Notes under the pieces: model-generated
Told to the model about the DNA's origin: nothing
Seen by the model: the letters and a program-made list of their open reading frames with translations, nothing else
Databases searched by the model: none
Program-made: the position numbers and the translations under genes
In this document: positions 1 through 64,000 of the stretch, in pieces
Layout of the letters: each line of letters opens with the position of its first letter
How positions within the stretch are numbered: position 1 is the stretch's first letter
NCBI RefSeq assembly: GCF_001854805.1
Contig: NZ_MBLO01000222.1
Location: 1-64,000, forward strand
Direction: 5' to 3'
DNA: 64,000 nt
Source: Pseudofrankia coriaricola
GTDB taxonomy: Bacteria > Actinomycetota > Actinomycetes > Frankiales > Frankiaceae

Positions 1-1514
1 GCCGCCGCCCGCTCCTCGTCGATCGTGGCCAGCTGGCGCTTCGCGTCGTCCGCGCGGCGCCCGGCGTCGGTGCGTCGTGTCACCGCCTGCTCGGCGGCGT
101 CGTCGGCGGCCTTGGCCTCGGTGTCGGCGGTCCGTGCGCTGCTCAGCGCCTCGTCCGCGAGCGCCTGCAGGCGACCGGCCAGCGCGGCCTTCGCGTCCCG
201 CGCGCCGGCCCGCAGCGGCTCCAGACCGGCGTCGGCCGCGTCGTATGCGGCCTGGGCCGCGTCGCGGGCGGTCCGTGCCTGGGCGATGTCGAGCACGAGG
301 TCGACGGCCTCCCAGGCGTCGGCCTGCGCCGCCGCGGCGCGGGCCACGGCCGTCGTGCGCTCGACGGTCTCGCCCGCGCTGGCGAGGCGCGCCCTGGCGT
401 CCTCCAAGAGTAGCTGCAGGCGGATGTCACTGATCTGGCCGTATTCGCGGCGGGCGGATTGGAGCGCCACGACCGCGGCCTGCGCCGACCTCTCCAGTTC
501 CGTGAGCGAGCGTCGGTCGCGGTCGACCCGGTTGTCGAGCGCCGCCGCGTGCTCCCCGCCCGCGAGCCGTAACCGTACCGTGTGGCCACCGGCCTCCTCC
601 GCGGCGCCCGCACGTGCTCCGACGATCTCGACCCGCGGCCCGATCCGCGCGCCGAACTCGGCCAGTGCCTCCAGACCTGGCCGCTGGACGGCGAGGGCGG
701 CATACGGCGCGAGAGTGCTGGTGAAGTCGGCTAGCTCGCGGTCGTCGTTGAGCGCGGCGACGAAGAACCGGATGACGTTGTCCGGCGAGTCGAACGTGGC
801 GAGCAGCTTCTCGGCGCCGGCCTCTGAGTCGTTCATCCGCATCTGGTAACCGAACAGCACCGGGTCGATGCTGGTGAGCCGTTCCAGCGTCTCGGTCCAT
901 TCCTGCTGGGTCTGCGTCATCGCCCACTGGGCGCGCGGCCGCGCCGACAGGGCGCTGGAGACCTGCCCGACGAAGGCCTCGAACGTCGTCCGCCGGCCAT
1001 CGGTGACAAAGGGCAGGTCGTCGACGCCGTAGTCGCCGGGCCCTGTGCGGAACAGGTACCAGGCGCGGCGCATCTGCGTCGTCGACCGCTGTTTGTGGCC
1101 GGGCTGACGACGGCCGTCGCGCCACTCCATCACCGTGCCGGTCACGGTGCGGCTACGGCTGGTCGCGTCCTCCCACTCGCAGATCACATGCGACGTGTCG
1201 CCGGTCAGCACGTAGTCGCCGAGGTTCTTGCCGCCGACCTGGGCACGGGCGGCCGGTACGACGAGGCTGGACACCAGCGTGATCAGCGTCGACTTGCCAC
1301 CGGTGTTCGTCAGCGACAACAGCACCCTTGATGCCGCCCCGTCGCGGGCGGTGAAGTCCAGGTCCAGCGGATCGAACCGAGCCCCGTCCGGGCCGACACC
1401 ACGCAGATGCACACGGCGCAGCCGCAGCGGCGGGGTCGGCAGCGCCGCCGGCCCGGACGGCGCCTCCGGCTCGTCCCAGGAGAACCCGGCCTGCTCACCA
1501 CGGGCGGAGCTCAT
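1..1514 (-). CDS. SMC/MukB/JetC-like ATPase, N-terminal part (cut by window start)
   Basis: Reading the minus strand from ATG at 1514 gives about 504 open codons running off the window. The N-terminal half holds a phosphate-binding loop, seen as LTNTGGKSTL with the lysine near residue 74, in an ATPase-head context (QWAMTQTQQEW, VLFGYQMRMND). From about residue 300 the protein becomes Ala/Arg/Asp/Glu-rich heptad-like helix, as in the coiled-coil arm of SMC proteins. The loop lacks the first glycine of the canonical GxxxxGK[ST]. It is the third gene of a minus-strand operon, starting 4 bp after the stop of the 258-aa gene. The order medium protein, small protein, large SMC ATPase matches MukFEB and JetABC of Wadjet anti-plasmid systems. 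Signature motif, Walker B and any JetD nuclease lie outside the window. SMC-like is fairly sure; Wadjet is inference. Confidence 0.7.
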   Translation of the reverse strand, partial: MSSARGEQAGFSWDEPEAPSGPAALPTPPLRLRRVHLRGVGPDGARFDPLDLDFTARDGAASRVLLSLTNTGGKSTLITLVSSLVVPAARAQVGGKNLGDYVLTGDTSHVICEWEDATSRSRTVTGTVMEWRDGRRQPGHKQRSTTQMRRAWYLFRTGPGDYGVDDLPFVTDGRRTTFEAFVGQVSSALSARPRAQWAMTQTQQEWTETLERLTSIDPVLFGYQMRMNDSEAGAEKLLATFDSPDNVIRFFVAALNDDRELADFTSTLAPYAALAVQRPGLEALAEFGARIGPRVEIVGARAGAAEEAGGHTVRLRLAGGEHAAALDNRVDRDRRSLTELERSAQAAVVALQSARREYGQISDIRLQLLLEDARARLASAGETVERTTAVARAAAAQADAWEAVDLVLDIAQARTARDAAQAAYDAADAGLEPLRAGARDAKAALAGRLQALADEALSSARTADTEAKAADDAAEQAVTRRTDAGRRADDAKRQLATIDEERAA

Positions 1515-1517
1515 CGC

Positions 1518-2294
1518 CTAGCCCAGCCCGTCGTCGTCGCCGTCGGGGTCCGCCTGCTCCGGGCCGCTCGCCGGGTCCAGCCGGTCGGGCTCCTGCTCGG
1601 CGAACCCGTTGACCAGGGCGTACAGGTCCGAATCCACGCACAGCTCGGCGACCGCGTGCCGGAAACGGGGACGACTCATCCACGTCCCGCCGTCGGTCTC
1701 GCCACGGGCCGTCAGATAGCCCGCCTCGGTGAGCACCCGGCACACCCGGGCGACCACGCCCTGACGGTCGCTCACCGACCTGCGCCGCGCGTTCGGGCGC
1801 GCGGCCGCGAGCGCCTGCCACCGGCGCCACATCTCGACACGGTCCTCGTCGAGCTCGCCGTCCTGGCCGTTGCGTTCCGCGTGCGCCTGCGCGGTCCGGT
1901 CGAGCGTGTCGACGACCGACTGGGCCGTGAAGACGGCGACCCGGTCGGGATCGCTCAGCATCGACGGCTCTGGATAGGCGGTGCGGGCGACCGCGAGCAC
2001 CACCGCGCCGACTACGGCACGGTGATGGGGCGAGGCCCGCTTCACGACGTCGCCGACGGGGAGACGCAGCGGCGACGTGGCCTCCGCCGTGACGATCACA
2101 CCGTCGGCGGCGGTCACGATCACCTGGAGGCCCGCGCCGGTGAACAGGGCGTCGGCCGCCTGCGCGAAGTCGGGATCCTGCAGGTAGCGGGTGACCACCC
2201 GGTGATAGTCGTCGTGCCGGGCGGGGCTTTCCCGCGGGCGTGCGGACCAGGCGAGGAGCCGGCCGAGGTCGAGGGCGTCAGCTGCGAGGGTCAT
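1518..2294 (-). CDS. MukE/JetB-like small subunit of SMC operon (candidate)
   Basis: A 258-aa acidic protein whose ATG overlaps the upstream gene's stop by 4 bp (ATGA at 2291-2294). The ATPase gene starts 4 bp beyond its own stop, so the three genes are translationally coupled. The central part (about residues 165-215) looks like a winged helix: VSDRQGVVARVCRVLTEAGYL followed by a WMSRPRFRHAV strand/helix. The last 25 residues are an acidic tail ending DPDGDDDGLG. I do not recognise a specific Pfam family from sequence alone. The MukE/JetB role is inferred from size, winged-helix look and position between the medium subunit and the SMC ATPase. Confidence 0.6.
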   Translation of the reverse strand: MTLAADALDLGRLLAWSARPRESPARHDDYHRVVTRYLQDPDFAQAADALFTGAGLQVIVTAADGVIVTAEATSPLRLPVGDVVKRASPHHRAVVGAVVLAVARTAYPEPSMLSDPDRVAVFTAQSVVDTLDRTAQAHAERNGQDGELDEDRVEMWRRWQALAAARPNARRRSVSDRQGVVARVCRVLTEAGYLTARGETDGGTWMSRPRFRHAVAELCVDSDLYALVNGFAEQEPDRLDPASGPEQADPDGDDDGLG

Positions 2295-3907
2295 CCAGCC
2301 AGCTCCGCTTCCAGGTTGTCAGGTTCCAGGTCGTCGGGATGGTCGGACGCTCCGTCCGACTGCCAGGGCAGGTCCGGCGTGGCCGCGCGCGCCGCGGCCG
2401 GCTGCGGAGCGTCGATGTCGGCGGTCACCGTCGCCGGGACGAGCAGCAGGTCAGCCGAGCGGATCTTGTTGGTGTCGAGGGCGTTCCCCGTGTCGACGGC
2501 GAGCAGGACGCGCTCCCCGTTGGCGCGCCCCGCCAACCGGGTCGTCCACGCGCGATGCGCCGCGTGCACGGTCGCCGCGGCGAGCACCGACGGGTCCAGC
2601 GGCTCGCCCTCGTCGTCCTGCGCCGCGGCCGCGATCTCGTCGACGCGGGCCAGCATCTGGGACAGCCGGATCGGTTCCTCGACCCCGTCGAGCATGGCGT
2701 CGACCGTGTCCTCATACGACTCCCACCAGGCCCGTTCCGCGGACTCGTCGAACTGCGGCTCCTCGATCTCGTCGCCCTGCCCTGGCTCGCGCGCCGCGGC
2801 GCACAGCTCGTCGACGAGCGTCGCGAGCGACGGCCACCAGCGCGCCGCGATCCCGCCCACCGTGGCCAGCAGCCGGGGAGCTATCGCCGCTGCCTGGTCG
2901 GTGGGGCGAAGGAGGTAAGGATCGAGCAGGTCGGACCCGATGTTCGCCAGGTGCGCGGCGCCGGCCGGCCGGGCGAACCGGTCGTCGAGGGCCTCCCGGA
3001 GCCGCCCACGCGCCCCGATCAGATGGCTGTGCAGTTCATTGTGCCGATGCCGGCACTCGCGGAGGATCTCCACGAGCTGGTTCGCGGAGGCAAGCCGGGC
3101 GGCGTCGGTGACGTCACCTCGCCGGTCGGCGACCGCGTCGAGCAGCTCCGTCTCCGCGGTGAGGCGCTCGGCCACATGTCGCAGCGCCGTGTCCAGGACG
3201 ACCGGCACGTCGTCGGCCCAGTCATGCGCGTCGGGGTCGATGAGCGTGTCCGCGACGATCCGGCGGACCCGTTCCTGGAGCTGGATACTCCGATACCGGG
3301 CGTGGCGGGCGATCGCGACCGCGGACTCGATCGCACCACGGCCGATGAGGGCCCGCAGCTGCGCCTCGTTGGCGATCTGAGCCGCTTCGATGTCCAGGTC
3401 GAGCGCGTCGATGAAGATATTGATGGCCTGCTCGGAGGCCCGCAGGTGCTCCCCGCCCTCCGGGCTCGCCTGCGCGTAGAGCAGCCGGAAACGCTGCGCG
3501 AGCCAGGTCGCGCCGCCGGCCGCGTGGACGAGGTAGGGAACGGTCTCGACGTCGGTCGTCACCAGGGAGACGACGACCCGTTCCGCGACGACCCGCCACT
3601 GTTCGGGTGTGCCGTCGGGCACCTGGCGCGTCGCCTGCGCCACGGCGTACTCGACGGTCTCGTCCCAGGTCCGGCCCGCCGAGATGCCCATGGCGAGCGC
3701 GACCTGGTCGATGACGGCCAGCGCGACGGTGAACAGGTCGTAGCGGGACCAGAAATCCCCGTCCAAGCTCGACTTGGTGCGCTCGATGTCCGTCAGCACC
3801 TGAATCGGCGCCAGCGTACGCCGCCGCCGGGCGATGGAGACGTCATCGGTCGGGATCGCGATGTCCCACTCGATGGGCTCACTCGGAGGTACCCACCCGT
3901 CGGCCAT
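2291..3907 (-). CDS. MukF/JetA-like kleisin-type subunit (candidate), first gene of SMC operon
   Basis: About 538 aa. I chose ATG at 3907 (protein starts MADGWVPPSEP) because a GGGGGC run lies just upstream; an open extension to 4084 has Arg/Pro-rich, non-protein-like composition. The protein is mostly alpha-helical. An N-terminal segment, RTLAPIQVLTDIERTKSSL, is followed by long amphipathic helices (residues about 150-450) and an acidic, Pro-rich C-terminus ending DDLEPDNLEAELAG. Size and first position in a three-gene SMC operon fit a kleisin such as MukF or Wadjet JetA, which bridge SMC heads and recruit the winged-helix subunit. No enzymatic motif is visible. Family membership needs a profile search; the alternative is an uncharacterised actinobacterial SMC partner. 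Confidence 0.6.
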   Translation of the reverse strand: MADGWVPPSEPIEWDIAIPTDDVSIARRRRTLAPIQVLTDIERTKSSLDGDFWSRYDLFTVALAVIDQVALAMGISAGRTWDETVEYAVAQATRQVPDGTPEQWRVVAERVVVSLVTTDVETVPYLVHAAGGATWLAQRFRLLYAQASPEGGEHLRASEQAINIFIDALDLDIEAAQIANEAQLRALIGRGAIESAVAIARHARYRSIQLQERVRRIVADTLIDPDAHDWADDVPVVLDTALRHVAERLTAETELLDAVADRRGDVTDAARLASANQLVEILRECRHRHNELHSHLIGARGRLREALDDRFARPAGAAHLANIGSDLLDPYLLRPTDQAAAIAPRLLATVGGIAARWWPSLATLVDELCAAAREPGQGDEIEEPQFDESAERAWWESYEDTVDAMLDGVEEPIRLSQMLARVDEIAAAAQDDEGEPLDPSVLAAATVHAAHRAWTTRLAGRANGERVLLAVDTGNALDTNKIRSADLLLVPATVTADIDAPQPAAARAATPDLPWQSDGASDHPDDLEPDNLEAELAG

Positions 3908-4358
3908 CGAGCCCCCATCTCGACCGCGGCGATCCCGGCGAGCCACTTCCCGCGCCGACCGCCGCCATCCGGGCACGGCCGGCGGCCGTGCCTCAGCGAG
4001 GAGGCATTCCGTAGCGCGGGCTTGCCTTCTGATGCTGTCCACGCCTGTTCTCGGGCACCGGCTCACCCGCCGCGCACCGTCCAAGATTATCCGACAGGTC
4101 CGACATGGTTGGCCGCATTGACCCGAGGCCCATCTGCCGTGTCGCCGCGATGCCGCGTCCGAGTGCTAGATCATCGATCACGCGTAGGGTGGCCCGAGGA
4201 GCAGGCGCTTCTCACCCGCGACGTCGGCCGGGCGTGCTCGTTGATCTCCGTCGCGGCGTTGCTGGTAGTGTCGTCCGTGCGGGTCAGGCCGTGGGGTGGT
4301 TGTGCGCCGTGGGGCACTCTTGTGGCAGTCCGATGCCGGTCGCGTGGGAGGTTCGGCG
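3908..4358. other. Divergent intergenic region between SMC operon and toxin-antitoxin-like cassette
   Basis: About 450 bases with no convincing gene; open frames here have shadow-like composition. It must hold the promoters of the minus-strand SMC operon and the plus-strand two-gene cassette. The only signal I can point to is the ribosome-binding run GGGAGG just before 4359. Local AT content rises around 4085-4110 and 4165-4190, as expected for promoters, but I cannot assign -10/-35 boxes confidently. Confidence 0.4.
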
Positions 4359-4610
4359 ATGAGCCTGGATGATCCCTTTGACCCGCCCCAGGACCCTGTC
4401 GAGCGGGCTGTCTACCTACGCGAGCGGGCGGCGCAGGCTCGCGTACGCGCCCAGGATCTCTTCAGGACGTTGACCAGGGAGACCTGGCAGTCGGATCCTG
4501 GGCTTCTGGTCCAGGTGAAGGCGATCCTCTCGGTGCCGCCGGAGCAGCGCCTGCGGATGCTGATGGCGGAACATGCGGTGTTTGCCAGTGCCCGGCTGGT
4601 TGTCGAGTGA
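4359..4610 (+). CDS. Small helical protein, candidate antitoxin partner of nucleotidyltransferase
   Basis: 83 aa from ATG at 4359 (MSLDDPFDPPQDPVER), chosen for the GGGAGG ribosome-binding run about 8 bases upstream; longer starts add a Trp/Gly/Arg-rich extension. It is almost entirely helical and charged (YLRERAAQARVRAQDLFRTL), with no enzymatic motif. Its stop overlaps the GTG start of the next gene by 4 bp (GTGA, 4607-4610), so the two are co-translated. A small helical protein directly upstream of a stand-alone nucleotidyltransferase is a common toxin-antitoxin layout. I cannot assign a family, so the antitoxin role is inferred from context. Confidence 0.6.
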   Translation: MSLDDPFDPPQDPVERAVYLRERAAQARVRAQDLFRTLTRETWQSDPGLLVQVKAILSVPPEQRLRMLMAEHAVFASARLVVE

Positions 4611-5200
4611 CGGCTGAGGAGTCGACAGCTTCGCTCCAGCTCGAACTGCCGAGGATGCTTGGCATGCTCGCCGAGCACCGTGTCCGTTACATCATTGTCG
4701 GTGGGGTGGGTGCGAGGCTGCAGGGAACGCCGTACGTCACTGGTGATCTGGACGTCGTTCCCGATCCCGATCCCGGGAACCTGGCTCGACTCGCGGCCGC
4801 GCTCAGCGGCGTCGCGACGCTGAAGAAGACCGCGAACTCGACTGAGTATGTGTCCCACCCCGAGGTGAGGCCAGAGGAGTTCTACGCGGAGTATTTCGCG
4901 ATGTATAGAATTCGGTACGGTGCTATTGATGTGCTGATCGAGCTTCCGGGTGTCGGCCCCTTCGATGCGATCATGCGAAATGCTCGGCGCTATGACGTCG
5001 CCGAGTTCGGTGTTTCGATCTATGTCGCGAGCCTCGAGGACATCATCCGCTCCAAGGAGACGGCGGGTCGGTCGAAGGACTTCGCGGCACTCCCTGCCCT
5101 GTACGAGGCGGCGAACCATCTGGCGCAGCATCCCGACGACTACGCACTGAGCGTGGACGCCCTTGATATGCAGGCACCCCCAGAGGGCTTCGAGACCTGA
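4607..5200 (+). CDS. Nucleotidyltransferase-fold protein (AbiEii/MNT-like toxin candidate)
   Basis: 197 aa from GTG at 4607. Residues 26-50 carry the nucleotidyltransferase signature: RYIIVGGVGARLQG (GG loop) followed by VTGDLDVV, which supplies the DxD metal-binding pair. The C-terminal part has SLEDIIRSKETAGRSKDF, matching the D-I-x-x-K-x-x-x-x-R-x-K-D segment typical of AbiEii-like and DUF6036-like nucleotidyltransferases. Members of this fold act as toxins that add nucleotides to tRNA or AMP to proteins. It overlaps the upstream small gene by 4 bp. The pair is less GC-rich at third positions than its neighbours (ATT, GAT, TAT and AGA codons occur), which suggests acquisition. It could instead be a housekeeping nucleotidyltransferase; toxin activity is inferred. 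Confidence 0.75.
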   Translation: MTAEESTASLQLELPRMLGMLAEHRVRYIIVGGVGARLQGTPYVTGDLDVVPDPDPGNLARLAAALSGVATLKKTANSTEYVSHPEVRPEEFYAEYFAMYRIRYGAIDVLIELPGVGPFDAIMRNARRYDVAEFGVSIYVASLEDIIRSKETAGRSKDFAALPALYEAANHLAQHPDDYALSVDALDMQAPPEGFET

Positions 5201-5545
5201 CGGTCGCGCACCTCGGGCATGCACGGTGTGAGCCCGTCGGAGACGAAGGCCAGACGACAGGGCTCCGCCTGGCGAGCCGGCTAACGCGTATCGTACCTAC
5301 ACCGGCCGGTTGCCAGGCGTCCGCTGGATGAACTCATTCCAGATCCTCAAACAGGAGAAGGCGCGGTTCGTGCTTTAAGGAAACAGTTCCGCCGCGATCC
5401 GTCATCTTCCGATAGGCCATGACCGCCTTGATTGGCTCACAGGGCTGCTCCTCCATGACGCCGTTAACCTGCTGCGGCCGCCGGCTGGCGGGTGTCTGGC
5501 GGCCCGCCGTCCGGCAGCCGGTGCGCTGGATCGAGCGGCGCCCGA
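5201..5545. other. Intergenic region with no supported gene
   Basis: About 345 bases between the convergent nucleotidyltransferase and aldehyde dehydrogenase genes. A plus-strand fragment of about 30 codons ending TAA near 5379 (containing MNSFQILKQEKARFVL) reads like the C-terminal tail of a decayed gene. A minus-strand frame of 72 codons overlaps it. Neither has a clear start or family. I see no terminator-like hairpin here. Confidence 0.3.
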
Positions 5546-7039
5546 TTACCACGGATCAAGCGGGGTGGCCGCCGGGTTCGGGTCGTCGAACAATTCGGCG
5601 GGGCTCGGGACGCGGGTCGGCCGGGGGTGGGACACCGTCGTGCGGTTGAACAGGTGGCGCCAGGTCACGTTCTCCGAGACGCCACAGCCGCCCCAGGACC
5701 CGGTCGACACGACCGACGTGAACTCCATGCCGTTGCCGAAGCTGCCGGCGTTGCCCATGGTCGACTGGTTGACGAGCACGCGGCAGACCTTCGTGGCGCG
5801 GGCGAGCCGGTCGACCCTGGCCTCGGCCACCGGGCCGTCGCCGGTGTGCAGGGCGCAGCTGTGGCCGCGTCCGCTGTGCGCGAGGACGTCCTGGACGTCG
5901 CGGACGGCGCCGTCGAACGTGCGGTAGGGCGCGAGCGTGAGCACGGGTGCCAGCTTCTCGGTGAACAGCGGCCGGCCCGGCTCCACCGCCGGCATCGTGG
6001 CGACGAGTGTCGTGACCGCACGGCCGGTGGGGACGGGAATGCCGCACGCGCGCGCGATCTCGACCGCGCTCCGGCCGACCAGGAGACGATCCGGCCGGCC
6101 GTCCGGCCACAGGTGGCGCTCCAGCCGGACCGCCTCCTCGTCCGACAGCAGCAGCGCTCCGCCGGCGCGCAGCCGCTCCCGGAAGGCGCCCAGCGCCCGC
6201 GCGTCGACCAGTGCGTTGCTCTCGGAGGAGCAGGACGTCCCGTTGTTGAAGCAGGCACCCTTGTTGATCAGTTCGGCGGCGGTGTCCAGGTCGGCGTACT
6301 CGTCGACGACCGCGGTCGCGTTGCCGGGCCCGGAGGAGACGGCGGGTGTGCCGCTGGTGTAGACGCGCGTGACGGTCCCGGCCCCGCCGGTCGCCACCAC
6401 GAAGTCGGCCGCGCGCATGAGTTCCCGGCTTCCGTTCCGGTCGGCGCCGACGACCAGCTGCACCAGGTCCTCCTCGGCGCCGACCTCGCGCAGCGCGTGC
6501 CGGACGGCCTCGACCATGCGAGCCAGGGGCTCGGCGGTCGCCGGATGGGGGGTGACGACGACGCTGTTGCGGGTCTTGAGCAGGGACAGCACGCCGGTCG
6601 CCAACGCCGTGCAGGGCGCGGTCGCCGGCGTGACCAGGGCGACCACCCCCAGCGGCTTGGCCCACGTCGCGGTGCGCCGTTCGTCGTCCCGCGCGATCAC
6701 GCCGACCGTCCGCTGGCCGTGCAGGTCGCGCATCGTCCCCAGGACGCGCAGTCGGTGCAGTTCGACCAGGTCCTCGGTGGTCCCCATGCGGGTGCCGGCG
6801 ACGACCAGCGCGCAGAGCGCCCGGACGAGGTCCTCGCGGTAGCACGCCCGTCCGACGGCGCGTACCACCTGGTCGACGCGTGCCTGATCCCAGTGGTCCG
6901 TGGACTCGCCCGCCGCCCGCGCGCGCCCCATCAGCGCGTCCAGCGCGGCTGGAGTGTGGACACCGTCGCCGAGGGGTGCCCGGTCGCGCAGGGCGACCCG
7001 GTTCGCGCCGGTCACCTGCTCGGTCACGCCAGCCACCAC
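5546..7039 (-). CDS. CoA-acylating-type aldehyde dehydrogenase
   Basis: 497 aa with the acylating branch of the aldehyde dehydrogenase fold: Rossmann part with PLGVVALVTPATAPC and KTRNSVVVTPHPAT, then ATGGAGTVTRVYTSGTPA, and the catalytic-cysteine segment NNGTSCSSES with Cys near residue 270. GTxCSSE is typical of enzymes that oxidise an aldehyde with NAD(P)+ and transfer the acyl group to coenzyme A (acetaldehyde, succinate-semialdehyde, sulfoacetaldehyde, propionaldehyde dehydrogenases). Length fits the family. The C-terminal STGSWGGCGVSENVTWRHLFNRT segment resembles sulfoacetaldehyde/succinate-semialdehyde types, but I cannot choose a substrate. It diverges across an iron box from the ABC exporter genes, so iron regulation is possible. 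The start is the longest ATG; a slightly shorter start is possible. Confidence 0.85.
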   Translation of the reverse strand: MVAGVTEQVTGANRVALRDRAPLGDGVHTPAALDALMGRARAAGESTDHWDQARVDQVVRAVGRACYREDLVRALCALVVAGTRMGTTEDLVELHRLRVLGTMRDLHGQRTVGVIARDDERRTATWAKPLGVVALVTPATAPCTALATGVLSLLKTRNSVVVTPHPATAEPLARMVEAVRHALREVGAEEDLVQLVVGADRNGSRELMRAADFVVATGGAGTVTRVYTSGTPAVSSGPGNATAVVDEYADLDTAAELINKGACFNNGTSCSSESNALVDARALGAFRERLRAGGALLLSDEEAVRLERHLWPDGRPDRLLVGRSAVEIARACGIPVPTGRAVTTLVATMPAVEPGRPLFTEKLAPVLTLAPYRTFDGAVRDVQDVLAHSGRGHSCALHTGDGPVAEARVDRLARATKVCRVLVNQSTMGNAGSFGNGMEFTSVVSTGSWGGCGVSENVTWRHLFNRTTVSHPRPTRVPSPAELFDDPNPAATPLDPW

Positions 7040-7195
7040 GGCCGCCCCAGCCCCAGCCCCGACCCCGGCCTCGGCCGGGGTCGGGGCGATTGCGGGGCCG
7101 TCGGTCTCGTGCCCGGACCTACCTGGTGGATCGACATCCCGCTCCTCGTGTTCCGTCCGCCTCGGCCCAGGTGTGGAAGGCGCGGCCCTCTTGCC

Positions 7196-7214
7196 TTAAG
7201 TTAGGCTTACCTTC
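7196..7214. promoter_or_regulatory. Iron box (DtxR/IdeR-type operator) in divergent region
   Basis: TTAAGTTAGGCTTACCTTC matches 15 of 19 positions of the IdeR/DmdR consensus TTAGGTTAGGCTAACCTAA. It lies between the aldehyde dehydrogenase (minus, starts 7039) and the ABC exporter operon (plus, starts 7392), in an otherwise GC-rich stretch. It could control either unit. The same motif recurs in front of every siderophore operon downstream. Confidence 0.7.
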
Positions 7215-7391
7215 CATATCTTCGGCATCTCACCACAGCGCGCGGCACGGAGCAATGGAGGGGACCCGACCGGCCCGCGCCCCCCGCGCGGTCGGTGACG
7301 ACTGCCGGATAACCCGCACCAGCCAGTACTCACGTCAGGAAGGACGACAGATGGCGACCTGCCACCCGACGTCGCGTCAGGGGGCCGAACC

Positions 7392-8417
7392 GTGACCGCG
7401 GCGGTCGAGGCCGACGCGCTCGTGAAGACCTTCGGCGACATCCGGGCGCTCGACGGACTGTCCCTGCGGGTCGAGGCCGGCACGATCCTCGGGCTGCTCG
7501 GACCCAACGGGGCTGGCAAGACGACGGCCATCAACGTGCTGACCACGCTGCTGAGCCCGGACGCGGGGCGCGCCACGGTCGCCGGCCACGACGTGGTCGA
7601 ACAGCCGGCGCTCGTCCGGGCGGCGATCGGCGTGACCGGCCAGTTCGCGGCCCTCGACAGCGGCCTGACCGCGCGCGAGAACCTCGTGCTGTTCGGCCGG
7701 CTGATGAAGCTCGGCCGGGCCGAGGCCCGTCGGCGGGCCGCCGAGCTGCTGGAGCGGTTCACGCTGACCGAGGCGGCCGACCAGCGCACCGGTACGCTGT
7801 CCGGCGGGACGCGCCGCCGCCTCGACCTGGCCGCGTCGATCACCCGCGAGCCGGCCGTGCTGTTCCTCGACGAGCCGACGACCGGGCTCGACCCGCGCAG
7901 CCGGCTCGCCCTGTGGGAGGCCGTCCGCGAGCTGCGCGCGAGCGGGATCACCATCCTGCTCACCACGCAGTACCTCGAGGAGGCGGACGAGCTCGCCGAT
8001 CGCGTCACGATCATCGACCGGGGCCGCGTTGTCGCCGAGGGCACGGCCGAGGAGCTCAAGCGGCGCGTAGGCGGAGCCGTGTGCCACATCGCCGTCGCCG
8101 ACGCGGCCGACCGCCAACTGGTCTCCGAGACGCTCGGGACCCTCGGCCCGGTGAGTGTCCTGCCCGACGGGGTGAGCCTGCCCGCGACCGGCCCCGAGAC
8201 GCTGGTCGCCGTCGTCCGTGAGCTGGACGAGGCCCGCCACGCTGGCCTGCCCATCGCGCGGATCGACGACATCGGCCTGCGCCGCCCGACCCTGGACGAC
8301 GTGTTCCTGGCGCTGACTGGGCACCCGGCCACCCCGGACGCTCAGGCCGACGGTGAGGCCGCGGCCTCCGACGAGGCCGGCCGGCCAGCGCGGCCGACCG
8401 CCGAGGTCGCCTCATGA
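7392..8417 (+). CDS. ABC transporter ATP-binding protein, DrrA family
   Basis: 341 aa from GTG at 7392. Complete nucleotide-binding domain: Walker A GPNGAGKTT near residue 40, signature LSGGTRRR near 138, Walker B LFLDEPTTGLDP, and a switch histidine replaced by Gln (TTQYLEEADEL), as usual in DrrA-like daunorubicin/multidrug ATPases. The C-terminal 100 residues form the DUF4162-like extension (RRPTLDDVFLALTGH) typical of DrrA. It is first in an operon with two membrane subunits; its stop overlaps the next ATG (ATGA). It would energise export of a lipophilic compound across the cytoplasmic membrane. The iron box at 7196-7214 suggests the substrate may relate to iron, possibly a siderophore, but this is inference. 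Confidence 0.93.
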   Translation: MTAAVEADALVKTFGDIRALDGLSLRVEAGTILGLLGPNGAGKTTAINVLTTLLSPDAGRATVAGHDVVEQPALVRAAIGVTGQFAALDSGLTARENLVLFGRLMKLGRAEARRRAAELLERFTLTEAADQRTGTLSGGTRRRLDLAASITREPAVLFLDEPTTGLDPRSRLALWEAVRELRASGITILLTTQYLEEADELADRVTIIDRGRVVAEGTAEELKRRVGGAVCHIAVADAADRQLVSETLGTLGPVSVLPDGVSLPATGPETLVAVVRELDEARHAGLPIARIDDIGLRRPTLDDVFLALTGHPATPDAQADGEAAASDEAGRPARPTAEVAS

Positions 8418-9256
8418 CCTCGACCATCCCGGCCGCCGTGGCGGGGACGCTGGCCGGGCCACCGCCACCGGGCGTGGCGGGCACACGGCCCCGGCCGGCG
8501 TTCGCCACCGACGTCGCGGTGCTCGCCGAGCGGCACCTGCGCCTGATGAGCCGCCGCCCCGCGTCGATCATCAGCGCCATCGTGCTGCCGCTCGTGTTCG
8601 CGCTGCTGTTCTTCACCGTATTCAGCCGGGTGATGCGGCGCGGCGGCCTCGACTACATCGACTACCTGCTGCCCGCCGTCGTCATCCAGGCGGTGTTCTT
8701 CACCGGGATGTCGAGCGCCATCCTCGCTGCCGAGGACGCGCTGGGCGGCACGCTGCGCCGGCTGAGGACCATGTCCGTCAGCCGGCCGGCGCCCGCGCTT
8801 GGGCTGCTCGCGGCCGAGCTGACCCGCTCGCTCCTCTCGCTCGGCGTGCTGCTGGCGATCGGCGCCGCGCTCGGCTTCCGGTTCCACGGCGGGCCGTGGA
8901 AGGCGCTCGGCTTCCCGGTCGTCATGCTGGCGTTCGCCGCCGCCCTGGTCACCTGCTTCATCGCGCTGGGGCTCGCGATCCGCCGGCTGGAGGCCGTGAC
9001 CACCGCGACGAACCTGATCTACTTCCCGTTCATGCTGCTGTCCAGCGCGTTCACGCCGGCCGCCGCGTTCCCGTCGTGGCTGCGTCCGGTCGTCGAGCAG
9101 CAGCCCGTGAGCCGCGTCGCCGACGCGCTGCGGGCACTGACCGCGCACGACGCGGCGCTCGCCCGGCCGCTGCTCATCGCCGGAGCCTGGCTGCTCGGGC
9201 TGGGCGTGGTCGGCGTGCTGGGAGCGAGCCGGGCACTCGGGAGGGCCGCCGCGTGA
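8414..9256 (+). CDS. ABC-2 type permease, DrrB-like (first membrane subunit)
   Basis: 280 aa with about six hydrophobic helices in the ABC-2 arrangement: a first helix after ISAIVLPLVFALLFFTVF, the conserved cytoplasmic segment GGTLRRLRTMSVSRPAPALG, and a re-entrant LLSSAFTPAAAFPSWLRPVVEQQPVS loop typical of DrrB proteins before the last helix. ATG overlaps the ATPase stop by 4 bp, and its own stop overlaps the next GTG. It forms half of the membrane channel for the DrrA-like ATPase. The proline-rich N-terminal 35 residues are cytoplasmic and variable. Confidence 0.9.
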   Translation: MTSTIPAAVAGTLAGPPPPGVAGTRPRPAFATDVAVLAERHLRLMSRRPASIISAIVLPLVFALLFFTVFSRVMRRGGLDYIDYLLPAVVIQAVFFTGMSSAILAAEDALGGTLRRLRTMSVSRPAPALGLLAAELTRSLLSLGVLLAIGAALGFRFHGGPWKALGFPVVMLAFAAALVTCFIALGLAIRRLEAVTTATNLIYFPFMLLSSAFTPAAAFPSWLRPVVEQQPVSRVADALRALTAHDAALARPLLIAGAWLLGLGVVGVLGASRALGRAAA

Positions 9257-10053
9257 GCCAGGTCGCGCTTCCTCGTCCCGCCCCGGTGGGGGACACCCTG
9301 GCCATGGCCGGACGCGCGCTGCGGCTGATGCTGCGTGACCCGGCGACGTTCGTGCTGGCCGTCTTCTTCCCGCTGATCCTTCTCCTGCTGATAACCGTGA
9401 GCTTCGCGAAGATCGTCTATCCGGGCGCCGGGTACGACGACTACGTAGATGTCAGCCTGCCGCTGTTCGTCCTCATGGGCATCGCGTTCGCCTCCCCGTT
9501 CACCGCCGCCGCTACCGTCACCGACCTACGCGACGGCTTCGACGCGAGGATTCGCACGATGCCCGTCTCGGCGCTGGCGCCACTGGCTGGACGGGTCCTC
9601 GCGGACACCGCGCGCAGCGCCATCACGATCGCCGTGGTCGTCGTGGTGGGCGTGCCGCTCGGTTTCCGGTTCACGGCGGGGCCGTGGGCGGCGATCGGCT
9701 TTCTCCTGCTGCCGCTCGTGTTCGGGCTCGGGCTCGGCTTCCTCGGGCTGCTGGTGGCGATGCGCGCCCGGGACTCCGAGACCGTCGTCGCCGTGCTCAA
9801 CCCGCTCCTGCTCGTCTGCTCGTTCCTCTCCACCGGCATGGTGCAGCGGTCCGATCTGCCGGGCTGGGTGCAGCCGATCGCCCGGGTGAACCCGTTCTCC
9901 GTGGTCATCGAGGCGATGCGGGCCCTCGCGCATGGCGGCGCCACCACCCGCCCGGTGATCGAGGCGCTGGTCTGGTCCGGGGTCCTGATCGTCGGCTGCG
10001 GGGTGCTCGCCGTCCGCGGCTACCGGACCAGGAGTGACCGCCTCGCGGCCTGA
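9253..10053 (+). CDS. ABC-2 type permease, DrrB-like (second membrane subunit)
   Basis: 266 aa from GTG at 9253 (overlap GTGA with the previous stop). It is a paralogue of the preceding permease: six hydrophobic segments, a DGFDARIRTMPVSALAPLAG cytoplasmic loop matching the conserved ABC-2 loop, and LLVCSFLSTGMVQRSDLPGWVQPIARVNPFSVVIEAMR at the position of the FTPxxxxPxWL loop. Two different permeases imply a heterodimeric channel with one type of ATPase. It is the last gene of the operon; a large imperfect palindrome follows the stop. Confidence 0.9.
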   Translation: MSQVALPRPAPVGDTLAMAGRALRLMLRDPATFVLAVFFPLILLLLITVSFAKIVYPGAGYDDYVDVSLPLFVLMGIAFASPFTAAATVTDLRDGFDARIRTMPVSALAPLAGRVLADTARSAITIAVVVVVGVPLGFRFTAGPWAAIGFLLLPLVFGLGLGFLGLLVAMRARDSETVVAVLNPLLLVCSFLSTGMVQRSDLPGWVQPIARVNPFSVVIEAMRALAHGGATTRPVIEALVWSGVLIVGCGVLAVRGYRTRSDRLAA

Positions 10054-10091
10054 GCCGAGGGCGGTCCCTTCCCGGGCCACCGGCGCCCGGC

Positions 10092-10168
10092 ATGATCGCG
10101 GTTTGTGTCCTCTGGGGGTCGTGTCCGCGGACCTTCCGTGACCACCAGGCGGCGCAGACGGCGATCAT
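10092..10168. repeat. 77-bp imperfect palindromic element between convergent genes
   Basis: Both ends read ATGATCGC inward, and roughly the first 29 bases of each arm match in about three of four positions (for example CTGGGGGTC against CTGGTGGTC). As a consequence the two strands encode similar short peptides (MIAVC...QTAIM on each). It sits between the end of the permease gene and the end of the hydrolase gene. It could be a bidirectional terminator or a REP/MITE-like repeat. A weaker half-copy ending in GCGATCAT lies at 11296-11315. Confidence 0.65.
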
Positions 10169-10211
10169 GTCAACGGGCTGCCGGCTTCGTGCCTATTGGT
10201 ACGAAGAAGAA

Positions 10212-10251
10212 GGCGGTGCGGCCCGGACGGAGGCGTCCGGGCCGCACCGCC
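10212..10251 (-). terminator. Strong hairpin terminator after hydrolase gene
   Basis: Perfect 18-bp stem, GGCGGTGCGGCCCGGACG, with loop GAGG, just beyond the stop of the minus-strand hydrolase gene (10263). On the minus strand it is followed by a pyrimidine-rich TCTTCTTCG, so it fits an intrinsic-type terminator for that gene. It may also stop readthrough from the plus-strand ABC operon. Confidence 0.8.
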
Positions 10252-10262
10252 TCGTCGTCAGG

Positions 10263-10961
10263 TCAGGCGGACACCGACTTGACGGCCGTCCTGATCAGGT
10301 CGGCCACGATGGTCGGCTGGGAGAACATCACCAGGTGTGACGAGTCCACCTCGACGGTGTCGGCCCCCGCGCGCCGGTATCCGAAGCGCTCGACCTCCGG
10401 ATTGATGGCGTGGTCCGAGGTGGCCACGAGGCCCCACGCCGGCCTGGTTTGCCATGCGGCGGCGGGCGCCTTCTCGCCGAACGCCGCCGCGGACAACGGC
10501 CGCTGCGACACGGCGAGCACCGCGGTGACGGCCGGGTCGACGTCATGGGCGAAGACCGCCGGGAACTTCTCGACGTCGACCGAGAGATCGACGCCGCCCG
10601 GGAAGGGCGTGGCGACCAGAGCCTGGGCCAGGTCGGAGTCGGGGAAGCGGCCCTGGAGCTCGCCCAGGGCCTCGCCTTCCTCGAGGACGAAGCCGGCGAG
10701 ATAGACCAGGGCCTTCACGTTGTCGGCGACACCGGCCGCGGTGGCCACCGCGCAGCCGTACGAGTGGCCGACGAGGACGACGGGGCCGTCGATGGCCGCG
10801 AGGACCGACCCGACGTACTCGGCGTCGCCGAGGAGCGAGCGGTTCGGCACGGCGGGTGCCACCACCCTGAGACCGTCGGCGAGCAGCTCGGGAACCACCC
10901 TGGCGAAGCTGGACGCGTCGGCGAACGCGCCGTGGACGAGGACGACGGTGGGCTGCGACAT
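10263..10961 (-). CDS. Alpha/beta hydrolase
   Basis: 232 aa, compact alpha/beta-hydrolase fold. The oxyanion segment is HGAFADASSF near residues 10-19; the nucleophile elbow is VGHSYG with Ser near residue 67; the C-terminal histidine segment is VEVDSSHLVMFSQP. Members of this HGAFAD-type group are small esterases or lactonase-like enzymes often annotated only as alpha/beta hydrolase; the substrate cannot be read from sequence. It is cytoplasmic (no signal peptide) and clearly related to the exported hydrolase at 21723-22517, so one may be a duplicate of the other. It is followed by a strong hairpin terminator. It is transcribed away from the MMPL gene, with about 380 bases between them. Confidence 0.9.
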   Translation of the reverse strand: MSQPTVVLVHGAFADASSFARVVPELLADGLRVVAPAVPNRSLLGDAEYVGSVLAAIDGPVVLVGHSYGCAVATAAGVADNVKALVYLAGFVLEEGEALGELQGRFPDSDLAQALVATPFPGGVDLSVDVEKFPAVFAHDVDPAVTAVLAVSQRPLSAAAFGEKAPAAAWQTRPAWGLVATSDHAINPEVERFGYRRAGADTVEVDSSHLVMFSQPTIVADLIRTAVKSVSA

Positions 10962-11345
10962 GCTCTTCGGCCTTCCTGACCGGAGTTGTGAGGCCCGAGT
11001 ACATCACCGGGTAGTTGACGATTTGTGCATGACTGCCCTGCCGGACAACCGGAGGCCTGCTCGCCGCGGCGCGCGTCTCCCGCGCGGAGACCAGCGGGCC
11101 GGTCAGGGCCGGTGGCGGATCCACTATGTGTTCACTCGCCATCAAGAACATGGCCCTAAGGTGCCTGGAAACAAGTGGACGCGGCCGGGATCGGATCGCG
11201 GTCGTGAATTCGTCCTGCCAGGGCCCTGAATTCGCGGTCGAGAAGGACGACATTCCAGTGTGCGACGCGCGTGCGTTTATTTGTCGATGAGCTCCTGTGT
11301 CCACACTGCGATCATGGGTCGCGCGAAATGCCCAAGGGGGCAGCG
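10962..11345. other. Divergent intergenic region, hydrolase / MMPL transporter
   Basis: About 384 bases with no supported gene. The segment 11150-11260 is relatively AT-rich (AAACAAGTGG, GAATTCG twice, about 27 bases apart) and probably holds the promoters. A half-copy of the ATGATCGC palindrome end lies at 11308-11315. The ribosome-binding run AAGGGGG lies 7 bases before the MMPL ATG. Confidence 0.4.
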
Positions 11346-13532
11346 ATGTTCGAGCGACTGGGGCGGACGATGTTCCACCGCCGGTGGTGGGTGGTCGGCC
11401 TGGCGGTGGCCTTCTTCGCGTTCGGCGGCATCTGGGGTACGCAGGTCTTCGGCGCGTTGACCACCGAAGGGTTCGAGGACCCGGCCAGCGAGAGCTCCCG
11501 CGCCCTGGACCGTGCCGAGGCGACGCTGGGCCGGACCGGCAACGACGTGGTGGTGCTCTACACCAGCCCCAGCGCCACGGTCGACGACCCGGCGTTCAGG
11601 CGGGCCGTCACCGAGACGCTGGACGCGCTCCCGGACGACGTGGTGACCAGGACGATCACCTATTGGGGCACGAACAGCCCTGGCCTGGTCAGCCACGACC
11701 GGCACGCCACCTTCGCGGTGCTGACCATGGCCGGCGACGACGAGACGCAGCGCGGCGATGCGCTGGAGAAGATCGAGGACGAGCTCGTCGCGCCCGGCCT
11801 GCGGACCCAGGTAGGCGGTATCACCGCGGTCAGCCACGACATCGGCGAGCAGGTGGCGGCGGACATCGCCTTTGCCGAGACGATCTCCGTACCTGTACTG
11901 CTCGTGCTGCTGGTGCTTATCTTCGGCGGGGTGGCCGCGGCGAGCCTGCCGCTCGCGATCGGCGGTCTGGCGATCCTCGGGGCGTTCACCGCGTTGCGTG
12001 GGTTGAGCTACCTGACCGACGTCTCGGTCTTCTCGGTCAACCTGGTGACGATCCTCGGGCTGGGGCTGGCGATCGACTACGGCCTGTTCATGGTCGGGCG
12101 GTTCCGAGAGGAGATCGCCCGCGGGCTCGGCGTCGAGGACGCGGTCGCCCGCACGATGGCCACCGCCGGCCACACCGTCGCGGTCTCCGGCATCACCGTC
12201 GCGGTCTCGCTGGCCGGACTGCTGATCTTCCCGATGACCTTCCTGCGCTCGATGGGCTTCGGCGGCCTGTCCGCGGTCGTCGTGGCGATGCTGGCGGCAC
12301 TCACCGTGCTGCCCGCCCTGCTCGGCATCCTCGGCCCCCGGGTTGAGGCTCTCTCCGTGCGGCGCCTGTTCCGCCGCCCGCCGCCGGCTCCCGCGCAGGT
12401 CGAGGTCGCGCACGGGTTCTGGTACCGCCTCGCGCACAGCATCATGCGCCGCCCGGTCGTGTACGCGGTCGGGGTGCTCGCGGTCCTGCTGCTGGCCGGT
12501 TCGCCGTTCCTGCGCGTCGAGTTCGGCGGTATCGACCCGAGGGTGCTCCCGGCGGGCACCGAGAGCCGCGTGGTCTCCGAAGCCGTCGACCGCGACTTCG
12601 TCCGGAACAGCCAGGTGCCGATCGAGGCGATCGTGACCTCGGCCGACCGGGCCGGTCTGGATCGCTACGTCGCCGCGGTCCGGGACGTCGACGGGGTGGC
12701 CTCGGCCGAGGTCACCGGCCAGTCCGGCGATGTCTCGCGGATCACGGTCTACTACCAGGGCGACCCCATCTCGGCGGAGGGGCGGGACCTCGTGAGCCGG
12801 ATCCGCGCCGTACCGGCACCGCCTGGTGGCGAGGTGCTGGTGGGTGGCCTGACCGCGCGGCTGGCCGACCAGCTCGACCGTGTGGGCGATCTGCTGCCCT
12901 GGATGGCCCTGATCATCGTCGGCGCGACGTTCATCCTGCTTTTCCTCGCCTTCGGCTCGGTCGTACTGCCGATCAAGGCGATCGTGATGAACGTCCTGTC
13001 GCTCGGCGCCTCGTTCGGCGCGCTGGTCCTGATCTTCCAGGACGGCCACCTGTCCGGCCTGCTGAACTTCACCTCCACCGGGACGCTGGAGGCGACCCAG
13101 CCGATCCTGGTGCTCGCGATCGTGTTCGGGCTGTCGATGGACTACGAGGTCTTCCTGATGTCCCGGATCCGCGAGGAGTACGACCGGACCGGAGACAACA
13201 CCATGGCGGTCGCGGTCGGGCTGCAGCGCAGCGGCCGGATCATCACCAGCGCCGCGCTGCTCATCCTGGTCGTGATCGGGCTGTTCTCGATCTCCGGAAT
13301 CACGTTCATCAAGCTGATCGGAGTGGCGCTGATCATCGCGATCCTGGTGGACGCGACGATCGTCCGGGCGCTACTGGTCCCGGCCACGATGCGCCTGCTC
13401 GGGAACGCGAACTGGTGGGCGCCGGCGCCCCTGCGGCGCTTCTACGTCCGCCACGGCCTCCATGAAGCCGAGGACTCGCCCCCGCCGGCACCTCAGCTAC
13501 GCCCCACACCAGCCAGCACGCAATCCGACTGA
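11346..13532 (+). CDS. MMPL family RND-type transporter
   Basis: About 728 aa from ATG at 11346, chosen for the AAGGGGG run just upstream; earlier starts lack a credible site. Two homologous halves, each with one transmembrane helix, a large extracytoplasmic loop and a five-helix MMPL/SSD block. The first block contains LGLGLAIDYGLFMVGRFREE, the second FGLSMDYEVFLMSRIREE; the Asp-Tyr pairs are the proton-relay residues known in MmpL3-type pumps. Length matches actinobacterial MMPL proteins (700-800 aa). Family members export lipids, siderophores and other lipophilic products using the proton gradient. No periplasmic partner is adjacent. It stands 80 bases upstream of a SARP regulator in the same direction, so that regulator may control it. 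Confidence 0.93.
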   Translation: MFERLGRTMFHRRWWVVGLAVAFFAFGGIWGTQVFGALTTEGFEDPASESSRALDRAEATLGRTGNDVVVLYTSPSATVDDPAFRRAVTETLDALPDDVVTRTITYWGTNSPGLVSHDRHATFAVLTMAGDDETQRGDALEKIEDELVAPGLRTQVGGITAVSHDIGEQVAADIAFAETISVPVLLVLLVLIFGGVAAASLPLAIGGLAILGAFTALRGLSYLTDVSVFSVNLVTILGLGLAIDYGLFMVGRFREEIARGLGVEDAVARTMATAGHTVAVSGITVAVSLAGLLIFPMTFLRSMGFGGLSAVVVAMLAALTVLPALLGILGPRVEALSVRRLFRRPPPAPAQVEVAHGFWYRLAHSIMRRPVVYAVGVLAVLLLAGSPFLRVEFGGIDPRVLPAGTESRVVSEAVDRDFVRNSQVPIEAIVTSADRAGLDRYVAAVRDVDGVASAEVTGQSGDVSRITVYYQGDPISAEGRDLVSRIRAVPAPPGGEVLVGGLTARLADQLDRVGDLLPWMALIIVGATFILLFLAFGSVVLPIKAIVMNVLSLGASFGALVLIFQDGHLSGLLNFTSTGTLEATQPILVLAIVFGLSMDYEVFLMSRIREEYDRTGDNTMAVAVGLQRSGRIITSAALLILVVIGLFSISGITFIKLIGVALIIAILVDATIVRALLVPATMRLLGNANWWAPAPLRRFYVRHGLHEAEDSPPPAPQLRPTPASTQSD

Positions 13533-13612
13533 GCGGCCGTTGGCCAGGCCGGCACCGGCCGCGGGTCGGCGGTGGGCCTGACGTTCGTGGATGATTGTCG
13601 AGAGGTTGGTCC

Positions 13613-16567
13613 GTGGCGCCACGACTACGCCTGCAGATCATGGGTCCGCTGCGGATCTGGCGGGACGGCGTCGAGCTGGACGCGGGCCCCCGGCAGCAGC
13701 GGTGTGTGCTGGCGCTGCTGCTGGTTCGTGCGGGCCGGCCGGTCAGCACGAGCGACCTGGTCAGCCTGATCTGGGAGACCGCGCCGCCGGTCAGCGCCGT
13801 GAACGTCATCCACAAATACGTCGGTGCACTGCGGCGGCTGCTCGAGCCCGACCTTCCGCCGCGGGCAGCCGGCGTTTACCTGCTGCGGCACAGCACCGGC
13901 TACCGCTTCGTGGCCAATCCCGAGATGCTCGACCTGGCCCTGTTCCGTCGGCGCGTCGCCGCGGCGAAGATGAGCGTGGCCGAGGGCCGCCCGCGGGAGG
14001 CGCTCGACCGCTATGTCGACGCGCTGGGGCTCTGCCACGGATCCACCGGCGATGCTCTGGCCGACAGCGCGGCGGTCTCGGCAAGCTTGGCGGGCGTGGA
14101 CGGCGAGTTCTTCGACGCGGCCGTCGCGGCCACGGACCTCGCCGTGCGGGCGAACCGCTCGGTGGAGGTCCTCGCCGCGTTGCGGTTGGCGGTGGAGATG
14201 GGCCGGTTCCACGAGCCGGTGCATGCCAGCCTCGTGACGGCGCTGGCCGCGGCTGGGCACCAGGCCGAGGCGCTGGCGGCGTACCGGACGATCCGCGACC
14301 GGCTCGCCGAGGATCTGGGCATCGACCCGGGGCGTGGGCTGCGCGAGGCCCAGCAGCGGGTGCTGACCCAGGCGGTGGTGCCGCCCACACCGCGACGGGA
14401 ACACGCCGAGCCCGTGATGCCGACCGCGGTGCCCCGGCTGGTTCCCCCGATACGCCCGGCGCAGCTGCCGTCGGATCAACCCCTGTTCGTCGGGCGCAAG
14501 GCCGAGCTGGTCATCCTGCGCGACCTGGTCACCGGTATGCGCGGCGTCGATCGCACCAGTCCGCTGGTGATCGCGGTGGACGGCATGGGCGGCGTGGGCA
14601 AGTCGACGGTCGTCACGCATTTCGCGCACCTGGCCGCCGGCGAGTTCGGCGACGGCCAGCTCTACCTCGACCTCCAAGGACACGAGGGTGAGGACGGCGG
14701 CGTCGCCGCCGGCGACGCCCTGCGCTCCCTGCTGTACGCGCTGGGTGTCCGCGCGTCGGACGTCCCGGACACGTTCGACGCGCTGATCGGCACGTATCGC
14801 AGCCTGACCGCCGGAAAGCGGTTCCTGGTGCTGCTGGACAACGTGCGTGACGCGTCGCAGGTGCGCCCGTTGCTGCCGAACTCCGCCGACAGCCTGGTGC
14901 TGATCACCAGCCGGCGCCCCTTGCTCGGCCTGGCCGCGTCCGACGGCGCGCGGCTGCTGCGGGCCCATCCTCCCCAGCTGCCGGAGGCCCGGGAACTGCT
15001 CCGGACCCGGCTCGCCGCGATGCGGAGCCGGACGTTCGCCGTCGGGGCGGACACCGGCACCCTGGACGAGATCATCGAGTCGTGTGGCCGGCTGCCGCTG
15101 GCGCTGGCCGTCCTGGGCGCCCGGCTCGGCGCGCGCCCACAACTGTCGCTGGAGTCGGTCGCCGCCGAGCTGCGGGACGGCGCCCGCCGGCTCGAGGCGT
15201 TCCCGGGCGGTCGCGGAGTCATCGATCCCCGGACCGCGTTCTCCTGGTCGTACCGGCAGCTCACCCCCGAGGCGGCCCGGCTGTTCAGGCTGCTGTCGGT
15301 GGCGCTTACCCCGGGTATCACGGTCGAGGCGTGCGTCAGCCTCTCCGGCCGGGATCTCCGGTGCGCCCGCGCCGCCCTGGAGGAGCTGACCGAGGCGGCG
15401 CTGCTGACCGAGGACGCCACCGGGCACTTCACCTCGCACGTCCTCGTCAAGGCGTACGCGCAGGAGCTCCTGCTGGCCGCCGAGCCGCCAGCCGAACGGC
15501 GGGCGGCGCTCACCCGGCTGCTGCAGCACTACCTGCACAGCAGCTCCAACGCGGAGCTCCTGCTCGAACCGCACCGGACCCCGATCGTGCCCCCGCCGGC
15601 CCTGCCCAGCGTCGTTGCCGAGCGGCCGGCCTCGTATCAGGAGGCGCTCGACTGGTTCGCCCGCCATCGTGACGTGCTGAAGGAGGCCGTCCGGGTCGCG
15701 GCCGAGGCCGGCTACGGCATCGTCCCGTGGCACCTCGCCGTCACCATGCAGTGGTACCTGGAGTGGTACGGGTTCTTCCAGGGCTGGGAGGACGTCATGC
15801 GGCTCGCTCTGCGCGCCGCGCGCGAGCAGGGGGACGTGATCGGCGAGGCGCACGTGCTGCGCTCGCTGGCTGGTGCGCGGTGGTACTTCGGCGCGAACGA
15901 GGAGGCCCTCGACCTGCTACGGGCGTCCCTGGCCGCCTTCGCCGCGCACGACATGCTCCCGGAACAGGCGATGGTGCAGCTGAACCTGTGCTCGGTCCAC
16001 ACCGCGCTGGGCCGCCACGATCTGGCGCTCGCCCACATCGAGAAGGCCGTGGCGCTGAGCCGCGGCGCCGGCCACAGACGGGCGGAGATCCGCAGCCTCG
16101 ACTACCACGGGCGGTCGCTGAGCCGCCTCGGGCGGCACGAGGAGGCGGTCCAGGTGTTACAGGAGGCCCTCGACCTCGACGCCAAGATGGAGGAGCACCA
16201 GCAGGAGGAAGGTTCCATCCGGGTGGCCGTCGCGCAGAACCTCGCGACGATGGGCCGGCTCGACGAGGCCGTGGACCAGCTCAAGCTGGCGTTCGCGATC
16301 GCGGCCAGGCTGAGCCCGGGGCCGGGCCGTGCGACCGCCGCGGCCCCACAGACCGCCATACCTCGGATTTATCCGATGGATTTCGAAGCCATCCGGAGCC
16401 TGACGGAGCTGCTGATCTCGGTCGGTGACGTGAGTGGCGCGCTCGAGGCGTTCGGGCGGGCCCGCGAGGTGCTGGAGTCCCTCCAGGACGGCGGACCCGA
16501 CCGCATGCGGGCCGGCCTGCGGGCTCTGGCGGAAAAGCTGACCCAGCTCGACCCCAGCGTGCCGTGA
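13613..16567 (+). CDS. SARP-family regulator with BTAD, NB-ARC-type ATPase and TPR domains (AfsR-like)
   Basis: 984 aa from GTG at 13613 with GAGAGG upstream. Residues 1-95 form the OmpR-like winged helix (LRLQIMGPLRIWRDGVELDAG ... VNVIHKYVGALRRLLEP). Residues 96-245 form the helical BTAD. An NB-ARC/STAND ATPase follows, with Walker A VDGMGGVGKSTV near residue 330, RFLVLLDNV as Walker B and the GLPLAL-like motif CGRLPLALAVLG near residue 490. The C-terminal 300 residues are TPR-like repeats. This is the AfsR architecture, in which nucleotide state and TPR-bound ligands control activation of nearby operons. It is the only one of the three SARPs here with an NB-ARC rather than AAA-type ATPase. 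Its stop lies 7 bp from the convergent hydrolase stop. Confidence 0.93.
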   Translation: MAPRLRLQIMGPLRIWRDGVELDAGPRQQRCVLALLLVRAGRPVSTSDLVSLIWETAPPVSAVNVIHKYVGALRRLLEPDLPPRAAGVYLLRHSTGYRFVANPEMLDLALFRRRVAAAKMSVAEGRPREALDRYVDALGLCHGSTGDALADSAAVSASLAGVDGEFFDAAVAATDLAVRANRSVEVLAALRLAVEMGRFHEPVHASLVTALAAAGHQAEALAAYRTIRDRLAEDLGIDPGRGLREAQQRVLTQAVVPPTPRREHAEPVMPTAVPRLVPPIRPAQLPSDQPLFVGRKAELVILRDLVTGMRGVDRTSPLVIAVDGMGGVGKSTVVTHFAHLAAGEFGDGQLYLDLQGHEGEDGGVAAGDALRSLLYALGVRASDVPDTFDALIGTYRSLTAGKRFLVLLDNVRDASQVRPLLPNSADSLVLITSRRPLLGLAASDGARLLRAHPPQLPEARELLRTRLAAMRSRTFAVGADTGTLDEIIESCGRLPLALAVLGARLGARPQLSLESVAAELRDGARRLEAFPGGRGVIDPRTAFSWSYRQLTPEAARLFRLLSVALTPGITVEACVSLSGRDLRCARAALEELTEAALLTEDATGHFTSHVLVKAYAQELLLAAEPPAERRAALTRLLQHYLHSSSNAELLLEPHRTPIVPPPALPSVVAERPASYQEALDWFARHRDVLKEAVRVAAEAGYGIVPWHLAVTMQWYLEWYGFFQGWEDVMRLALRAAREQGDVIGEAHVLRSLAGARWYFGANEEALDLLRASLAAFAAHDMLPEQAMVQLNLCSVHTALGRHDLALAHIEKAVALSRGAGHRRAEIRSLDYHGRSLSRLGRHEEAVQVLQEALDLDAKMEEHQQEEGSIRVAVAQNLATMGRLDEAVDQLKLAFAIAARLSPGPGRATAAAPQTAIPRIYPMDFEAIRSLTELLISVGDVSGALEAFGRAREVLESLQDGGPDRMRAGLRALAEKLTQLDPSVP

Positions 16568-16574
16568 CCTGACC

Positions 16575-17477
16575 TCACGCCTGGGCCGTGCGGATCGGTC
16601 CGGAAACCCGGCGGGTGAACTCGAGCAGCACGTGGGCGAAGCGCTCCGCCTCCTCCAGGTGGGCGAGATGGCCGCTCTCCGGGAACGTCACCAGGCGGGA
16701 CTCCGGTATGCCCCAGCGCAGCGCCTCCGCCGCGTCCGGCCAGAAGACGTCGTGCGCCCCGGCGGTGACCAGCGTGGGCGCGGTGATCGAGGGCAGACCG
16801 TCCCGCACGTCGAAATCCGACTGGGCCCGGGGCCAGCAGCGCACCCGGTCGCGCAGATGCCGGAACTCCGCCTCGCGGCGCCGGTAGTCGGCGAAGTACG
16901 CCGGGAAGATCTCCCGCAGCCGCTCGGTTGCCTCGTCCGCGCTGGTGCCCGGCGTCCGGTCCCAGGCGGCGAGTATTCCTGGGGCCGGGTTCTCGGCCGC
17001 GTGGCGCCGCAGCAGCTCCCGGGTCGACGCCGACGTGCGCGCGTCGGCGACCGGGCTCGTCGAGTAGAGGATGAGGCCGGCTACCCGCCCCGGATGGCGC
17101 AGCGCGTAGTTCTGGGCGACGAATCCGCCGTGCCCGTGCCCGAGCACGAAGACCGGATCACCGCCGAAGGTCCTGACCACGGCGTCCAGGTGCGCCACGT
17201 AGGTCGCGACGTCGTAGCCCGCCTCCGTGGTGAGGAAGCCAGACTCGCCGGTTCCGGCCGGCTCGAGATATGCCATGGTCAGCCCGCGTTCGGCGAGTGG
17301 AATCTGGAGGTATTCCCAATGCATTCCCGGGCCGCCCGGATGTACCACGCACAGCGGGCCACGACCGCGCACGTGGCACACCAGTGACAGCCCGTCCACC
17401 TGGACCTGCCGGGTTCTCTCCGGAATTACCACGGCAAACTCCTCGACACCGAAACCGCAAATTCTCCTCGCGGTCAT
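16575..17477 (-). CDS. Alpha/beta hydrolase (prolyl-iminopeptidase-like) lacking the serine nucleophile
   Basis: About 300 aa from ATG at 17477; the frame stays open to 17573 and no good ribosome-binding run decides the start. The fold is clear: oxyanion segment HPGGPGMHWEY, GRGPLCVVHPGG, and the nucleophile-elbow strand DPVFVLGHGHGGFVAQNYAL. The elbow should read GHSHGG, as in proline iminopeptidases and tropinesterase-like hydrolases, but the nucleophile codon is GGG (Gly). The acid (GAHDVFWPD) and histidine (ESGHLAHLE) positions are kept. It may be non-catalytic (a ligand-binding pseudo-enzyme) or use another residue. It lies between two SARP regulators, tail-to-tail with the first and divergent from the second. 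Confidence 0.85.
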   Translation of the reverse strand: MTARRICGFGVEEFAVVIPERTRQVQVDGLSLVCHVRGRGPLCVVHPGGPGMHWEYLQIPLAERGLTMAYLEPAGTGESGFLTTEAGYDVATYVAHLDAVVRTFGGDPVFVLGHGHGGFVAQNYALRHPGRVAGLILYSTSPVADARTSASTRELLRRHAAENPAPGILAAWDRTPGTSADEATERLREIFPAYFADYRRREAEFRHLRDRVRCWPRAQSDFDVRDGLPSITAPTLVTAGAHDVFWPDAAEALRWGIPESRLVTFPESGHLAHLEEAERFAHVLLEFTRRVSGPIRTAQA

Positions 17478-18027
17478 GGTGCCGGTGGTGAGTGTAGTTT
17501 CAGTGACCGGTCGTCGGCTGGTGGTCAGTCGCGCCCGAGCACCGCGTGCACCGAGGAGACCGCGTTCGCGCACTCACCGACCGCGGTGACCACCCGTTCG
17601 TCGAGCCCGAGCGAAGCTCGCCGACCGCGAACACCCGGGACGCGCTCGTCTGGAGGGGCAGCGGCGTACCGGACGGTCCGGCGGGCAGCCAGGACCGGGC
17701 GAGCGCGGGCGAGGCCGCGCCGGACGGACCCGCGCCGGACGGACCCACGCCGGCAGGGTACCGATCACCGCACCACCCGACGCCCGGTGGGGCCTTCTCC
17801 GATTCCCGGACGAACCATCGCCGGATTTGTCGCCGGATATAGGGTTCCGGCGTGCCCCTGGGTCGATCTTCGGGCGGGACGAGGAACGGTCCCGCCTTGT
17901 GGCGCTGCTCGGCGACCCGGTCAGCCCGGTGCCGGCGTCGACTGACACGACATAGGTCATCTGACGGATCAGCGGGCACCGACTCTCCGGCGACGCTGCG
18001 CGCATCGCCTTTGCGGAGGAGTTCGTC
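17478..18027. other. Divergent intergenic region, pseudo-hydrolase / second SARP
   Basis: About 550 bases without a supported gene. It contains an in-phase repetition of a GCGCCGGACGGACC-like unit at about 17720-17750. The ribosome-binding run GGAGGAG (18016-18021) precedes the GTG of the next gene. The large size suggests upstream regulatory sites for the SARP gene; I cannot identify direct heptamer repeats of the SARP type with confidence. Confidence 0.35.
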
Positions 18028-21000
18028 GTGAGTACCAGTGGACAGCCGCGTCTTCGTATTCTCGGTCCGTTGCGGATCTGGCGGGCCGGCGCCGAGCTGG
18101 ACGCCGGGCCCCGGCAGCAGGCATACCTGCTCGCCATGCTTCTCGTCCGTGCGGGGCGGCCGACCAGCACCAGCGAGCTGATCGACCTGATCTGGGACGA
18201 CGACGTCCCGCCCTCGGCCGTCAACATTCTCCAGAAGTACGTCGGCGCGCTGCGGCGCCTGCTGGAGCCCGAGCTGCCCGCCCGTGGAACCGGGTCGTAC
18301 CTGCAGCGCCGCGGTGGCGGCTACCTTTTCGCGGCCGGCCCCGACATGCTGGACGTCGTCGCGTTCCGGGAACTCGTCGAGACGGCGAGGACATGCCTCG
18401 CCGAGCGGCGTCTCGGCGAGGCGCTCGACAGCTACGCGGAGGCGCTCGGCCTCTGGCACGGCCCCGCGGGCGACGGGCTGGCCCTCGGACCGAGGGCGAT
18501 GCCCGTCTTCGCCGCGCTGAACGACGAGTTCTTCGACGCCTGTGCGGCGGCGGCCGAACTCGCGGCGACGCGGAGCCAGCCCGAGCGCGTGCTGGCGCCC
18601 CTGCGCCTGGCCGCGGGGATGGCGCCGTTGCACGAGACCGTACAGGCGAGTCTCGTCTTCTCCCTGGCCGCCGCCGGTCAGCAGGCGGAGGCGCTGGCTG
18701 TGTTCGAGAAGGTGCGAGCCCAGCTCGCCGACGAGCTTGGCATCGATCCCGGACCGGCGCTGCGGGCCGCCCACCTGCGGGTCCTGGGGCAGCCAACGAC
18801 GTCGGCGGGTCCCCACGGCGCGGACGTCGGCGGGTCGGCGGGGACGGCGGGCGGATCCCTGTCCGCGCAGCCACCGACGCCCGCGCGACCAGCGACCGAG
18901 CCGCCCAGGCCTGTCGGCCGCGCCGAGGAAGCACCCGCCGAGGAGGCACCCGCCGAACGGCCGTGGACGACCGCCCTCGGGACGCCGCACGTCGACGGCC
19001 TGATCGGTCGCGTCGAGGAGTTCGGGGTGCTGCGGCACGCGGTGGCCTCGGCGTTCGCCGGCGGCGCGGCGCTCGTGCTCGTCGAGGGCGAGCCGGGGGC
19101 GGGCAAGACCCGTCTGCTGGAGGAGGCCGGCGCCCACGCGGACTGGCTCGGCGCGCTTGTCGTGTGGGGCCGCTGCCTCGAGGGCGACGGGACGCCGGCG
19201 ATGTGGCCATGGGTGCAGGCGGTCGGCGTGGTCCTCGACGGCCTGCCCGCCGCGGCGCGCCAGGGGTGGCACGCCGGCGAGCTCGGCCGTCTCGTGGAGC
19301 CCCGAGGCGTCGTCGCCGCGCCGGTACTGCCGGACAGCGGCGCCCAGTTCCGGCTGTTCGAGCGGGCCGTCGCCCTAGTAGGCGAGGTCTCGGCGCGCCG
19401 GCCGGTGGTGCTCGTCGTTGACGACCTCCAGTGGGCCGACGTCGCCTCGCTGCAGATGTTCAGCCACCTGGCGGCGCGGCTGCCAGGTGGCACCGTGATC
19501 GTCGGCGCGCTCCGCGACCGGGTGCCCGCGCCCGGCTCGGAGCTGGCGCGGATGCTCGCCACGGCGAGCCGGTTGCCCCGTCACCGCCGGATCCGGCTCG
19601 GTCCGCTCGACCAGGCGGAGGTGGCGGAGCTGGTCCATCGCGAGACCGGGCAGGTCCCCGGCCCCGCCGTCGCCCGCAGCATCCACGCCCGCACCGCCGG
19701 CAACCCCTTCTTCGTCCGGGAGCTGTCCCGACTCCTCGCCGACGGCGGGGAGCTCAACGAGGACGCGGCGGCACGAGCCGGCGTGCCGTCCACCGTCCGG
19801 GACGTCGTTCGCGGCCGGATGACCGGCCTGGACGACGACGCCAGCGGCCTGGCGCAGATCGCCGCGCTGATCGGCCGGGACGTCGACCTCGGCCTGCTCG
19901 CGAGCGCGGCCGACCTCGAGGTCCAGGCCTGCATCGACCGTCTCGAGCCTCTGGAGGCGCTCGGCCTGCTCGAGCCCCAGCCCGGGGACCCGTTCTCGTT
20001 CCGCTTCGCGCACGACCTGGTCCGCGAGTCGGTCGTCAGCACGACGCCGCCGGCGCGCGCGGCCCGGCTGCACCTGCGGGTCGCGGACGCGCTGGAGCGC
20101 TCCGGCGCGGACGGCGAGTCCATCGCCGAACGCCTCGCCCACCATCTGTGGGCCGCGGGGCCGCTCGCGGACCCGGCCAGGACCGCCGGCGCGCTGGAAC
20201 GCGCCGGGCGCCGCGCCGCGGCCAAGTCCGCGTTCGACGCCGCCGCGCGGCAGCTGGTGTCGGCCGCGCAGGTGGCGCGGAAGGCGAGCCTGGCGGAGCT
20301 GGAGCTGTCCGCGTTGTCGCAGCTCACCGCGGTGATCGGGATGCGGTCCGGCTACGTCGGCTCCGCGGCCGACCTGCTGGAGCGCGCCGAGCACCTGGCG
20401 CGTGGCCTCGGCCGGGAACGGGAGGCCGCCGACTTCCTCTTCTCCCGCTGGGCGGCGTACTCCCAGGGCATCCAGCTCGACCGCGCCGGCCGGCTCGCGC
20501 GCCGGTTGCTCGAGGAGGGCGAGCCATCCCCCGACCAGGTCGTGCGCACGTATGGCCTGCACGCCTGGGGCATCCATCAGTGGGACGTCGGCAACATCGG
20601 CGAGGCGTTCCGGTACCTGAGCCAGTCCAACTCGATCATGTTCGATGGCCTGGCCCAGCGCGAGGATGATCCGCTCCGGCATGACCTGCAGTTGCTCTCA
20701 CCCGTGATGCTGGCGCTGAACACGGCGTTGCACGGTGACGTCGACGCGGCGCGGGCGCTGCTCGACACGCTGGAGGCCGCCGCGGGCGACGACTCCTATG
20801 CGGTCACGGTCTGGGCCGCCTTCGCCGTCACGGTGGCGGCGCTGGCCGGCGACCCGGCGTGGGCGCTGCGCGCGGCGGAACGGGGGATCGCGGTGGACCC
20901 GGAGTTCTCCTTCGTCTTCCTCGGCAGCTACCAGCGGCTGGCCCGGTGCTGGGCGCGGGCCGTGACCGGCGAGGACCCGGCCGGCGCCGCGGCCGAGGCC

Positions 21001-21327
21001 GAGAGGCTCATCGCCGTGGCCCTGCTCGACCCGCCGCGCTCGGGCCTGGCCACCTGGTACGGACTGCTCGCCGAGATGTGGCTGGCCGCCGGGATGCTGA
21101 TCGAGGCCGCCGCCGCCCTCGACCGGGCCGGCTCGTTCCTCGACACCTACGGCCAGCGATACCCCGAGGGCCATGTGCTCCTGATGCGGGCGCGGCTGCT
21201 GCAGGCACGCGGCGAGCCCGCCGCCGTCATCCGGGCCGTGGCCGAGCGGGCTCGCGCCCTGTCCATCAAGCGCGAGGCCCACCTGTTCGCCCGCCGCGCC
21301 GAGGAACTGCTGACCGGGCTGGCGTAG
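18028..21327 (+). CDS. SARP-family regulator with BTAD, AAA-type ATPase and TPR domains
   Basis: 1099 aa from GTG at 18028, preceded by GGAGGAG. Residues 1-95 form the OmpR-like DNA-binding domain (LRILGPLRIWRAGAELDAGPRQQ), then BTAD to about 250 and a Pro/Ala-rich linker to about 320. The AAA_16-type ATPase has Walker A VEGEPGAGKTRLLEE near residue 355, Walker B VVLVVDDLQWAD and RIRLGPLDQAEV. Helical TPR-like repeats run to the end (LLAEMWLAAGMLIEAAAALDRAGSF near the C-terminus). There is no C-terminal LuxR helix-turn-helix, which separates it from classic LAL regulators. It is a close paralogue of the minus-strand gene at 23783-26992. A perfect palindrome covers its stop codon. Confidence 0.93.
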   Translation: MSTSGQPRLRILGPLRIWRAGAELDAGPRQQAYLLAMLLVRAGRPTSTSELIDLIWDDDVPPSAVNILQKYVGALRRLLEPELPARGTGSYLQRRGGGYLFAAGPDMLDVVAFRELVETARTCLAERRLGEALDSYAEALGLWHGPAGDGLALGPRAMPVFAALNDEFFDACAAAAELAATRSQPERVLAPLRLAAGMAPLHETVQASLVFSLAAAGQQAEALAVFEKVRAQLADELGIDPGPALRAAHLRVLGQPTTSAGPHGADVGGSAGTAGGSLSAQPPTPARPATEPPRPVGRAEEAPAEEAPAERPWTTALGTPHVDGLIGRVEEFGVLRHAVASAFAGGAALVLVEGEPGAGKTRLLEEAGAHADWLGALVVWGRCLEGDGTPAMWPWVQAVGVVLDGLPAAARQGWHAGELGRLVEPRGVVAAPVLPDSGAQFRLFERAVALVGEVSARRPVVLVVDDLQWADVASLQMFSHLAARLPGGTVIVGALRDRVPAPGSELARMLATASRLPRHRRIRLGPLDQAEVAELVHRETGQVPGPAVARSIHARTAGNPFFVRELSRLLADGGELNEDAAARAGVPSTVRDVVRGRMTGLDDDASGLAQIAALIGRDVDLGLLASAADLEVQACIDRLEPLEALGLLEPQPGDPFSFRFAHDLVRESVVSTTPPARAARLHLRVADALERSGADGESIAERLAHHLWAAGPLADPARTAGALERAGRRAAAKSAFDAAARQLVSAAQVARKASLAELELSALSQLTAVIGMRSGYVGSAADLLERAEHLARGLGREREAADFLFSRWAAYSQGIQLDRAGRLARRLLEEGEPSPDQVVRTYGLHAWGIHQWDVGNIGEAFRYLSQSNSIMFDGLAQREDDPLRHDLQLLSPVMLALNTALHGDVDAARALLDTLEAAAGDDSYAVTVWAAFAVTVAALAGDPAWALRAAERGIAVDPEFSFVFLGSYQRLARCWARAVTGEDPAGAAAEAERLIAVALLDPPRSGLATWYGLLAEMWLAAGMLIEAAAALDRAGSFLDTYGQRYPEGHVLLMRARLLQARGEPAAVIRAVAERARALSIKREAHLFARRAEELLTGLA

Positions 21328-21335
21328 ACGCCAGC
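21318..21335 (+). terminator. Palindrome over the SARP stop codon (possible terminator)
   Basis: GCTGGCGTAGACGCCAGC is an 8-bp perfect inverted repeat centred on the TAG stop of the second SARP gene. It lies between convergent genes. No T-run follows, so terminator function is only likely, not shown. Confidence 0.4.
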
Positions 21336-21351
21336 GCTCTCCTTGCGCCGC

Positions 21352-21564
21352 TCAGGTGGAACCCAGCGTGGGACGCTTGGAGAAAGCCCAGATGTGGAAC
21401 CCAAGGCCGATGCCCCAGGCCACTATCGAGTACAGGGGCCAGAAGAAGACATCCGAGGTGAGGGTCGCCCACAGCACTACCTGGGCGACATTGGCCAGAA
21501 CGTACCAGAAGATATGGGACCAGAGGCCCCACTTCCAGGCGGCTTCGCTTTTTGCTGATTCCAT
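21352..21564 (-). CDS. Small 2TM-domain membrane protein
   Basis: 70 aa from ATG at 21564 (MESAKSEAAWKWGLW); an alternative GTG lies two codons earlier. Two hydrophobic helices (about residues 15-33 and 40-60) joined by a short polar turn, beginning with WxxGLWSHIFWYVLANV and ending with GLGFHIWAFSKRPTLGST. This matches the small 2TM-domain family seen in actinobacteria, where the pair of helices follows a Trp-rich amphipathic start. Function unknown. Codon use is less GC-biased than in neighbours. It converges on the SARP gene with only about 25 bases between. Confidence 0.75.
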   Translation of the reverse strand: MESAKSEAAWKWGLWSHIFWYVLANVAQVVLWATLTSDVFFWPLYSIVAWGIGLGFHIWAFSKRPTLGST

Positions 21565-21722
21565 GCCCACAGGCTAGGCCGACGCACTTGATGGGCAGTG
21601 GATTTTCTGTTGATCCGCCGACGGCACGGGCCCCGGTTTTGTCCAGTGCACGTCAAGCACCCGATTCTACGCTGGCCCCTGGATGGTGACTGACAACAAC
21701 TGATGCTGAAGGGCCTACATTG

Positions 21723-22517
21723 ATGACGACAACTCGCCGAACGGTGCTCGCCGGATCCGCCGCGGTCGCGGCCGCCACCGTGGTCGGGGCGCCCGCCGCG
21801 CAGGCGCTCGCCCGGCCCGACGGCAGGCAGAAACCCACCGTGGTACTCGTGCACGGCGCGTTCGCCGACGCCTCCGGCTGGAACGACGTCGCCACCCGGC
21901 TCATCCGCGACGGCTACCCGGTCATCGCCCCACCGAACCCGCTGCGCGGCGTGGCCGCCGACTCCGCCTACCTGGCCAGCATCCTCGCCACCCTCGGCGG
22001 CCCGCTCGTCCTGGCCGCGCACTCCTACGGCGGCATCGTCGTCACGAACGCCGCGACCGGCAATGCCAACGTGAAAGCCCTGGTCTACGTCGCCGCGTTC
22101 GTACCCGACCAGGGCGAGACGCTCCTGGGCCTGCAGACGAAATACCCGGGAAGCAAACTCGACGAGACGGCGCTGGACATCCGCCCCTACGCCGACGGCG
22201 TCGACGGATACATCAAGAAGGAGGCCTTCCACGACGTGTTCGCCGGAGACCTGCCAAGGACGACCACCAACCTGATGTGGGCCGGCCAGCGCCCCAGCGA
22301 CGTACGCACCCTGCAGGAACCGTCCGGCCCCCCGGCCTGGAAGACCATTCCTACCTCGTACCTCGTCGCCCGCAACGACAACGTGCTACCCGCCGCGGCG
22401 CAACGGTTCATGGCACAGCGAGCCGGCGCCCACACCGTCGAAGCCGCCACCTCACACGTCGCGATGATCGCCAAACCCGCCGCGGCGGCCGACCTCATCA
22501 AACACGCCGCAGGCTGA
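21723..22517 (+). CDS. Exported alpha/beta hydrolase with Tat-like signal
   Basis: 264 aa from ATG at 21723 (a TTG one codon earlier also opens the frame). The N-terminus TTTRRTVLAGSAAVAAATVV has the twin arginines followed by a hydrophobic Ala/Val stretch and AxA (AQA), so a Tat signal with cleavage near residue 30 is likely. The mature part has HGAFADASGW (oxyanion), AAHSYGG (nucleophile elbow, Ser near residue 102) and the histidine segment AATSHVAMIAKP. It is a close relative of the cytoplasmic hydrolase at 10263-10961; the catalytic triad is intact. The substrate is unknown; this group includes esterases and salicylate esterase/methylesterase-like folds. Confidence 0.9.
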   Translation: MTTTRRTVLAGSAAVAAATVVGAPAAQALARPDGRQKPTVVLVHGAFADASGWNDVATRLIRDGYPVIAPPNPLRGVAADSAYLASILATLGGPLVLAAHSYGGIVVTNAATGNANVKALVYVAAFVPDQGETLLGLQTKYPGSKLDETALDIRPYADGVDGYIKKEAFHDVFAGDLPRTTTNLMWAGQRPSDVRTLQEPSGPPAWKTIPTSYLVARNDNVLPAAAQRFMAQRAGAHTVEAATSHVAMIAKPAAAADLIKHAAG

Positions 22518-22869
22518 CGAAGCCGCAGAGGGGCAGGACGGACGCGACGATCGCCCGGGCGCACGCGCCGGCGCCGGGCTCCGTCCCGAACCAGCCCGGG
22601 CGTCATTCGACCGATTTCCGTCGAGGATGGACGATGCATCAGCGTGCATATGAAGGCCAGTGCGCCGCCGAGGAGAAGCGGCACACCTCCACCAGGGCGC
22701 CGGCCCGCAATCCGAAGATGACGTTGGTCGCGTTGGCACTGGGCGGTTTCGGGTCGAGATCGAGCATGTCGACGACGAGCCTGGTAGGCGGGAATCGCAC
22801 GATCGCGGCGGGCCGCGGAAGCGCCGGGCCAGCCCGTGATCCGGCCGCGGCGTATCTGAGAATGTCACC
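22518..22869. other. Intergenic region upstream of BASS transporter
   Basis: About 350 bases with no supported gene. A short palindromic element, ATGCATCAGCGTGCAT, lies at about 22634-22649. Open frames on both strands here are Arg/Pro-rich shadows. The promoter of the transporter presumably lies in the last 100 bases; no clear operator recognised. Confidence 0.35.
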
Positions 22870-23781
22870 ATGGATTCTGCGGTGATCCTGGCCAGTCTGC
22901 CTTTCGCTCTCGGCATCGTCATGCTCGGCTTGGGCCTCGGCCTGACCGTGGACGACTTCCGCCGGGTGGGTCGGCATCCGAAGGCGGTCGGGGTCGCGCT
23001 GCTCTGCCAGGTCGTGCTGCTGCCGGCGATCTGCTTCGGCCTGGCGCTCGCCTTCCGGCTCCCGCCGGAGCTGGCGGTCGGGCTGATACTGGTCGCGGCG
23101 TCGCCGGGTGGCCCAACAGCCAACCTGTACAGCCACCTGTTTGGCGGGAACGTCGCGCTGAACATCACGCTCACCGCGACCAACTCGGTGCTGGTGGTGG
23201 TCACCCTGCCGATCGTGGTGAACCTCTCGGCAGAGTACTTCCTGGCCGACGAAGCCGCGATCGGGCTGCGGTTCGACAAGATGCTGCAGGTCTTCACGAT
23301 CGTGCTCGTGCCGGTCGCCATCGGGATGCTCGTGCGCGCGCGGGCGCCAAAGATGGCGCAGCGGCTCAACCGCCCCGTCCAGGTGCTGTCAGTCGTGGTC
23401 CTCGTCGGCGTCATCTTCGCCGTGCTGTTCGGGCAACGGGAGAACCTCGCCGACTACTTCCTTTCGGTCGGGTTGGCCGTGCTGGTCTTCAACATCGTGA
23501 GCCTGCTGATCGGCTACGGCGTGCCGCGCCTGGCCGACGTCGACCACCGCGCGGCCATCGCGGCCGGGTTCGAGGTCGGCATCCACAACACCGCACTCGC
23601 CCTCACGGTCGCGCTGAGCCCAGCGCTGTTGAACAGTGCCGAGATGGCCATTCCGAGTGTGGTGTACGGCATTGTCATGTTCTTCACGGCGGCCGGGTTC
23701 GGCTGGTTGATCACCCGTCGAGTTCAGCCGGGCCCCGTCCCGCTAACCATCCCTGGTGATGCTCGGGGCGGCTTCAAGTGA
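22870..23781 (+). CDS. Bile acid:sodium symporter (BASS) family transporter
   Basis: 303 aa with about nine to ten hydrophobic helices. Diagnostic BASS features: GLGLGLTVDDFRRV after helix 1, VGLILVAASPGGPTANLYSHLFGGNVALNITLTATNSV (the unwound-helix segment with the conserved P-G-G and N), and EVGIHNTALALTVALS matching the second crossing helix E-x-G-x-Q/H-N. Characterised family members carry organic anions with sodium, including bile acids, pantoate and pyruvate-like compounds in bacteria. The substrate here is unknown. The stop is 1 bp from the convergent SARP gene's stop, so the two messages overlap at their ends. Confidence 0.9.
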   Translation: MDSAVILASLPFALGIVMLGLGLGLTVDDFRRVGRHPKAVGVALLCQVVLLPAICFGLALAFRLPPELAVGLILVAASPGGPTANLYSHLFGGNVALNITLTATNSVLVVVTLPIVVNLSAEYFLADEAAIGLRFDKMLQVFTIVLVPVAIGMLVRARAPKMAQRLNRPVQVLSVVVLVGVIFAVLFGQRENLADYFLSVGLAVLVFNIVSLLIGYGVPRLADVDHRAAIAAGFEVGIHNTALALTVALSPALLNSAEMAIPSVVYGIVMFFTAAGFGWLITRRVQPGPVPLTIPGDARGGFK

Positions 23782-23782
23782 A

Positions 23783-26700
23783 TCAAAGCTCGGCGAGGAA
23801 CCTTTCGGCGCGGCGGGCGAAGAGGTAGGACTCGCGTTCGTTGGATCGCTCGTGGGCCTTGTCGGCGGCGGCTCGCACGACGCCCGCGGGTTCGCCGCGG
23901 GCGTGGAGCAGGCGCGCGCGCAGCAGCAGGACAAGTCCTTCGGCGTAGCGTTGGCCGTAGGCATCCAGGGCCCGGTCCGCTCGGTCGAGGGCGGCGCCTG
24001 CCTCGTCCGGCATGCCGGCGGCCAGCCACATTTCGGCGATCAGTGCGTGGTGGCACGCGACGCCCCACCGCGGAGGGTCGACCAGCGTCCCGGCCAGGAG
24101 CTGTTCGGCCTCCGCCGCGGTACCGGCCGGGTTGTCGCCGGTGAGGGCGCGGGCCCAGTACCAGTTCAGCCGTATGTAGTTTTCCTGCTGGATGGCGGCG
24201 CGGCCCGTACCGACGGCCATCCACCGCTCGATCGTGCGCATCACCCAGTCCGCGTCACCGGCCATCGAAGCGATGATGGTGATGTAGTACGCCCAGGTCG
24301 CGACGGCGTACAGGTCCTCGGGGCCGTTCCATTTTTCGATCATGGTCCCCGCCGTCTCGGCGTCACCGTGGAGCGCGGTCACGACGGCCAGCCAGCCGGG
24401 CCACTCACCCGAGACGTCACGCCGGATCGGGGTCTCGCTGTGCGACGAGACCACCCCGTCGAGAAGGGCGGGATTGTTCCCACTGAGGCACCGGTATGCC
24501 TCGCCGATGTTGCCGCTGTCCCACTGATGCAGGCCCCAGGCTTGCCGGCCGTACACCTGGACGACCGGATCGCAGGACGCCTCCCCTTGCTCGGACAGCC
24601 GGCGGACCAGATGTTCGCGGTCCCACTCCAGGAAGGTGTAAGCCCCGAACAGACGAGCAAAGAGGAGGCCGGCGGCCTCGACCTCCCGCCCGAGTTGGCG
24701 CGCCAGGTGTTCCGCGCGCTCCAGCAGATCGAACGTCGTGCCGCCGAACCCGGCCTGCCGGCGCGGGGCGATGGCGAGTAGCGAGAGGGCAGAGAGCTCG
24801 AGTTCCGGGAGCCCGGCGGTTCGCGCGATCTGGGCGGCCAGTTCGAGGTGCCGATCGGCGGCCGCGACCGCGAGCTTGGTCGCGGCGCGGCGGCCGGCGC
24901 GCTTCAGTACCTCCACGGTGCGAACCGGGTCGGCGAGGGGGCCGGCGGCCCGCAGGTGGTAGGCGAGGCGTTCGGTGATCGACTCGTCGTCGGCTTGGCT
25001 TTCTTCGAGTGCGTCCGCGATGCGCAGATGCAGCCGGATGGCCTGCTGATGTGCCGTTGTCTCGGTGACCGACTCTCGAACTATGTCGTGCGCGAAGCGC
25101 CACGAGAACGGGTCCTGGGGCCCCGATTCGAGCAGGCCGAGCGCGCGCAGCGGTTCGAGGCGTTCGAGGCAGTCCGCGATGTCGACGCCGGCGGCGCGGG
25201 CGAGCAGGCCGAGGTCGAGGTCACGGCCGATGAGTGCCGCGACCCGCAGCAGGTCGCGGCCGCCGTCGTCGAGGCCCGTCATCCGATCGCGGACGACGTC
25301 TCGCACCGTGGACGGCACCCCGGCGCGGGCCGATACGGCGCCGTCGCCGACCGCGCCACGGTCGACGAGGAGCCGCGACAGTTCGCGGACGAAGAAGGGA
25401 TTGCCGGCGGTGCGAACGTGGATGTCGCGGGCGACGTCCGTGCCGGGTTCGTGGCCGGTCTCGCGACGGATGAGTTCGGCCACGTCGGTCAGGCTGAGCG
25501 GGCCGAGTCGGATCCTGCGATGGCTGTTCAGCCGGCTGGCGGCGGCCAGTACTCGCGAGAGGTCGGAGCCGGGTCTGGGTGCGCGGTCGCGAAGGGCGCC
25601 GATGATCGCGGTGCCGGTCGGTAGCCGGCCCGCCAGGTGGCCGAACAGCTGGAGCGAGGCGGCATCAGCCCATTGAAGATCGTCCATGACGAGCAGCACC
25701 GGCCGTTCCGCTGCGGCCTGGCCAATGACGGTGACGACCTGCTCGAACAGACGGAACTGTCCGCGGGCGCCGGAAACCGGCGGCGCGGCGTCATCGTGTC
25801 GAGATTCGAGGAGACTGCCGAGTTCGCTGGCCAGCCACTTCTCGCGCGCCGACGCGGGCAGGCTGTCAAGAACAACAGAGAGCGCCTGCTCCCACGGCCA
25901 CATCGATGGTGTTCCGTCGCCTTCCAGGCAGGAAGCCCAGACGACGAACGCGCCGCGCTGGTCCGCGGCGGCAGCGGCCTGCTCCAGCAGGCGCGTCTTG
26001 CCCGCCCCCGGTTCGCCTTCGACGATGCGGAGCCCGGTGCGGCCCGCGAGCGCCTCCTCGATGGCTTGCCGCAGCACTCCGAGCTCCTCGCGCCGGCCGA
26101 CCAGGCCGGCTGCCCGCCTCGCCGGTACACGTTCGCCCTCGCTCTCGTGCTCCACGCTCGCCCGGACGGTCGGCCTCGGGGTCTGCGTCAGCACGCGCAG
26201 GTGCGCGGCCTGCAGCTCCGGGCCGGGGTCGATGCCGAGCTCCTCGGTGAGGCGGTCGCGGACCGCGTGAAACGCTGACAGCGCCTCCGCCTGCCGTCCC
26301 GCGGCGCCGAGGGCGGTGATGAGGCTGGCCTGTACGGGTTCGTGGAACAGTGCCATCGACGCGGCCAGCCGCAACGGCGGGATCACCCGCGCCGGTTGGC
26401 GCAACGCCACGGCCAGCTCGGCCGCTGCCGCGCCGGCGGCATGGAACTCCTCGTCGAGGGCGGCCAGGACCGGAGGCACGGTCGATCCGTGGAAGACTCC
26501 GTCCCCCGCCGGACCCTGCCAGAGGCCGAGCGCTTCGACGTAGTGGTCGAGCGCCACTTCGCGAGCCTGCTCGGCGAGAGCGGCCTGGGCTGCTTTGAGG
26601 AGTTCCCGGAACGTGACGAGGTCCAGCATGCCGGGACCGGCGATGAACACGTACCCGTTGCCGCGGCGGTACAGGTATGTACCAGCCTGCCGAGCGGGGA

Positions 26701-26992
26701 GCGCGGGTTCGAGCACCCGCCGCAATGCCCCGATGTACTTGTGGATGACGTTGAGCGCACTGGCCGGGACGTCATCGGCCCAGATCAGGTCGATCAGTTC
26801 TCTCGTGCTCACCGGACGGCCCACGCGAGCCAGGAGCAGCGCCAACAGCTGCGCCTGCTGACGGGGGCCAGGGTCCAGTTCGGCGCCATCACGCCACAGG
26901 CGTAACGGACCGAGAATCTGCAGGCACGGCGTACCTGCGCCGGCAGGCGGATCCCCGCCGTCGGGCCGAACGGGATAGGAACGCCCCGCCAT
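23783..26992 (-). CDS. SARP-family regulator with BTAD, AAA-type ATPase and TPR domains
   Basis: About 1069 aa from ATG at 26992, preferred because GGGAG lies 9 bases upstream; ATG at 27016 would add 8 residues. Same order as the gene at 18028-21327: OmpR-like domain (LQILGPLRLWRDGAELDPG), BTAD, AAA_16 ATPase with Walker A VEGEPGAGKTRLLEQ near residue 330 and Walker B VLLVMDDLQWAD, then long TPR-like repeats (LIAEMWLAAGMPDEAGAALDRADRAL near the C-terminus). The match to the 18028 gene extends over the whole protein, so they are duplicates that have diverged and inverted. It is probably an activator of adjacent genes; the MFS gene lies upstream on the same strand, separated by about 430 bases. 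Confidence 0.93.
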   Translation of the reverse strand: MAGRSYPVRPDGGDPPAGAGTPCLQILGPLRLWRDGAELDPGPRQQAQLLALLLARVGRPVSTRELIDLIWADDVPASALNVIHKYIGALRRVLEPALPARQAGTYLYRRGNGYVFIAGPGMLDLVTFRELLKAAQAALAEQAREVALDHYVEALGLWQGPAGDGVFHGSTVPPVLAALDEEFHAAGAAAAELAVALRQPARVIPPLRLAASMALFHEPVQASLITALGAAGRQAEALSAFHAVRDRLTEELGIDPGPELQAAHLRVLTQTPRPTVRASVEHESEGERVPARRAAGLVGRREELGVLRQAIEEALAGRTGLRIVEGEPGAGKTRLLEQAAAAADQRGAFVVWASCLEGDGTPSMWPWEQALSVVLDSLPASAREKWLASELGSLLESRHDDAAPPVSGARGQFRLFEQVVTVIGQAAAERPVLLVMDDLQWADAASLQLFGHLAGRLPTGTAIIGALRDRAPRPGSDLSRVLAAASRLNSHRRIRLGPLSLTDVAELIRRETGHEPGTDVARDIHVRTAGNPFFVRELSRLLVDRGAVGDGAVSARAGVPSTVRDVVRDRMTGLDDGGRDLLRVAALIGRDLDLGLLARAAGVDIADCLERLEPLRALGLLESGPQDPFSWRFAHDIVRESVTETTAHQQAIRLHLRIADALEESQADDESITERLAYHLRAAGPLADPVRTVEVLKRAGRRAATKLAVAAADRHLELAAQIARTAGLPELELSALSLLAIAPRRQAGFGGTTFDLLERAEHLARQLGREVEAAGLLFARLFGAYTFLEWDREHLVRRLSEQGEASCDPVVQVYGRQAWGLHQWDSGNIGEAYRCLSGNNPALLDGVVSSHSETPIRRDVSGEWPGWLAVVTALHGDAETAGTMIEKWNGPEDLYAVATWAYYITIIASMAGDADWVMRTIERWMAVGTGRAAIQQENYIRLNWYWARALTGDNPAGTAAEAEQLLAGTLVDPPRWGVACHHALIAEMWLAAGMPDEAGAALDRADRALDAYGQRYAEGLVLLLRARLLHARGEPAGVVRAAADKAHERSNERESYLFARRAERFLAEL

Positions 26993-27279
26993 GTCTGTCG
27001 ACTCCCGGATGGACATGACAGCTTTGTCCGCCTGCGACCTCTATCGGACCGCCGCGCGCCGAGTCTAGCCGAGCTGGGGCGGGCCTACCACACGGAGTGG
27101 GAGCGGCTGCGCGAGCGAGACCCGTTGTGCGTCGTGGTCCATCTCGACGAGGACCGGGTGGTCGGCAGCGCGGTGTCCCAGGCGGCGGCCGTCGGTACGA
27201 GACCGCGTGCGCCTACGCCGTCGGGATCACCACCCCAGGTGGTTTCACCCGCTACTCGCAGCGGGCCACCCGCACACCG

Positions 27280-27360
27280 GCCGGCTCGCCGAGATGTGGC
27301 TGGCCGCCGGGAGGCTGGTCGAGGCCGCCGCCGCCCTCGACCGGGCCGGCTCGTTCCTCA
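27280..27360 (+). pseudogene. Relic fragment of a SARP/TPR regulator gene
   Basis: About 27 codons reading RLAEMWLAAGRLVEAAAALDRAGSFL. Over 27284-27359 the DNA is almost identical to 21068-21143, near the 3' end of the SARP gene at 18028-21327 (I count two or three differences). It has no start, no DNA-binding domain and no ATPase, and departs from the parent after the codons for GSFL. The preceding bases 27060-27280 (for example WERLRERDPLCVVVHLDEDRVVGS, then a frame change to YETACAYAVGITTPGGFTRYSQ) also look like frameshifted former coding DNA. Confidence 0.65.
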
Positions 27361-27396
27361 TGAGCTTTGCCCGCCACGACACGGTCCTTCCATGGG

Positions 27397-27417
27397 CCAC
27401 GTTCACCGTGAACGTGG
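27397..27417. repeat. Perfect palindrome downstream of MFS gene
   Basis: CCACGTTCAC-C-GTGAACGTGG: two perfect 10-bp arms around a single C. It lies 28 bases beyond the stop of the minus-strand MFS gene (27445). It could be a transcription-factor operator or a terminator stem; no T-run follows. Confidence 0.45.
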
Positions 27418-27444
27418 GCGTCGGGTCTGGATGGCGTGGCCCGG

Positions 27445-28641
27445 TCAGGTCTCTGTGCCGGGCGTGGCGGCCTTTGCTGGGCGGTGGGTGAGCGCGAGTG
27501 CCGCGCCGGCGGCGAGGAGAACCGCGAGTGCCGCGAAGCCGTAGGTGAGGGTGGTGAGCGTGGCGACGGCGGCGACAAGCAAGGGGCCACCTGCGTCGCC
27601 GAGTTCGCGGCCGAGTTCGGCGGCGCCCATGGTCTGGCCGAGGCGGTCCGCGGGGGTGCCCGCGGCCAGCGCCGCGAAGCCCAGCGGGGTGATCACGCCT
27701 GTGCCCATGCCGATCAGGGCAGCGCCGACGAGCACTCCGGTCAGACCCGGCAGCGTCGCACCGACCAGACCAGCGGCGGTGATCGCCAGGCCCGCGGCCA
27801 GACCGGAGCGGGTCGTGAGGCGTCCCTGGTCCAGCGCGCGCCCGGCCCATGGCTGGGTGAACGCCGCACAGGCGGCGAGCACGGACACGGCGGCGCCGGT
27901 GGCCATCGGGCTCAGCCCGGCGGCTCGGCCGGAGACGGGCAGAAAGCCGACCCCGGTCGACAGGGCCGCCGTCGCCGCGGCCAGCGCGGCGGTCGGGGCG
28001 AGGAAGACCGGATCGGCCAACCGCCGGGCCAGGTCCAGCACCGTCTGTCGGGCCTTGGGCAGTGGCGGTACGCCGGGAACGGCCAGCACAGCCCAGAGGG
28101 CGACCGCCGCGCCGAGCATCGCCAGCACCGCGAACAGCAGCCGCAGGCCCCCGGCCCACACGAGCACCCCGCCCAGCAGCGGGCCGAGGGTATAGCCGAT
28201 CGACTTGTAGAAGCCGTAGGAGCCGAACGCCCGGCCATGTTTCGCGGCCGGGTTGAGCCTGGCGACCAGCGCGGACGCCGAGGGAGAGAACGCCGAGGCC
28301 GCGGCGCCCTGGCCGAGGCGGGCGGCCCACAGCCAGCCGGGGCTGTCCGCGACGGCATACAGCGCGGAGGCGATGGCGAAGGCCACGAGCCCGCCGAGCA
28401 GGACCGGCCGGGCTCCCACCCGATCGGCGAGACTGCCGAACACCGGCTTGAGCAGCACCTCGGCTCCGTCGTACAGGGCGAGCAGCCCGCCGAGCACCAT
28501 GAGCGAGGTGACCGCGTCCGTGGAGAAGCCGCCGAGGTTCGCGGCGATGCCATGCGCGCCGAAGGCCGTGGTGAACCCGGCCGCGTAGAGCGGCCACATC
28601 TGCCGGGCCGGCGCCGCCCGGACCGTCGCCGACCGCGTCAT
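27445..28641 (-). CDS. MFS transporter
   Basis: 398 aa from ATG at 28641, whose ATGA overlaps the end of a short upstream frame; the longer frame to 28710 has Arg/Pro-rich composition. Twelve hydrophobic helices. The loop between helices 2 and 3 has GSLADRVGARPVLLGG, the major-facilitator motif A. LWAARLGQGAAASAFSPSASALVARL is typical of drug/proton antiporters of the DHA1 type, and the second half has RLGQTMGAAELGRELGDAGGPLLVAAV. Likely an efflux pump for small molecules; substrate unknown. It lies upstream of a SARP gene on the same strand. Downstream are a 21-bp palindrome and regulator relics. Confidence 0.9.
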   Translation of the reverse strand: MTRSATVRAAPARQMWPLYAAGFTTAFGAHGIAANLGGFSTDAVTSLMVLGGLLALYDGAEVLLKPVFGSLADRVGARPVLLGGLVAFAIASALYAVADSPGWLWAARLGQGAAASAFSPSASALVARLNPAAKHGRAFGSYGFYKSIGYTLGPLLGGVLVWAGGLRLLFAVLAMLGAAVALWAVLAVPGVPPLPKARQTVLDLARRLADPVFLAPTAALAAATAALSTGVGFLPVSGRAAGLSPMATGAAVSVLAACAAFTQPWAGRALDQGRLTTRSGLAAGLAITAAGLVGATLPGLTGVLVGAALIGMGTGVITPLGFAALAAGTPADRLGQTMGAAELGRELGDAGGPLLVAAVATLTTLTYGFAALAVLLAAGAALALTHRPAKAATPGTET

Positions 28642-28892
28642 CGGTCGTGTAGGGCGCGGAAGGCGAGCTCGGCGTGGTTCTCGCGGGCCGTGGCGCACTC
28701 CTTGAGCCATCTGGTGGCCTCGGCCGCCTCCGGTGCGCCGAACACGTCCCGCGCGGTCAGGTCACGATGCCAGCGGCGCGGCCGCCTCAGGCTAGGCAGC
28801 TCGGTAGCCGGGGATGTCGTCGACGCGACGGTAGACCGGCAGGCCCCGCTCCTGGGCGATCTGGACGTCCTGGTCGGCGCCGGTGGACTCAC
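28638..28892 (-). other. Short ORF of uncertain status before the MFS gene
   Basis: An 84-codon frame whose stop overlaps the MFS ATG by 4 bp. The last 50 residues (LPSLRRPRRWHRDLTARDVF ... TARENHAELAFRALHDR) look like genuine helical protein, while the first 30 overlap the DUF4406 gene in another frame and look like shadow. No start codon with a ribosome-binding site is visible after 28792. It may be a short coupled gene with an unusual start, or the C-terminal remnant of a lost gene. Confidence 0.3.
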
Positions 28893-29154
28893 CGGGTAGC
28901 CGGAGTACCGCGTCGCAATGCTGTAGCAGGCGTTCCGCGGTGGGGTACATGATCTGTTCGGCGACCGGATCGGTTGGGCCGGCGCCGCCCGCGCCGCGCA
29001 GCACGGGCAGCGCGACCCACTCTCCGATCATCGGGACGTGGCCGCTGCGGAAGATCGGCCAGGCAGCCTCCTCCAGGCGGGCCAGGTTCCGCGCCATCAG
29101 ATCGGGATCGTCGCCGGTGCCCGAGCGGTAGGGCCCCGCGATAAGAATCAGCAT
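28792..29154 (-). CDS. DUF4406-like / nucleoside 2-deoxyribosyltransferase-fold protein
   Basis: 120 aa from ATG at 29154 (MLILIAGPYRSGTGDDPDLM). The start strand LILIAGPYRSG, helix ARNLARLEEAAWPIFRSGHVPMIGEW, and later HCDAVLRLPGESTGADQDVQIAQERGLPVYR match the Rossmann-like fold of DUF4406 and nucleoside 2-deoxyribosyltransferases. The GPYxSG motif binds the nucleoside base, and the GxSxGA segment normally precedes the catalytic Glu; here it reads LPGESTGADQDVQIAQE. Members cleave N-glycosidic bonds of deoxynucleosides or nucleotides, but many DUF4406 proteins are uncharacterised. It is divergent from the DeoR-type regulator with only 49 bases between, so that regulator probably controls it. 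Confidence 0.75.
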   Translation of the reverse strand: MLILIAGPYRSGTGDDPDLMARNLARLEEAAWPIFRSGHVPMIGEWVALPVLRGAGGAGPTDPVAEQIMYPTAERLLQHCDAVLRLPGESTGADQDVQIAQERGLPVYRRVDDIPGYRAA

Positions 29155-29203
29155 GGTGCCAACCGTATCGTGCATGACTCGGCATGAACAAGAAGGAACG
29201 TGC

Positions 29204-29953
29204 ATGCTTGCCGCTCAACGCCGCGACCTTCTCCTCGAACGCCTGCGCACTGACGGCCGGATCATCGCCAAGGTCCTCGCCGCCGAACTCGGCCTGTCCG
29301 AGGACAGCATCCGCCGCGACCTGCGCGACCTCGCGGCGGCGGGCTTGTGCCAGCGCGTCTACGGCGGTGCGCTGCCCGTCTCTCCGGCGATCGCTGACTA
29401 CGCCGCACGCCAGGACGTCGAGGTGCCCGGCAAGCAGCGGGTGGCGGTCGCCGCGGCCGCGCTGATCGAACCGGGCAGCACCGCGATCCTCGACGGCGGC
29501 ACGACCGCGTTGGCCGTGGTGCATGCGCTGCCCGTCGACCTGCGGGCCACCGTCGTGACGCACAGCCCGACCGTGGCGAGCGCGCTGGTCGACCACCAGG
29601 ACGTGGAGGTCTACCTGATCGGCGGTCGGCTGTTCAAGCACTCGATGGTCGCTTGCGGCGCCGCCGCCGTGGAGGCCGCGCGCGGGCTGCATGCCGATCT
29701 GTTTCTGCTGGGCGTGACCGGCGTGCACCCCGAGGCGGGGCTTACCACCGGCGACGCGGATGAGGCCGCGATGAAACGTGCCCTGGCGCACCAGGCCGCC
29801 GACACCTACGTGCTGGCGAGTTCGGAGAAGATCGGCGCGGCGTCGCGGTTCGCCGTGCTGCCGCTGACGGAGGTCGCCGGGGTTGTCACCGACGCGAGCG
29901 CGGACAACCCGACGGTGCGAGCGCTGGACGTGCCCGTTATCCATGCTCCGTAA
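29204..29953 (+). CDS. DeoR/GlpR-family transcriptional regulator
   Basis: 249 aa from ATG at 29204 with AGAAGGAA upstream (MLAAQRRDLLLERLRTDGRI). The N-terminal helix-turn-helix LAAELGLSEDSIRRDLRDLAAAGL with IRRDL is the DeoR signature. The C-terminal DeoR sensor domain has ILDGGTTALAVVHALP, VTHSPTVASAL, LIGGRLFKHSMVACGAAA and ADLFLLGVTGVHPEAGLTTGDADEAAMKRAL, as in regulators that sense phosphorylated sugars. Usually a repressor of an adjacent sugar or nucleoside gene; the divergent DUF4406-like gene is the obvious candidate target. Complete length for the family. Confidence 0.92.
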   Translation: MLAAQRRDLLLERLRTDGRIIAKVLAAELGLSEDSIRRDLRDLAAAGLCQRVYGGALPVSPAIADYAARQDVEVPGKQRVAVAAAALIEPGSTAILDGGTTALAVVHALPVDLRATVVTHSPTVASALVDHQDVEVYLIGGRLFKHSMVACGAAAVEAARGLHADLFLLGVTGVHPEAGLTTGDADEAAMKRALAHQAADTYVLASSEKIGAASRFAVLPLTEVAGVVTDASADNPTVRALDVPVIHAP

Positions 29954-29970
29954 CGCGCGTCGCCCGTTGG

Positions 29971-29998
29971 CCCGATGGCCCGATGGCCCGATGGCCCG
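29971..29998. repeat. 8-bp tandem repeat (CCCGATGG, 3.5 copies)
   Basis: Three full and one half copy of CCCGATGG lie between the DeoR-type gene and the end of the FecE-like gene, in the short convergent gap. Probably a simple slippage repeat. Confidence 0.6.
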
Positions 29999-30001
29999 GA
30001 T

Positions 30002-30853
30002 CTACGGCGTGACGGCCGGCTCGGCGCTCGCGTCCGCGTGGTAGCGGCCGATGGGGACGACCATGGGCGTGCCGGAGACGGGGTCGGGGACGACCCGGGC
30101 GCGGATCCCGAAGACGGTGGTCACCAGCTCCTCGGTCACGATCTCGGACGCGTCGCCGGCGGCGACGACGGCGCCCGAGCGCATGGCGATCAGATGGTCG
30201 GCGTAGCGGCAGGCCAGGTTGAGGTCGTGCAGCACGATCACGATCGTCTTCCCCTCCTGCCGGTTGAGGTCCGTGAGCAGGTCGAGGACGTCGACCTGGT
30301 GGCTGACGTCCAGGAAGGTCGTCGGCTCGTCGAGCAGCAGCAGGTCGGTGCCCTGGGCCAGGGTCATCGCGATCCAGACCCGTTGGCGCTGCCCGCCGGA
30401 CAGCTCGTCGACGGACCGGGACGCGAGCTCGACGGTGTCCGTCACCACCAGCGCCCGCGCGACGGCCGCGTCGTCGCCGGGGCCGAGCTGGCGGAACCAG
30501 CCCTGGTGCGGGTAGCGGCCGCGCGCGACGAGGTCGACGACCCTGATGCCGTCCGGCGCCGCCGGCGACTGCGGCAGGATGCCGAGCTTCGCGGCGACGG
30601 CCTTGGTCGGCAGCGAGTGGATGTCCTTGCCGTCCAGGTACACCGCGCCGGACGCCGGCGCGAGCAGCCGGGCGAGGCCGCGCAGCAGCGTCGACTTCCC
30701 GCACGCGTTCGCGCCGACGATCACGGTGATCCGGCCGGTCGGGATGTCGACCGACAGGTCCTTGACGATCTCCCGCTCGCCATACCGGAGCGTCACCGCC
30801 TGGCCGGACAGCCGGGCCTGGGCCACCGTGGTCGTGCTTCCCCCGGTCGTCAT
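30002..30853 (-). CDS. Ferric-siderophore ABC importer ATPase (FecE/FepC type)
   Basis: 283 aa from ATG at 30853 with AAGGAG 6 bases upstream. Walker A GANACGKSTL near residue 46 is the iron-siderophore subtype. DLVARGRYPHQGWFRQ is diagnostic for FecE/FepC. Signature LSGGQRQRVWIAM and Walker B LLLLDEPTTFLD are followed by the switch histidine in VLHDLNLACRYADHLIAM. It energises the two FecCD permeases encoded just upstream on the same strand, fed by the lipoprotein at 33395-34399. All catalytic motifs are intact. Last gene of the operon; a gap of about 145 bases separates it from the permease. Confidence 0.95.
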   Translation of the reverse strand: MTTGGSTTTVAQARLSGQAVTLRYGEREIVKDLSVDIPTGRITVIVGANACGKSTLLRGLARLLAPASGAVYLDGKDIHSLPTKAVAAKLGILPQSPAAPDGIRVVDLVARGRYPHQGWFRQLGPGDDAAVARALVVTDTVELASRSVDELSGGQRQRVWIAMTLAQGTDLLLLDEPTTFLDVSHQVDVLDLLTDLNRQEGKTIVIVLHDLNLACRYADHLIAMRSGAVVAAGDASEIVTEELVTTVFGIRARVVPDPVSGTPMVVPIGRYHADASAEPAVTP

Positions 30854-30998
30854 CGTCCACTCCTTGGTGTTGTCCAGGTCGTCGCCCGCCGGTCGTGCTG
30901 TCGCCATCCGTCCGCCGGTGCCTGCCTGGCACAGCGGCCGGGCACGGCGGCCACGTCGGTCGGCCGCCGTGGTCCGTCGGTCCGGTCCGTCGGTCCGG

Positions 30999-32225
30999 TC
31001 AGCCGCCGCGGCCGGTTCGGTTCGTGGCGGCGAGCAGCCACAGCAGGTAGGGCGCACCGATGATCGCGGTCACCACACCCACCGGGAAGTCGATGGAGGG
31101 GATGGCGTGCTGGCCGATGAGGTCCGAGGTCGTCATCACCAGGGCGCCCACGAGCGCCGCCGGGAGGATCGCCGCCTCGCCGTCGACGACGAGGCGACGG
31201 GCGATCGGCCCGGAGGTGAAGGCCACGAACGCGACCGGCCCGACGGCCGCCGTGGCCACCGCCGTCAGCGCGACGCCGAGCAGCAGCAGCGCGAGGCGGG
31301 ACCGTTCGACGGTCACGCCGAGCGCCCGCGCCACGTCGTCCCCGGCCCGCAGCACCGCGAGCCGCCGGCCGGACAGCAGCACCAGCGGGACCAGCACGGC
31401 CAGGGCCAGGCCGAGAGGCCGGACCGTGTCCCACGACTTGGCGTTGAGGCTGCCGGTCAGCCAGCCGAGCGCCTGCCGCGCCTCGTACACCTTGGAGATC
31501 GTCATTACGTACGAGATGACGCTGCTGAGCATCGCCCCCACCGCGATGCCGATCAGCACCAGGCGGTAGCCGGTCACGCCTCGGCGCCAGGCGAGCAGGT
31601 ACATGATCGTCGCGGTGACCAGGGCGCCGACGAAGGCGACGACCGACACCGGGTAGCCGCCGAGCCCGAACCCGACGATCGCGATGACGGCCGCCGCGCT
31701 CGCGCCGTCGGTGATCCCGATCACGTCGGGGCTGGCCAGCGGGTTGCGCAGCAGCGCCTGGAAGATGGCGCCCGACATCCCGAACGCGGCGCCGGCCAGC
31801 ACACCGGTGAGCGCCCGGGGGAGCCGGATGCTGGTCACGATGTAGCCGTCGCCGCCCTCGTCGGCGCCGATCAGGGTCCGCACGACGTCGAGCACGGGGA
31901 TCTTGACCTCGCCCAGCGAGAGCGAGACGCACAGCACGCAGAAGCACAGCGCGGCCAGCGTGAGAATCACGCCCACCTGGCGCGCGTCGCGGACCCGCCG
32001 CGCCCGGACGACGGCCGCCCGCGCCGCCGCGTCCAGCTCCGCCGCGGACCTCGCCCGCGCCGCCGCGGACATGTCCCCGGATGCGGGGGCCGGCCCGGGC
32101 CGAACGGTGGCGGCGGACGTGGACATCGATGACGTGGACATGGACGCGGGCTCCGGGTTGGCCTGAGAGGTCGGGGACGGGGCTCCTGCTGGATCGGCCC
32201 CGCCGATCCAGCAGGTCCGTGTCAC
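30999..32225 (-). CDS. Ferric-siderophore ABC importer permease (FecCD family), second subunit
   Basis: About 408 aa from GTG at 32225 (GTGA overlap with the preceding permease); an internal ATG at about 32141 (MSTSSMSTS) is possible because the first 80 residues are a low-complexity Ala/Ser/Pro tail. Then about ten hydrophobic helices with FecCD landmarks: IRLPRALTGVLAGAAFGMSGAIFQALLRNPLASPDVIGITDGASAAA, the cytoplasmic coupling segment AGDDVARALGVTVERSRL, and GPVAFVAFTSGPIARRLV. The C-terminal SIDFPVGVVTAIIGAPYLLWLL is typical of FepD/FepG. It pairs with the FecC-like permease upstream to form the translocation path. Confidence 0.93.
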   Translation of the reverse strand: MTRTCWIGGADPAGAPSPTSQANPEPASMSTSSMSTSAATVRPGPAPASGDMSAAARARSAAELDAAARAAVVRARRVRDARQVGVILTLAALCFCVLCVSLSLGEVKIPVLDVVRTLIGADEGGDGYIVTSIRLPRALTGVLAGAAFGMSGAIFQALLRNPLASPDVIGITDGASAAAVIAIVGFGLGGYPVSVVAFVGALVTATIMYLLAWRRGVTGYRLVLIGIAVGAMLSSVISYVMTISKVYEARQALGWLTGSLNAKSWDTVRPLGLALAVLVPLVLLSGRRLAVLRAGDDVARALGVTVERSRLALLLLGVALTAVATAAVGPVAFVAFTSGPIARRLVVDGEAAILPAALVGALVMTTSDLIGQHAIPSIDFPVGVVTAIIGAPYLLWLLAATNRTGRGG

Positions 32226-33391
32226 AGCTCGGCCATCCGCTGGCGGCGGACGAGCGCGATCAGGAACGGGCCGCCCAGGAACGCCAGCACGACACCCACC
32301 TGCAGCTCACCTGGCCGGGCGATCACCCGCCCGAGCACGTCCGACGCGAGCAGCAGGATCGGGGCGATCAGTGCCGCGTACGGGAGGATCCAGCGGTGGT
32401 CCGGCCCGGTGAAGGGCCGGGCGAGGTGCGGCGCGAGCAGGCCGATGAACCAGATCGGCCCGGCGATGGAGGTCGCCGTGGCGCACAGCACGACGGCCAG
32501 GCCGGCGACGCCCGCGCGTGCCACCCCCACCCGTTGCCCGAGCCCGCGCGCGACCTCGTCGCCGAGGGCGAGTGCGTTGAGCAGCCGCCCGGAGCACAGC
32601 GCGGGCAGCGCCGCGACGGCGACGAACGGTGCCAGCTCGGCGACCAGTTCCGGGCGCCGGCCGGCGAGCGAGCCGACGCTCCAGAACCGGAACTGGTCGA
32701 ACGTCGCGGTGTCGGTCAGCAGCACGGCCGTCGTCGCCGAGAGCATTGCGGCCTGCACGGCCGCGCCGGCGAGCGCGAGCTTCACCGGCGTCGCGCCCCC
32801 GCCGCCGACCGCGCCGATCGCGTAGACGAGCACGGCGACGGCGAGGGCACCGGCGAACGCGAACCACACGTAGCCGAGTGCCGAGGTGATCCCGCCGAGG
32901 CTGATCGCGCACACGACCGCGAACGCCGCGCCGCCGTTGACCCCGAGCAGCCCCGGGTCCGCCAGCGGGTTGCGGGTGACCGCCTGCATGATCGTGCCGG
33001 ACAGACCCAGCGCCACGCCGACCAGCAGGCCCGCGAACAGCCGCGGGATCCGGTTGATGACCACCTCGTGGTCGCTGTTGCCCGGCTGCTGGTGGCGCAG
33101 CGCGTCGAGGATGACGCCGAGGCCGACCTGCCGCGCGCCGACGGCGATCGCGAGCAGCGACACCGCCAGCAGTAGGACGGCGAGCCCGGCGAGCCCGAGC
33201 ATCAGTCGTCCCCGACGCCGTGACGCCGCCGGCACCGCTCCAGCCGTCCCGGCCGCGCGGGCCGCGCGGACCGGGGCTGACAGGTCGGGTGATCGGTCAG
33301 CCCCGGCCGGCGTCACTGGTAGCGGCGGAGCCGCGACCGTGACGTCGGCCGATGTGGTGGGCGTCGCCGACGGCGGCACGGTTGGGGTCAT
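32222..33391 (-). CDS. Ferric-siderophore ABC importer permease (FecCD family), first subunit
   Basis: 389 aa, start ATG at 33391 only 3 bases after the stop of the binding-protein gene. A variable cytoplasmic N-terminal tail of about 60 residues is followed by ten hydrophobic helices. Landmarks: NRIPRLFAGLLVGVALGLSGTIMQAVTRNPLADPGLLGVNGGAAFAV, ALGDEVARGLGQRVGVARA (ATPase-coupling loop), and GPIWFIGLLAPHLARPFTGPDHRWILPYAAL. The C-terminus ARPGELQVGVVLAFLGGPFLIALVRRQRMAEL is the classic FecC/FepD ending. Its stop overlaps the next permease. Inner-membrane channel for ferric siderophore. Confidence 0.95.
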   Translation of the reverse strand: MTPTVPPSATPTTSADVTVAAPPLPVTPAGADRSPDLSAPVRAARAAGTAGAVPAASRRRGRLMLGLAGLAVLLLAVSLLAIAVGARQVGLGVILDALRHQQPGNSDHEVVINRIPRLFAGLLVGVALGLSGTIMQAVTRNPLADPGLLGVNGGAAFAVVCAISLGGITSALGYVWFAFAGALAVAVLVYAIGAVGGGGATPVKLALAGAAVQAAMLSATTAVLLTDTATFDQFRFWSVGSLAGRRPELVAELAPFVAVAALPALCSGRLLNALALGDEVARGLGQRVGVARAGVAGLAVVLCATATSIAGPIWFIGLLAPHLARPFTGPDHRWILPYAALIAPILLLASDVLGRVIARPGELQVGVVLAFLGGPFLIALVRRQRMAEL

Positions 33392-33394
33392 CGA

Positions 33395-34399
33395 TCAGGC
33401 TCCGGCCTTGCCCGCGGTCTTGTCGAGGTACGGCCGCAGCTTGTCGAGCGAGTACGGGATCGACAGGGGCGACGGCGTGTTCAGGCCGACGATCGTCGCG
33501 TAGTCGAGGACCGCCACCGTTCCCGGAAGCTGGTCGAAGCCCGGGATGTCCCCCAGGTCGCTCTCGTCGCCGCCGTTGATGAGGAAAGCCAGGAGGTCGG
33601 CGCGCAGCAGGTCGGCGCGCTCGGTGCTCACGTTGACCCTCGTCTCACCGGTCTTCGCGGCCTCGTCGAGTACCGGCTGGTAGAGCTTCATGCCGAACTC
33701 CTCGAAGAACAGGCTGGAGCCGTCCTTCGGGTCGCCGACGATGTACATCGAGTCGCCGACGATGTACTGGGCCAGGGCGAACGTCTTGCCCTTCAGCTGG
33801 GGCAGCTCCGCGGCCGCCGCCTTCACCGGCGCGTCGGCGTCGGCGATCACCTTGTCGGCCTTCGCCGTGTCGTTGAGGAACTGCCCGGCGGTGTGGGTGA
33901 GGTCCTGCCAGGCGGGCACCGCGTCGCCCGGCGGGCCGGCGATGGTCGGCACGCTCGCGGACAGCAGTTTGTAGGTCTCCTCGTCCTGGATCGCGTAGGC
34001 CGCGACGACGAGGTCCGGGTGCAGCGCGAGGATCTTCTCAACCGGCAGCCCGTCGGTCACCGAGATCTTCGTGGCGTCCGCGGGGAGCTTCTCCCACGGG
34101 ACACCGCTCGCAGGCATTCCCGGGTCGACCGCGTACGCGATCGGCTGCACGCCCATCGCGAGCATCACATCGGTCCACTGCAGGTCGAGGGTGACGACCC
34201 GCTTCGGGATGGTCTTGATCGTGGTACTGCCGTAGACGTGCTGGACAGTGACCGGGGTGGACAGGGTCTGCGAAGGGGTGGCCGAGGCCGCGGGTGCCTG
34301 GTCGTCGTCGTCGGAGCCGCAGGCGGCGGCGGTGCCGGCGAGGAGCACCGCCGCGACCAGCGCCAGGACCATTCGCCACATTCGGCTGGATCTGAGCAT
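33395..34399 (-). CDS. Siderophore-binding lipoprotein (FecB/FepB-type SBP)
   Basis: 334 aa. Lipoprotein signal MVLALVAAVLLAGTAAACGSDD with lipobox cysteine near residue 27, so the mature protein is membrane-anchored outside the cell. Then the periplasmic-binding type III fold: VYGSTTIKTIPKRVVTLDLQWTDVMLAMGVQPIAY, LPVEKILALHPDLVVAAYAI, and GDPKDGSSLFFEEFGMKLYQP. Typical of iron-siderophore binding proteins. First gene of an operon with two FecCD permeases and the ATPase. ATG at 34399 abuts the iron box at 34399-34417; ATG at 34381 (MWRMVLAL) would also give a good signal peptide and leave the box fully upstream, so the start is not certain. Confidence 0.93.
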   Translation of the reverse strand: MLRSSRMWRMVLALVAAVLLAGTAAACGSDDDDQAPAASATPSQTLSTPVTVQHVYGSTTIKTIPKRVVTLDLQWTDVMLAMGVQPIAYAVDPGMPASGVPWEKLPADATKISVTDGLPVEKILALHPDLVVAAYAIQDEETYKLLSASVPTIAGPPGDAVPAWQDLTHTAGQFLNDTAKADKVIADADAPVKAAAAELPQLKGKTFALAQYIVGDSMYIVGDPKDGSSLFFEEFGMKLYQPVLDEAAKTGETRVNVSTERADLLRADLLAFLINGGDESDLGDIPGFDQLPGTVAVLDYATIVGLNTPSPLSIPYSLDKLRPYLDKTAGKAGA

Positions 34400-34417
34400 G
34401 AAGTTAGCCTTACCTTA
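34399..34417 (-). promoter_or_regulatory. Iron box for the binding-protein/permease operon
   Basis: Read on the minus strand, TAAGGTAAGGCTAACTTCA matches 15 of 19 positions of the DtxR/IdeR consensus. It touches the first possible start codon of the siderophore-binding lipoprotein gene, a position where a bound repressor would block transcription (or the transcript is leaderless or starts further in). Confidence 0.75.
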
Positions 34418-34553
34418 GTTATCAGTCGATCGTCATCCAGCCGACCATGTGGCGTCCGTCACACGTCAGGCCGGACGCCTCGCCATGCCCGCCCGTCCGG
34501 GGCGGCTCGCGCAGTGCGTAGCGCGCATCGCCGCAGGTCATAGCATGACATAT

Positions 34554-34572
34554 TTAGCTTTGGCTTACCTAA
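34554..34572 (+). promoter_or_regulatory. Iron box for the four-gene half-transporter operon
   Basis: TTAGCTTTGGCTTACCTAA matches 16 of 19 consensus positions, about 130 bases before the GTG at 34702 in the divergent region. Together with the box at 34399-34417 it gives each of the two divergent operons its own operator. Confidence 0.8.
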
Positions 34573-34701
34573 GCTGATAGACACCTGGGGTGGCTCGGCT
34601 GCCCGGCCCGAACCGGACGGTGCGGGGCCGGCCCTCGCGCGTGGCGCGGCGTATCCGGCGCAACCCTTGGATCTGCCCGGACCCGACGGAAGGAGCTGCC
34701 C

Positions 34702-36594
34702 GTGAACGTCGTCGTGCCACCGCCCACCGACGGTGGTGCGCCGCCCGCCGATGGCGACGCGCCGGCGGCCCACGACGGCACCGCGCACGCCGGCATCGCC
34801 CACGCTGGCGCCGCGCACTCCGGCGCCGTGCCGTCGACCGGCACGGCAGGCCTGGCGGGCGGCGATCAGCCGACTGGCGGAGATCTGCTGCGGGCGGCGG
34901 TGCGCGGCCAGCGGCGCCGGCTGGCCGGCGGCGTCGTGGGGGCGATCTGTCACCAGGGCGGCGAGGCCCTCGTGCCCGTCCTGATCGGTGTCATCATCGA
35001 CCGCGCGGTCGCGACCGGCGCGACCAGCGGCCTGCTTGCCTGGCTCGGGGCGCTCGCCGCGGACTTCGTCCTGCTGTCCCTGGGCTTCCGGTTCGGCTTC
35101 CGGGTGACGGTGAACGCCTCCGAGTGGGCCGGGCATGACCTGCGCCTCCGGGTGGCGGCACGCGTCGTCGACGACCGCGGCGGGGCCGAGGAGGGCCGCC
35201 TCGCCGGCGAGCTCACGAACCTGGCCACCAGCGACGTCCGGCGTGCCAGTGCCGTCAACCTGGTCATGCCGGGCGGCACCGCCGGGTTCGCCGGCCTGGT
35301 GGTCGCGGCCGTCGCGCTGCTGAACGTGTCGATCGTGCTCGGCCTGCTGGTGCTGCTCGGCACGCCCCCGCTGCTGTGGCTCTCGCACCTGCTGGGCCGG
35401 CCGCTGGAGCGGCGCAGCGCGGTCGAGCAGGAACGCGCCGCGCGCGCGTCGGGCGTCGCCACCGACCTGGCCACCGGTCTGCGGGTGCTCAAGGGCATCG
35501 GCGCGGAGGATGCCGCGGTGGCCCGTTACCGGCGTACGAGCCAGGACTCGCTGGCCGCGACGCTGCGGGCCGCCCGGGCCCAGGCGGGGTTCGACGGCGC
35601 GGTGCTCGTGCTCAACGGGATCTTCCTGGCGGTGGTGGCGCTGCTCGCCGGGCGGCTGGCGGCACACGGCGAGATCAGCATCGGCGGTCTCGTCACCGCG
35701 GTGGGGCTCGCCCAGTACCTGCTCAGCCCCCTGGGCATGGTGACCACCGTCATCGGCCAGTTCGCCCAGGCCCGAGCGTCGGCCACGCGGATCGCCGCTG
35801 TCCTCGGCGCGCGGCCGGCGGTGGCCGGCGGGCGGGCGGACCCGCCGGCGCACCCGCACGGCCGCCTGCGGATCGGCGGCCTCGCCTGCGTCGACGGGCT
35901 GCGCGGCGTCGACCTCGATGTCGCCCCGGGAGAACTGCTGGGCCTGGTCGTCACCGACCCGGACGCCACCGGCGCCCTGTTGCGCTGCCTGGCGCGCGAG
36001 CGCGACCCGGACGCCGGTGTCGTCGAGCTCGACGGCGTGTCGCTCGCGGACCTCCCGCCCGGCGAGGCCCGCCGGCTGCTCCTCGTCGCCGACCACGACG
36101 CCGACCTCTTCGCGGGCACCCTCGCCGAGAACGTCGCCTCCGGCCTCGCCGCGGACGGACCGGCCATGTTCGCCGCGGCCGACGCGCCGACGCGCGCCGC
36201 CGCCCTGTCGTCGGCGCTGGCGGCGGCAGGGGCCGACGAGGTGGCGCGGGCGCTTCCCGACGGCGTCGACACGGAGATCTCCGAGTTCGGTCGGTCGCTG
36301 TCGGGCGGCCAGCGCCAGCGGGTCGCGCTCGCCCGCGCGCTCGCCGCCGACCCTCCCGTGCTGGTGCTGCATGAGCCGACCACCGCCGTCGACACGGTCA
36401 CGGAGGCCCGGATCGCCACCGGCCTGCGCGAGCTGCGGCGCGGGCGGACGACGGTGCTGGTCGCGACGAGCCCGGCGCTGCTGGCCGTGACCGACCGGGT
36501 GGTGATGCTCGACGGCGGCGGCGTGCGGGCCGACGGCACGCACCGCGACCTGCTCGACAGCGACGCCGGCTACCGCGCGGCGGTGCTCGCGTGA
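34702..36594 (+). CDS. ABC half-transporter (TMD-NBD fusion) with degenerate ATP site
   Basis: 630 aa from GTG at 34702 (GGAAGGAG upstream). An Ala/Pro-rich N-terminus of about 55 residues precedes six helices of a type-I exporter-like domain (residues 60-350) and a nucleotide-binding domain. In that domain the Walker A site reads GLVVTDPDATGALL (residues 414-427), with no Lys or Gly-Lys-Ser. The Walker B aspartate is His (VLVLHEPTTAVD, H557), while the signature LSGGQRQR (533) is perfect. It therefore probably does not hydrolyse ATP at its own Walker site but donates its signature to its partner. First of four overlapping genes (GTGA overlap with the next) under the iron box at 34554. Probably exports or imports the siderophore as a heterodimer. 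Confidence 0.92.
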   Translation: MNVVVPPPTDGGAPPADGDAPAAHDGTAHAGIAHAGAAHSGAVPSTGTAGLAGGDQPTGGDLLRAAVRGQRRRLAGGVVGAICHQGGEALVPVLIGVIIDRAVATGATSGLLAWLGALAADFVLLSLGFRFGFRVTVNASEWAGHDLRLRVAARVVDDRGGAEEGRLAGELTNLATSDVRRASAVNLVMPGGTAGFAGLVVAAVALLNVSIVLGLLVLLGTPPLLWLSHLLGRPLERRSAVEQERAARASGVATDLATGLRVLKGIGAEDAAVARYRRTSQDSLAATLRAARAQAGFDGAVLVLNGIFLAVVALLAGRLAAHGEISIGGLVTAVGLAQYLLSPLGMVTTVIGQFAQARASATRIAAVLGARPAVAGGRADPPAHPHGRLRIGGLACVDGLRGVDLDVAPGELLGLVVTDPDATGALLRCLARERDPDAGVVELDGVSLADLPPGEARRLLLVADHDADLFAGTLAENVASGLAADGPAMFAAADAPTRAAALSSALAAAGADEVARALPDGVDTEISEFGRSLSGGQRQRVALARALAADPPVLVLHEPTTAVDTVTEARIATGLRELRRGRTTVLVATSPALLAVTDRVVMLDGGGVRADGTHRDLLDSDAGYRAAVLA

Positions 36595-38615
36595 CCGCCC
36601 CGGGCGGATCGACGGCCGGCACGGCGCCGGGGGCGGTGCTGCTGCCGACCGCGAGCGGCGCGCGCACCGGGGCCGCCGTCGGCGAGCTGTTGCGGCCGCG
36701 GTGGGCGCTGGCCGTCGCCGCGCTGGTTGCGGTCGCGGCGGCGACGGGCGTCGGGCTGCTGACGGCGCCGATCCTCGGGCACCTCGTCGACCTCGCCGTC
36801 GACGGTCACCGGGCCGCCGCGATGACGACGCCGTTCCTGTTCCTGGTCGTGGTCGCGGTCGTCGCCGGGGCGCTGACGGTGGTCGGTGAGTCGCTGGTCG
36901 CGCGCCTCGGCGAGGACATGCTCGCCGAGCTGCGCGAACGGCTGGTGGCCCGGGCGCTGCGCCTGCCGCTGGAGCGGGTCGAGGCGGCGGGGACGGGTGA
37001 CCTGACCGCCCGGGTAACCAACGACGTCGGGATGATCGCCGACGTCGTCCGGTCGGCGCTGCCGCAGTTCGCCCGCGCCGGTCTGACGATCGGGCTCACC
37101 CTGGTCGGCATCGCGGTGCTCGACTGGCGTTTCCTGCTGGCCGCGCTGCTGGCCACCCCGGTCCAGGCCGCGACGGTCCGGTGGTACGCGCGGACCGCGC
37201 CGCCGGTGTACGCCACGCAGCGGATCGCCGCCGGCGCCCAGCAGCAGCAGCTCCTGGAGACGGTCGGCGGCGCGGCGACGGTCCGGGCGTTCCACCTTTC
37301 CGCGCGCCAGCTGGGACGGGTCGAGGAGCGGTCCGCGACGGCTGTCCGCTGGACGCTGTCGGGGACCGCGCTGATCACCCGGTTCTTCGGCCGGCTGAAC
37401 CTGGCGGAGTTCATCGGGCTCGCCGCGGTGCTGTCCACCGGTTTCCTGCTCGTCCGGCACGACGCGGTCAGCATCGGCACGGCGACCGCGGCGGCGCTGT
37501 ACTTCCACAACCTGTTCAACCCGATCAACGCCGCCCTCAGCCTCGTCGACGACGCCCAGGCCGCCGGCGCGAGCCTCGCCCGCCTGGTCGGCGTCATCGA
37601 CCTGCCGGACGAGACCGCCACGGCCGCGGCACCGCCCCCCCAGGGCACGCGCGCGGCGGACGGCAACGGGCGTCGCACCGCGCGGCCGCCCGCCGAGGCG
37701 TCTTCCGTCGTCTCCACTGCTTCCGTCTTCTCCACTGCCTCCACCGGACCGGCCCCCGCCGGCGTGCTGGCCGGGGCCGGCCAGCAGGTCGCGACGGCGA
37801 GGCCCGTGGCGCCCGGCGTCCTGGTCGAGCCGAGCGCGGCGTCCGTGAGCGTGGCCCGGGTGACGTTCGGCTACCGCCCGGGGCATGACGTGCTGCGGGA
37901 CGTCGATCTCACGGTCCGGGCGGGGGAACGGGTCGCGCTGGTCGGCGCGAGCGGCGCCGGCAAGACGACCCTGGCCAAGCTGATCGCGGGTATCCACCTG
38001 CCGTCACGCGGCTCGGTGTCGATCGGCGGTGTCCCGCTCGACGAGCTCGGGCCGGCGGCGACGAGGCGCACCGTGGCGCTGGTCACCCAGGAGGTGCACG
38101 TCTTCGCCGGCCTGCTGACCGACGACCTCCGGCTGGCCGCGCCGGGCGCCACCGACGACGAGCTGCGCGCGGCGCTCGACACGGTCGGGGCCCTCGCCTG
38201 GGTGCAGCTGCTGCCGGCGGGCCTGGACACTGTCGTCGGCGAGGGCGGCCACCGGCTGACCGTCGCCCAGGCACAGCAGCTGGCGCTCGCGCGCCTGGTC
38301 CTCGCCGACCCGCCGGTCGCCATCCTGGACGAGGCCACGGCCGAGGCCGGCAGCGCGGCGGCCCGCGCACTGGACGCCGCCGCCGACGCGGCGCTGCGCG
38401 GCCGCACCGCCATCCTGGTCGCCCACCGGCTCGCCCAGGCGGCCACGGCCGACCGCGTTGTCGTGCTCGACGAGGGCCGCGTCGTCGAGTCCGGCCCGCA
38501 CGCCGAGCTGCTGACCACGCCCGGTCCGTACGCCACCCTCTGGTCCGCCTGGACCGCCCACCGTCCGGACGCTCCTGGCGGGTCCGTGCCGCCCCTCGCC
38601 CCGAGGAGGGCCTGA
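36591..38615 (+). CDS. ABC half-transporter (TMD-NBD fusion), partner with intact Walker A but altered signature
   Basis: 674 aa from GTG at 36591. Six helices (about residues 30-320), a 65-residue Ser/Thr/Ala-rich linker, then the nucleotide-binding domain. Walker A GASGAGKTT is intact (K458) and Walker B PPVAILDEATAEAG keeps the catalytic Glu. The signature reads LTVAQAQQ (556-563) where LSGGQ is expected. It complements the upstream partner exactly: working Walker motifs here, working signature there, so the heterodimer has one canonical composite ATP site. Overlaps the upstream gene by 4 bp and the downstream ATG by 1 bp. A related arrangement is known in heterodimeric ABC exporters such as TM287/288. 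Confidence 0.92.
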   Translation: MTAPGGSTAGTAPGAVLLPTASGARTGAAVGELLRPRWALAVAALVAVAAATGVGLLTAPILGHLVDLAVDGHRAAAMTTPFLFLVVVAVVAGALTVVGESLVARLGEDMLAELRERLVARALRLPLERVEAAGTGDLTARVTNDVGMIADVVRSALPQFARAGLTIGLTLVGIAVLDWRFLLAALLATPVQAATVRWYARTAPPVYATQRIAAGAQQQQLLETVGGAATVRAFHLSARQLGRVEERSATAVRWTLSGTALITRFFGRLNLAEFIGLAAVLSTGFLLVRHDAVSIGTATAAALYFHNLFNPINAALSLVDDAQAAGASLARLVGVIDLPDETATAAAPPPQGTRAADGNGRRTARPPAEASSVVSTASVFSTASTGPAPAGVLAGAGQQVATARPVAPGVLVEPSAASVSVARVTFGYRPGHDVLRDVDLTVRAGERVALVGASGAGKTTLAKLIAGIHLPSRGSVSIGGVPLDELGPAATRRTVALVTQEVHVFAGLLTDDLRLAAPGATDDELRAALDTVGALAWVQLLPAGLDTVVGEGGHRLTVAQAQQLALARLVLADPPVAILDEATAEAGSAAARALDAAADAALRGRTAILVAHRLAQAATADRVVVLDEGRVVESGPHAELLTTPGPYATLWSAWTAHRPDAPGGSVPPLAPRRA

Positions 38616-40348
38616 TGGCCGCCGACCTGGCCGCGGCTGATCTCGCCGAGCTGCGGCGGCCGGTCCGCGGGCGGACGATGGTGGGAGCCGTGCTGCAGGC
38701 GCTGGCCGCGGTGCTGGCGGTGACGCCGGCGGTCGTGCTGGTGGAGATCGCGCGGCGGCTGCTGAACGGGTCAGGGCAGCCCGTGTGGCCGCTCGCGTGG
38801 CTGGCGGTCGGGCTGCTCGTGGCCCGGTTCGTGCTGTACGCGTCGGCGAGCCTGCTCAACCATCTCGCCGACGCGGACCTCGCCTACCTGCTGCGCCGCC
38901 GCCTGACCGAGCAGCTGAGCGCGCTGCCGCTGAGCTGGTTCGCGGGCGGCGTGTCTGCCCGGGTGCGCGCCACGGCGCAGGACGACGTCGCGACGCTGCA
39001 CCACGCGGTGGCACACGCCCGCGGGGACCTGGCCTCAGCCGTGGCCGGCCCGGTGGTGGTCGTCGGCTACCTGCTCTGGGTGGACTGGCCGCTGGCCCTG
39101 CTGACGGTGGTGATGGTCGGCGCGGCCCAGGCGATCCGGATGCGGGTCCAGGTCCGTGCCACGGAACAGATGGGCCGCATCGCGGCGGCGAACACAGAGC
39201 TGACGGCGGCGGTGCTCGAGACGGTGCGGGGCATCAGCGTCGTCAAGACGTTCGCCGGCGGCCGGGGCGCGGCGCGGTTCACCGCGGCCGCGGCGCAGTA
39301 CGTCGACGCCGACGAGCAGGCACAGCGGATCTTTCTGCGGCCCCGCGGCGTGGCCAGGGCGACGGTCGCCCCGGCGACCGTGGTGTTCGCGGTCACCGCC
39401 GTCGGGACCGGGCTGGTCGCGGCCGGGTGGAGCGACCCGGTGGACCTGGTGGCCTTCACCCTGCTCGCGGTCGGCCTGTTCGAGCAGCTCACCCCGATCT
39501 ACCTCGCCCAGGACCTGCGGGAGAGCGCCCAGGGAGCGGCCGGCCGCATCGGCGAGCTGCTGCGGGAGCCTGCGCAGCCGGCCGTCGAGCACGGGCGGGC
39601 CCGCGCGGTGGGCACCCCGCTGACGGTGGAGTTCGACGACGTCCACTTCGGCTACGCGGACGGGCACCGGGTCCTGCACGGCGTAAGCGCCACACTCGCG
39701 CCGGGCACCGTGACGGCGCTGGTCGGGCCGTCCGGGGCGGGGAAGTCGACGCTGGCCATGCTGTTGGCGCGCTTCGCCGACGTCTCCGAGGGCGCCATCC
39801 GGCTCGGCGGCGTCGACCTGCGCGACCTCGACCGGGACGACCTGTACCGCCACGTCGGGTTCCTGCTGCAGGACGCCGTCCTGCTGCGCCGCTCGATCCG
39901 CGACAACATCGCCCTGCCCGTCCCGGACGCGAGCGAGGAGGCGGTGCGCGCGGCGGCCCGCGCGGCCGCCGTCGACGACCGGGTCCTGGCGCTGCCGCGA
40001 GGCTACGACTCGGTGGCCGGCGAGGACGCCCTTCTGTCCGGCGGGGAGGCGCAGCGGGTCGCGATCGCGCGGACCCTGCTCGCCGGGACGCCGATCGTCG
40101 TCCTCGACGAGGCGACCGCGTTCGCCGACCCGGACTCCGAGGCCGCGATCCAGGACGCGCTGGCGGAGCTGGCCGCCGGCCGCACCCTGCTCGTGATCGC
40201 GCACCGCCTTTACACGGTCACCGAGGCCGACCAGATCCTGGTCCTCGACGAGGGGCGCATCGTCGAGCGCGGCCGGCACGGCGACCTGCTCGCCGCCGAC
40301 GGGCGCTACGCCCAGCTCTGGCACGCCCAGCAGGGGAGTGAACTGTGA
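38615..40348 (+). CDS. ABC half-transporter, YbtP/IrtA-like (siderophore importer subunit without SIP domain)
   Basis: 577 aa. Six helices (about residues 25-310; inner segment LNHLADADLAYLLRRRLTEQLSALPLSWF, with the LPLSWF loop common to IrtAB and YbtPQ), then a fully canonical nucleotide-binding domain: Walker A GPSGAGKST, LRRSIRDNIALP Q-loop region, signature LSGGEAQR, Walker B IVVLDEATAFADPD, switch His in VIAHRLYTV. Mycobacterial IrtA carries an extra N-terminal siderophore-interaction (FAD) domain; none is present here. Third of four overlapping genes; pairs with the next gene. Exporter-fold proteins of this group import ferric mycobactin or yersiniabactin, so import is the likely role. 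Confidence 0.9.
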   Translation: MAADLAAADLAELRRPVRGRTMVGAVLQALAAVLAVTPAVVLVEIARRLLNGSGQPVWPLAWLAVGLLVARFVLYASASLLNHLADADLAYLLRRRLTEQLSALPLSWFAGGVSARVRATAQDDVATLHHAVAHARGDLASAVAGPVVVVGYLLWVDWPLALLTVVMVGAAQAIRMRVQVRATEQMGRIAAANTELTAAVLETVRGISVVKTFAGGRGAARFTAAAAQYVDADEQAQRIFLRPRGVARATVAPATVVFAVTAVGTGLVAAGWSDPVDLVAFTLLAVGLFEQLTPIYLAQDLRESAQGAAGRIGELLREPAQPAVEHGRARAVGTPLTVEFDDVHFGYADGHRVLHGVSATLAPGTVTALVGPSGAGKSTLAMLLARFADVSEGAIRLGGVDLRDLDRDDLYRHVGFLLQDAVLLRRSIRDNIALPVPDASEEAVRAAARAAAVDDRVLALPRGYDSVAGEDALLSGGEAQRVAIARTLLAGTPIVVLDEATAFADPDSEAAIQDALAELAAGRTLLVIAHRLYTVTEADQILVLDEGRIVERGRHGDLLAADGRYAQLWHAQQGSEL

Positions 40349-42114
40349 CGGACGATCCGCTGCGGGGCCTCATCCCGGCCGGTCAGCACCGGCCGCTGGG
40401 CCGCTACCTGGCGGCGGTGGCCGCCTACGCCGTGAGCGAGGGCGTCGCGTTCGGGGTGCTCGTCCCACTGCTGATCGCCCTGCTCGACGGCCGCGCCGCC
40501 ACCGCCGCCTGGTGGCTGATCCCGCTCACCGCCGCCGCCGGGGTTGGCTGGTTCGCGCACTACTACCTCGGGTCGCGGGCGCTGCGGATGTCCTCGGCCT
40601 GGCGCCGCGCTCTCTACACCCGCATCGGTGACAAGGTCGTGACGCTGCCGCTGGGCTGGTTCGACGGGCCGAGGGCCGGCCAGGTGCCGCAGCTGATCGT
40701 CGGTGACGTGGCCCGGGTGGCGAGCACTGTCTTCCTCGTCCAGGCCCTCCTCGGCGCGGTCCTGACCCCGGCCACGATCGCGGTGTTCCTGCTCGTCTTC
40801 GACTGGCGGGTCGGGCTCGCGGCGCTGCTTGTCGTCCCGGTCGTGCTCGCCGCGCTCTCGGTCGGCCGCCGGCTGACGGAACGTACCGAGGCGGCCAACC
40901 ACGCCGCGACCGCCGAGGCCGGCAGCCGGCTGGTCGAGTTCGCCGGCGCCCAGCCGACCCTGCGGGCCACCGGCAACGCCGCCGCCGGCCGCGTGGGCCT
41001 CGACGAGGCGCTGGCCGCCCAGCACCGGGCGGCGCGGCGCGAGATCGTCGGCTCGCTGCCCGGCGAGTACCTCGGCGAGCTCGGCATCCAGCTCGCCTTC
41101 ACCGCGCTGCTCCTCACCGGCCTCGCCCTGGCCACCGACCATCAGCTCGCGCCGGCCCGGATGATCGCCGTCGTCGTCCTCGGGATCAGCCTGCTGCGCC
41201 CGCTTGACGCGCTCGTCGGCCTCGGCGGGGTGCTGCGGGCCTGCCAGTCGTCCGCCGGGCGGATCGACGAGCTCCTCGCGGTCGAGCCGCTCCCGGAGCC
41301 CGCGGCCGGCCAGCCGATCGGCGACGCCGGGATCGAGCTCGCCGACGTCCGCTTCGGCTATCCCGGCGGCCCCGAGGTGTTCACCGGGCTGACGCTGACG
41401 ATCCCGGCCGGCCGCACCACCGCGCTCGTCGGCGCGTCCGGCTCGGGGAAGACCACCGTCACCAAGCTCATCGCCCGCTTCCACGACGTCGGCGCCGGCT
41501 CGGTGCGCGTCGGCGGCGTCGACGTCCGCGAGCTCACCAGCGCCGAGCTGCTCGGCCACATCGCGCTCGTGTTCCAGGACGTCTACCTGTTCGACGCCAC
41601 CCTCGAGGACAACATTCGCTTCGGCAACCCCGACGCCACCCCGGAACAGGTGCGCGACGCGGCCCGGCGCGCCCAGGTGGACTCCATCGTCGCCCGGCTC
41701 CCGGACGGCTGGGTCAGCCGCGTCGGCGAGGGCGGCCGGCTGCTGTCCGGCGGCGAACGCCAGCGCGTCGCCATCGCCCGCGCCCTGTGCAAGGACGCGC
41801 CCATCGTGCTCCTCGACGAGGCCACCGCGTCCCTCGACACCGAGAACGAGGCCGCGGTGCACGCGGCCCTGGCGGAGCTCGCCGTCCACCGCACGGTCCT
41901 GGTCATCGCGCACCGCCTCGACACGATCGTGCGCGCCGACCAGATCGCGGTCCTCGACGGTGGCCGCGTCGTGGAGTGCGGCCCGCATGCCGAGCTGCTG
42001 GCCCAGGACGGGCGATACGCCGCCTTCTGGCGCGAACGCGGCCGCGCCCGCGGGTGGCGGCTGCACGCCGGCGAGCGCCTGGACCGGGAGCCCGCCGACC
42101 AGACAAGCCCATAA
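40345..42114 (+). CDS. ABC half-transporter, YbtQ/IrtB-like (siderophore importer subunit)
   Basis: 589 aa from GTG at 40345 (GTGA overlap). Six helices (YTRIGDKVVTLPLGWFDGPRAGQVPQLIVGDVARVA matches IrtB/YbtQ), then a canonical nucleotide-binding domain: Walker A GASGSGKTT, VFQDVYLFDATLEDNIRFG, signature LSGGERQR, Walker B IVLLDEATASLDTENE, switch His in VIAHRLDTI. Both partners of this pair have complete ATP sites, unlike the pair upstream. Last gene of the operon that begins at 34702. Likely forms the IrtAB/YbtPQ-type importer of the ferric complex; direction of transport is inferred from family. Confidence 0.92.
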   Translation: MTDDPLRGLIPAGQHRPLGRYLAAVAAYAVSEGVAFGVLVPLLIALLDGRAATAAWWLIPLTAAAGVGWFAHYYLGSRALRMSSAWRRALYTRIGDKVVTLPLGWFDGPRAGQVPQLIVGDVARVASTVFLVQALLGAVLTPATIAVFLLVFDWRVGLAALLVVPVVLAALSVGRRLTERTEAANHAATAEAGSRLVEFAGAQPTLRATGNAAAGRVGLDEALAAQHRAARREIVGSLPGEYLGELGIQLAFTALLLTGLALATDHQLAPARMIAVVVLGISLLRPLDALVGLGGVLRACQSSAGRIDELLAVEPLPEPAAGQPIGDAGIELADVRFGYPGGPEVFTGLTLTIPAGRTTALVGASGSGKTTVTKLIARFHDVGAGSVRVGGVDVRELTSAELLGHIALVFQDVYLFDATLEDNIRFGNPDATPEQVRDAARRAQVDSIVARLPDGWVSRVGEGGRLLSGGERQRVAIARALCKDAPIVLLDEATASLDTENEAAVHAALAELAVHRTVLVIAHRLDTIVRADQIAVLDGGRVVECGPHAELLAQDGRYAAFWRERGRARGWRLHAGERLDREPADQTSP

Positions 42115-42203
42115 GGCGGGTGCCGCGCTCTCCGAGGTGGTCGCGGCCCTGGCGTCGGGCGGTGGCCGGTCCTTGCCGTCGTCCGCCGGTCGGTTTGCCG
42201 GAT

Positions 42204-42222
42204 GTAGGTTAACCTGGCCTTA
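42204..42222 (+). promoter_or_regulatory. Putative iron box before second FecCD operon
   Basis: GTAGGTTAACCTGGCCTTA contains the perfect palindrome AGGTTAACCT and matches 13 of 19 positions of the IdeR consensus. Weaker than the other boxes but correctly placed about 30 bases before the GTG at 42251. Confidence 0.6.
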
Positions 42223-42250
42223 CTTGTCGGGCCGGACTGTGGGGCGGTTG

Positions 42251-43450
42251 GTGCGTACTGTCACGGACGGCGTTCCCGCCGAGCGTCCGCCGGCCCCCTC
42301 GGCACACCCGCCGAAGGGCGACGCGACGGCGACGCACCCGCCCGTCCCGGTGGTCGGTACGTCCGCGGCGATCCTCGCGGTCGCACCGGTGCCCGTGGCC
42401 GTCGGGGAGTCCCAGGCCACGCGGCTGCGCCAGGCCCGCTGGCGGCTGTGGGAGCCGCGGCGGCGGCGGTTGCCAGGTCTGACGCTCGCGGTGGTCGTGC
42501 TGGCCGGGGTGTGCCTGCTCAGCGTCTGGATCGGCGCGAACCATCTCCCGTTCACCGTCGTGTGGCGGGTCCTGTGGCACGACGACGGCTCGCAGGCCGC
42601 CGTGGTCGTCCACGACCTGCGGATCCCGCGCACGCTGCTCGGCCTGGTGGTCGGCGCCGCGCTGGGCGTCGCCGGAGCGCTGACGCAGGCGCTGACCCGC
42701 AACGACCTGGTCGAGCCGGGGATGCTCGGGGTCAGCATCGGCGCGTCCGCCGCGGTCGTCGTCGCGATCTCGGTCTTCGGCATCACGAGCCCGGCCGGCT
42801 ACGTGTGGTTCTCGCTCGTCGGCGCCGCCGTGACCTCGGTCGCCGTGTTCGCGATCGGCGCCACCGGCCGCTCGGGGACGTCGCCGGCGACCCTGGTCGT
42901 GACCGGCGCGGCCGCCACCGCCGTCCTCGGGTCGTTCGTCTACGCCGCGCTGCTGCTCGACACCCGCACGTTCGACCAGTTCCGGCACTGGGACGTCGGC
43001 TCGCTGGCGGTGCGGGGATCGGGCAGCCTGACCGCGACGGCGCCGATCATGGCGGCCGGTCTCCTCATCGCCTGCACCCTCGGCCGCCCGCTGAACGCCC
43101 TCGCGCTGGGAGATGAGGCGGCGCGCGGGCTGGGCGTCCGCCTGCACCGCGCCCGGGTGTCGGGTGCCGTCGCCGTCGTCCTGCTCTGCGGCGGGGCGAC
43201 GGCCGCGGCCGGGCCGATCACGTTCGTCGGCCTGGCCGTCCCGCACATCGCCCGCGTGATCGCCGGTCCCGACAACCGCTGGGTCCTGCCGTACTCCGCG
43301 GTGCTGGCCCCGGTCCTGCTGATCGGCTCGGACCTCGTCGGCCGGGTGATCATCGCGCCGGGAGAGCTGCAGGTGGGGGTCGTCACGGCCTTCGTCGGGG
43401 CGCCGGTGTTCATCGTGCTGTGCCGCCGCGCGAGGCTGGGCCGGGCGTGA
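42251..43450 (+). CDS. Ferric-siderophore permease (FecCD family), second system, first subunit
   Basis: About 399 aa from GTG at 42251; the frame is open upstream into the previous gene, and GGGGCGG supports this start. About 75 residues of Pro/Ala-rich cytoplasmic tail precede ten helices with FecCD landmarks: LRIPRTLLGLVVGAALGVAGALTQALTRNDLVEPGMLGVSIGASAA, the coupling loop ALGDEAARGLGVRLHRAR, GPITFVGLAVPHIARVIAGPDNRWVLPYSAV, and the ending APGELQVGVVTAFVGAPVFIVLCRRARLG. Closely related to the gene at 32222-33391. This operon has no binding protein of its own. Confidence 0.93.
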   Translation: MRTVTDGVPAERPPAPSAHPPKGDATATHPPVPVVGTSAAILAVAPVPVAVGESQATRLRQARWRLWEPRRRRLPGLTLAVVVLAGVCLLSVWIGANHLPFTVVWRVLWHDDGSQAAVVVHDLRIPRTLLGLVVGAALGVAGALTQALTRNDLVEPGMLGVSIGASAAVVVAISVFGITSPAGYVWFSLVGAAVTSVAVFAIGATGRSGTSPATLVVTGAAATAVLGSFVYAALLLDTRTFDQFRHWDVGSLAVRGSGSLTATAPIMAAGLLIACTLGRPLNALALGDEAARGLGVRLHRARVSGAVAVVLLCGGATAAAGPITFVGLAVPHIARVIAGPDNRWVLPYSAVLAPVLLIGSDLVGRVIIAPGELQVGVVTAFVGAPVFIVLCRRARLGRA

Positions 43451-44520
43451 CCACAACCGCCGCCACCTCCGCCGCCCGCCCGTCCGTGTGGCGCCACCGG
43501 GTCGCCCGGTTCGGCGGCGACGCGGTGTCCGTCCGGGTCGTCCCGCGCTCCGTCGCGCTGAGCTGTGGTTTCGTCGTGGTGATCGTCGCCGCCGGCGTCG
43601 CCACGCTGACCACGGGGGACTACTCGATCCCGGTCGGCGACGTCGTGCGCGCCCTGCTCGGGCACGGCGACGGCGGCACGGACTTCGTGGTCAACACCCT
43701 GCGGCTGCCGCGCCTGCTGACCGGCCTGCTGGTCGGCGCCGCGCTGGCGCTGTCCGGCGCCATCTTCCAGAGCGTCTCGGACAACGTGCTGGGCAGCCCG
43801 GACATCCTCGGCTTCACCACCGGCTCGGCCACCGGCGCGGTCATCGTCCTGCTGGTCCTGCGCGGCGACGCGACGCAGGCGTCGCTGGGCGCGCTGGCCG
43901 GCGGCGTCGCCACCGGCGCCGCCGTCTACCTCCTGGCCTACCGGCGCGGCCTCGCCGGCACACGGCTGGTCCTCGTGGGGATCGCTACGGCGGCGCTGCT
44001 CAATGCCGTCAACTCCTATCTGATCACCCGGGCGACGCTGGCGGACGCGGTCACGGCGCAGGTCTGGCTGATCGGCAGCCTCAACAGCCGCGGCTGGGAG
44101 CAGGTCCGGCCGCTGGCCGTGGCCCTGGTCATCCTGGTGCCGATCGGCGTGTACCAGGGCCGCCGGCTGGCCTACCTGGAGCTGGGGACGGACACCGCGA
44201 AGGCCCTCGGGGTCGACGTCGAGCGGTGCCGCCTCACGCTCGTCACGGTCGCGGCGGCGCTGGCGGCCACCGCGACGGCGGCGGCCGGCCCGGTCGGCTT
44301 CGTCGCCCTGACCGCGCCGCCGCTCGCCCGCTGGCTCACCGCGGCGCCGTCGCCGCCGCTGGTCCCGACCGCGCTGGCCGGCGCGGCGCTGGTCACGGTC
44401 AGCGACCTGGCGGCGCAGCGCCTGTTCGCCCCCACCCAGCTCCCGGTCGGCGTGGCGACCGCCGCCATCGGCGGCATCTACCTCGCCATCCTGCTGGTCC
44501 GCCAGCGGCGGTCGGCGTGA
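43447..44520 (+). CDS. Ferric-siderophore permease (FecCD family), second system, second subunit
   Basis: 357 aa from GTG at 43447 (GTGA overlap). Ten helices with LRLPRLLTGLLVGAALALSGAIFQSVSDNVLGSPDILGFTTGSATGA, the coupling segment LGTDTAKALGVDVERCRL, GPVGFVALTAPPLARWL, and the ending APTQLPVGVATAAIGGIYLAILLVRQRRS. Forms the channel with the preceding permease. The gene for the ATPase follows after 79 bases. Confidence 0.93.
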   Translation: MTTTAATSAARPSVWRHRVARFGGDAVSVRVVPRSVALSCGFVVVIVAAGVATLTTGDYSIPVGDVVRALLGHGDGGTDFVVNTLRLPRLLTGLLVGAALALSGAIFQSVSDNVLGSPDILGFTTGSATGAVIVLLVLRGDATQASLGALAGGVATGAAVYLLAYRRGLAGTRLVLVGIATAALLNAVNSYLITRATLADAVTAQVWLIGSLNSRGWEQVRPLAVALVILVPIGVYQGRRLAYLELGTDTAKALGVDVERCRLTLVTVAAALAATATAAAGPVGFVALTAPPLARWLTAAPSPPLVPTALAGAALVTVSDLAAQRLFAPTQLPVGVATAAIGGIYLAILLVRQRRSA

Positions 44521-44599
44521 CACCGCGCGGACGGCACCCACGGGTGACGGCGCGCCCGGCCGGTCGACGACGGGCCGGGCCGACGAAGGAGGACCGCCG

Positions 44600-45574
44600 A
44601 TGACGCGGCTGAGCGCCCGTGATCTCACCCTCGCCTACGACAACCGGGTCGTGGCCCGCGAGCTGGGGATCGACATCCAGGACGGCGCGTTCACCGTCAT
44701 CGTCGGCCCGAACGCCTGCGGCAAGTCGACGCTGCTGCGCGCGCTCGTCCGGCTGCTGCGGCCGAAGGCGGGCGCGGTCCACCTCGACGGCGCGCTGATC
44801 TCGTCGTACTCGACGAAGGAGGTCGCCCGCCGGCTTGGCCTACTGGCCCAGTCCGCGACCGCTCCGGCCGGCATCACCGTCGCCGACCTGGTCGCCCGCG
44901 GCCGGTACCCGCACCAGCGGCTGCTGCGGCAGTGGTCCCGGGAGGACGAGCGGGTCGTGGCCGAGGTGATGGCCAGGACCAACGTCACCGAGCTCGCCGA
45001 CCGGATGGTCGACGAGCTGTCCGGCGGCCAGCGCCAGCGGGTGTGGCTGGCGATGGTCCTCGCCCAGCGGACGCCGATCCTGCTGCTCGACGAGCCGACG
45101 ACGTTCCTGGACATCGCCCATCAGGTCGAGGTGCTGGACCTGTGCGCCGAGCTGCTCGCGGGCGGGGGGCACACGCTGGTGGCCGTGCTGCACGACCTCA
45201 ACCAGGCCAGCCGGTACGCCGACCACCTGGTGGCCATGCGCGACGGGCGGATCGTCGCCCAGGGGCCGCCGTCCGAGATCGTCACCGCCGGCCTCGTCGC
45301 GGACGTCTTCGGCCTGGCCTGCCGGGTCATCACCGATCCGGAGTCGGGGACCCCGCTGGTGATCCCGGTGCACCGGCGCCGCCGCCCGGCCGAGCCGGGG
45401 ACGGCCGCCCAGACCGCTGCGGAGACCTCCGGGGGGACAGCGGTTGTGGAGACCTCCGCGGGGACAACGGTGGAGACAGCCGGGCAGGCGGTCGGGGTGC
45501 TGAGCGTGGCGGCCGCTTCGGACGGATCGGCTGGACCGCTCACGGAGGCGAGCGAACCCGTCGACATGGGTTGA
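44600..45574 (+). CDS. Ferric-siderophore importer ATPase (FecE/FepC type), second system
   Basis: 324 aa from ATG at 44600 with GAAGGAGG upstream. Walker A GPNACGKSTL (residues 36-45), DLVARGRYPHQRLLRQWSREDE (FecE/FepC diagnostic), signature LSGGQRQRVWLAM, Walker B ILLLDEPTTFLDIAHQ, switch His in VLHDLNQASRYADHLVAM; all complete. The C-terminal 50 residues are a repetitive Thr/Ala/Glu-rich tail (ETSGGTAVVETSAGTTVE), absent from the first ATPase. Energises the two permeases upstream. Ends just before an iron box that begins the next unit. Confidence 0.94.
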   Translation: MTRLSARDLTLAYDNRVVARELGIDIQDGAFTVIVGPNACGKSTLLRALVRLLRPKAGAVHLDGALISSYSTKEVARRLGLLAQSATAPAGITVADLVARGRYPHQRLLRQWSREDERVVAEVMARTNVTELADRMVDELSGGQRQRVWLAMVLAQRTPILLLDEPTTFLDIAHQVEVLDLCAELLAGGGHTLVAVLHDLNQASRYADHLVAMRDGRIVAQGPPSEIVTAGLVADVFGLACRVITDPESGTPLVIPVHRRRRPAEPGTAAQTAAETSGGTAVVETSAGTTVETAGQAVGVLSVAAASDGSAGPLTEASEPVDMG

Positions 45575-45588
45575 CTCGTATGTAAAAT

Positions 45589-45607
45589 TTAAGTTAGCTA
45601 TACCTAA
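45589..45607 (+). promoter_or_regulatory. Iron box before third half-transporter pair
   Basis: TTAAGTTAGCTATACCTAA matches 14 of 19 consensus positions and is the most AT-rich point of its surroundings (GTAAAATTTAAG just upstream). It lies about 135 bases before the gene at 45742. Confidence 0.7.
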
Positions 45608-45741
45608 GTATGTCGGGCAGGTAACCGCCGCCCGCTGTCGCCGATCATGCGGGCCGCGGGCGCTCGACGCTGCCCGCCTGGAGGCCGCGCGCAGCGGCTG
45701 ATCGGACGGCGCGGGCACGATCCGGTCAGGACGGTGCGGAG

Positions 45742-47505
45742 TTGGACAGCGCGACGGGCAGCCGGCTGCTGCGGTCGCGGCTGCTGGAACGGCGCGGCGA
45801 GCTCGCCCTCGGTGGGATGGCCACGGTCGTCCAGCAGACCGCGATGCTCGCCCTCCCGTGGTGCGTCCAGCGCGCTCTCGACCGGGGCGTCACCCCGCGC
45901 TCGGTGCACGGCACGCTCACCTGGGCCGTCCCGACGGCGCTGATCGCCGTGGTGTTCGTGCTCGGCGGCGCCGGCGGCCTGTGGTGGTCGGGCCGGGCCG
46001 CGAACCGGGTCGCGCATTCGCTGCGGGCGGCGCTGGTCCGGCGCGTGTCCGTCCTCGACCGCCCCGCCCTCGGCCGCTACGGGCACGGCGACCTGGCCAC
46101 CCGGGTCACCCGGGACGTCGACCTGGTCCGGCTGTGGGTGCAGAACCTCTCGATCTGGGTCCGGATCGTCGTGACGATCGTCATCGTGCTGCCCGCCTTC
46201 GCGCTGCTCGCCTGGCCGCTGCTGGTCGTGGGAGTGGTGACCATCCCGCTGGTCGCGCTGGCGAACGCGTACTTCCCCGCGCGGTTCGACACGGCGAACG
46301 AGAAGCTCTCCTCGGCGTTCGCCACTCGGGCGGACGCGGTGGAGGAGGCCAGCGCCGCGGTGCGCGGCCTCGGCGGTGAGTCGGCCCTCGTGCGCCGCCA
46401 TCACGACCGCAGCGCGGCCCTCACCCAGCACACGATGACGACCGCGCGCATCTCGGCGATGTGGTCGGCCGTGCCGCCGACCGTGCCCCGGCTGGCGATC
46501 GCCGCCGGCCTGGCCATCGGCGGGACGGCGGCGCTGCGCGGCGACCTCACCGTCGGTGGCCTGGTCGCCTTCACCTCCTGGATGACCACCCTGACGCTCG
46601 CCGTCACGGTCGCGGTCGACCTGCTCTCCGCCCAGGGCCAGGCCCGCGTCGCGGCCGGTCGCATCGCCGAGATCCTGGACACCGCGGTCGACGACGGCGA
46701 GCCGGCCGACGCCGAGTCCCCGCCGCCCGGGGCGGTGCTGCGCGCCGCCGCCGTGACGGCGCGGCACGGCGGCCGCCGGGTGCTCGGCCCGGTCGACCTG
46801 TCCGTCGGCCCCGGCGAGCTTGTCGCCGTCACGGGCCCGACGGGCAGCGGCAAGAGCACGCTCGCCCGCCTGCTGTGCCGGCTGGAGGACCCGGAGACCG
46901 GGACGGTCAGCCTGGGCGGCGTCGACCTGCGCCGGGCGCCCCGCCTGGAGCTCGCCCGCCGGGTCGGCCTGGTGCCGCAGCGGCCGCTGATCCTGGCCGG
47001 CACGGTCGCCGACAACCTGCGGGTCGGCCGCGACATCGAGCTCGGCGAGCTGCGGGCGGCATGCGAGGTCGCCGCCGTCGACGACTTCGTCCGCGGCCTG
47101 CCCGACGGCTACGACACCGAGTTGGGCGAGCGCGGGGCGTCCGTGTCCGGCGGCCAGGGACAGCGGCTGGCGCTGGCGCGCGGGCTGGTCGGCCGGCCGG
47201 ACGTCCTCATCCTCGACGACGTGACCGCGGCCGTCGACGCCGCGACGGAGGCCACGATCCTGCGCCGCCTGCGGGCGTGGTCGCCCGAGTCCGCGCTCGT
47301 CGTCATCTCCCACCGCCCGTCCGTGCTGGCCGCCGCCGACCGGGTGCTGCGGCTGACGGCCGACGGCACGCCGGCACCGGCGGCCGGCGTACAGGCGCCG
47401 GCGGCTGGACCACCCGAGGCGGGGCCAACGCTGGCACCCGCGCCCGCGCCGATCCAGCGACAGGGTGGCGACGAGGTCGTCGGGGTGGGCGGCGGCAATG
47501 GCTGA
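45742..47505 (+). CDS. ABC half-transporter with Glu-to-Asp change in Walker B (third pair)
   Basis: 587 aa from TTG at 45742; start uncertain, since the nearest purine run (GGAG) is too close. Six helices (about residues 20-290) and a nucleotide-binding domain with Walker A GPTGSGKST (K371), signature VSGGQGQR, and Walker B LILDDVTAAVD in which the catalytic Glu is Asp (D493). Such a site usually binds but hydrolyses ATP slowly. The C-terminal 50 residues are a Pro/Ala-rich tail. Overlaps its partner by 8 bp. Together they form an asymmetric heterodimer, probably siderophore export or import; direction cannot be read from sequence. Confidence 0.9.
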   Translation: MDSATGSRLLRSRLLERRGELALGGMATVVQQTAMLALPWCVQRALDRGVTPRSVHGTLTWAVPTALIAVVFVLGGAGGLWWSGRAANRVAHSLRAALVRRVSVLDRPALGRYGHGDLATRVTRDVDLVRLWVQNLSIWVRIVVTIVIVLPAFALLAWPLLVVGVVTIPLVALANAYFPARFDTANEKLSSAFATRADAVEEASAAVRGLGGESALVRRHHDRSAALTQHTMTTARISAMWSAVPPTVPRLAIAAGLAIGGTAALRGDLTVGGLVAFTSWMTTLTLAVTVAVDLLSAQGQARVAAGRIAEILDTAVDDGEPADAESPPPGAVLRAAAVTARHGGRRVLGPVDLSVGPGELVAVTGPTGSGKSTLARLLCRLEDPETGTVSLGGVDLRRAPRLELARRVGLVPQRPLILAGTVADNLRVGRDIELGELRAACEVAAVDDFVRGLPDGYDTELGERGASVSGGQGQRLALARGLVGRPDVLILDDVTAAVDAATEATILRRLRAWSPESALVVISHRPSVLAAADRVLRLTADGTPAPAAGVQAPAAGPPEAGPTLAPAPAPIQRQGGDEVVGVGGGNG

Positions 47506-49189
47506 GGCCGTGCGGCTGCTGGCCGAGGACCCGCCCACCGCCGGCGTCTTCCGGCGCTTCTGGCCCTACCTGCGCCCGCACCGGGCGATCCTGGGCGGCG
47601 CGCTGCTGGCGAGCCTGGCCAGCACGGCGGCGGTGGTGGGCATCGCCCCGGCCATCGGCCTGGGGGTCGATGCCGTGACCGTCGGCGACCGGGGCCGGCT
47701 GTGGTGGGCGGCCGCCCTGATGGCCGGGCTCGTCGTGGCCCGGATGCTCCTGCTGCGGTGGTCCGAGATCCTGCTGTCCGCGGCCGGGGAGCGAACGATC
47801 CGCGGCCTGCGCGAGCTCGTCGTCGAACGCCTCGCCCGCGCGCCGCTGCGCTTCATCGAGGCGCACCGGACGGGCAACCTGCTGCGCCGCTCGACCGGTG
47901 AGATCGCCGACCTCACGCTGTTCCTGCGCGACCAGCTGCCCAACCTGGTCAGCGTCAGCCTCACCGTCGTCCTGACCACCACGCTGCTGCTGGTCTACTC
48001 GTGGCTGCTCGCGCTGCTGCTGCTCGCGTTGTTCCTGCCGGTCGCGGCCGTGATCGCCGCCTGGTTCAACCGGGGCGCGCCGGCGGCGTTCGGGCGGCAG
48101 GCGGCGACGGACGCCACCATGACCGCGACCTTCACGGAGATGCTGGGCGCGCACGAGGCCCTGGTCGCGCCGGGGCGGCCGGACGAGTGGATCCGCCGGT
48201 TCCAGGCCGACAACGACGAGCTGCTGCGGGCGTCCGACCGGACGATCGGCGTCCAGAACCGCCTGCAGCTGTTCGGGGTGATCGAGGGCCTGGCCACCGC
48301 CGCGCTGCTGTTGCTGGGCGTCTGGCTGGTGCGGACGGGGCAGCTGGACGTGGGCACGGTGGTCGTGTTCGTGGTCGCGACGAGCAACCTGTTCGAGGGC
48401 CTGCTGATGCTGGCGGGGCTCGCCGGGCAGGCCCAGCTGGCCCGGGTCGGCCTCGCCCGCCTGACAGACCTGCTCGACGTGCTCCCGCCGGCCCCGCCCG
48501 CGGGCCCAGGAGCGCGGGGGAGCGAGCTGCCGGCGCGGGGCGACCTGGTCGCCGACGGGCTGCGGTTCGGCTACGCCGACCGCGCGGACGTGCTGCGTGG
48601 CGTCTCGGTCGCCTTCGCCGCCGGTGACCGGGCGGGCCTGGTCGGTGCCACCGGGTCCGGCAAGACCACGCTGGCCAAGCTGCTGACCGGGTTGTACGAG
48701 CCGGACGCCGGGACGGTGCGCTACGGCGGGGTGGACCTGCGCGCGGCCACCCCGGAACAGGTCCGGGCGCGCATCGTCCTCATCCCGCAGCAGGTGCACA
48801 TCATCACCGGCACGCTGGCCGAGAACCTGGCCCTCACGCCGGGCGCCCCGGACCGGGCGGCGATGGAGCGGGCGGTCGACCTGCTGGGCCTGGCCGACTG
48901 GGTCGCCCGGCTCCCGGGCGGCCTGGACGCGGACCTGGGTGGGCGCGGCGACCGGCTGTCGGCCGGCGAGCGGCAGATCGTCGGGCTGCTGCGGGCCGCG
49001 CTGGTCGACCCGGAGGTGCTGGTGCTCGACGAGGCGACCGCGGACCTCGACCCGGACACCGCCCGGCGGCTGGAGGCGGCCGTCGAACGGTTCCGGGCCG
49101 GCCGGACGCTGATCGTGATCGCGCACCGGCCGACCACCATCGAGCGCCTGCCACGGATCGTGCGCGTCGAGGCCGGCCGGCTGAGCTGA
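47498..49189 (+). CDS. ABC half-transporter, partner with catalytic Glu and LSAGE signature
   Basis: 563 aa from ATG at 47498 (MAEAVRLLAEDPP), overlapping the upstream stop. Six helices (about residues 20-310, with RTGNLLRRSTGEIADLTLFLRDQLPNLVSV coupling region). Nucleotide-binding domain: Walker A GATGSGKTT, Q-loop VLIPQQVHIITGTLAENLAL, signature LSAGERQI (second Gly replaced by Ala) and Walker B VLVLDEATADLDPD with catalytic Glu, then switch His in VIAHRPTTI. It would contribute the working Walker site, and its partner the better signature. It is the last transporter before the biosynthetic operon, separated from it by two overlapping iron boxes. Confidence 0.92.
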   Translation: MAEAVRLLAEDPPTAGVFRRFWPYLRPHRAILGGALLASLASTAAVVGIAPAIGLGVDAVTVGDRGRLWWAAALMAGLVVARMLLLRWSEILLSAAGERTIRGLRELVVERLARAPLRFIEAHRTGNLLRRSTGEIADLTLFLRDQLPNLVSVSLTVVLTTTLLLVYSWLLALLLLALFLPVAAVIAAWFNRGAPAAFGRQAATDATMTATFTEMLGAHEALVAPGRPDEWIRRFQADNDELLRASDRTIGVQNRLQLFGVIEGLATAALLLLGVWLVRTGQLDVGTVVVFVVATSNLFEGLLMLAGLAGQAQLARVGLARLTDLLDVLPPAPPAGPGARGSELPARGDLVADGLRFGYADRADVLRGVSVAFAAGDRAGLVGATGSGKTTLAKLLTGLYEPDAGTVRYGGVDLRAATPEQVRARIVLIPQQVHIITGTLAENLALTPGAPDRAAMERAVDLLGLADWVARLPGGLDADLGGRGDRLSAGERQIVGLLRAALVDPEVLVLDEATADLDPDTARRLEAAVERFRAGRTLIVIAHRPTTIERLPRIVRVEAGRLS

Positions 49190-49251
49190 TCCGGCGCGCG
49201 GCGTCGGAGTGGTGGGTATCCGAAGCGCGGGGGTAGACGAATGCGGCGATT

Positions 49252-49270
49252 TTAGGTAAAGATAACCTAA
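49252..49270 (+). promoter_or_regulatory. Iron box 1 before biosynthetic operon
   Basis: TTAGGTAAAGATAACCTAA matches 16 of 19 positions of the DtxR/IdeR consensus, with perfect TTAGGT...AACCTAA ends. It lies about 65 bases before the MbtH-like gene start. Confidence 0.85.
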
Positions 49271-49286
49271 AGTAAGGCGAACCTAA
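49268..49286 (+). promoter_or_regulatory. Iron box 2 before biosynthetic operon (overlaps box 1)
   Basis: TAAAGTAAGGCGAACCTAA matches 15 of 19 consensus positions and shares three bases with the preceding box, with centres 16 bp apart. Two overlapping operators suggest tighter iron control of biosynthesis than of transport. Confidence 0.75.
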
Positions 49287-49335
49287 ATCACGGGCACTGA
49301 TTTAGCGGGCAGAGATCCAAGGAGACGGGCACCTC

Positions 49336-49626
49336 ATGTCGACCAACCCGTTCGATGACGAGATGGGCAGCTTCTACGTCCTGGTCAACGCGGAGGGCCA
49401 GCACTCGCTGTGGCCGACGTTCGCGCCGGTGCCGGCCGGCTGGACGACGGTGCACGGGGCCGCGAGCCGGGCGTCCTGCCTGGAGTACGTGGAGGCCAAC
49501 TGGACGGACCTGCGTCCGGCCAGCCTGATCGCCCGGATGGAGGCCGACGGCCCAGCGGCGCCGGCGACGGATGCGCTCGCCGCGCGGGGCAGCCGCGACG
49601 GCGTCGACTCCGGCACGTCGCGATGA
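49336..49626 (+). CDS. MbtH-like NRPS chaperone
   Basis: 96 aa from ATG at 49336 with AAGGAG upstream. Residues 1-65 are a complete MbtH domain: NPFDDE start, [15 protein letters not shown] with the conserved N-x-E-x-Q-x-S-L-W-P, FAPVPAGW, and the final W-T-D-L-R-P (WTDLRPASL). MbtH proteins bind adenylation domains and are needed for their folding or activity. The extra 30 C-terminal residues are Ala/Gly-rich and variable. First gene of the biosynthetic operon; its stop overlaps the next ATG (ATGA at 49623). Confidence 0.96.
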
Positions 49627-52600
49627 CGGCGCCGGTGGTCTACCGCGAACGGACGGTGGCCGGCCTCGGCGACCCGCTCGCCGCGGCGGCCCGGTTCGCC
49701 CGCGGTGCGGCCGCGCCGGTCACCGTGTACGAGCAGGACGGCGAATGGCGCTGTGGCTCGGGCGCCCTGGCCGAGATCGTCCTGTACTGGGACGAGATCC
49801 GCTACCGGATGGACGGTGGCTGGCGAGTCGAGCCGGTCGAGGGTGACCCGTTGCGCGCCCTCGCCCGCGTCCTGTCCGTCCTCCCGATCGCGGACTGGCG
49901 AGCGTGCGGCTGGGCCGGCTTCGAGCTCGGCCCCCGGGAGCTCGGGCTGCCCGGGCCGGTCAGCCCCGACCCGCTCGCCCATCTGGTCATCCCGGCCCGC
50001 GAGGCGCGGCTGTCGGCGACCGGCGCGCTGCTGCGCGCGGCCGACCCGGCCGACCTGGACGCCCTGGCCGAGCTCGTGACCGGCGCGGACGCCGCCGAGC
50101 CGGGCGAGGCCCGGCCGCTGGCCGACCTGGAGCACGACGCCGACGAGTACCGGCGCACGGTCGCGCGCGCCGTCGAGGACATCGCGGCCGGCCGGCTGCG
50201 CAAGGTGATCGCCTCCCGGGTCGTCCCGGTCGAGGGCGAGATCGACCTGGTCGCCACCTACGAGCTCGGCCGGCGCGGCAACACGCCCGCCCGGTCCTTC
50301 CTGGTCGACCTGGCCGGCGAGCGCGCGATCGGCTTCAGCCCGGAGACCGTGGTCGAGGTCGGCGCCGACGGCCGGGTCTCCAGCCAGCCGCTGGCCGGCA
50401 CGAGGGCGTTGCTCGGCGACGACGGCGACGCGGCCCGGCGGGACGAGCTGCTGCGCGACCCGAAGGAGATCTACGAGCACGCGGTGTCCGTGCAGGCGGT
50501 CCAGGACGAGCTGCGGCCGCTGTGCGCGCCGGGCACACTGGTCGTGGACGAGTTCATGAACGTCCTCGAGCGGGGCAGCGTCCAGCACCTGGCCTCGCGG
50601 GTCAGCGGCCGGCTCGTTCCCGGCCGGGACGGCTGGGACGCGCTGGCCGCCGTCTTCCCGTCGATCACGGCGACCGGCGTGCCGAAGGACGCCGCCTGCG
50701 CCGCGATCCGCGGCTACGAGCCGCGGCCGCGCGGCCTCTACAGCGGCGCCGTGATCAGCGCGACCTCGGACGGCGCCATCGACGCCGCCCTCGTCCTGCG
50801 GACGGTGTTCCAGCGCGACGGCCGGACCTGGCTGCGCGCCGGCGCGGGCATCGTCGGGGCGTCGAGCCCGGAGCGGGAACTGGAGGAGACGCGCGAGAAG
50901 CTGCGCAGCGTCAGCCGCTTCCTCGTGCCGGCCCGGCCGGCGGCGGCACCTGAGCCGGCCGCGATCCCGGCCGCTTCGGGGCTGGTCGGTTCGGTGACGG
51001 CCGAGGATCTCGAGGCGTTGCGGCGCGCCGTCGCCGAGCTCCTGGAGGAGGACCCGGCAGCCCTGGGGGACCAGGACAACCTCTTCGAACAGGGACTGGA
51101 GTCGATCGCCCTGATCAAGGCGATCGGGCAGTGGCGGCGGGCCGGGATCGAGGTCAACTTCGCGGAGCTGGCCGAGACCCCGACCCTCGACGGCTGGTTC
51201 AAGCTGTTGACCAGCCGGCGGCCCGCGGCCCCGGCGTGGACCGAGACCGGGACCGGAACGGGACCGGCGGGCGCCGAACCGGTGGGTGCCGAGAGGGTGG
51301 AGCCCGAGGCCGGCACCGAGTTCCCGCTGGCGCTGATGCAGCACGCCTACTGGGTCGGGCGCGGCACGGGCCAGACCTACGGGGGCGTCGCCGCCCACCT
51401 CTACACCGAGTTCGACGGGAGCGGCCTCGAGCCGGCCCGGCTGTCCGCCGCTACCCGGCGGCTCATCGAACGGCACGAGGCCCTGCGTACCCGGATCACC
51501 GACAACGGCGGCCAGGTCGTCGAACAGGTCTCCGGCTGGCGCGGGCTGACCGTCCACGACCTGCGCGGCCTGGACGAGGACACCGCCGCCGCCCGGCTGG
51601 CCGCCGTCCGCGACGACCTGTCCCACCAGATGCTCGACATCGAGCGGGGTGAGGTCTTCTCGACCGCGCTCAGCCTGCGGCCGGGCGGCGCGACCCGGTT
51701 CCACCTCGACGTCGACATGGTCGCCGCGGACGCCGTCAGCTACCGCGTGCTGCTCGCCGACCTGGCCGACCTGTACGACCGCCCGCACGAGGTCGCGCCC
51801 GCGCTGGCCTACAGCTACCGCCGCTACCGGGCGGAGCACGGGGCCGCCCGGCCGGAGGCGGTGGCCCAGGCCCGCGCCGCCTGGCTCGACCGCCTGCCCA
51901 GCCTGCCGGGAGCGCCCCAGCTCGCGCTGGCATCGGCCCCGGTGGCGACCGACGGCCCCACCGGCCCCACCGGACCCGGCGGCCCCACCGGACCCGGCGG
52001 CCCGGCGGCGGCGCCGCGGGTGTCGCGGCGCCACTTCCAGCTGCCGCCGTCGGCCCGCGAGGCCCTCGGCCGGGCGGCCCACCAGCGCGGCGTGACCCCG
52101 GCGATGGCCGTCGCGACCGCGTTCGCCGAGGTCCTCGGCGGCTGGAGCGCGCAGCCGCGGTTCCTGCTTAACGTCCCGCTGTTCGACCGCGAGCAGCTCC
52201 ACCCCGACGTCAACCGCGTCGTCGGCGACTTCACCAGCTCGGTGCTGCTGGAGATCGACCTGACCGACCGCGTCCCGTTCGTCGACCGCGGCCGCCAGGT
52301 CCAGGCCCGGCTGCACGCCGACGCCGCCCACGCGGACTACTCCGGCGTCGAGGTGCTGCGCGACCTGGGCCGCCGCCACGGCGAGCCGGTGCTGGCACCG
52401 GTCGTGTTCACCAGCGCGCTCGGCCTCGGCGAGCTGTTCGACGCCCCGGTGCGCCGGGAGTTCGGCCAGCCGGTGTGGATCATCTCGCAGGGCCCGCAGG
52501 TGCTGCTGGACGCCCAGGTCACCGAGCTCGACGGCGGGCTGCTGGTCAACTGGGACATCCGCGAGGGCTCCTTCGCGCCCGGCGTCGTCGACGCGATGTT

Positions 52601-54725
52601 CGCGGCGTTCGAACGGCTCGTGCGAGACCTGGCCGACCTGGGCTCGGCGAGCAGCGCGGGCGGCGGCGCCTGGGACCAGCCCGTCGACGGCCTCCTCGAC
52701 GAGTCCACCCGAGCGGTGCGCCGCCGGGTCGCGGCGACGGCCGGGCCGGCGTCCACCCGCCTGCTGCACGAGGGGTTCTTCGCGGCGGCGGAACACCGTC
52801 CGGACGCGCCCGCCCTGCTGTGGGACGAGGCGGCGTCCGCGGCTGGACCGGCCGGGGGCCGGTCGCTCTCCTACGGCGAGCTCGCCGAGCGGGCGACGGC
52901 CGTCGCCGGCGCGCTGGTCGCGCGCGGCGTCCGGCGCGGCGAGCTGGTCGGCGTCTGCCTCCCGAAGGGGCCGGACCAGGTCGTCAGCGTCCTCGGCGTG
53001 CTCACGGCCGGAGCGACCTACGTGCCGATCGGGGTGGAACAGCCGCCGGCCCGGGTCGCGCAGATCGCCGCGACCGCCGGCCTGCGCACGGTCATCGCCA
53101 GCCCGGCGGCCGGCCAGGACTGGCCAGCCGGCATGACCCCGCTCATCCTCGACGACGCTCACGAGGCCGCCCCGCGCGGCGCGCTCACGCTGGGCGCGGC
53201 GGACGATCCCGCCCGCCTCGACGAACCCGCCTACGTCCTGTTCACCTCAGGGTCGACCGGCCAGCCCAAGGGCGTCGAGGTCGGGCACCGGGCCGCGATG
53301 AACACCATCGACGACCTGATCGACCGGCTGGAGCTCGGCGCGGGGGACCGCACGCTGGCCGTCTCGGCTCTCGACTTCGACCTGTCGGTCTTCGACATCT
53401 TCGCCCCGCTGTCCTCCGGCGGCGCGGTCGTGATCGTCGACGAGGAGTCCCGGCGCGAGGCGACCCGGTGGGCCGAGCTCATCGCCGGCGGCGTCACGAT
53501 CCTCAACTGCGTGCCGGCCGTGCTGGACCTGGTCCTGTCCGCCGGCGTGCCGCTGGGCGGCAGCCTGCGCGCGGTGCTGCTCGGCGGGGACCGGGTCGGC
53601 GTCGACCTGCCGGGCAGGCTTGCGGCAGCCGTCCCAGGCTGCCGGTTCCTGGGGCTCGGCGGCACGACCGAGACCGCGATCCACTCGACCGTGTGCGAGG
53701 TCGCCGGGGGCGGCCCGGTGCCGCCCGAGTGGCGCTCGGTGCCCTACGGCAAGCCGCTGCGCAACGTCGCGCTGCGTGTCGTGGACACCCTGGGCCGCGA
53801 CTGCCCCGACCACGTCGCCGGCGAGTTGTGGATCGGCGGCGCCGGCGTCGCCCGCGGCTACCGGGGCGACCCGGAACGCACCGCGGACCGGTTCGTGACC
53901 CACGAGGGCGCCCGCTGGTACCGCACCGGCGACCTGGCCCGGTACCAGGCGGACGGCACCGTCGAGTTCCTCGGCCGCCGCGACCACCAGGTCAAGATCA
54001 AGGGATTCCGGGTCGAGCTCGGCGAGATCGAGGCGGCACTCGGCTCCGTGCCCGGAGTCCGGTCCGGGGTGGCCGCGCTGACGCCCGGCGCGGGTGGCCG
54101 GCCGCCGGCGCTCGGGGCGGTCGTCGTCCTGGCCGCGGGGACCGACGAGACGCAGGCGCCGGCCGCGGTCCAGGCGGGCCTGCGGGCGCTGCTGCCGCCG
54201 CACATGGTGCCCGACCGCATCGTCGTGGTGGCCGAGCTCCCGCTGAGTGCCAACGGGAAGATCGACCGGCGGGCGGTCGGCGCGCTCCTCGAGCGCGAGC
54301 TGGCCGGGCCCCACCGCGCCTCGGCACCGCCGCGGTCGGACCTGGAACGGGTGATCCGGGCCGTCTGGCGGGAGGTGCTGGGCGTCGACGAGTTCGGCGT
54401 CGACGAGGAGTTCTTCGCTCTCGGCGGCGACTCCGTGCTGGCCACGTCCGTCGTGGCCCGGCTGCGCGAGGAACTCGACACCGGCGAGGTGACGGTGCGG
54501 ATGGTCTTCGGCGCACCGACGGTCGCGGGGCTCGCGGACAACATGCGCGCGGCCGAGGCACTGCCTGGGCGGCTCGACCGCGTCGCGGCGATCGCCTGGG
54601 AGATCGCCGCGCTCTCCGACGACGAGATCGAGGCACGGCTGCTCGACGCCACCGACCAGGCCGGCTCGTCCGACCAGGCCGGCGCCGCCGGCGCCTCCGC
54701 CGGCACCGCCGGGACGCAGCAGTGA
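49623..54725 (+). CDS. Salicylate synthase-ArCP-cyclization-adenylation-PCP fusion (NRPS)
   Basis: 1700 aa from ATG at 49623. Residues 1-440 are a complete MbtI/Irp9-type salicylate synthase: LRKVIASR holds the base Lys (K194), FSPETV the acid Glu (E241), then [31 protein letters not shown] and [10 protein letters not shown]. Residues 460-525 are an aryl carrier with phosphopantetheine Ser (S494 in [11 protein letters not shown]). Residues 560-1010 are a heterocyclization domain with the DxxxxDxxS motif DMVAADAVS (698-706). Residues 1045-1560 are an adenylation domain ([12 protein letters not shown]). Residues 1570-1640 are a PCP (LGGDS, S1604). My hand-read specificity code is D-L-F-N-L-G-L-I, closest to cysteine DLYNLSLI. 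The fusion would make salicylate and condense it into a hydroxyphenyl-thiazoline. A salicylate synthase fused to the NRPS is unusual. Overlaps the ligase gene by 4 bp. Confidence 0.95.
51954..52002 (+). repeat. In-frame GPTGPGGP linker repeat in the cyclization domain
   Basis: Repeated units of GGCCCCACCGGACCCGGC encode a collagen-like Gly-Pro-Thr linker ([18 protein letters not shown]) between the two halves of the Cy domain. Probably a slippage-prone spacer. Confidence 0.6.
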
Positions 54726-56398
54726 GCGCCCCGCTGGTCACCGACGCCGCGGCCCAGCCGGACACGGCCGGCGGCTGGGTCCCCTGGCCGGAGGAGTTCG
54801 CCCGCCGCTACGTCGCCGAGGGCTACTGGCGCGGCGGCCCGCTGGGCGACCGCCTCCGGGACTGGGCCGCCCGGTCCGGCGCCGCCACGGCCGTCGTGGC
54901 CGGGCCGGCGTCGTGCCCGGTCCGGCTCTCCTACGCCGAGCTCGACCAGGCCGCGGACGACCTGGCGGCCGGGCTCACCCAGCTCGGCATCGCGCCCGGC
55001 GACCGCATCCTGGTCCAGCTGCCGAACCGCGCCGAGTTCGTGACGCTCCTGTTCGCGATGCTGCGTCTCGGTGTCATCCCGGTGCTGGCGCTGCCGGCGC
55101 ACCGCCGGGTGGAGATCGAGCACCTCGCCAGCCTGTCCGGCGCCGTCGCCTACGCGGTCCCGGACACGCACGAGGGCTTCGACCACCGCGCGCTGGCGAG
55201 GGACATCATGGCCACGGTCCCGGCCGTGCGCCACGTGCTCGTGGCCGGCGACGCCGGCGAGTTCACCGGCCTCGACGCGCTCGCGGCGGCCGGCGCGGCC
55301 GCGCGGGCCGAGGGGCGGGCCGCGGCGCCGCCCGCCCCCGACCCGGCCGGCGTCGCGGTGCTGCTCATCTCGGGCGGCACGACCGGCAAGCCCAAGCTGA
55401 TCCCGCGCACCCATTGGGACTACGCGTACAACGCGGCGGCCAGCGCCGAGCTGTGCGGGCTCACCGCCGAGGACACCTACCTGGTCGCGCTGCCCGCGGC
55501 GCACAACTTCCCGCTGGCCTGCCCGGGGATCCTGGGGGCGTTCGGCTCCGGGGCGACCGTGGTCATGGCGAGCTCGCCCAGCCCGGAGGTCGCCTTCGAC
55601 CTGATCGCGCGGGAGCGGGTGACAGTGACCGCCCTCGTGCCGGCGCTGGCGCGGATCTGGGTCAGCGCCGCCGAGTGGGAGCGGCCCGACACCGCGAGCC
55701 TGCGCCTGCTGCAGGTGGGGGGCGCCCGGCTGGACGCGGAGCTCGCCCGGCGGATCCCGACGACCCTCGGCGCGCAGGTCCAGCAGGTCTTCGGCATGGC
55801 CGAGGGGCTGCTGAACTACACCCGCCTGGACGAGGGCGACGAGCTGGCCTTCACCACCCAGGGCCGGCCGCTCGCGCCGGCCGACGAGATCCGGATCGTC
55901 GACCGCGACGGCGCCGACGTGCCCCCCGGCGAGGTCGGCGAGCTGTGGACCCGCGGCCCGTACACCCTGCGTGGCTACTACCGAGCCGCCGAGCACAACG
56001 CGACCGCCTTCAGCCCGGACGGCTACTACCAGTCCGGCGACCTGGTCCGGCAGACCCCCAGCGGCAACCTGGTCGTCGAGGGCCGGATCAAGGACGTCAT
56101 CAACCGCGGCGGCGAGAACGTCTCCGCCGGCGAGCTGGAGGAGCACCTGCTCGCCCACCCGGCGATCGCGCAGGCCGCCGTCATCGCGGCGGCGGACGAG
56201 CAGGTCGGCGAGAGCGTCCGCGCGGTCGTCGTCCTCGTGCCCGCGGCGACGCTCACCCTCAAGGCGGTCAAGGCCTTCCTGCGCGAGCGCGGGCTCGCCC
56301 GTTTCATGCTCCCCGACCTGCTCACGGTGGCCGACGCGCTGCCGCTCACCGCGGTCGGAAAGATCGACAAGCGGGAGCTGCGGCGCCGCATCGGCTGA
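54722..56398 (+). CDS. Salicyl-AMP ligase (stand-alone aryl acid adenylation enzyme, YbtE/MbtA type)
   Basis: 558 aa from GTG at 54722 (GTGA overlap). Aryl-acid adenylate-forming family: WVPWPEEFARRYVAEGYW start, LISGGTTGKPKLIPRTH (phosphate loop), VALPAAHNFPLACPGILG, QVFGMAEGLLNYTR, YYQSGDLVRQTP, EGRIKDVINRGGENVSAGELEE and the C-terminal lysine in VGKIDKREL. In the substrate pocket a cysteine occupies the LACPG position, where dihydroxybenzoate enzymes such as DhbE have serine (LSSPG-like); Cys is typical of salicylate-specific YbtE/MbtA/PchD. This agrees with the fused salicylate synthase and the absence of EntA/EntB homologues here. It loads salicylate onto the aryl carrier of the upstream fusion. 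Confidence 0.94.
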   Translation: MSAPLVTDAAAQPDTAGGWVPWPEEFARRYVAEGYWRGGPLGDRLRDWAARSGAATAVVAGPASCPVRLSYAELDQAADDLAAGLTQLGIAPGDRILVQLPNRAEFVTLLFAMLRLGVIPVLALPAHRRVEIEHLASLSGAVAYAVPDTHEGFDHRALARDIMATVPAVRHVLVAGDAGEFTGLDALAAAGAAARAEGRAAAPPAPDPAGVAVLLISGGTTGKPKLIPRTHWDYAYNAAASAELCGLTAEDTYLVALPAAHNFPLACPGILGAFGSGATVVMASSPSPEVAFDLIARERVTVTALVPALARIWVSAAEWERPDTASLRLLQVGGARLDAELARRIPTTLGAQVQQVFGMAEGLLNYTRLDEGDELAFTTQGRPLAPADEIRIVDRDGADVPPGEVGELWTRGPYTLRGYYRAAEHNATAFSPDGYYQSGDLVRQTPSGNLVVEGRIKDVINRGGENVSAGELEEHLLAHPAIAQAAVIAAADEQVGESVRAVVVLVPAATLTLKAVKAFLRERGLARFMLPDLLTVADALPLTAVGKIDKRELRRRIG

Positions 56399-56520
56399 CG
56401 CCGCCCGGCCAGCGCCGCCGGGGCGCCGGGCCGTGCACTCGGCCCGGCGCCCGCCACCCCAGCCGCACCCGTGCCGCCCCCCAGCCCACCGAGGCCGGCA
56501 CCACCGGAAGGACGTGCATC

Positions 56521-59500
56521 GTGGCAAGTCCCGACTCCGCGCAGCGCAAGCGCGAGCTGCTCCGCCGCCGGCTGGCCGCCGAGCGGCTGACGCGTGAGGC
56601 GACGGGCGGCGCTGGCGGCCGGGCCCGGCGGGAGCCCGGGCGGGGCTACCCGGTCAGCCCGGGGCAGCGACGGATGTGGTTCCTGTCGCGGCTCGACCCG
56701 GGCAGCGCCGCGTACACGATCTCGGCCGCCTTCGAGCTGACCGGTCCGCTCGATGCGGAGGCACTGCGCCGCGCCCTGCTCCTTGTCGCGCGCCAGCACG
56801 AGATCCTGCGCACGACGTACCAGGTCACACCGGACGGGCACCTGGAGCAGGTATCCCGGGACGACGTCGAACCGGCCTGGCTCAGCGTCGACCTGTCCAC
56901 CGAGCCCGCCGAGCCCGCCGAGCCCGCCGAGCCCGCCGAGGACCGCGACGGGCGCGCGCGGGAGATCGCCCTGCGCGCGGCCCGGCGCCCGTTCGACCTG
57001 ACAGCCGAGTCGCCGCTGCGGGTCACCGTCCTGCGGCATGGGCCGCTGCGGCACACGCTCGCGCTCGCCGCCCACCACATCGCCTGGGACGACGCGTCCT
57101 GGGACGTCTTCTTCGGCGACCTGCTGGCCGCCTACAGCCGGGGGGACCGCGACCCGGACACGTCCCAGGACGCCGGGGCGGACGGCGCCGTCCAGTTCCT
57201 CGACGCGGCCGTGCTGGATGGCGATCCGCCCGTCCGGCCGGAGGGCCTGTCCTACTGGCGGGACCGGCTGCTCCCGCTGGCCGAGCCGGTGCGCCTGCCC
57301 GAGCCGACCCCGGACGACCGAGCGGCCGACGCCCTCGCGGCCAGCGGCCTGCCCAGCGCGGCCGCCGCCGGCCGGCGCGACGCGGGCCGGCAGGTTGTCC
57401 ACCACGCACCAGCGGAGCTCGCCGGCCGGATCCGGACGTTCGCCGCCCTGTACGGCGTGACGCCGTTCATGGTGCTGGTCGCCGGCTACGCCGCCCTGAT
57501 CCACCGGGTCACCGGCGCGACCGACGTCACCGTCGGCTCGCCCGTCGTCAACCGGGACGCCGCCGCGACCGACGGCGTCATCGGCTACTTCGGCAACACC
57601 GTCTGCCTCCGGCTGGCGGTGGCACCGGCCGACACCTTCACCGACCTCCTCGAACAGGCCCGCGAGGCATGCCTGGGTGCCTTCGCCCACGCCGACGTCG
57701 ACCTGGTCGACGTCGTGCGCGCCGTCAACCCGGACCGCTCCGACGGGGTGTCCAGCCTGTTCAGCACGATGTTCGGCGTCCGCTCGCCGGCCGCCGCCGC
57801 GCTGCACCGCCATGACCCCGCCGGCGGCGACCTGCGCGGCGAGCGCCGCCCCCTGCACAACGGCACCGCCCAGTTCCCGCTGATGGTGGTGGCCGAGCTC
57901 GGTGGGGACGCGGGCCAGCCCGACTCGCTCGAACTGGAGACGACCTTCCAGCCCGGGACGGTGTCGGCCGCGTTCGCCAGCTCCGTCGGCCCGCGCCTTG
58001 CCCGGCTACTGACCCGGGTGGTGGCCGAGCCCGACGCGCCGATCGGCCCGGTGGACCTGCTCGACCAGGCCGAGCGTGACCAGGTCCTGCGCGCCTGGAA
58101 CGACACTGCCGGGCCCAGCCCGACCGAGCCGTGGGAGGCTCTGTTCGCCGCGCGGGCGGACCGCGACCCCGATCGGCCGGCGCTGGTCACCGCCGGCCGG
58201 ACGCTGACCTATGGCGAGCTGGCCGCCGCGGCCGACGCGTTCGGCCGCCGGCTGGCCGGCCGAGGAGCCGGACGCGGCTCCGTCGTCGGGATCGCGCTGC
58301 CCCGCTCGGTCGACCTGGTCGTCGCGCTGGCAGGCGTCGGCCGCGCCGGCGCCGCCTACCTTCCGATCGGCCCCGACTACCCGGCCGACCGGATCGCGTT
58401 CATGATCGAGGACGCGGCCCCGTCGGTCGTGGTGACCACACGCGCCCTCGCCCCGCGGATCCCGGCCGCACCCGGCATGGAACTCGTCCTCATCGACGAG
58501 CCCGAGCCCGCGGCCGCGGCGGTCGCCGGACCCTGGCCGCCGGCCGTCGACCCGGACGACCTGGTGTACGTGATCTACACGTCGGGCTCGACCGGCCGGC
58601 CCAAGGGCGTCCCGCTCGGCCACCGGTCACTCACGAACTTCCTCTCATCCGTCGCCGACACGGTTGGCATCGGACCGGACGACCGGGTGCTGGCCGCGAC
58701 CACGCTGACGTTCGACCCGAGCACGCTCGAACTGCTCGCGCCGCTGACGGTCGGCGCCTCGGTCCACCTCGTCGAAGGCGAGGCCGCCCGAGACCCGTCC
58801 CAGCTCTCCCGGCTGCTGACCACCGGCGCGGTCACGCTCGCCCAGGCGACCCCGTCGCGGTGGCGGTCCATCCTCGATGCCGCCCCCGAGGCCTACCCGG
58901 GGGTGCGCGTCCTGTGCGGCGGCGAACCGATGCCGGCGGGCCTTGCCCGGGAGCTTGCCGCGCGCGCGCAGAGCGTCACCAACCTGTATGGGCCGACCGA
59001 GACGGCGGTCTGGGTGACGGTGGGCCCCTGGCACGGCGCCGGCGCCGACGGCGGGCCACCGCCGGTCGGCCGGCTGCTGCGCAACACCCGGGCCTACGTG
59101 CTGGACGGCGCGCTCATGCCGGTGCCGCCCGGAGTCGTGGGTGAGCTGTACATCGCCGGGGTCTGCGTCGCCCATGGCTACCTCGCCCGGCCGGAGCTGA
59201 CCGCGGCCCGCTTCGTCGCGAGCCCCTTCGCGGCCGGCGAGCGGATGTACCGCACCGGCGACCTCGCCCACTGGACCGCGCGGACCTCCCAGATCGCCGG
59301 GGGCGATCCGGCAGGGACCCCGGGCGAGCTGGTCGTGGCCGGCCGCTCGGACGACCAGGTCAAGGTGCGCGGCTTCCGGATCGAGCCGGGTGAGATCGAG
59401 GCGGTGCTCGAACGCCACCCGGCGGTCGCGCGCTGCGCGGTCGTCGTCCGCGAGGACGGACCTGCCGGGCGCGCGCTGGTGGCGTACGTCGTCCCGGCGG

Positions 59501-62500
59501 CCGGCGCGGCCCGCGCGGCCCGCGCGGCCGACCGGCTCGAGCCGGCGCCGGCGGGCCAGCCCGCTGAGGCCTCGGACGGGAGGAGCGCGGCGCTCGCGGA
59601 CCGGCTCCGCGCGCACGCGGCGTCGTTCCTGCCCGGCTACATGGTGCCGGCGGCCTTCGTGACGCTGCCCGCCCTGCCCACCAACACGAGCGGGAAGCTG
59701 GACCGCCGCGGCCTGCCCGCCCCCGACTTCGCGGCGGCCCGGCCCGGCCGAGCGCCCACCACCCGCACGGAGACGGTCCTGCGGGACGTCTTCGCGGCCG
59801 TGCTCGGCCAGCCCGGCCTCGGCGTCGACGACTCGTTCTTCCATCACGGCGGGGACAGCATCCTGGCCTTCGCCGTCGTCACCCAGGCGGCCGCCGCCGG
59901 CGTGCCGGTCGCGCTGGCCGACGTGTTCACCACCCCGACCGGCGCCGGCCTGGCCGCCGCCGCGGACGCGGTGGCCACGGCCGAGCTGACGGCCGCGGCC
60001 GGTCCGGTGCCCCCGGCCGAGCCGGAACTCGCCGAGCTGGCGCCCGTCGATCCGGCGGACCTCGCCCGCTGGCGTGACCGGCTGCCCGGGCTGACCGAGG
60101 TGTGGCCGCTGTCGCCGTCGCAGGCGGGGATGCTGTTCCACCGCCTCGTCGACGGCGACGACACGCCGGACGTATACGTGATCCAGTTCGTCCTGGACCT
60201 GGAGGGCGAGCTCGACCTCGACCGGCTGCGGGCGGCATCGCGGACGCTGACCGCCCGGCACGCCATCCTGCGCGCCGCCGTCCTGGCCGACGGCCGGGCA
60301 CCGGCCCAGGTGATCCTGGCCCACGCCGAGCCGGAGTGGACCGTCGTCGACCTGTCTGCCTGGCCCGCCGCCGAGCGGGCGGCCGAAGCGGACCGGCTGG
60401 TCGCGGACGACCGGGCCGCGCGGTTCGACCTGGCGGCGCCCCCGCTCATCCGCTTCCTGTGGGTCCGCACCGGGCCGGACAGCGCCCGGCTGGCGGTCTG
60501 CGCCCACCACGTCATCGTCGACGGCTGGTCGCTGCCTCTCCTGCTGCGCGAGCTGTTCGAGCTGGCCGCCGGCTCCGACGCCAACTCCATCGCCGCCGGC
60601 GGCTCTGGCCCCGCCACCGACACGGCGGCGGCCCGCCCGCCGGCCGCCCGCCCCTACGCGGACTACCTGCGCTGGCTGGGTGCCCAGGACCGGGACGCCG
60701 CGCGGGCGGCGTGGCGCGCGGAGCTCGCCGGCATTGAGGGACCGACCCTGCTGGCGCCCGGCGCCGGCCACCGCGCCGCCGCGCCGGCCGGGGCAGCCCA
60801 GTCGGCGGGCGCCGCCGAGCCGGGCCCGGCGGCCGCCCTCGACCGCGAGGTCGACCTGGAGCTGGCCGACCGGCTCGCCGCGCTCGGCCGCGAGCGGGGC
60901 CTGACGCTGAGCACCGTGCTGCGGGCGGCCCACGCGGTGCTGCTCGCGCGGGCGGCCGGCCGCGACGACGTCGTCCTCGGCGCGGTGACCGCCGGTAGGC
61001 CGCCGGAGCTGACCGGCGTCGATGCCATGATCGGCCTGTTCGTCACCACCGTCCCGGTCCGGGCCACGGTCACCGCGCAGCGGACGTTCGCCGCGCTCAT
61101 GGCCGACCTCCAGGCCGCCCAGGGCCGGCTGTTCGCGCACCAGCACCTCGGCCTGGCCGACATCCAGGCGCTGGCCGGCCAGGGGGACCTGTTCGACACC
61201 CTGCTCGTGCTCGAGTCCTACCCGTTCGACGCGGTCACGCTGATTCCCGCCGGCGGGCCGCGGCTCGCCGCCGTCGACGGTCACGACGCCACCCACTACG
61301 CGCTGACCATCCGGGTGATCCCCGGCGACCGGCTTCGGCTGACCTTCGGCTACCAGCGCGGCGTCCTCGACGACGCGACCGTCGCCGGCCTCGCCGACCG
61401 CATGCTCGCGCTGCTCGGCGAGATCGCGGCCGACCCGGACCGGCCGATCGGCGCCGTCGCCGCCCTGCCCCCGGCCGCGTGCGCCCAGGCCGCGCTCACC
61501 TCGGCGCCCCGGCGCGGCGACTGGGGCGCCGACGCCACCCTGCCCGACCTGTTCGAGGCCCAGGCCCGCCGGACCCCGGACGCGGTGGCGCTGCGCTGGC
61601 GCGAAGAGGAGCTCACCTACGCCGAGCTCGACGCCCGCGCCTCCCGGCTCGCGGGGCTGCTGCGCGGGCGGGGCGTCGGGCCGGAGTCGATCGTGGCGGT
61701 CGCGCTGCCCCGGTCGACCGACCTGGTCGTGACCCTGCTGGCGGTGCAGAAGGCCGGCGGCGCCTACCTGCCGGTCGACCCGGACTACCCCGCGGACCGG
61801 ATCGCGTTCATGCTGCGCGACGCCGCGCCGGTGTGCGCGGTGACCACCGCGGCGACCCGGGTGACGCTGCCGACCCGCACGGGCGTGCCCCTGATCGCGC
61901 TGGACGACCCGCTGGTCGTCGCGGCCCTGGCCGAGCAGCCGTCGACCTCGCTTGTGCCTCCGGGGACGGGGGCCGCCGGAGGTGCGAAGGAAGACCATTT
62001 TCGCACCTCCTTTGGCCCACCGGGCCCGGACGGGCGCGCACGGGCGGACAGCCTCGCCTACGTCATCTACACCTCCGGCTCGACCGGCCGGCCGAAGGGC
62101 ACCCTGATCCCGCACCGCAACGTGGTGCGCCTGTTCGCCGACAGCCGGGACCACTTCCACTTCGACGAGTCGGACGTGTGGACGCTGTTCCACTCGGTGT
62201 CGTTCGACTTCTCGGTGTGGGAGCTGTGGGGGCCGCTCCTGCACGGTGGCCGACTCGTCGTCGTCGACCACGACGTCTCCCGTTCCCCCGAGCAGTTCCT
62301 CGCCCTGCTGCGCCGCGAGTCCGTCACCGTCCTCAACCAGACGCCGTCGGCCTTCGGCGCGCTGATGGCGGCCGAGGCGGCCGCCGGTGGCGGCGGCGAT
62401 CTCGGCCTCCGCCTGGTCATCTTCGGCGGCGAAGCGCTGGAGGTCGGCCGGCTCGCCCCGTGGTACGAGCGCCACCCGGACGGCGCCCCCGCCCTGGTCA

Positions 62501-64000
62501 ACATGTACGGGATCACCGAGACCACGGTGCACGTCACGTACCTGCGGCTTGGTCAGGCCGACGCCGCGTCCGGGCGGCGCGGCCTGATCGGCGAACCGCT
62601 GCGTGGCCTGCGCGCGCGGCTCCTCGACCGCCACCTCGCCCCGGTGCCGCCCGGCGTCGCCGGCGAGATCTACGTCAGTGGCGGCCAGCTCGCCCGCGGC
62701 TACCTGGGGCGGTCCGCCCTGACCTCGGCCCGGTTCGTGGCCGACCCGTACGGCGAGCCCGGCGACCGGATGTACCGCACCGGCGACCTGGCCCGGCTGG
62801 GCGACGACGGCTCGCTGGAATACCTGGGCCGGGCCGACGACCAGGTCAAGATCCGGGGCTTCCGGATCGAGCCGGGCGAGATCGAGGCCGTCCTCGCCGC
62901 CGACGCAGCGGTGGAGCGGGTGGTCGTCGTCGCCCGGGAGGACGGCGCGGACCGGCGCCGGCTCGTCGCCTACGCCGTCCCCCGCGCGGGCCACCACGTC
63001 GACGGCGCGGCGCTGCGGGCCCGGGCCGCGGCGGCGCTGCCCGACTTCATGGTCCCGGCGGCGGTCGTCAGCCTGGACGCGCTGCCCCTGACCGGCAACG
63101 GGAAGCTCGACCGGGCCGCGCTGCCGGCCCCCGACCTGACCGCCGTGACGTCGGCGCGCCCCGGCGGCACCGACCTGGAGCGCGCGCTGTGCGCGGTGTT
63201 CGCCGCCGTGCTCGGCCTCGACCGGGTCGGCGTCGACGATGACTTCCTCGCGCTCGGCGGCGACAGCATCCTCGCGATCCAGCTGGTCAACCGGGCCCGC
63301 CGGGAGGGCGTCGAGCTCACCCCGCGCGAGGTCTTCGTCCAGCGGACGCCGGCCGCGCTCGCCGCGCTCGTCGCCGGCCGCGCCGCTGTGCCCGAGCCGC
63401 AGCCAGTCCTGGAGACCGAGCCCGCCCGGCCGGCATCGGCCAAGGGGTCCGCCGCCGCGGCGGTCGTCCCGGCCGGGACCTTCGACGCGACGGCCACCGG
63501 GATCTTCACCCCGCTGCCGATCGTGGCCCGGCTCGCCGAGTGGGGCGGCGAGATCCGGCGGTTCAACCAGGCGTTCCTGGCCCGGACGCCGGCCGGCACC
63601 GACGAGGCCGCGCTGCGGGCCGCGCTCGCCGCGCTGGTCGCGCACCACGACGGCCTGCGTTCCCGGCTGCTGCGGCCCGCGCCTGGCGTGTGGCTGCTCC
63701 AGATCGACCCGGCGGCACCCACGGCTGGTGACGGGGCCACCGCTGGTGACGGGGCCGCGGCAGGCACGGCATCGGCAGGCACGGCAGCGGGGGACACGAC
63801 GGCCGGCGACGGGGCGGCGGACGCCGGCCTGCTGACCCGGATCGACGTCGCCGGGCTCGACCCGACCGCGCTGCGCGCCGTCATCACCGCCGCCTCTGGC
63901 TCGGCCGCCGGGCGCCTCGACCCGGACGCCGGGGTGATGCTCCGCGCGGTCTGGCTCGACGCCGGCCCCGGCGAGCCCGGCCGGCTGGTGCTCGTCGCCC
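56521..64000 (+). CDS. NRPS, C-A-PCP-C-A(Thr)-PCP-E... (cut by window end)
   Basis: Open from GTG at 56521 (GGAAGGA 8 bases upstream) to the window end, at least 2493 codons. C1 has HHIAWDD near residue 185. A1 (about 530-1045) has YTSGSTGRPKG and hand-read code D-P-L-Q-L-G-L-V, which I cannot assign. PCP1 S1113 (HHGGDSIL). C2 has HHVIVDGWS near 1329. A2 (about 1680-2180) has code D-F-W-N-I-G-M-V, exactly the threonine code. PCP2 S2249 (LGGDSIL). From about 2325, FTPLPIVARLAEWGGEIRRFNQAF looks like an epimerization domain, so threonine would be the D-form. No thioesterase is in view. A linker repeat lies in C1 and an 11-bp-arm palindrome is inserted in A2. It extends the aryl-thiazoline made by the upstream fusion. 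Confidence 0.94.
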   Translation, partial: MASPDSAQRKRELLRRRLAAERLTREATGGAGGRARREPGRGYPVSPGQRRMWFLSRLDPGSAAYTISAAFELTGPLDAEALRRALLLVARQHEILRTTYQVTPDGHLEQVSRDDVEPAWLSVDLSTEPAEPAEPAEPAEDRDGRAREIALRAARRPFDLTAESPLRVTVLRHGPLRHTLALAAHHIAWDDASWDVFFGDLLAAYSRGDRDPDTSQDAGADGAVQFLDAAVLDGDPPVRPEGLSYWRDRLLPLAEPVRLPEPTPDDRAADALAASGLPSAAAAGRRDAGRQVVHHAPAELAGRIRTFAALYGVTPFMVLVAGYAALIHRVTGATDVTVGSPVVNRDAAATDGVIGYFGNTVCLRLAVAPADTFTDLLEQAREACLGAFAHADVDLVDVVRAVNPDRSDGVSSLFSTMFGVRSPAAAALHRHDPAGGDLRGERRPLHNGTAQFPLMVVAELGGDAGQPDSLELETTFQPGTVSAAFASSVGPRLARLLTRVVAEPDAPIGPVDLLDQAERDQVLRAWNDTAGPSPTEPWEALFAARADRDPDRPALVTAGRTLTYGELAAAADAFGRRLAGRGAGRGSVVGIALPRSVDLVVALAGVGRAGAAYLPIGPDYPADRIAFMIEDAAPSVVVTTRALAPRIPAAPGMELVLIDEPEPAAAAVAGPWPPAVDPDDLVYVIYTSGSTGRPKGVPLGHRSLTNFLSSVADTVGIGPDDRVLAATTLTFDPSTLELLAPLTVGASVHLVEGEAARDPSQLSRLLTTGAVTLAQATPSRWRSILDAAPEAYPGVRVLCGGEPMPAGLARELAARAQSVTNLYGPTETAVWVTVGPWHGAGADGGPPPVGRLLRNTRAYVLDGALMPVPPGVVGELYIAGVCVAHGYLARPELTAARFVASPFAAGERMYRTGDLAHWTARTSQIAGGDPAGTPGELVVAGRSDDQVKVRGFRIEPGEIEAVLERHPAVARCAVVVREDGPAGRALVAYVVPAAGAARAARAADRLEPAPAGQPAEASDGRSAALADRLRAHAASFLPGYMVPAAFVTLPALPTNTSGKLDRRGLPAPDFAAARPGRAPTTRTETVLRDVFAAVLGQPGLGVDDSFFHHGGDSILAFAVVTQAAAAGVPVALADVFTTPTGAGLAAAADAVATAELTAAAGPVPPAEPELAELAPVDPADLARWRDRLPGLTEVWPLSPSQAGMLFHRLVDGDDTPDVYVIQFVLDLEGELDLDRLRAASRTLTARHAILRAAVLADGRAPAQVILAHAEPEWTVVDLSAWPAAERAAEADRLVADDRAARFDLAAPPLIRFLWVRTGPDSARLAVCAHHVIVDGWSLPLLLRELFELAAGSDANSIAAGGSGPATDTAAARPPAARPYADYLRWLGAQDRDAARAAWRAELAGIEGPTLLAPGAGHRAAAPAGAAQSAGAAEPGPAAALDREVDLELADRLAALGRERGLTLSTVLRAAHAVLLARAAGRDDVVLGAVTAGRPPELTGVDAMIGLFVTTVPVRATVTAQRTFAALMADLQAAQGRLFAHQHLGLADIQALAGQGDLFDTLLVLESYPFDAVTLIPAGGPRLAAVDGHDATHYALTIRVIPGDRLRLTFGYQRGVLDDATVAGLADRMLALLGEIAADPDRPIGAVAALPPAACAQAALTSAPRRGDWGADATLPDLFEAQARRTPDAVALRWREEELTYAELDARASRLAGLLRGRGVGPESIVAVALPRSTDLVVTLLAVQKAGGAYLPVDPDYPADRIAFMLRDAAPVCAVTTAATRVTLPTRTGVPLIALDDPLVVAALAEQPSTSLVPPGTGAAGGAKEDHFRTSFGPPGPDGRARADSLAYVIYTSGSTGRPKGTLIPHRNVVRLFADSRDHFHFDESDVWTLFHSVSFDFSVWELWGPLLHGGRLVVVDHDVSRSPEQFLALLRRESVTVLNQTPSAFGALMAAEAAAGGGGDLGLRLVIFGGEALEVGRLAPWYERHPDGAPALVNMYGITETTVHVTYLRLGQADAASGRRGLIGEPLRGLRARLLDRHLAPVPPGVAGEIYVSGGQLARGYLGRSALTSARFVADPYGEPGDRMYRTGDLARLGDDGSLEYLGRADDQVKIRGFRIEPGEIEAVLAADAAVERVVVVAREDGADRRRLVAYAVPRAGHHVDGAALRARAAAALPDFMVPAAVVSLDALPLTGNGKLDRAALPAPDLTAVTSARPGGTDLERALCAVFAAVLGLDRVGVDDDFLALGGDSILAIQLVNRARREGVELTPREVFVQRTPAALAALVAGRAAVPEPQPVLETEPARPASAKGSAAAAVVPAGTFDATATGIFTPLPIVARLAEWGGEIRRFNQAFLARTPAGTDEAALRAALAALVAHHDGLRSRLLRPAPGVWLLQIDPAAPTAGDGATAGDGAAAGTASAGTAAGDTTAGDGAADAGLLTRIDVAGLDPTALRAVITAASGSAAGRLDPDAGVMLRAVWLDAGPGEPGRLVLVA
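56902..56937 (+). repeat. 9-bp in-frame tandem repeat (GAGCCCGCC x4) in C1
   Basis: Four exact copies of GAGCCCGCC encode (Glu-Pro-Ala)4 in the first condensation domain of the second NRPS, in a surface loop about 55 residues before the HHxxxD motif. Likely expanded by slippage. Confidence 0.8.
61978..62010 (+). repeat. Palindromic insert within the Thr adenylation domain
   Basis: GGAGGTGCGAA ... TTCGCACCTCC: two perfect 11-bp arms around an 11-base loop, in frame inside A2. It lies in an insert-like segment (GAAGGAKEDHFRTSFGPPGPDG) just before the YTSGSTG loop, where the sister A1 domain has no equivalent. It looks like a coding palindromic repeat element. Confidence 0.6.

Follow-up and report, generated by a model that had tools for sequence, protein, structure and literature searches.

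A 69-bp palindromic repeat of Frankiaceae, probably a non-autonomous mobile element, inserted in frame in a peptide synthetase adenylation domain

Two adenylation domains of the same non-ribosomal peptide synthetase (NRPS), A1 and A2, differ by a segment that carries a perfect DNA palindrome, is found in A2 only and sits immediately ahead of the motif YVIYTSGSTG. What is this segment, and how could it enter an enzyme? The reading favored here, with a probability of about three in four, is that it is a non-autonomous mobile palindromic repeat of Frankiaceae, 69 bp long, inserted in frame before the phosphate loop (P-loop) of A2. The window, the 64,000-nucleotide stretch of DNA analyzed, contains the following features:

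61528..63126, + strand: A2 adenylation domain, AMP-binding and AMP-binding_C (Pfam, AlphaFold), carrying the insert
61947..61954, + strand: host sequence just left of the insertion, CTCGCTTG, where the YCCNTYAG target would lie; in this copy it is eroded or atypical
61955..62023, + strand: 69-bp repeat unit (23 codons), placed by the consensus and junctions; covariance-model match 61952-62023
61978..61988, + strand: left arm GGAGGTGCGAA, 11 bp, palindrome core
61989..61999, + strand: 11-base loop GGAAGACCATT between the two arms
62000..62010, + strand: right arm TTCGCACCTCC, 11 bp, palindrome core

At 49374-63999 of the window the NRPS lies within an apparent siderophore cluster, salicylate- or hydroxybenzoate-capped, with isochorismate-synthase-like and aryl-AMP-ligase-like frames upstream, all read from translations.

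The initial annotation described perfect 11-bp arms around an 11-base loop, in an in-frame segment that is missing from A1 and poorer in GC than its surroundings. Each of these points was borne out. The palindrome is present at 61978-62010 in frame in A2, the A1 translation of the same protein runs without it, and the GC content rises from 58% in the 33 bp to 68% in 61953-62021 and 76% in the flanking 1 kb on each side, pooled. The annotation was right about the palindromic core but not about the extent of the repeat, taken as 33 bp; the full unit is 69 bp. The right end of the window copy reads CACCGG where the consensus has CTCTAG, and its borders are eroded, with TTG for YAG on the left and CCGG for CTAG on the right. 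The covariance model described below matches this copy with an E-value of 8.7e-20, a match by construction as the copy is part of the model.

Related NRPS regions in other Frankiaceae have up to 95% identity. In a 17-row alignment that includes the window protein, none of the 16 related A domains has the A2 segment, one of them being 94-95% identical; the segment is therefore not conserved ordinary protein sequence. The length of the host linker otherwise varies in the same alignment, and because of this variation and the eroded borders the exact empty site of the window copy is unreadable. An AlphaFold model of A2 (25-sequence alignment) has a mean pLDDT of 86.7. Its sole segment with pLDDT below 50, residues 144-161, falls inside the inserted peptide, which forms a long loop flanked, in the numbering of the model, by helix 128-135 and strand 176-182. 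For the A2 protein the predicted structure thus supports the earlier idea of an added surface loop. This placement comes from A2 only; the AlphaFold model of the GGR-like protein discussed below, with a pLDDT of 45, is too poor for it. The insert adds about 23 residues to A2, which the predicted enzyme presumably tolerates.

The element is not unique to this gene; it is dispersed through the host genome (11.2 Mb, 280 contigs). Copies with perfect arms number 35, with none for a reversed control pattern, and a looser core, GTGCGAAN{6,12}CATTTTCGCAC, finds 119. A profile search of the fetched loci recovered 139 copies or fragments at 108 sites, 128 of them at least 60 bp long. A chance palindrome is ruled out by the 35 perfect-arm copies against zero in the control, and by the 33-mer itself, which occurs once in the window and in none of 100 shuffles with three mismatches allowed. 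Forty extra 20-kb stretches picked away from known copies yielded nine more diverged copies that the patterns had missed, so the true total is higher. These nine, which exclude the window's own copy, correspond to 10 hits, as one place was hit on both strands. The aligned copies give the consensus TGATCCTGGGGACAACGGCCGCC-GGGTGTGCGAA-GGAAGATCATT-TTCGCACACCC-TTTGGCCCTCTAG. The unit is a multiple of three, and the consensus is open in three of the six frames.

When same-strand neighbors are taken as one array, the 108 sites comprise 83 single, 20 double, 4 triple and 1 quadruple. The arrays have a period of 68-69 and up to four units (contig C248). In each of the 31 neighboring pairs within 60 bp the two copies point the same way, making the arrays head-to-tail. 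A number of contigs end inside or beside repeats (L076, L077, L079, L080, L090, L124, L024, L025, L180), for instance where C260 ends and C261 begins. The assembly was probably interrupted by tandem arrays, and actual copy numbers are probably higher.

The loop is 11 bases in 139 and 10 bases in 10 of the 149 copies that could be parsed, out of 159. The arms covary. In 30 distinct copies 98.2% of the cells are paired, and 6 of the 15 pairs show two-sided change, as compared to 1.8 in shuffles and 0 to 1 in slid controls, a count that overstates independent events as related copies share ancestry. The arm types include GGGTGTG/CACACCC, GGAGGTG/CACCTCC, GGGCGTG/CACGCCC and GGACCTG/CAGGTCC. Such variety is difficult to account for unless the hairpin is selected for or copied. 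The consensus stem, folded as RNA, has an energy of -33 kcal/mol. No difference in age was seen between copies in genes and other copies (10 vs 126, p=0.28).

The unit has defined borders and a target on one side only. Directly before it, the 82 left flanks show the sequence YCC-N-T/C-T/C-A-G (YCCNTYAG), with conservation extending 8 bp outward; the G adjoining the left junction was part of the anchor used. The right flanks (n=98) show no signal beyond the unit's own end, at most 0.09 bits per position. The right end of the unit, GGCCCTCTAG, resembles the target, its terminal CCCTCTAG repeating it. Because the right end mimics the target, insertion directly behind an existing copy is possible, and this accounts for the head-to-tail arrays. 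A clean border was defined as AG on the left plus YAG on the right, letters that are fixed by this filter; 13 to 14 sites at contig edges and 30 sites without clean borders were left out. In the 64 clean sites the left tetranucleotide is TTAG in 27, TCAG in 20, CTAG in 7 and others in 10. The right end is CTAG in 68 of 98, but CTAG stands on the left in only 7 of 64; thus the right end travels with the element. A simple target duplication was rejected, since the left and right junction sequences differ at most sites. Terminal inverted repeats are absent as well (left end TGATCC vs right end CTCTAG), so neither of the two features that define a MITE, terminal inverted repeats and target-site duplication, was found.

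Copies occur in frame in other genes. Reading frames were called by a codon model for which 14 window ORFs served as the training set, in place of curated gene models. By this model 10 copies span a coding frame in nine genes: the NRPS, GlnE, a GGR-like FAD oxidoreductase, an acyl-CoA dehydrogenase, two membrane glycosyltransferase-like genes, a family-4-like glycosyltransferase, a methyltransferase-like gene and a CcdA-like gene with two tandem copies. Pfam, with four proteins scanned, backs GlnE, the FAD-binding domain, DsbD_TM and AMP-binding; the other names were read from sequence. The in-frame copies use four reading frames, two forward and two reverse. In a stricter pass, 8 of the 94-95 sites away from contig ends span a gene. 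The CcdA-like gene (L104:1323-2513, - strand) gains about 46 extra residues from its two tandem in-frame units; this insertion is probably recent, its sequence being near the consensus. The glycosyltransferase-4-like protein of L125 (C259:110240 and 110972) has an apparent second, N-terminal copy in another frame, and L125 also seems to contain a fragment of a further unit.

Relatives retain empty sites. In glnE of P. asymbiotica (genome G005) exactly 69 bp are missing and CCGGCCAG is joined directly to GTCG. The glnE insertion is common to the window genome and a second genome, G006 (L184 vs L068, L151), and may predate the split of the two species. The G005 glnE is without the insert, yet its sequence is closer, a pattern for which precise loss or an old polymorphism is possible. 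A 69-bp empty site was also found in G005 for a GT87-like gene. In the GGR-like FAD oxidoreductase the insert is missing from six of seven relatives, where FPK runs straight into G(D/E)V; the window genome has 22 extra residues between the two. The G005 protein (L143/L190 vs L022) has instead a four-residue scar, FGPE, a 12-bp remnant that is consistent with a natural in-frame partial deletion. For non-coding and stop-codon sites, 29 comparisons with G005 or G006 were made at 19 sites. Eleven were contiguous and clean on both sides; among these L239 carries its own copy and L224 has 12 extra bases, leaving 9 clean empty comparisons (9 of 29, at 7 of 19 sites) with one target copy each. The other 20 were diverged or gapped on one side, or had extra bases, a copy or a remnant.

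The initial annotation saw a protein-coding repeat. This applies to the in-frame copies; most copies lie outside genes or exactly at stop codons. Among 94 sites away from contig ends, a gene ends at the border in 44, a gene is spanned in 8, and 42 show neither. The 44 border genes comprise 19 on the left-hand side and 25 convergent from the right, and the stop codon at the border is TAG in 39 of the 44: the element's TAG for 20 convergent genes and the target's TAG for 19 left-hand genes. The 64 clean-border sites divide into 32 at a stop codon, 4 spanning a gene and 28 other. Half of the clean insertions are thus on stop codons and, by this codon model, leave the protein unchanged. Rejoining the target gives the 19 right-hand genes of the clean set a TGA or TAA stop; their present stop codon comes from the right end of the element. 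The original stop is visible at an empty site in G005, which reads TTGTCAG and then GGCTGC across the junction.

As a control, unoccupied YCCNYYAG motifs were collected from 864 kb, consisting of 40 chosen 20-kb stretches away from known copies plus the window. Of these 829 motifs 434 are in genes, 381 elsewhere and 14 at stops. The ratio of stop to other sites is 15:15 for motif-matched elements and 14:381 for controls (p=4.6e-12), a comparison confounded by the tetranucleotide mix. Within single tetranucleotides the ratios are 9:5 vs 0:6 for TTAG (p=0.014, uncorrected) and 4:7 vs 12:93 for TCAG (p=0.045, uncorrected).

The family extends beyond one genome. A covariance model built from 30 diverse copies and run on 35 Frankiaceae genomes (E-values are rough) gave matches in at least 17, the window genome included. 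The window genome has at least 145 matches (142 candidate places scored), and the same-genus genomes G006, P. asymbiotica and Frankia nepalensis (G004) at least 82, 59 and 19, respectively. In other genera, G024 has at least 110, G011 at least 22 and G015 at least 21; the remaining matched genomes have 10 or fewer each, among the matches listed, with 1 or 2 in G001, G003 and G007. Thirty loci read from G024, G011 and G015 mostly have the same architecture with a different consensus: a YAG border, a CCGGGGAC box, GGCCTCC, the hairpin, a loop ending in CATGATC and a CCTTTGGCCCTCCAG end. One of these is in frame inside a gene, 8 have a stop codon at the edge, 2 have an entering frame and 19 have neither. 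In genus g3 (G015), locus L297 has a related element in frame in an apparent FMN-dependent monooxygenase gene, a name read from sequence. The element is present in at least three Frankiaceae genera, with a divergent form in two besides Pseudofrankia. Matches of a contig scan outside Pseudofrankia and Frankia, among the matches listed, have variable gaps and look like chance. Nucleotide comparison with public plasmids and phages gave no matches to the repeat, and Rfam, searched with four loci, gave one match only (mir-2068, 23.7 bits, far under the cut-off of 99). A repeat carried by plasmids or phages and, for the four loci, a known Rfam RNA were rejected on these results.

How might such a repeat move? 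IS200/IS605, IS91 and Helitron-type HUH elements have a one-sided target at one end and a hairpin near the other; Helitrons typically end in CTRR after the hairpin, and all these families encode their own enzyme. The present repeat shares the one-sided target and the hairpin, but no enzyme of its own was found; homology is not claimed. We infer that an enzyme acting in trans would recognize the hairpin and cut on the 3' side of sequences like YCCNTYAG, which are present at the target and again in the right end of the element, GGCCCTCTAG; each insertion would in this way recreate the next target. Landing on a stop codon would leave the protein unchanged, and landing in a gene could survive as a peptide insert. 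Such landings can be harmless because the right end has CTAG, which reads TAG on either strand, and because the length of the unit is divisible by three and three frames are open; the remaining intragenic insertions would presumably be purged. A single-stranded, HUH-like intermediate is the preferred mechanism, at somewhat under even odds; it is favored by the one-sided target, by the hairpin and by the length of 69 bp, which would make a very small double-stranded circle. The Y1 transposase domain (PF01797, Y1_Tnp) has no match in the window genome, the control being positive in 5 of 14 genomes. The Y2 domain (PF04986) also has no match there, and likewise none in the 14 control genomes.

Other explanations account for parts of the same data. 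A classical MITE, mobilized by an IS5-like DDE transposase with TAG/YTAR as the duplicated target and building arrays by insertion into the duplicated TAG, fits the mostly YAG-bounded left and CTAG-bounded right borders, the single TAG shared by array neighbors and the CCAG found on either side of the G006 glnE copy. It is nevertheless improbable: terminal inverted repeats are lacking, the mixed left tetranucleotides set against the prevailing CTAG on the right show that the sequences at the two ends do not derive from a single copied target, and conservation reaches 8 bp outward on the left and not at all on the right. Much the weakest candidate is a CRISPR-like array of 33-bp repeats with 35-36 bp spacers, suggested by the period of 68-69 and the four-unit array. 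The would-be spacers are the constant ends of the unit, which are not unique, and 83 of the 108 sites are single-copy, leaving it hardly any probability.

The stop-codon sites raise a different issue, whether the repeats are functional 3'-end elements, terminators or mRNA protectors, kept by selection, with the intragenic copies as accidents. Half of the clean sites lie exactly at stop codons and the stable stem covaries, both of which would fit such a function. Some relatives, however, lack the element at the same gene ends (the 9 clean comparisons), and around two loci, L071 and L021, no intrinsic-terminator-like site was seen in a scan limited to loops of up to 8 bases, shorter than here. 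Insertion specificity could also give part of the stop bias, given the scarcity of YCCNTTAG, of which 864 kb contain only 6 unoccupied examples, all outside genes. A 3'-end function is accordingly judged unlikely, though it and mobility are not exclusive, since mobile elements can acquire a use. It is an even bet whether the excess at stop codons reflects survival only, with insertion at target motifs blind to gene ends. Intragenic sites are strongly depleted (1 of 31 motif-matched elements vs 434 of 829 unoccupied motifs) and the stop tests within tetranucleotides are modest, both in line with survival; the enrichment of stops among non-genic sites, for all its tetranucleotide confounding, speaks for more.

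In-frame palindromic inserts were first discovered in Rickettsia. The initial annotation likened the A2 segment to the Rickettsia RPEs, and in behavior it does resemble them, with in-frame copies in eight genes besides the NRPS. Like Rickettsia RPEs and Wolbachia WPEs, it is a short palindrome found between genes and in frame in conserved genes (PMC3767692, PMC2229807), and its in-frame inserts are absent from the relatives' genes (glnE, GGR-like FAD oxidoreductase, acyl-CoA dehydrogenase, NRPS A2 and others). RPE inserts sit in solvent-exposed areas of structure models, and RPE/WPE hosts are obligate intracellular alphaproteobacteria (PMC3767692, PMC2229807). RPEs are given as 100-150 bp (PMC3767692) or 105-146 bp (PMC2229807), and RPE-4 and RPE-6 are classed with CGTC REPs (PMC3733652). 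The present element differs in its 69-bp unit, its GC-rich actinobacterial hosts, its one-sided target and its head-to-tail arrays. It looks like a separate Frankiaceae family, set apart from the RPEs by description (host lineage, unit length).

The element also resembles REPs, which are high-copy hairpins mostly adjoining gene ends (PMC3733652). According to that paper, some GTAG/CGTC REPs are inside genes, also in free-living species, with intragenic REPs on record in some free-living bacteria; GTAG REP ends often give neighbors TAG stop codons; and CGTC REPs have no dedicated transposase (PMC3733652). The supply of TAG to neighboring ORFs by the element's end (39 of 44) is a GTAG-like trait. 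Unlike REPs, the unit is 69 bp rather than 20-40 (PMC3733652) and no Y1 transposase was found; the RAYT (Y1) associated with GTAG REPs has no PF01797 counterpart in the genome. The consensus of a 30-sequence alignment has neither a GTAG nor a CGTC tag beside the stem, and GTAG as left tetranucleotide, in 2 of the 64 clean sites, belongs to the host and lies over 20 nt away from the stem. Actinobacteria are missing from the phylum lists for GTAG/CGTC REPs, and the paper's text nowhere mentions Frankia, Actinobacteria or Streptomyces (PMC3733652). ERIC/RU-1, RU-2, RU-3 and NEMIS are likewise small mobile repeats with open frames fused to genes (PMC2759123, PMC2229807), but mostly have terminal inverted repeats, TA ends or target duplications (PMC2229807), whereas the present element has neither inverted ends nor a matching duplication. 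A survey of Frankia IS elements does not contain 'palindrom' or 'MITE' in its main text and reports IS200 and IS605 members in other Frankia strains (PMC2770080). Palindromes in Frankia genomes have been analyzed by program, with no such family described in the main passages (PMC4447401). Among titles and abstracts, mostly outside subscription journals, no description of the 69-bp element was found; in titles and abstracts none was found of in-frame palindromic inserts in actinobacteria.

The element is thus a variant of protein-coding palindromic repeats, in Frankiaceae, that was found described nowhere. It is present at high copy in a large-genome, GC-rich, soil-dwelling actinobacterial lineage, within genes such as glnE and the NRPS. 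Given the target rule and close relatives that have empty sites, the movement of such repeats becomes open to test: the cleavage sequence is predicted, the hairpin can serve as substrate, and protein pairs with and without the insert are at hand. For annotators there is a caution: the linker length of an NRPS domain can be mobile DNA. More broadly, and with rather less than an even chance of being right, the repeat may represent a Frankiaceae-wide class of hairpin mobile elements served by a putative strand-transfer enzyme. Its target YCCNTYAG would be matched to the right end CCCTCTAG, stops would be restored on either strand with the protein intact, and rare intragenic hits would survive as 23-residue inserts owing to the 69-bp, multi-frame-open unit. 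If true, the family would have a built-in safe-harbor strategy and its hosts a steady source of new protein loops.
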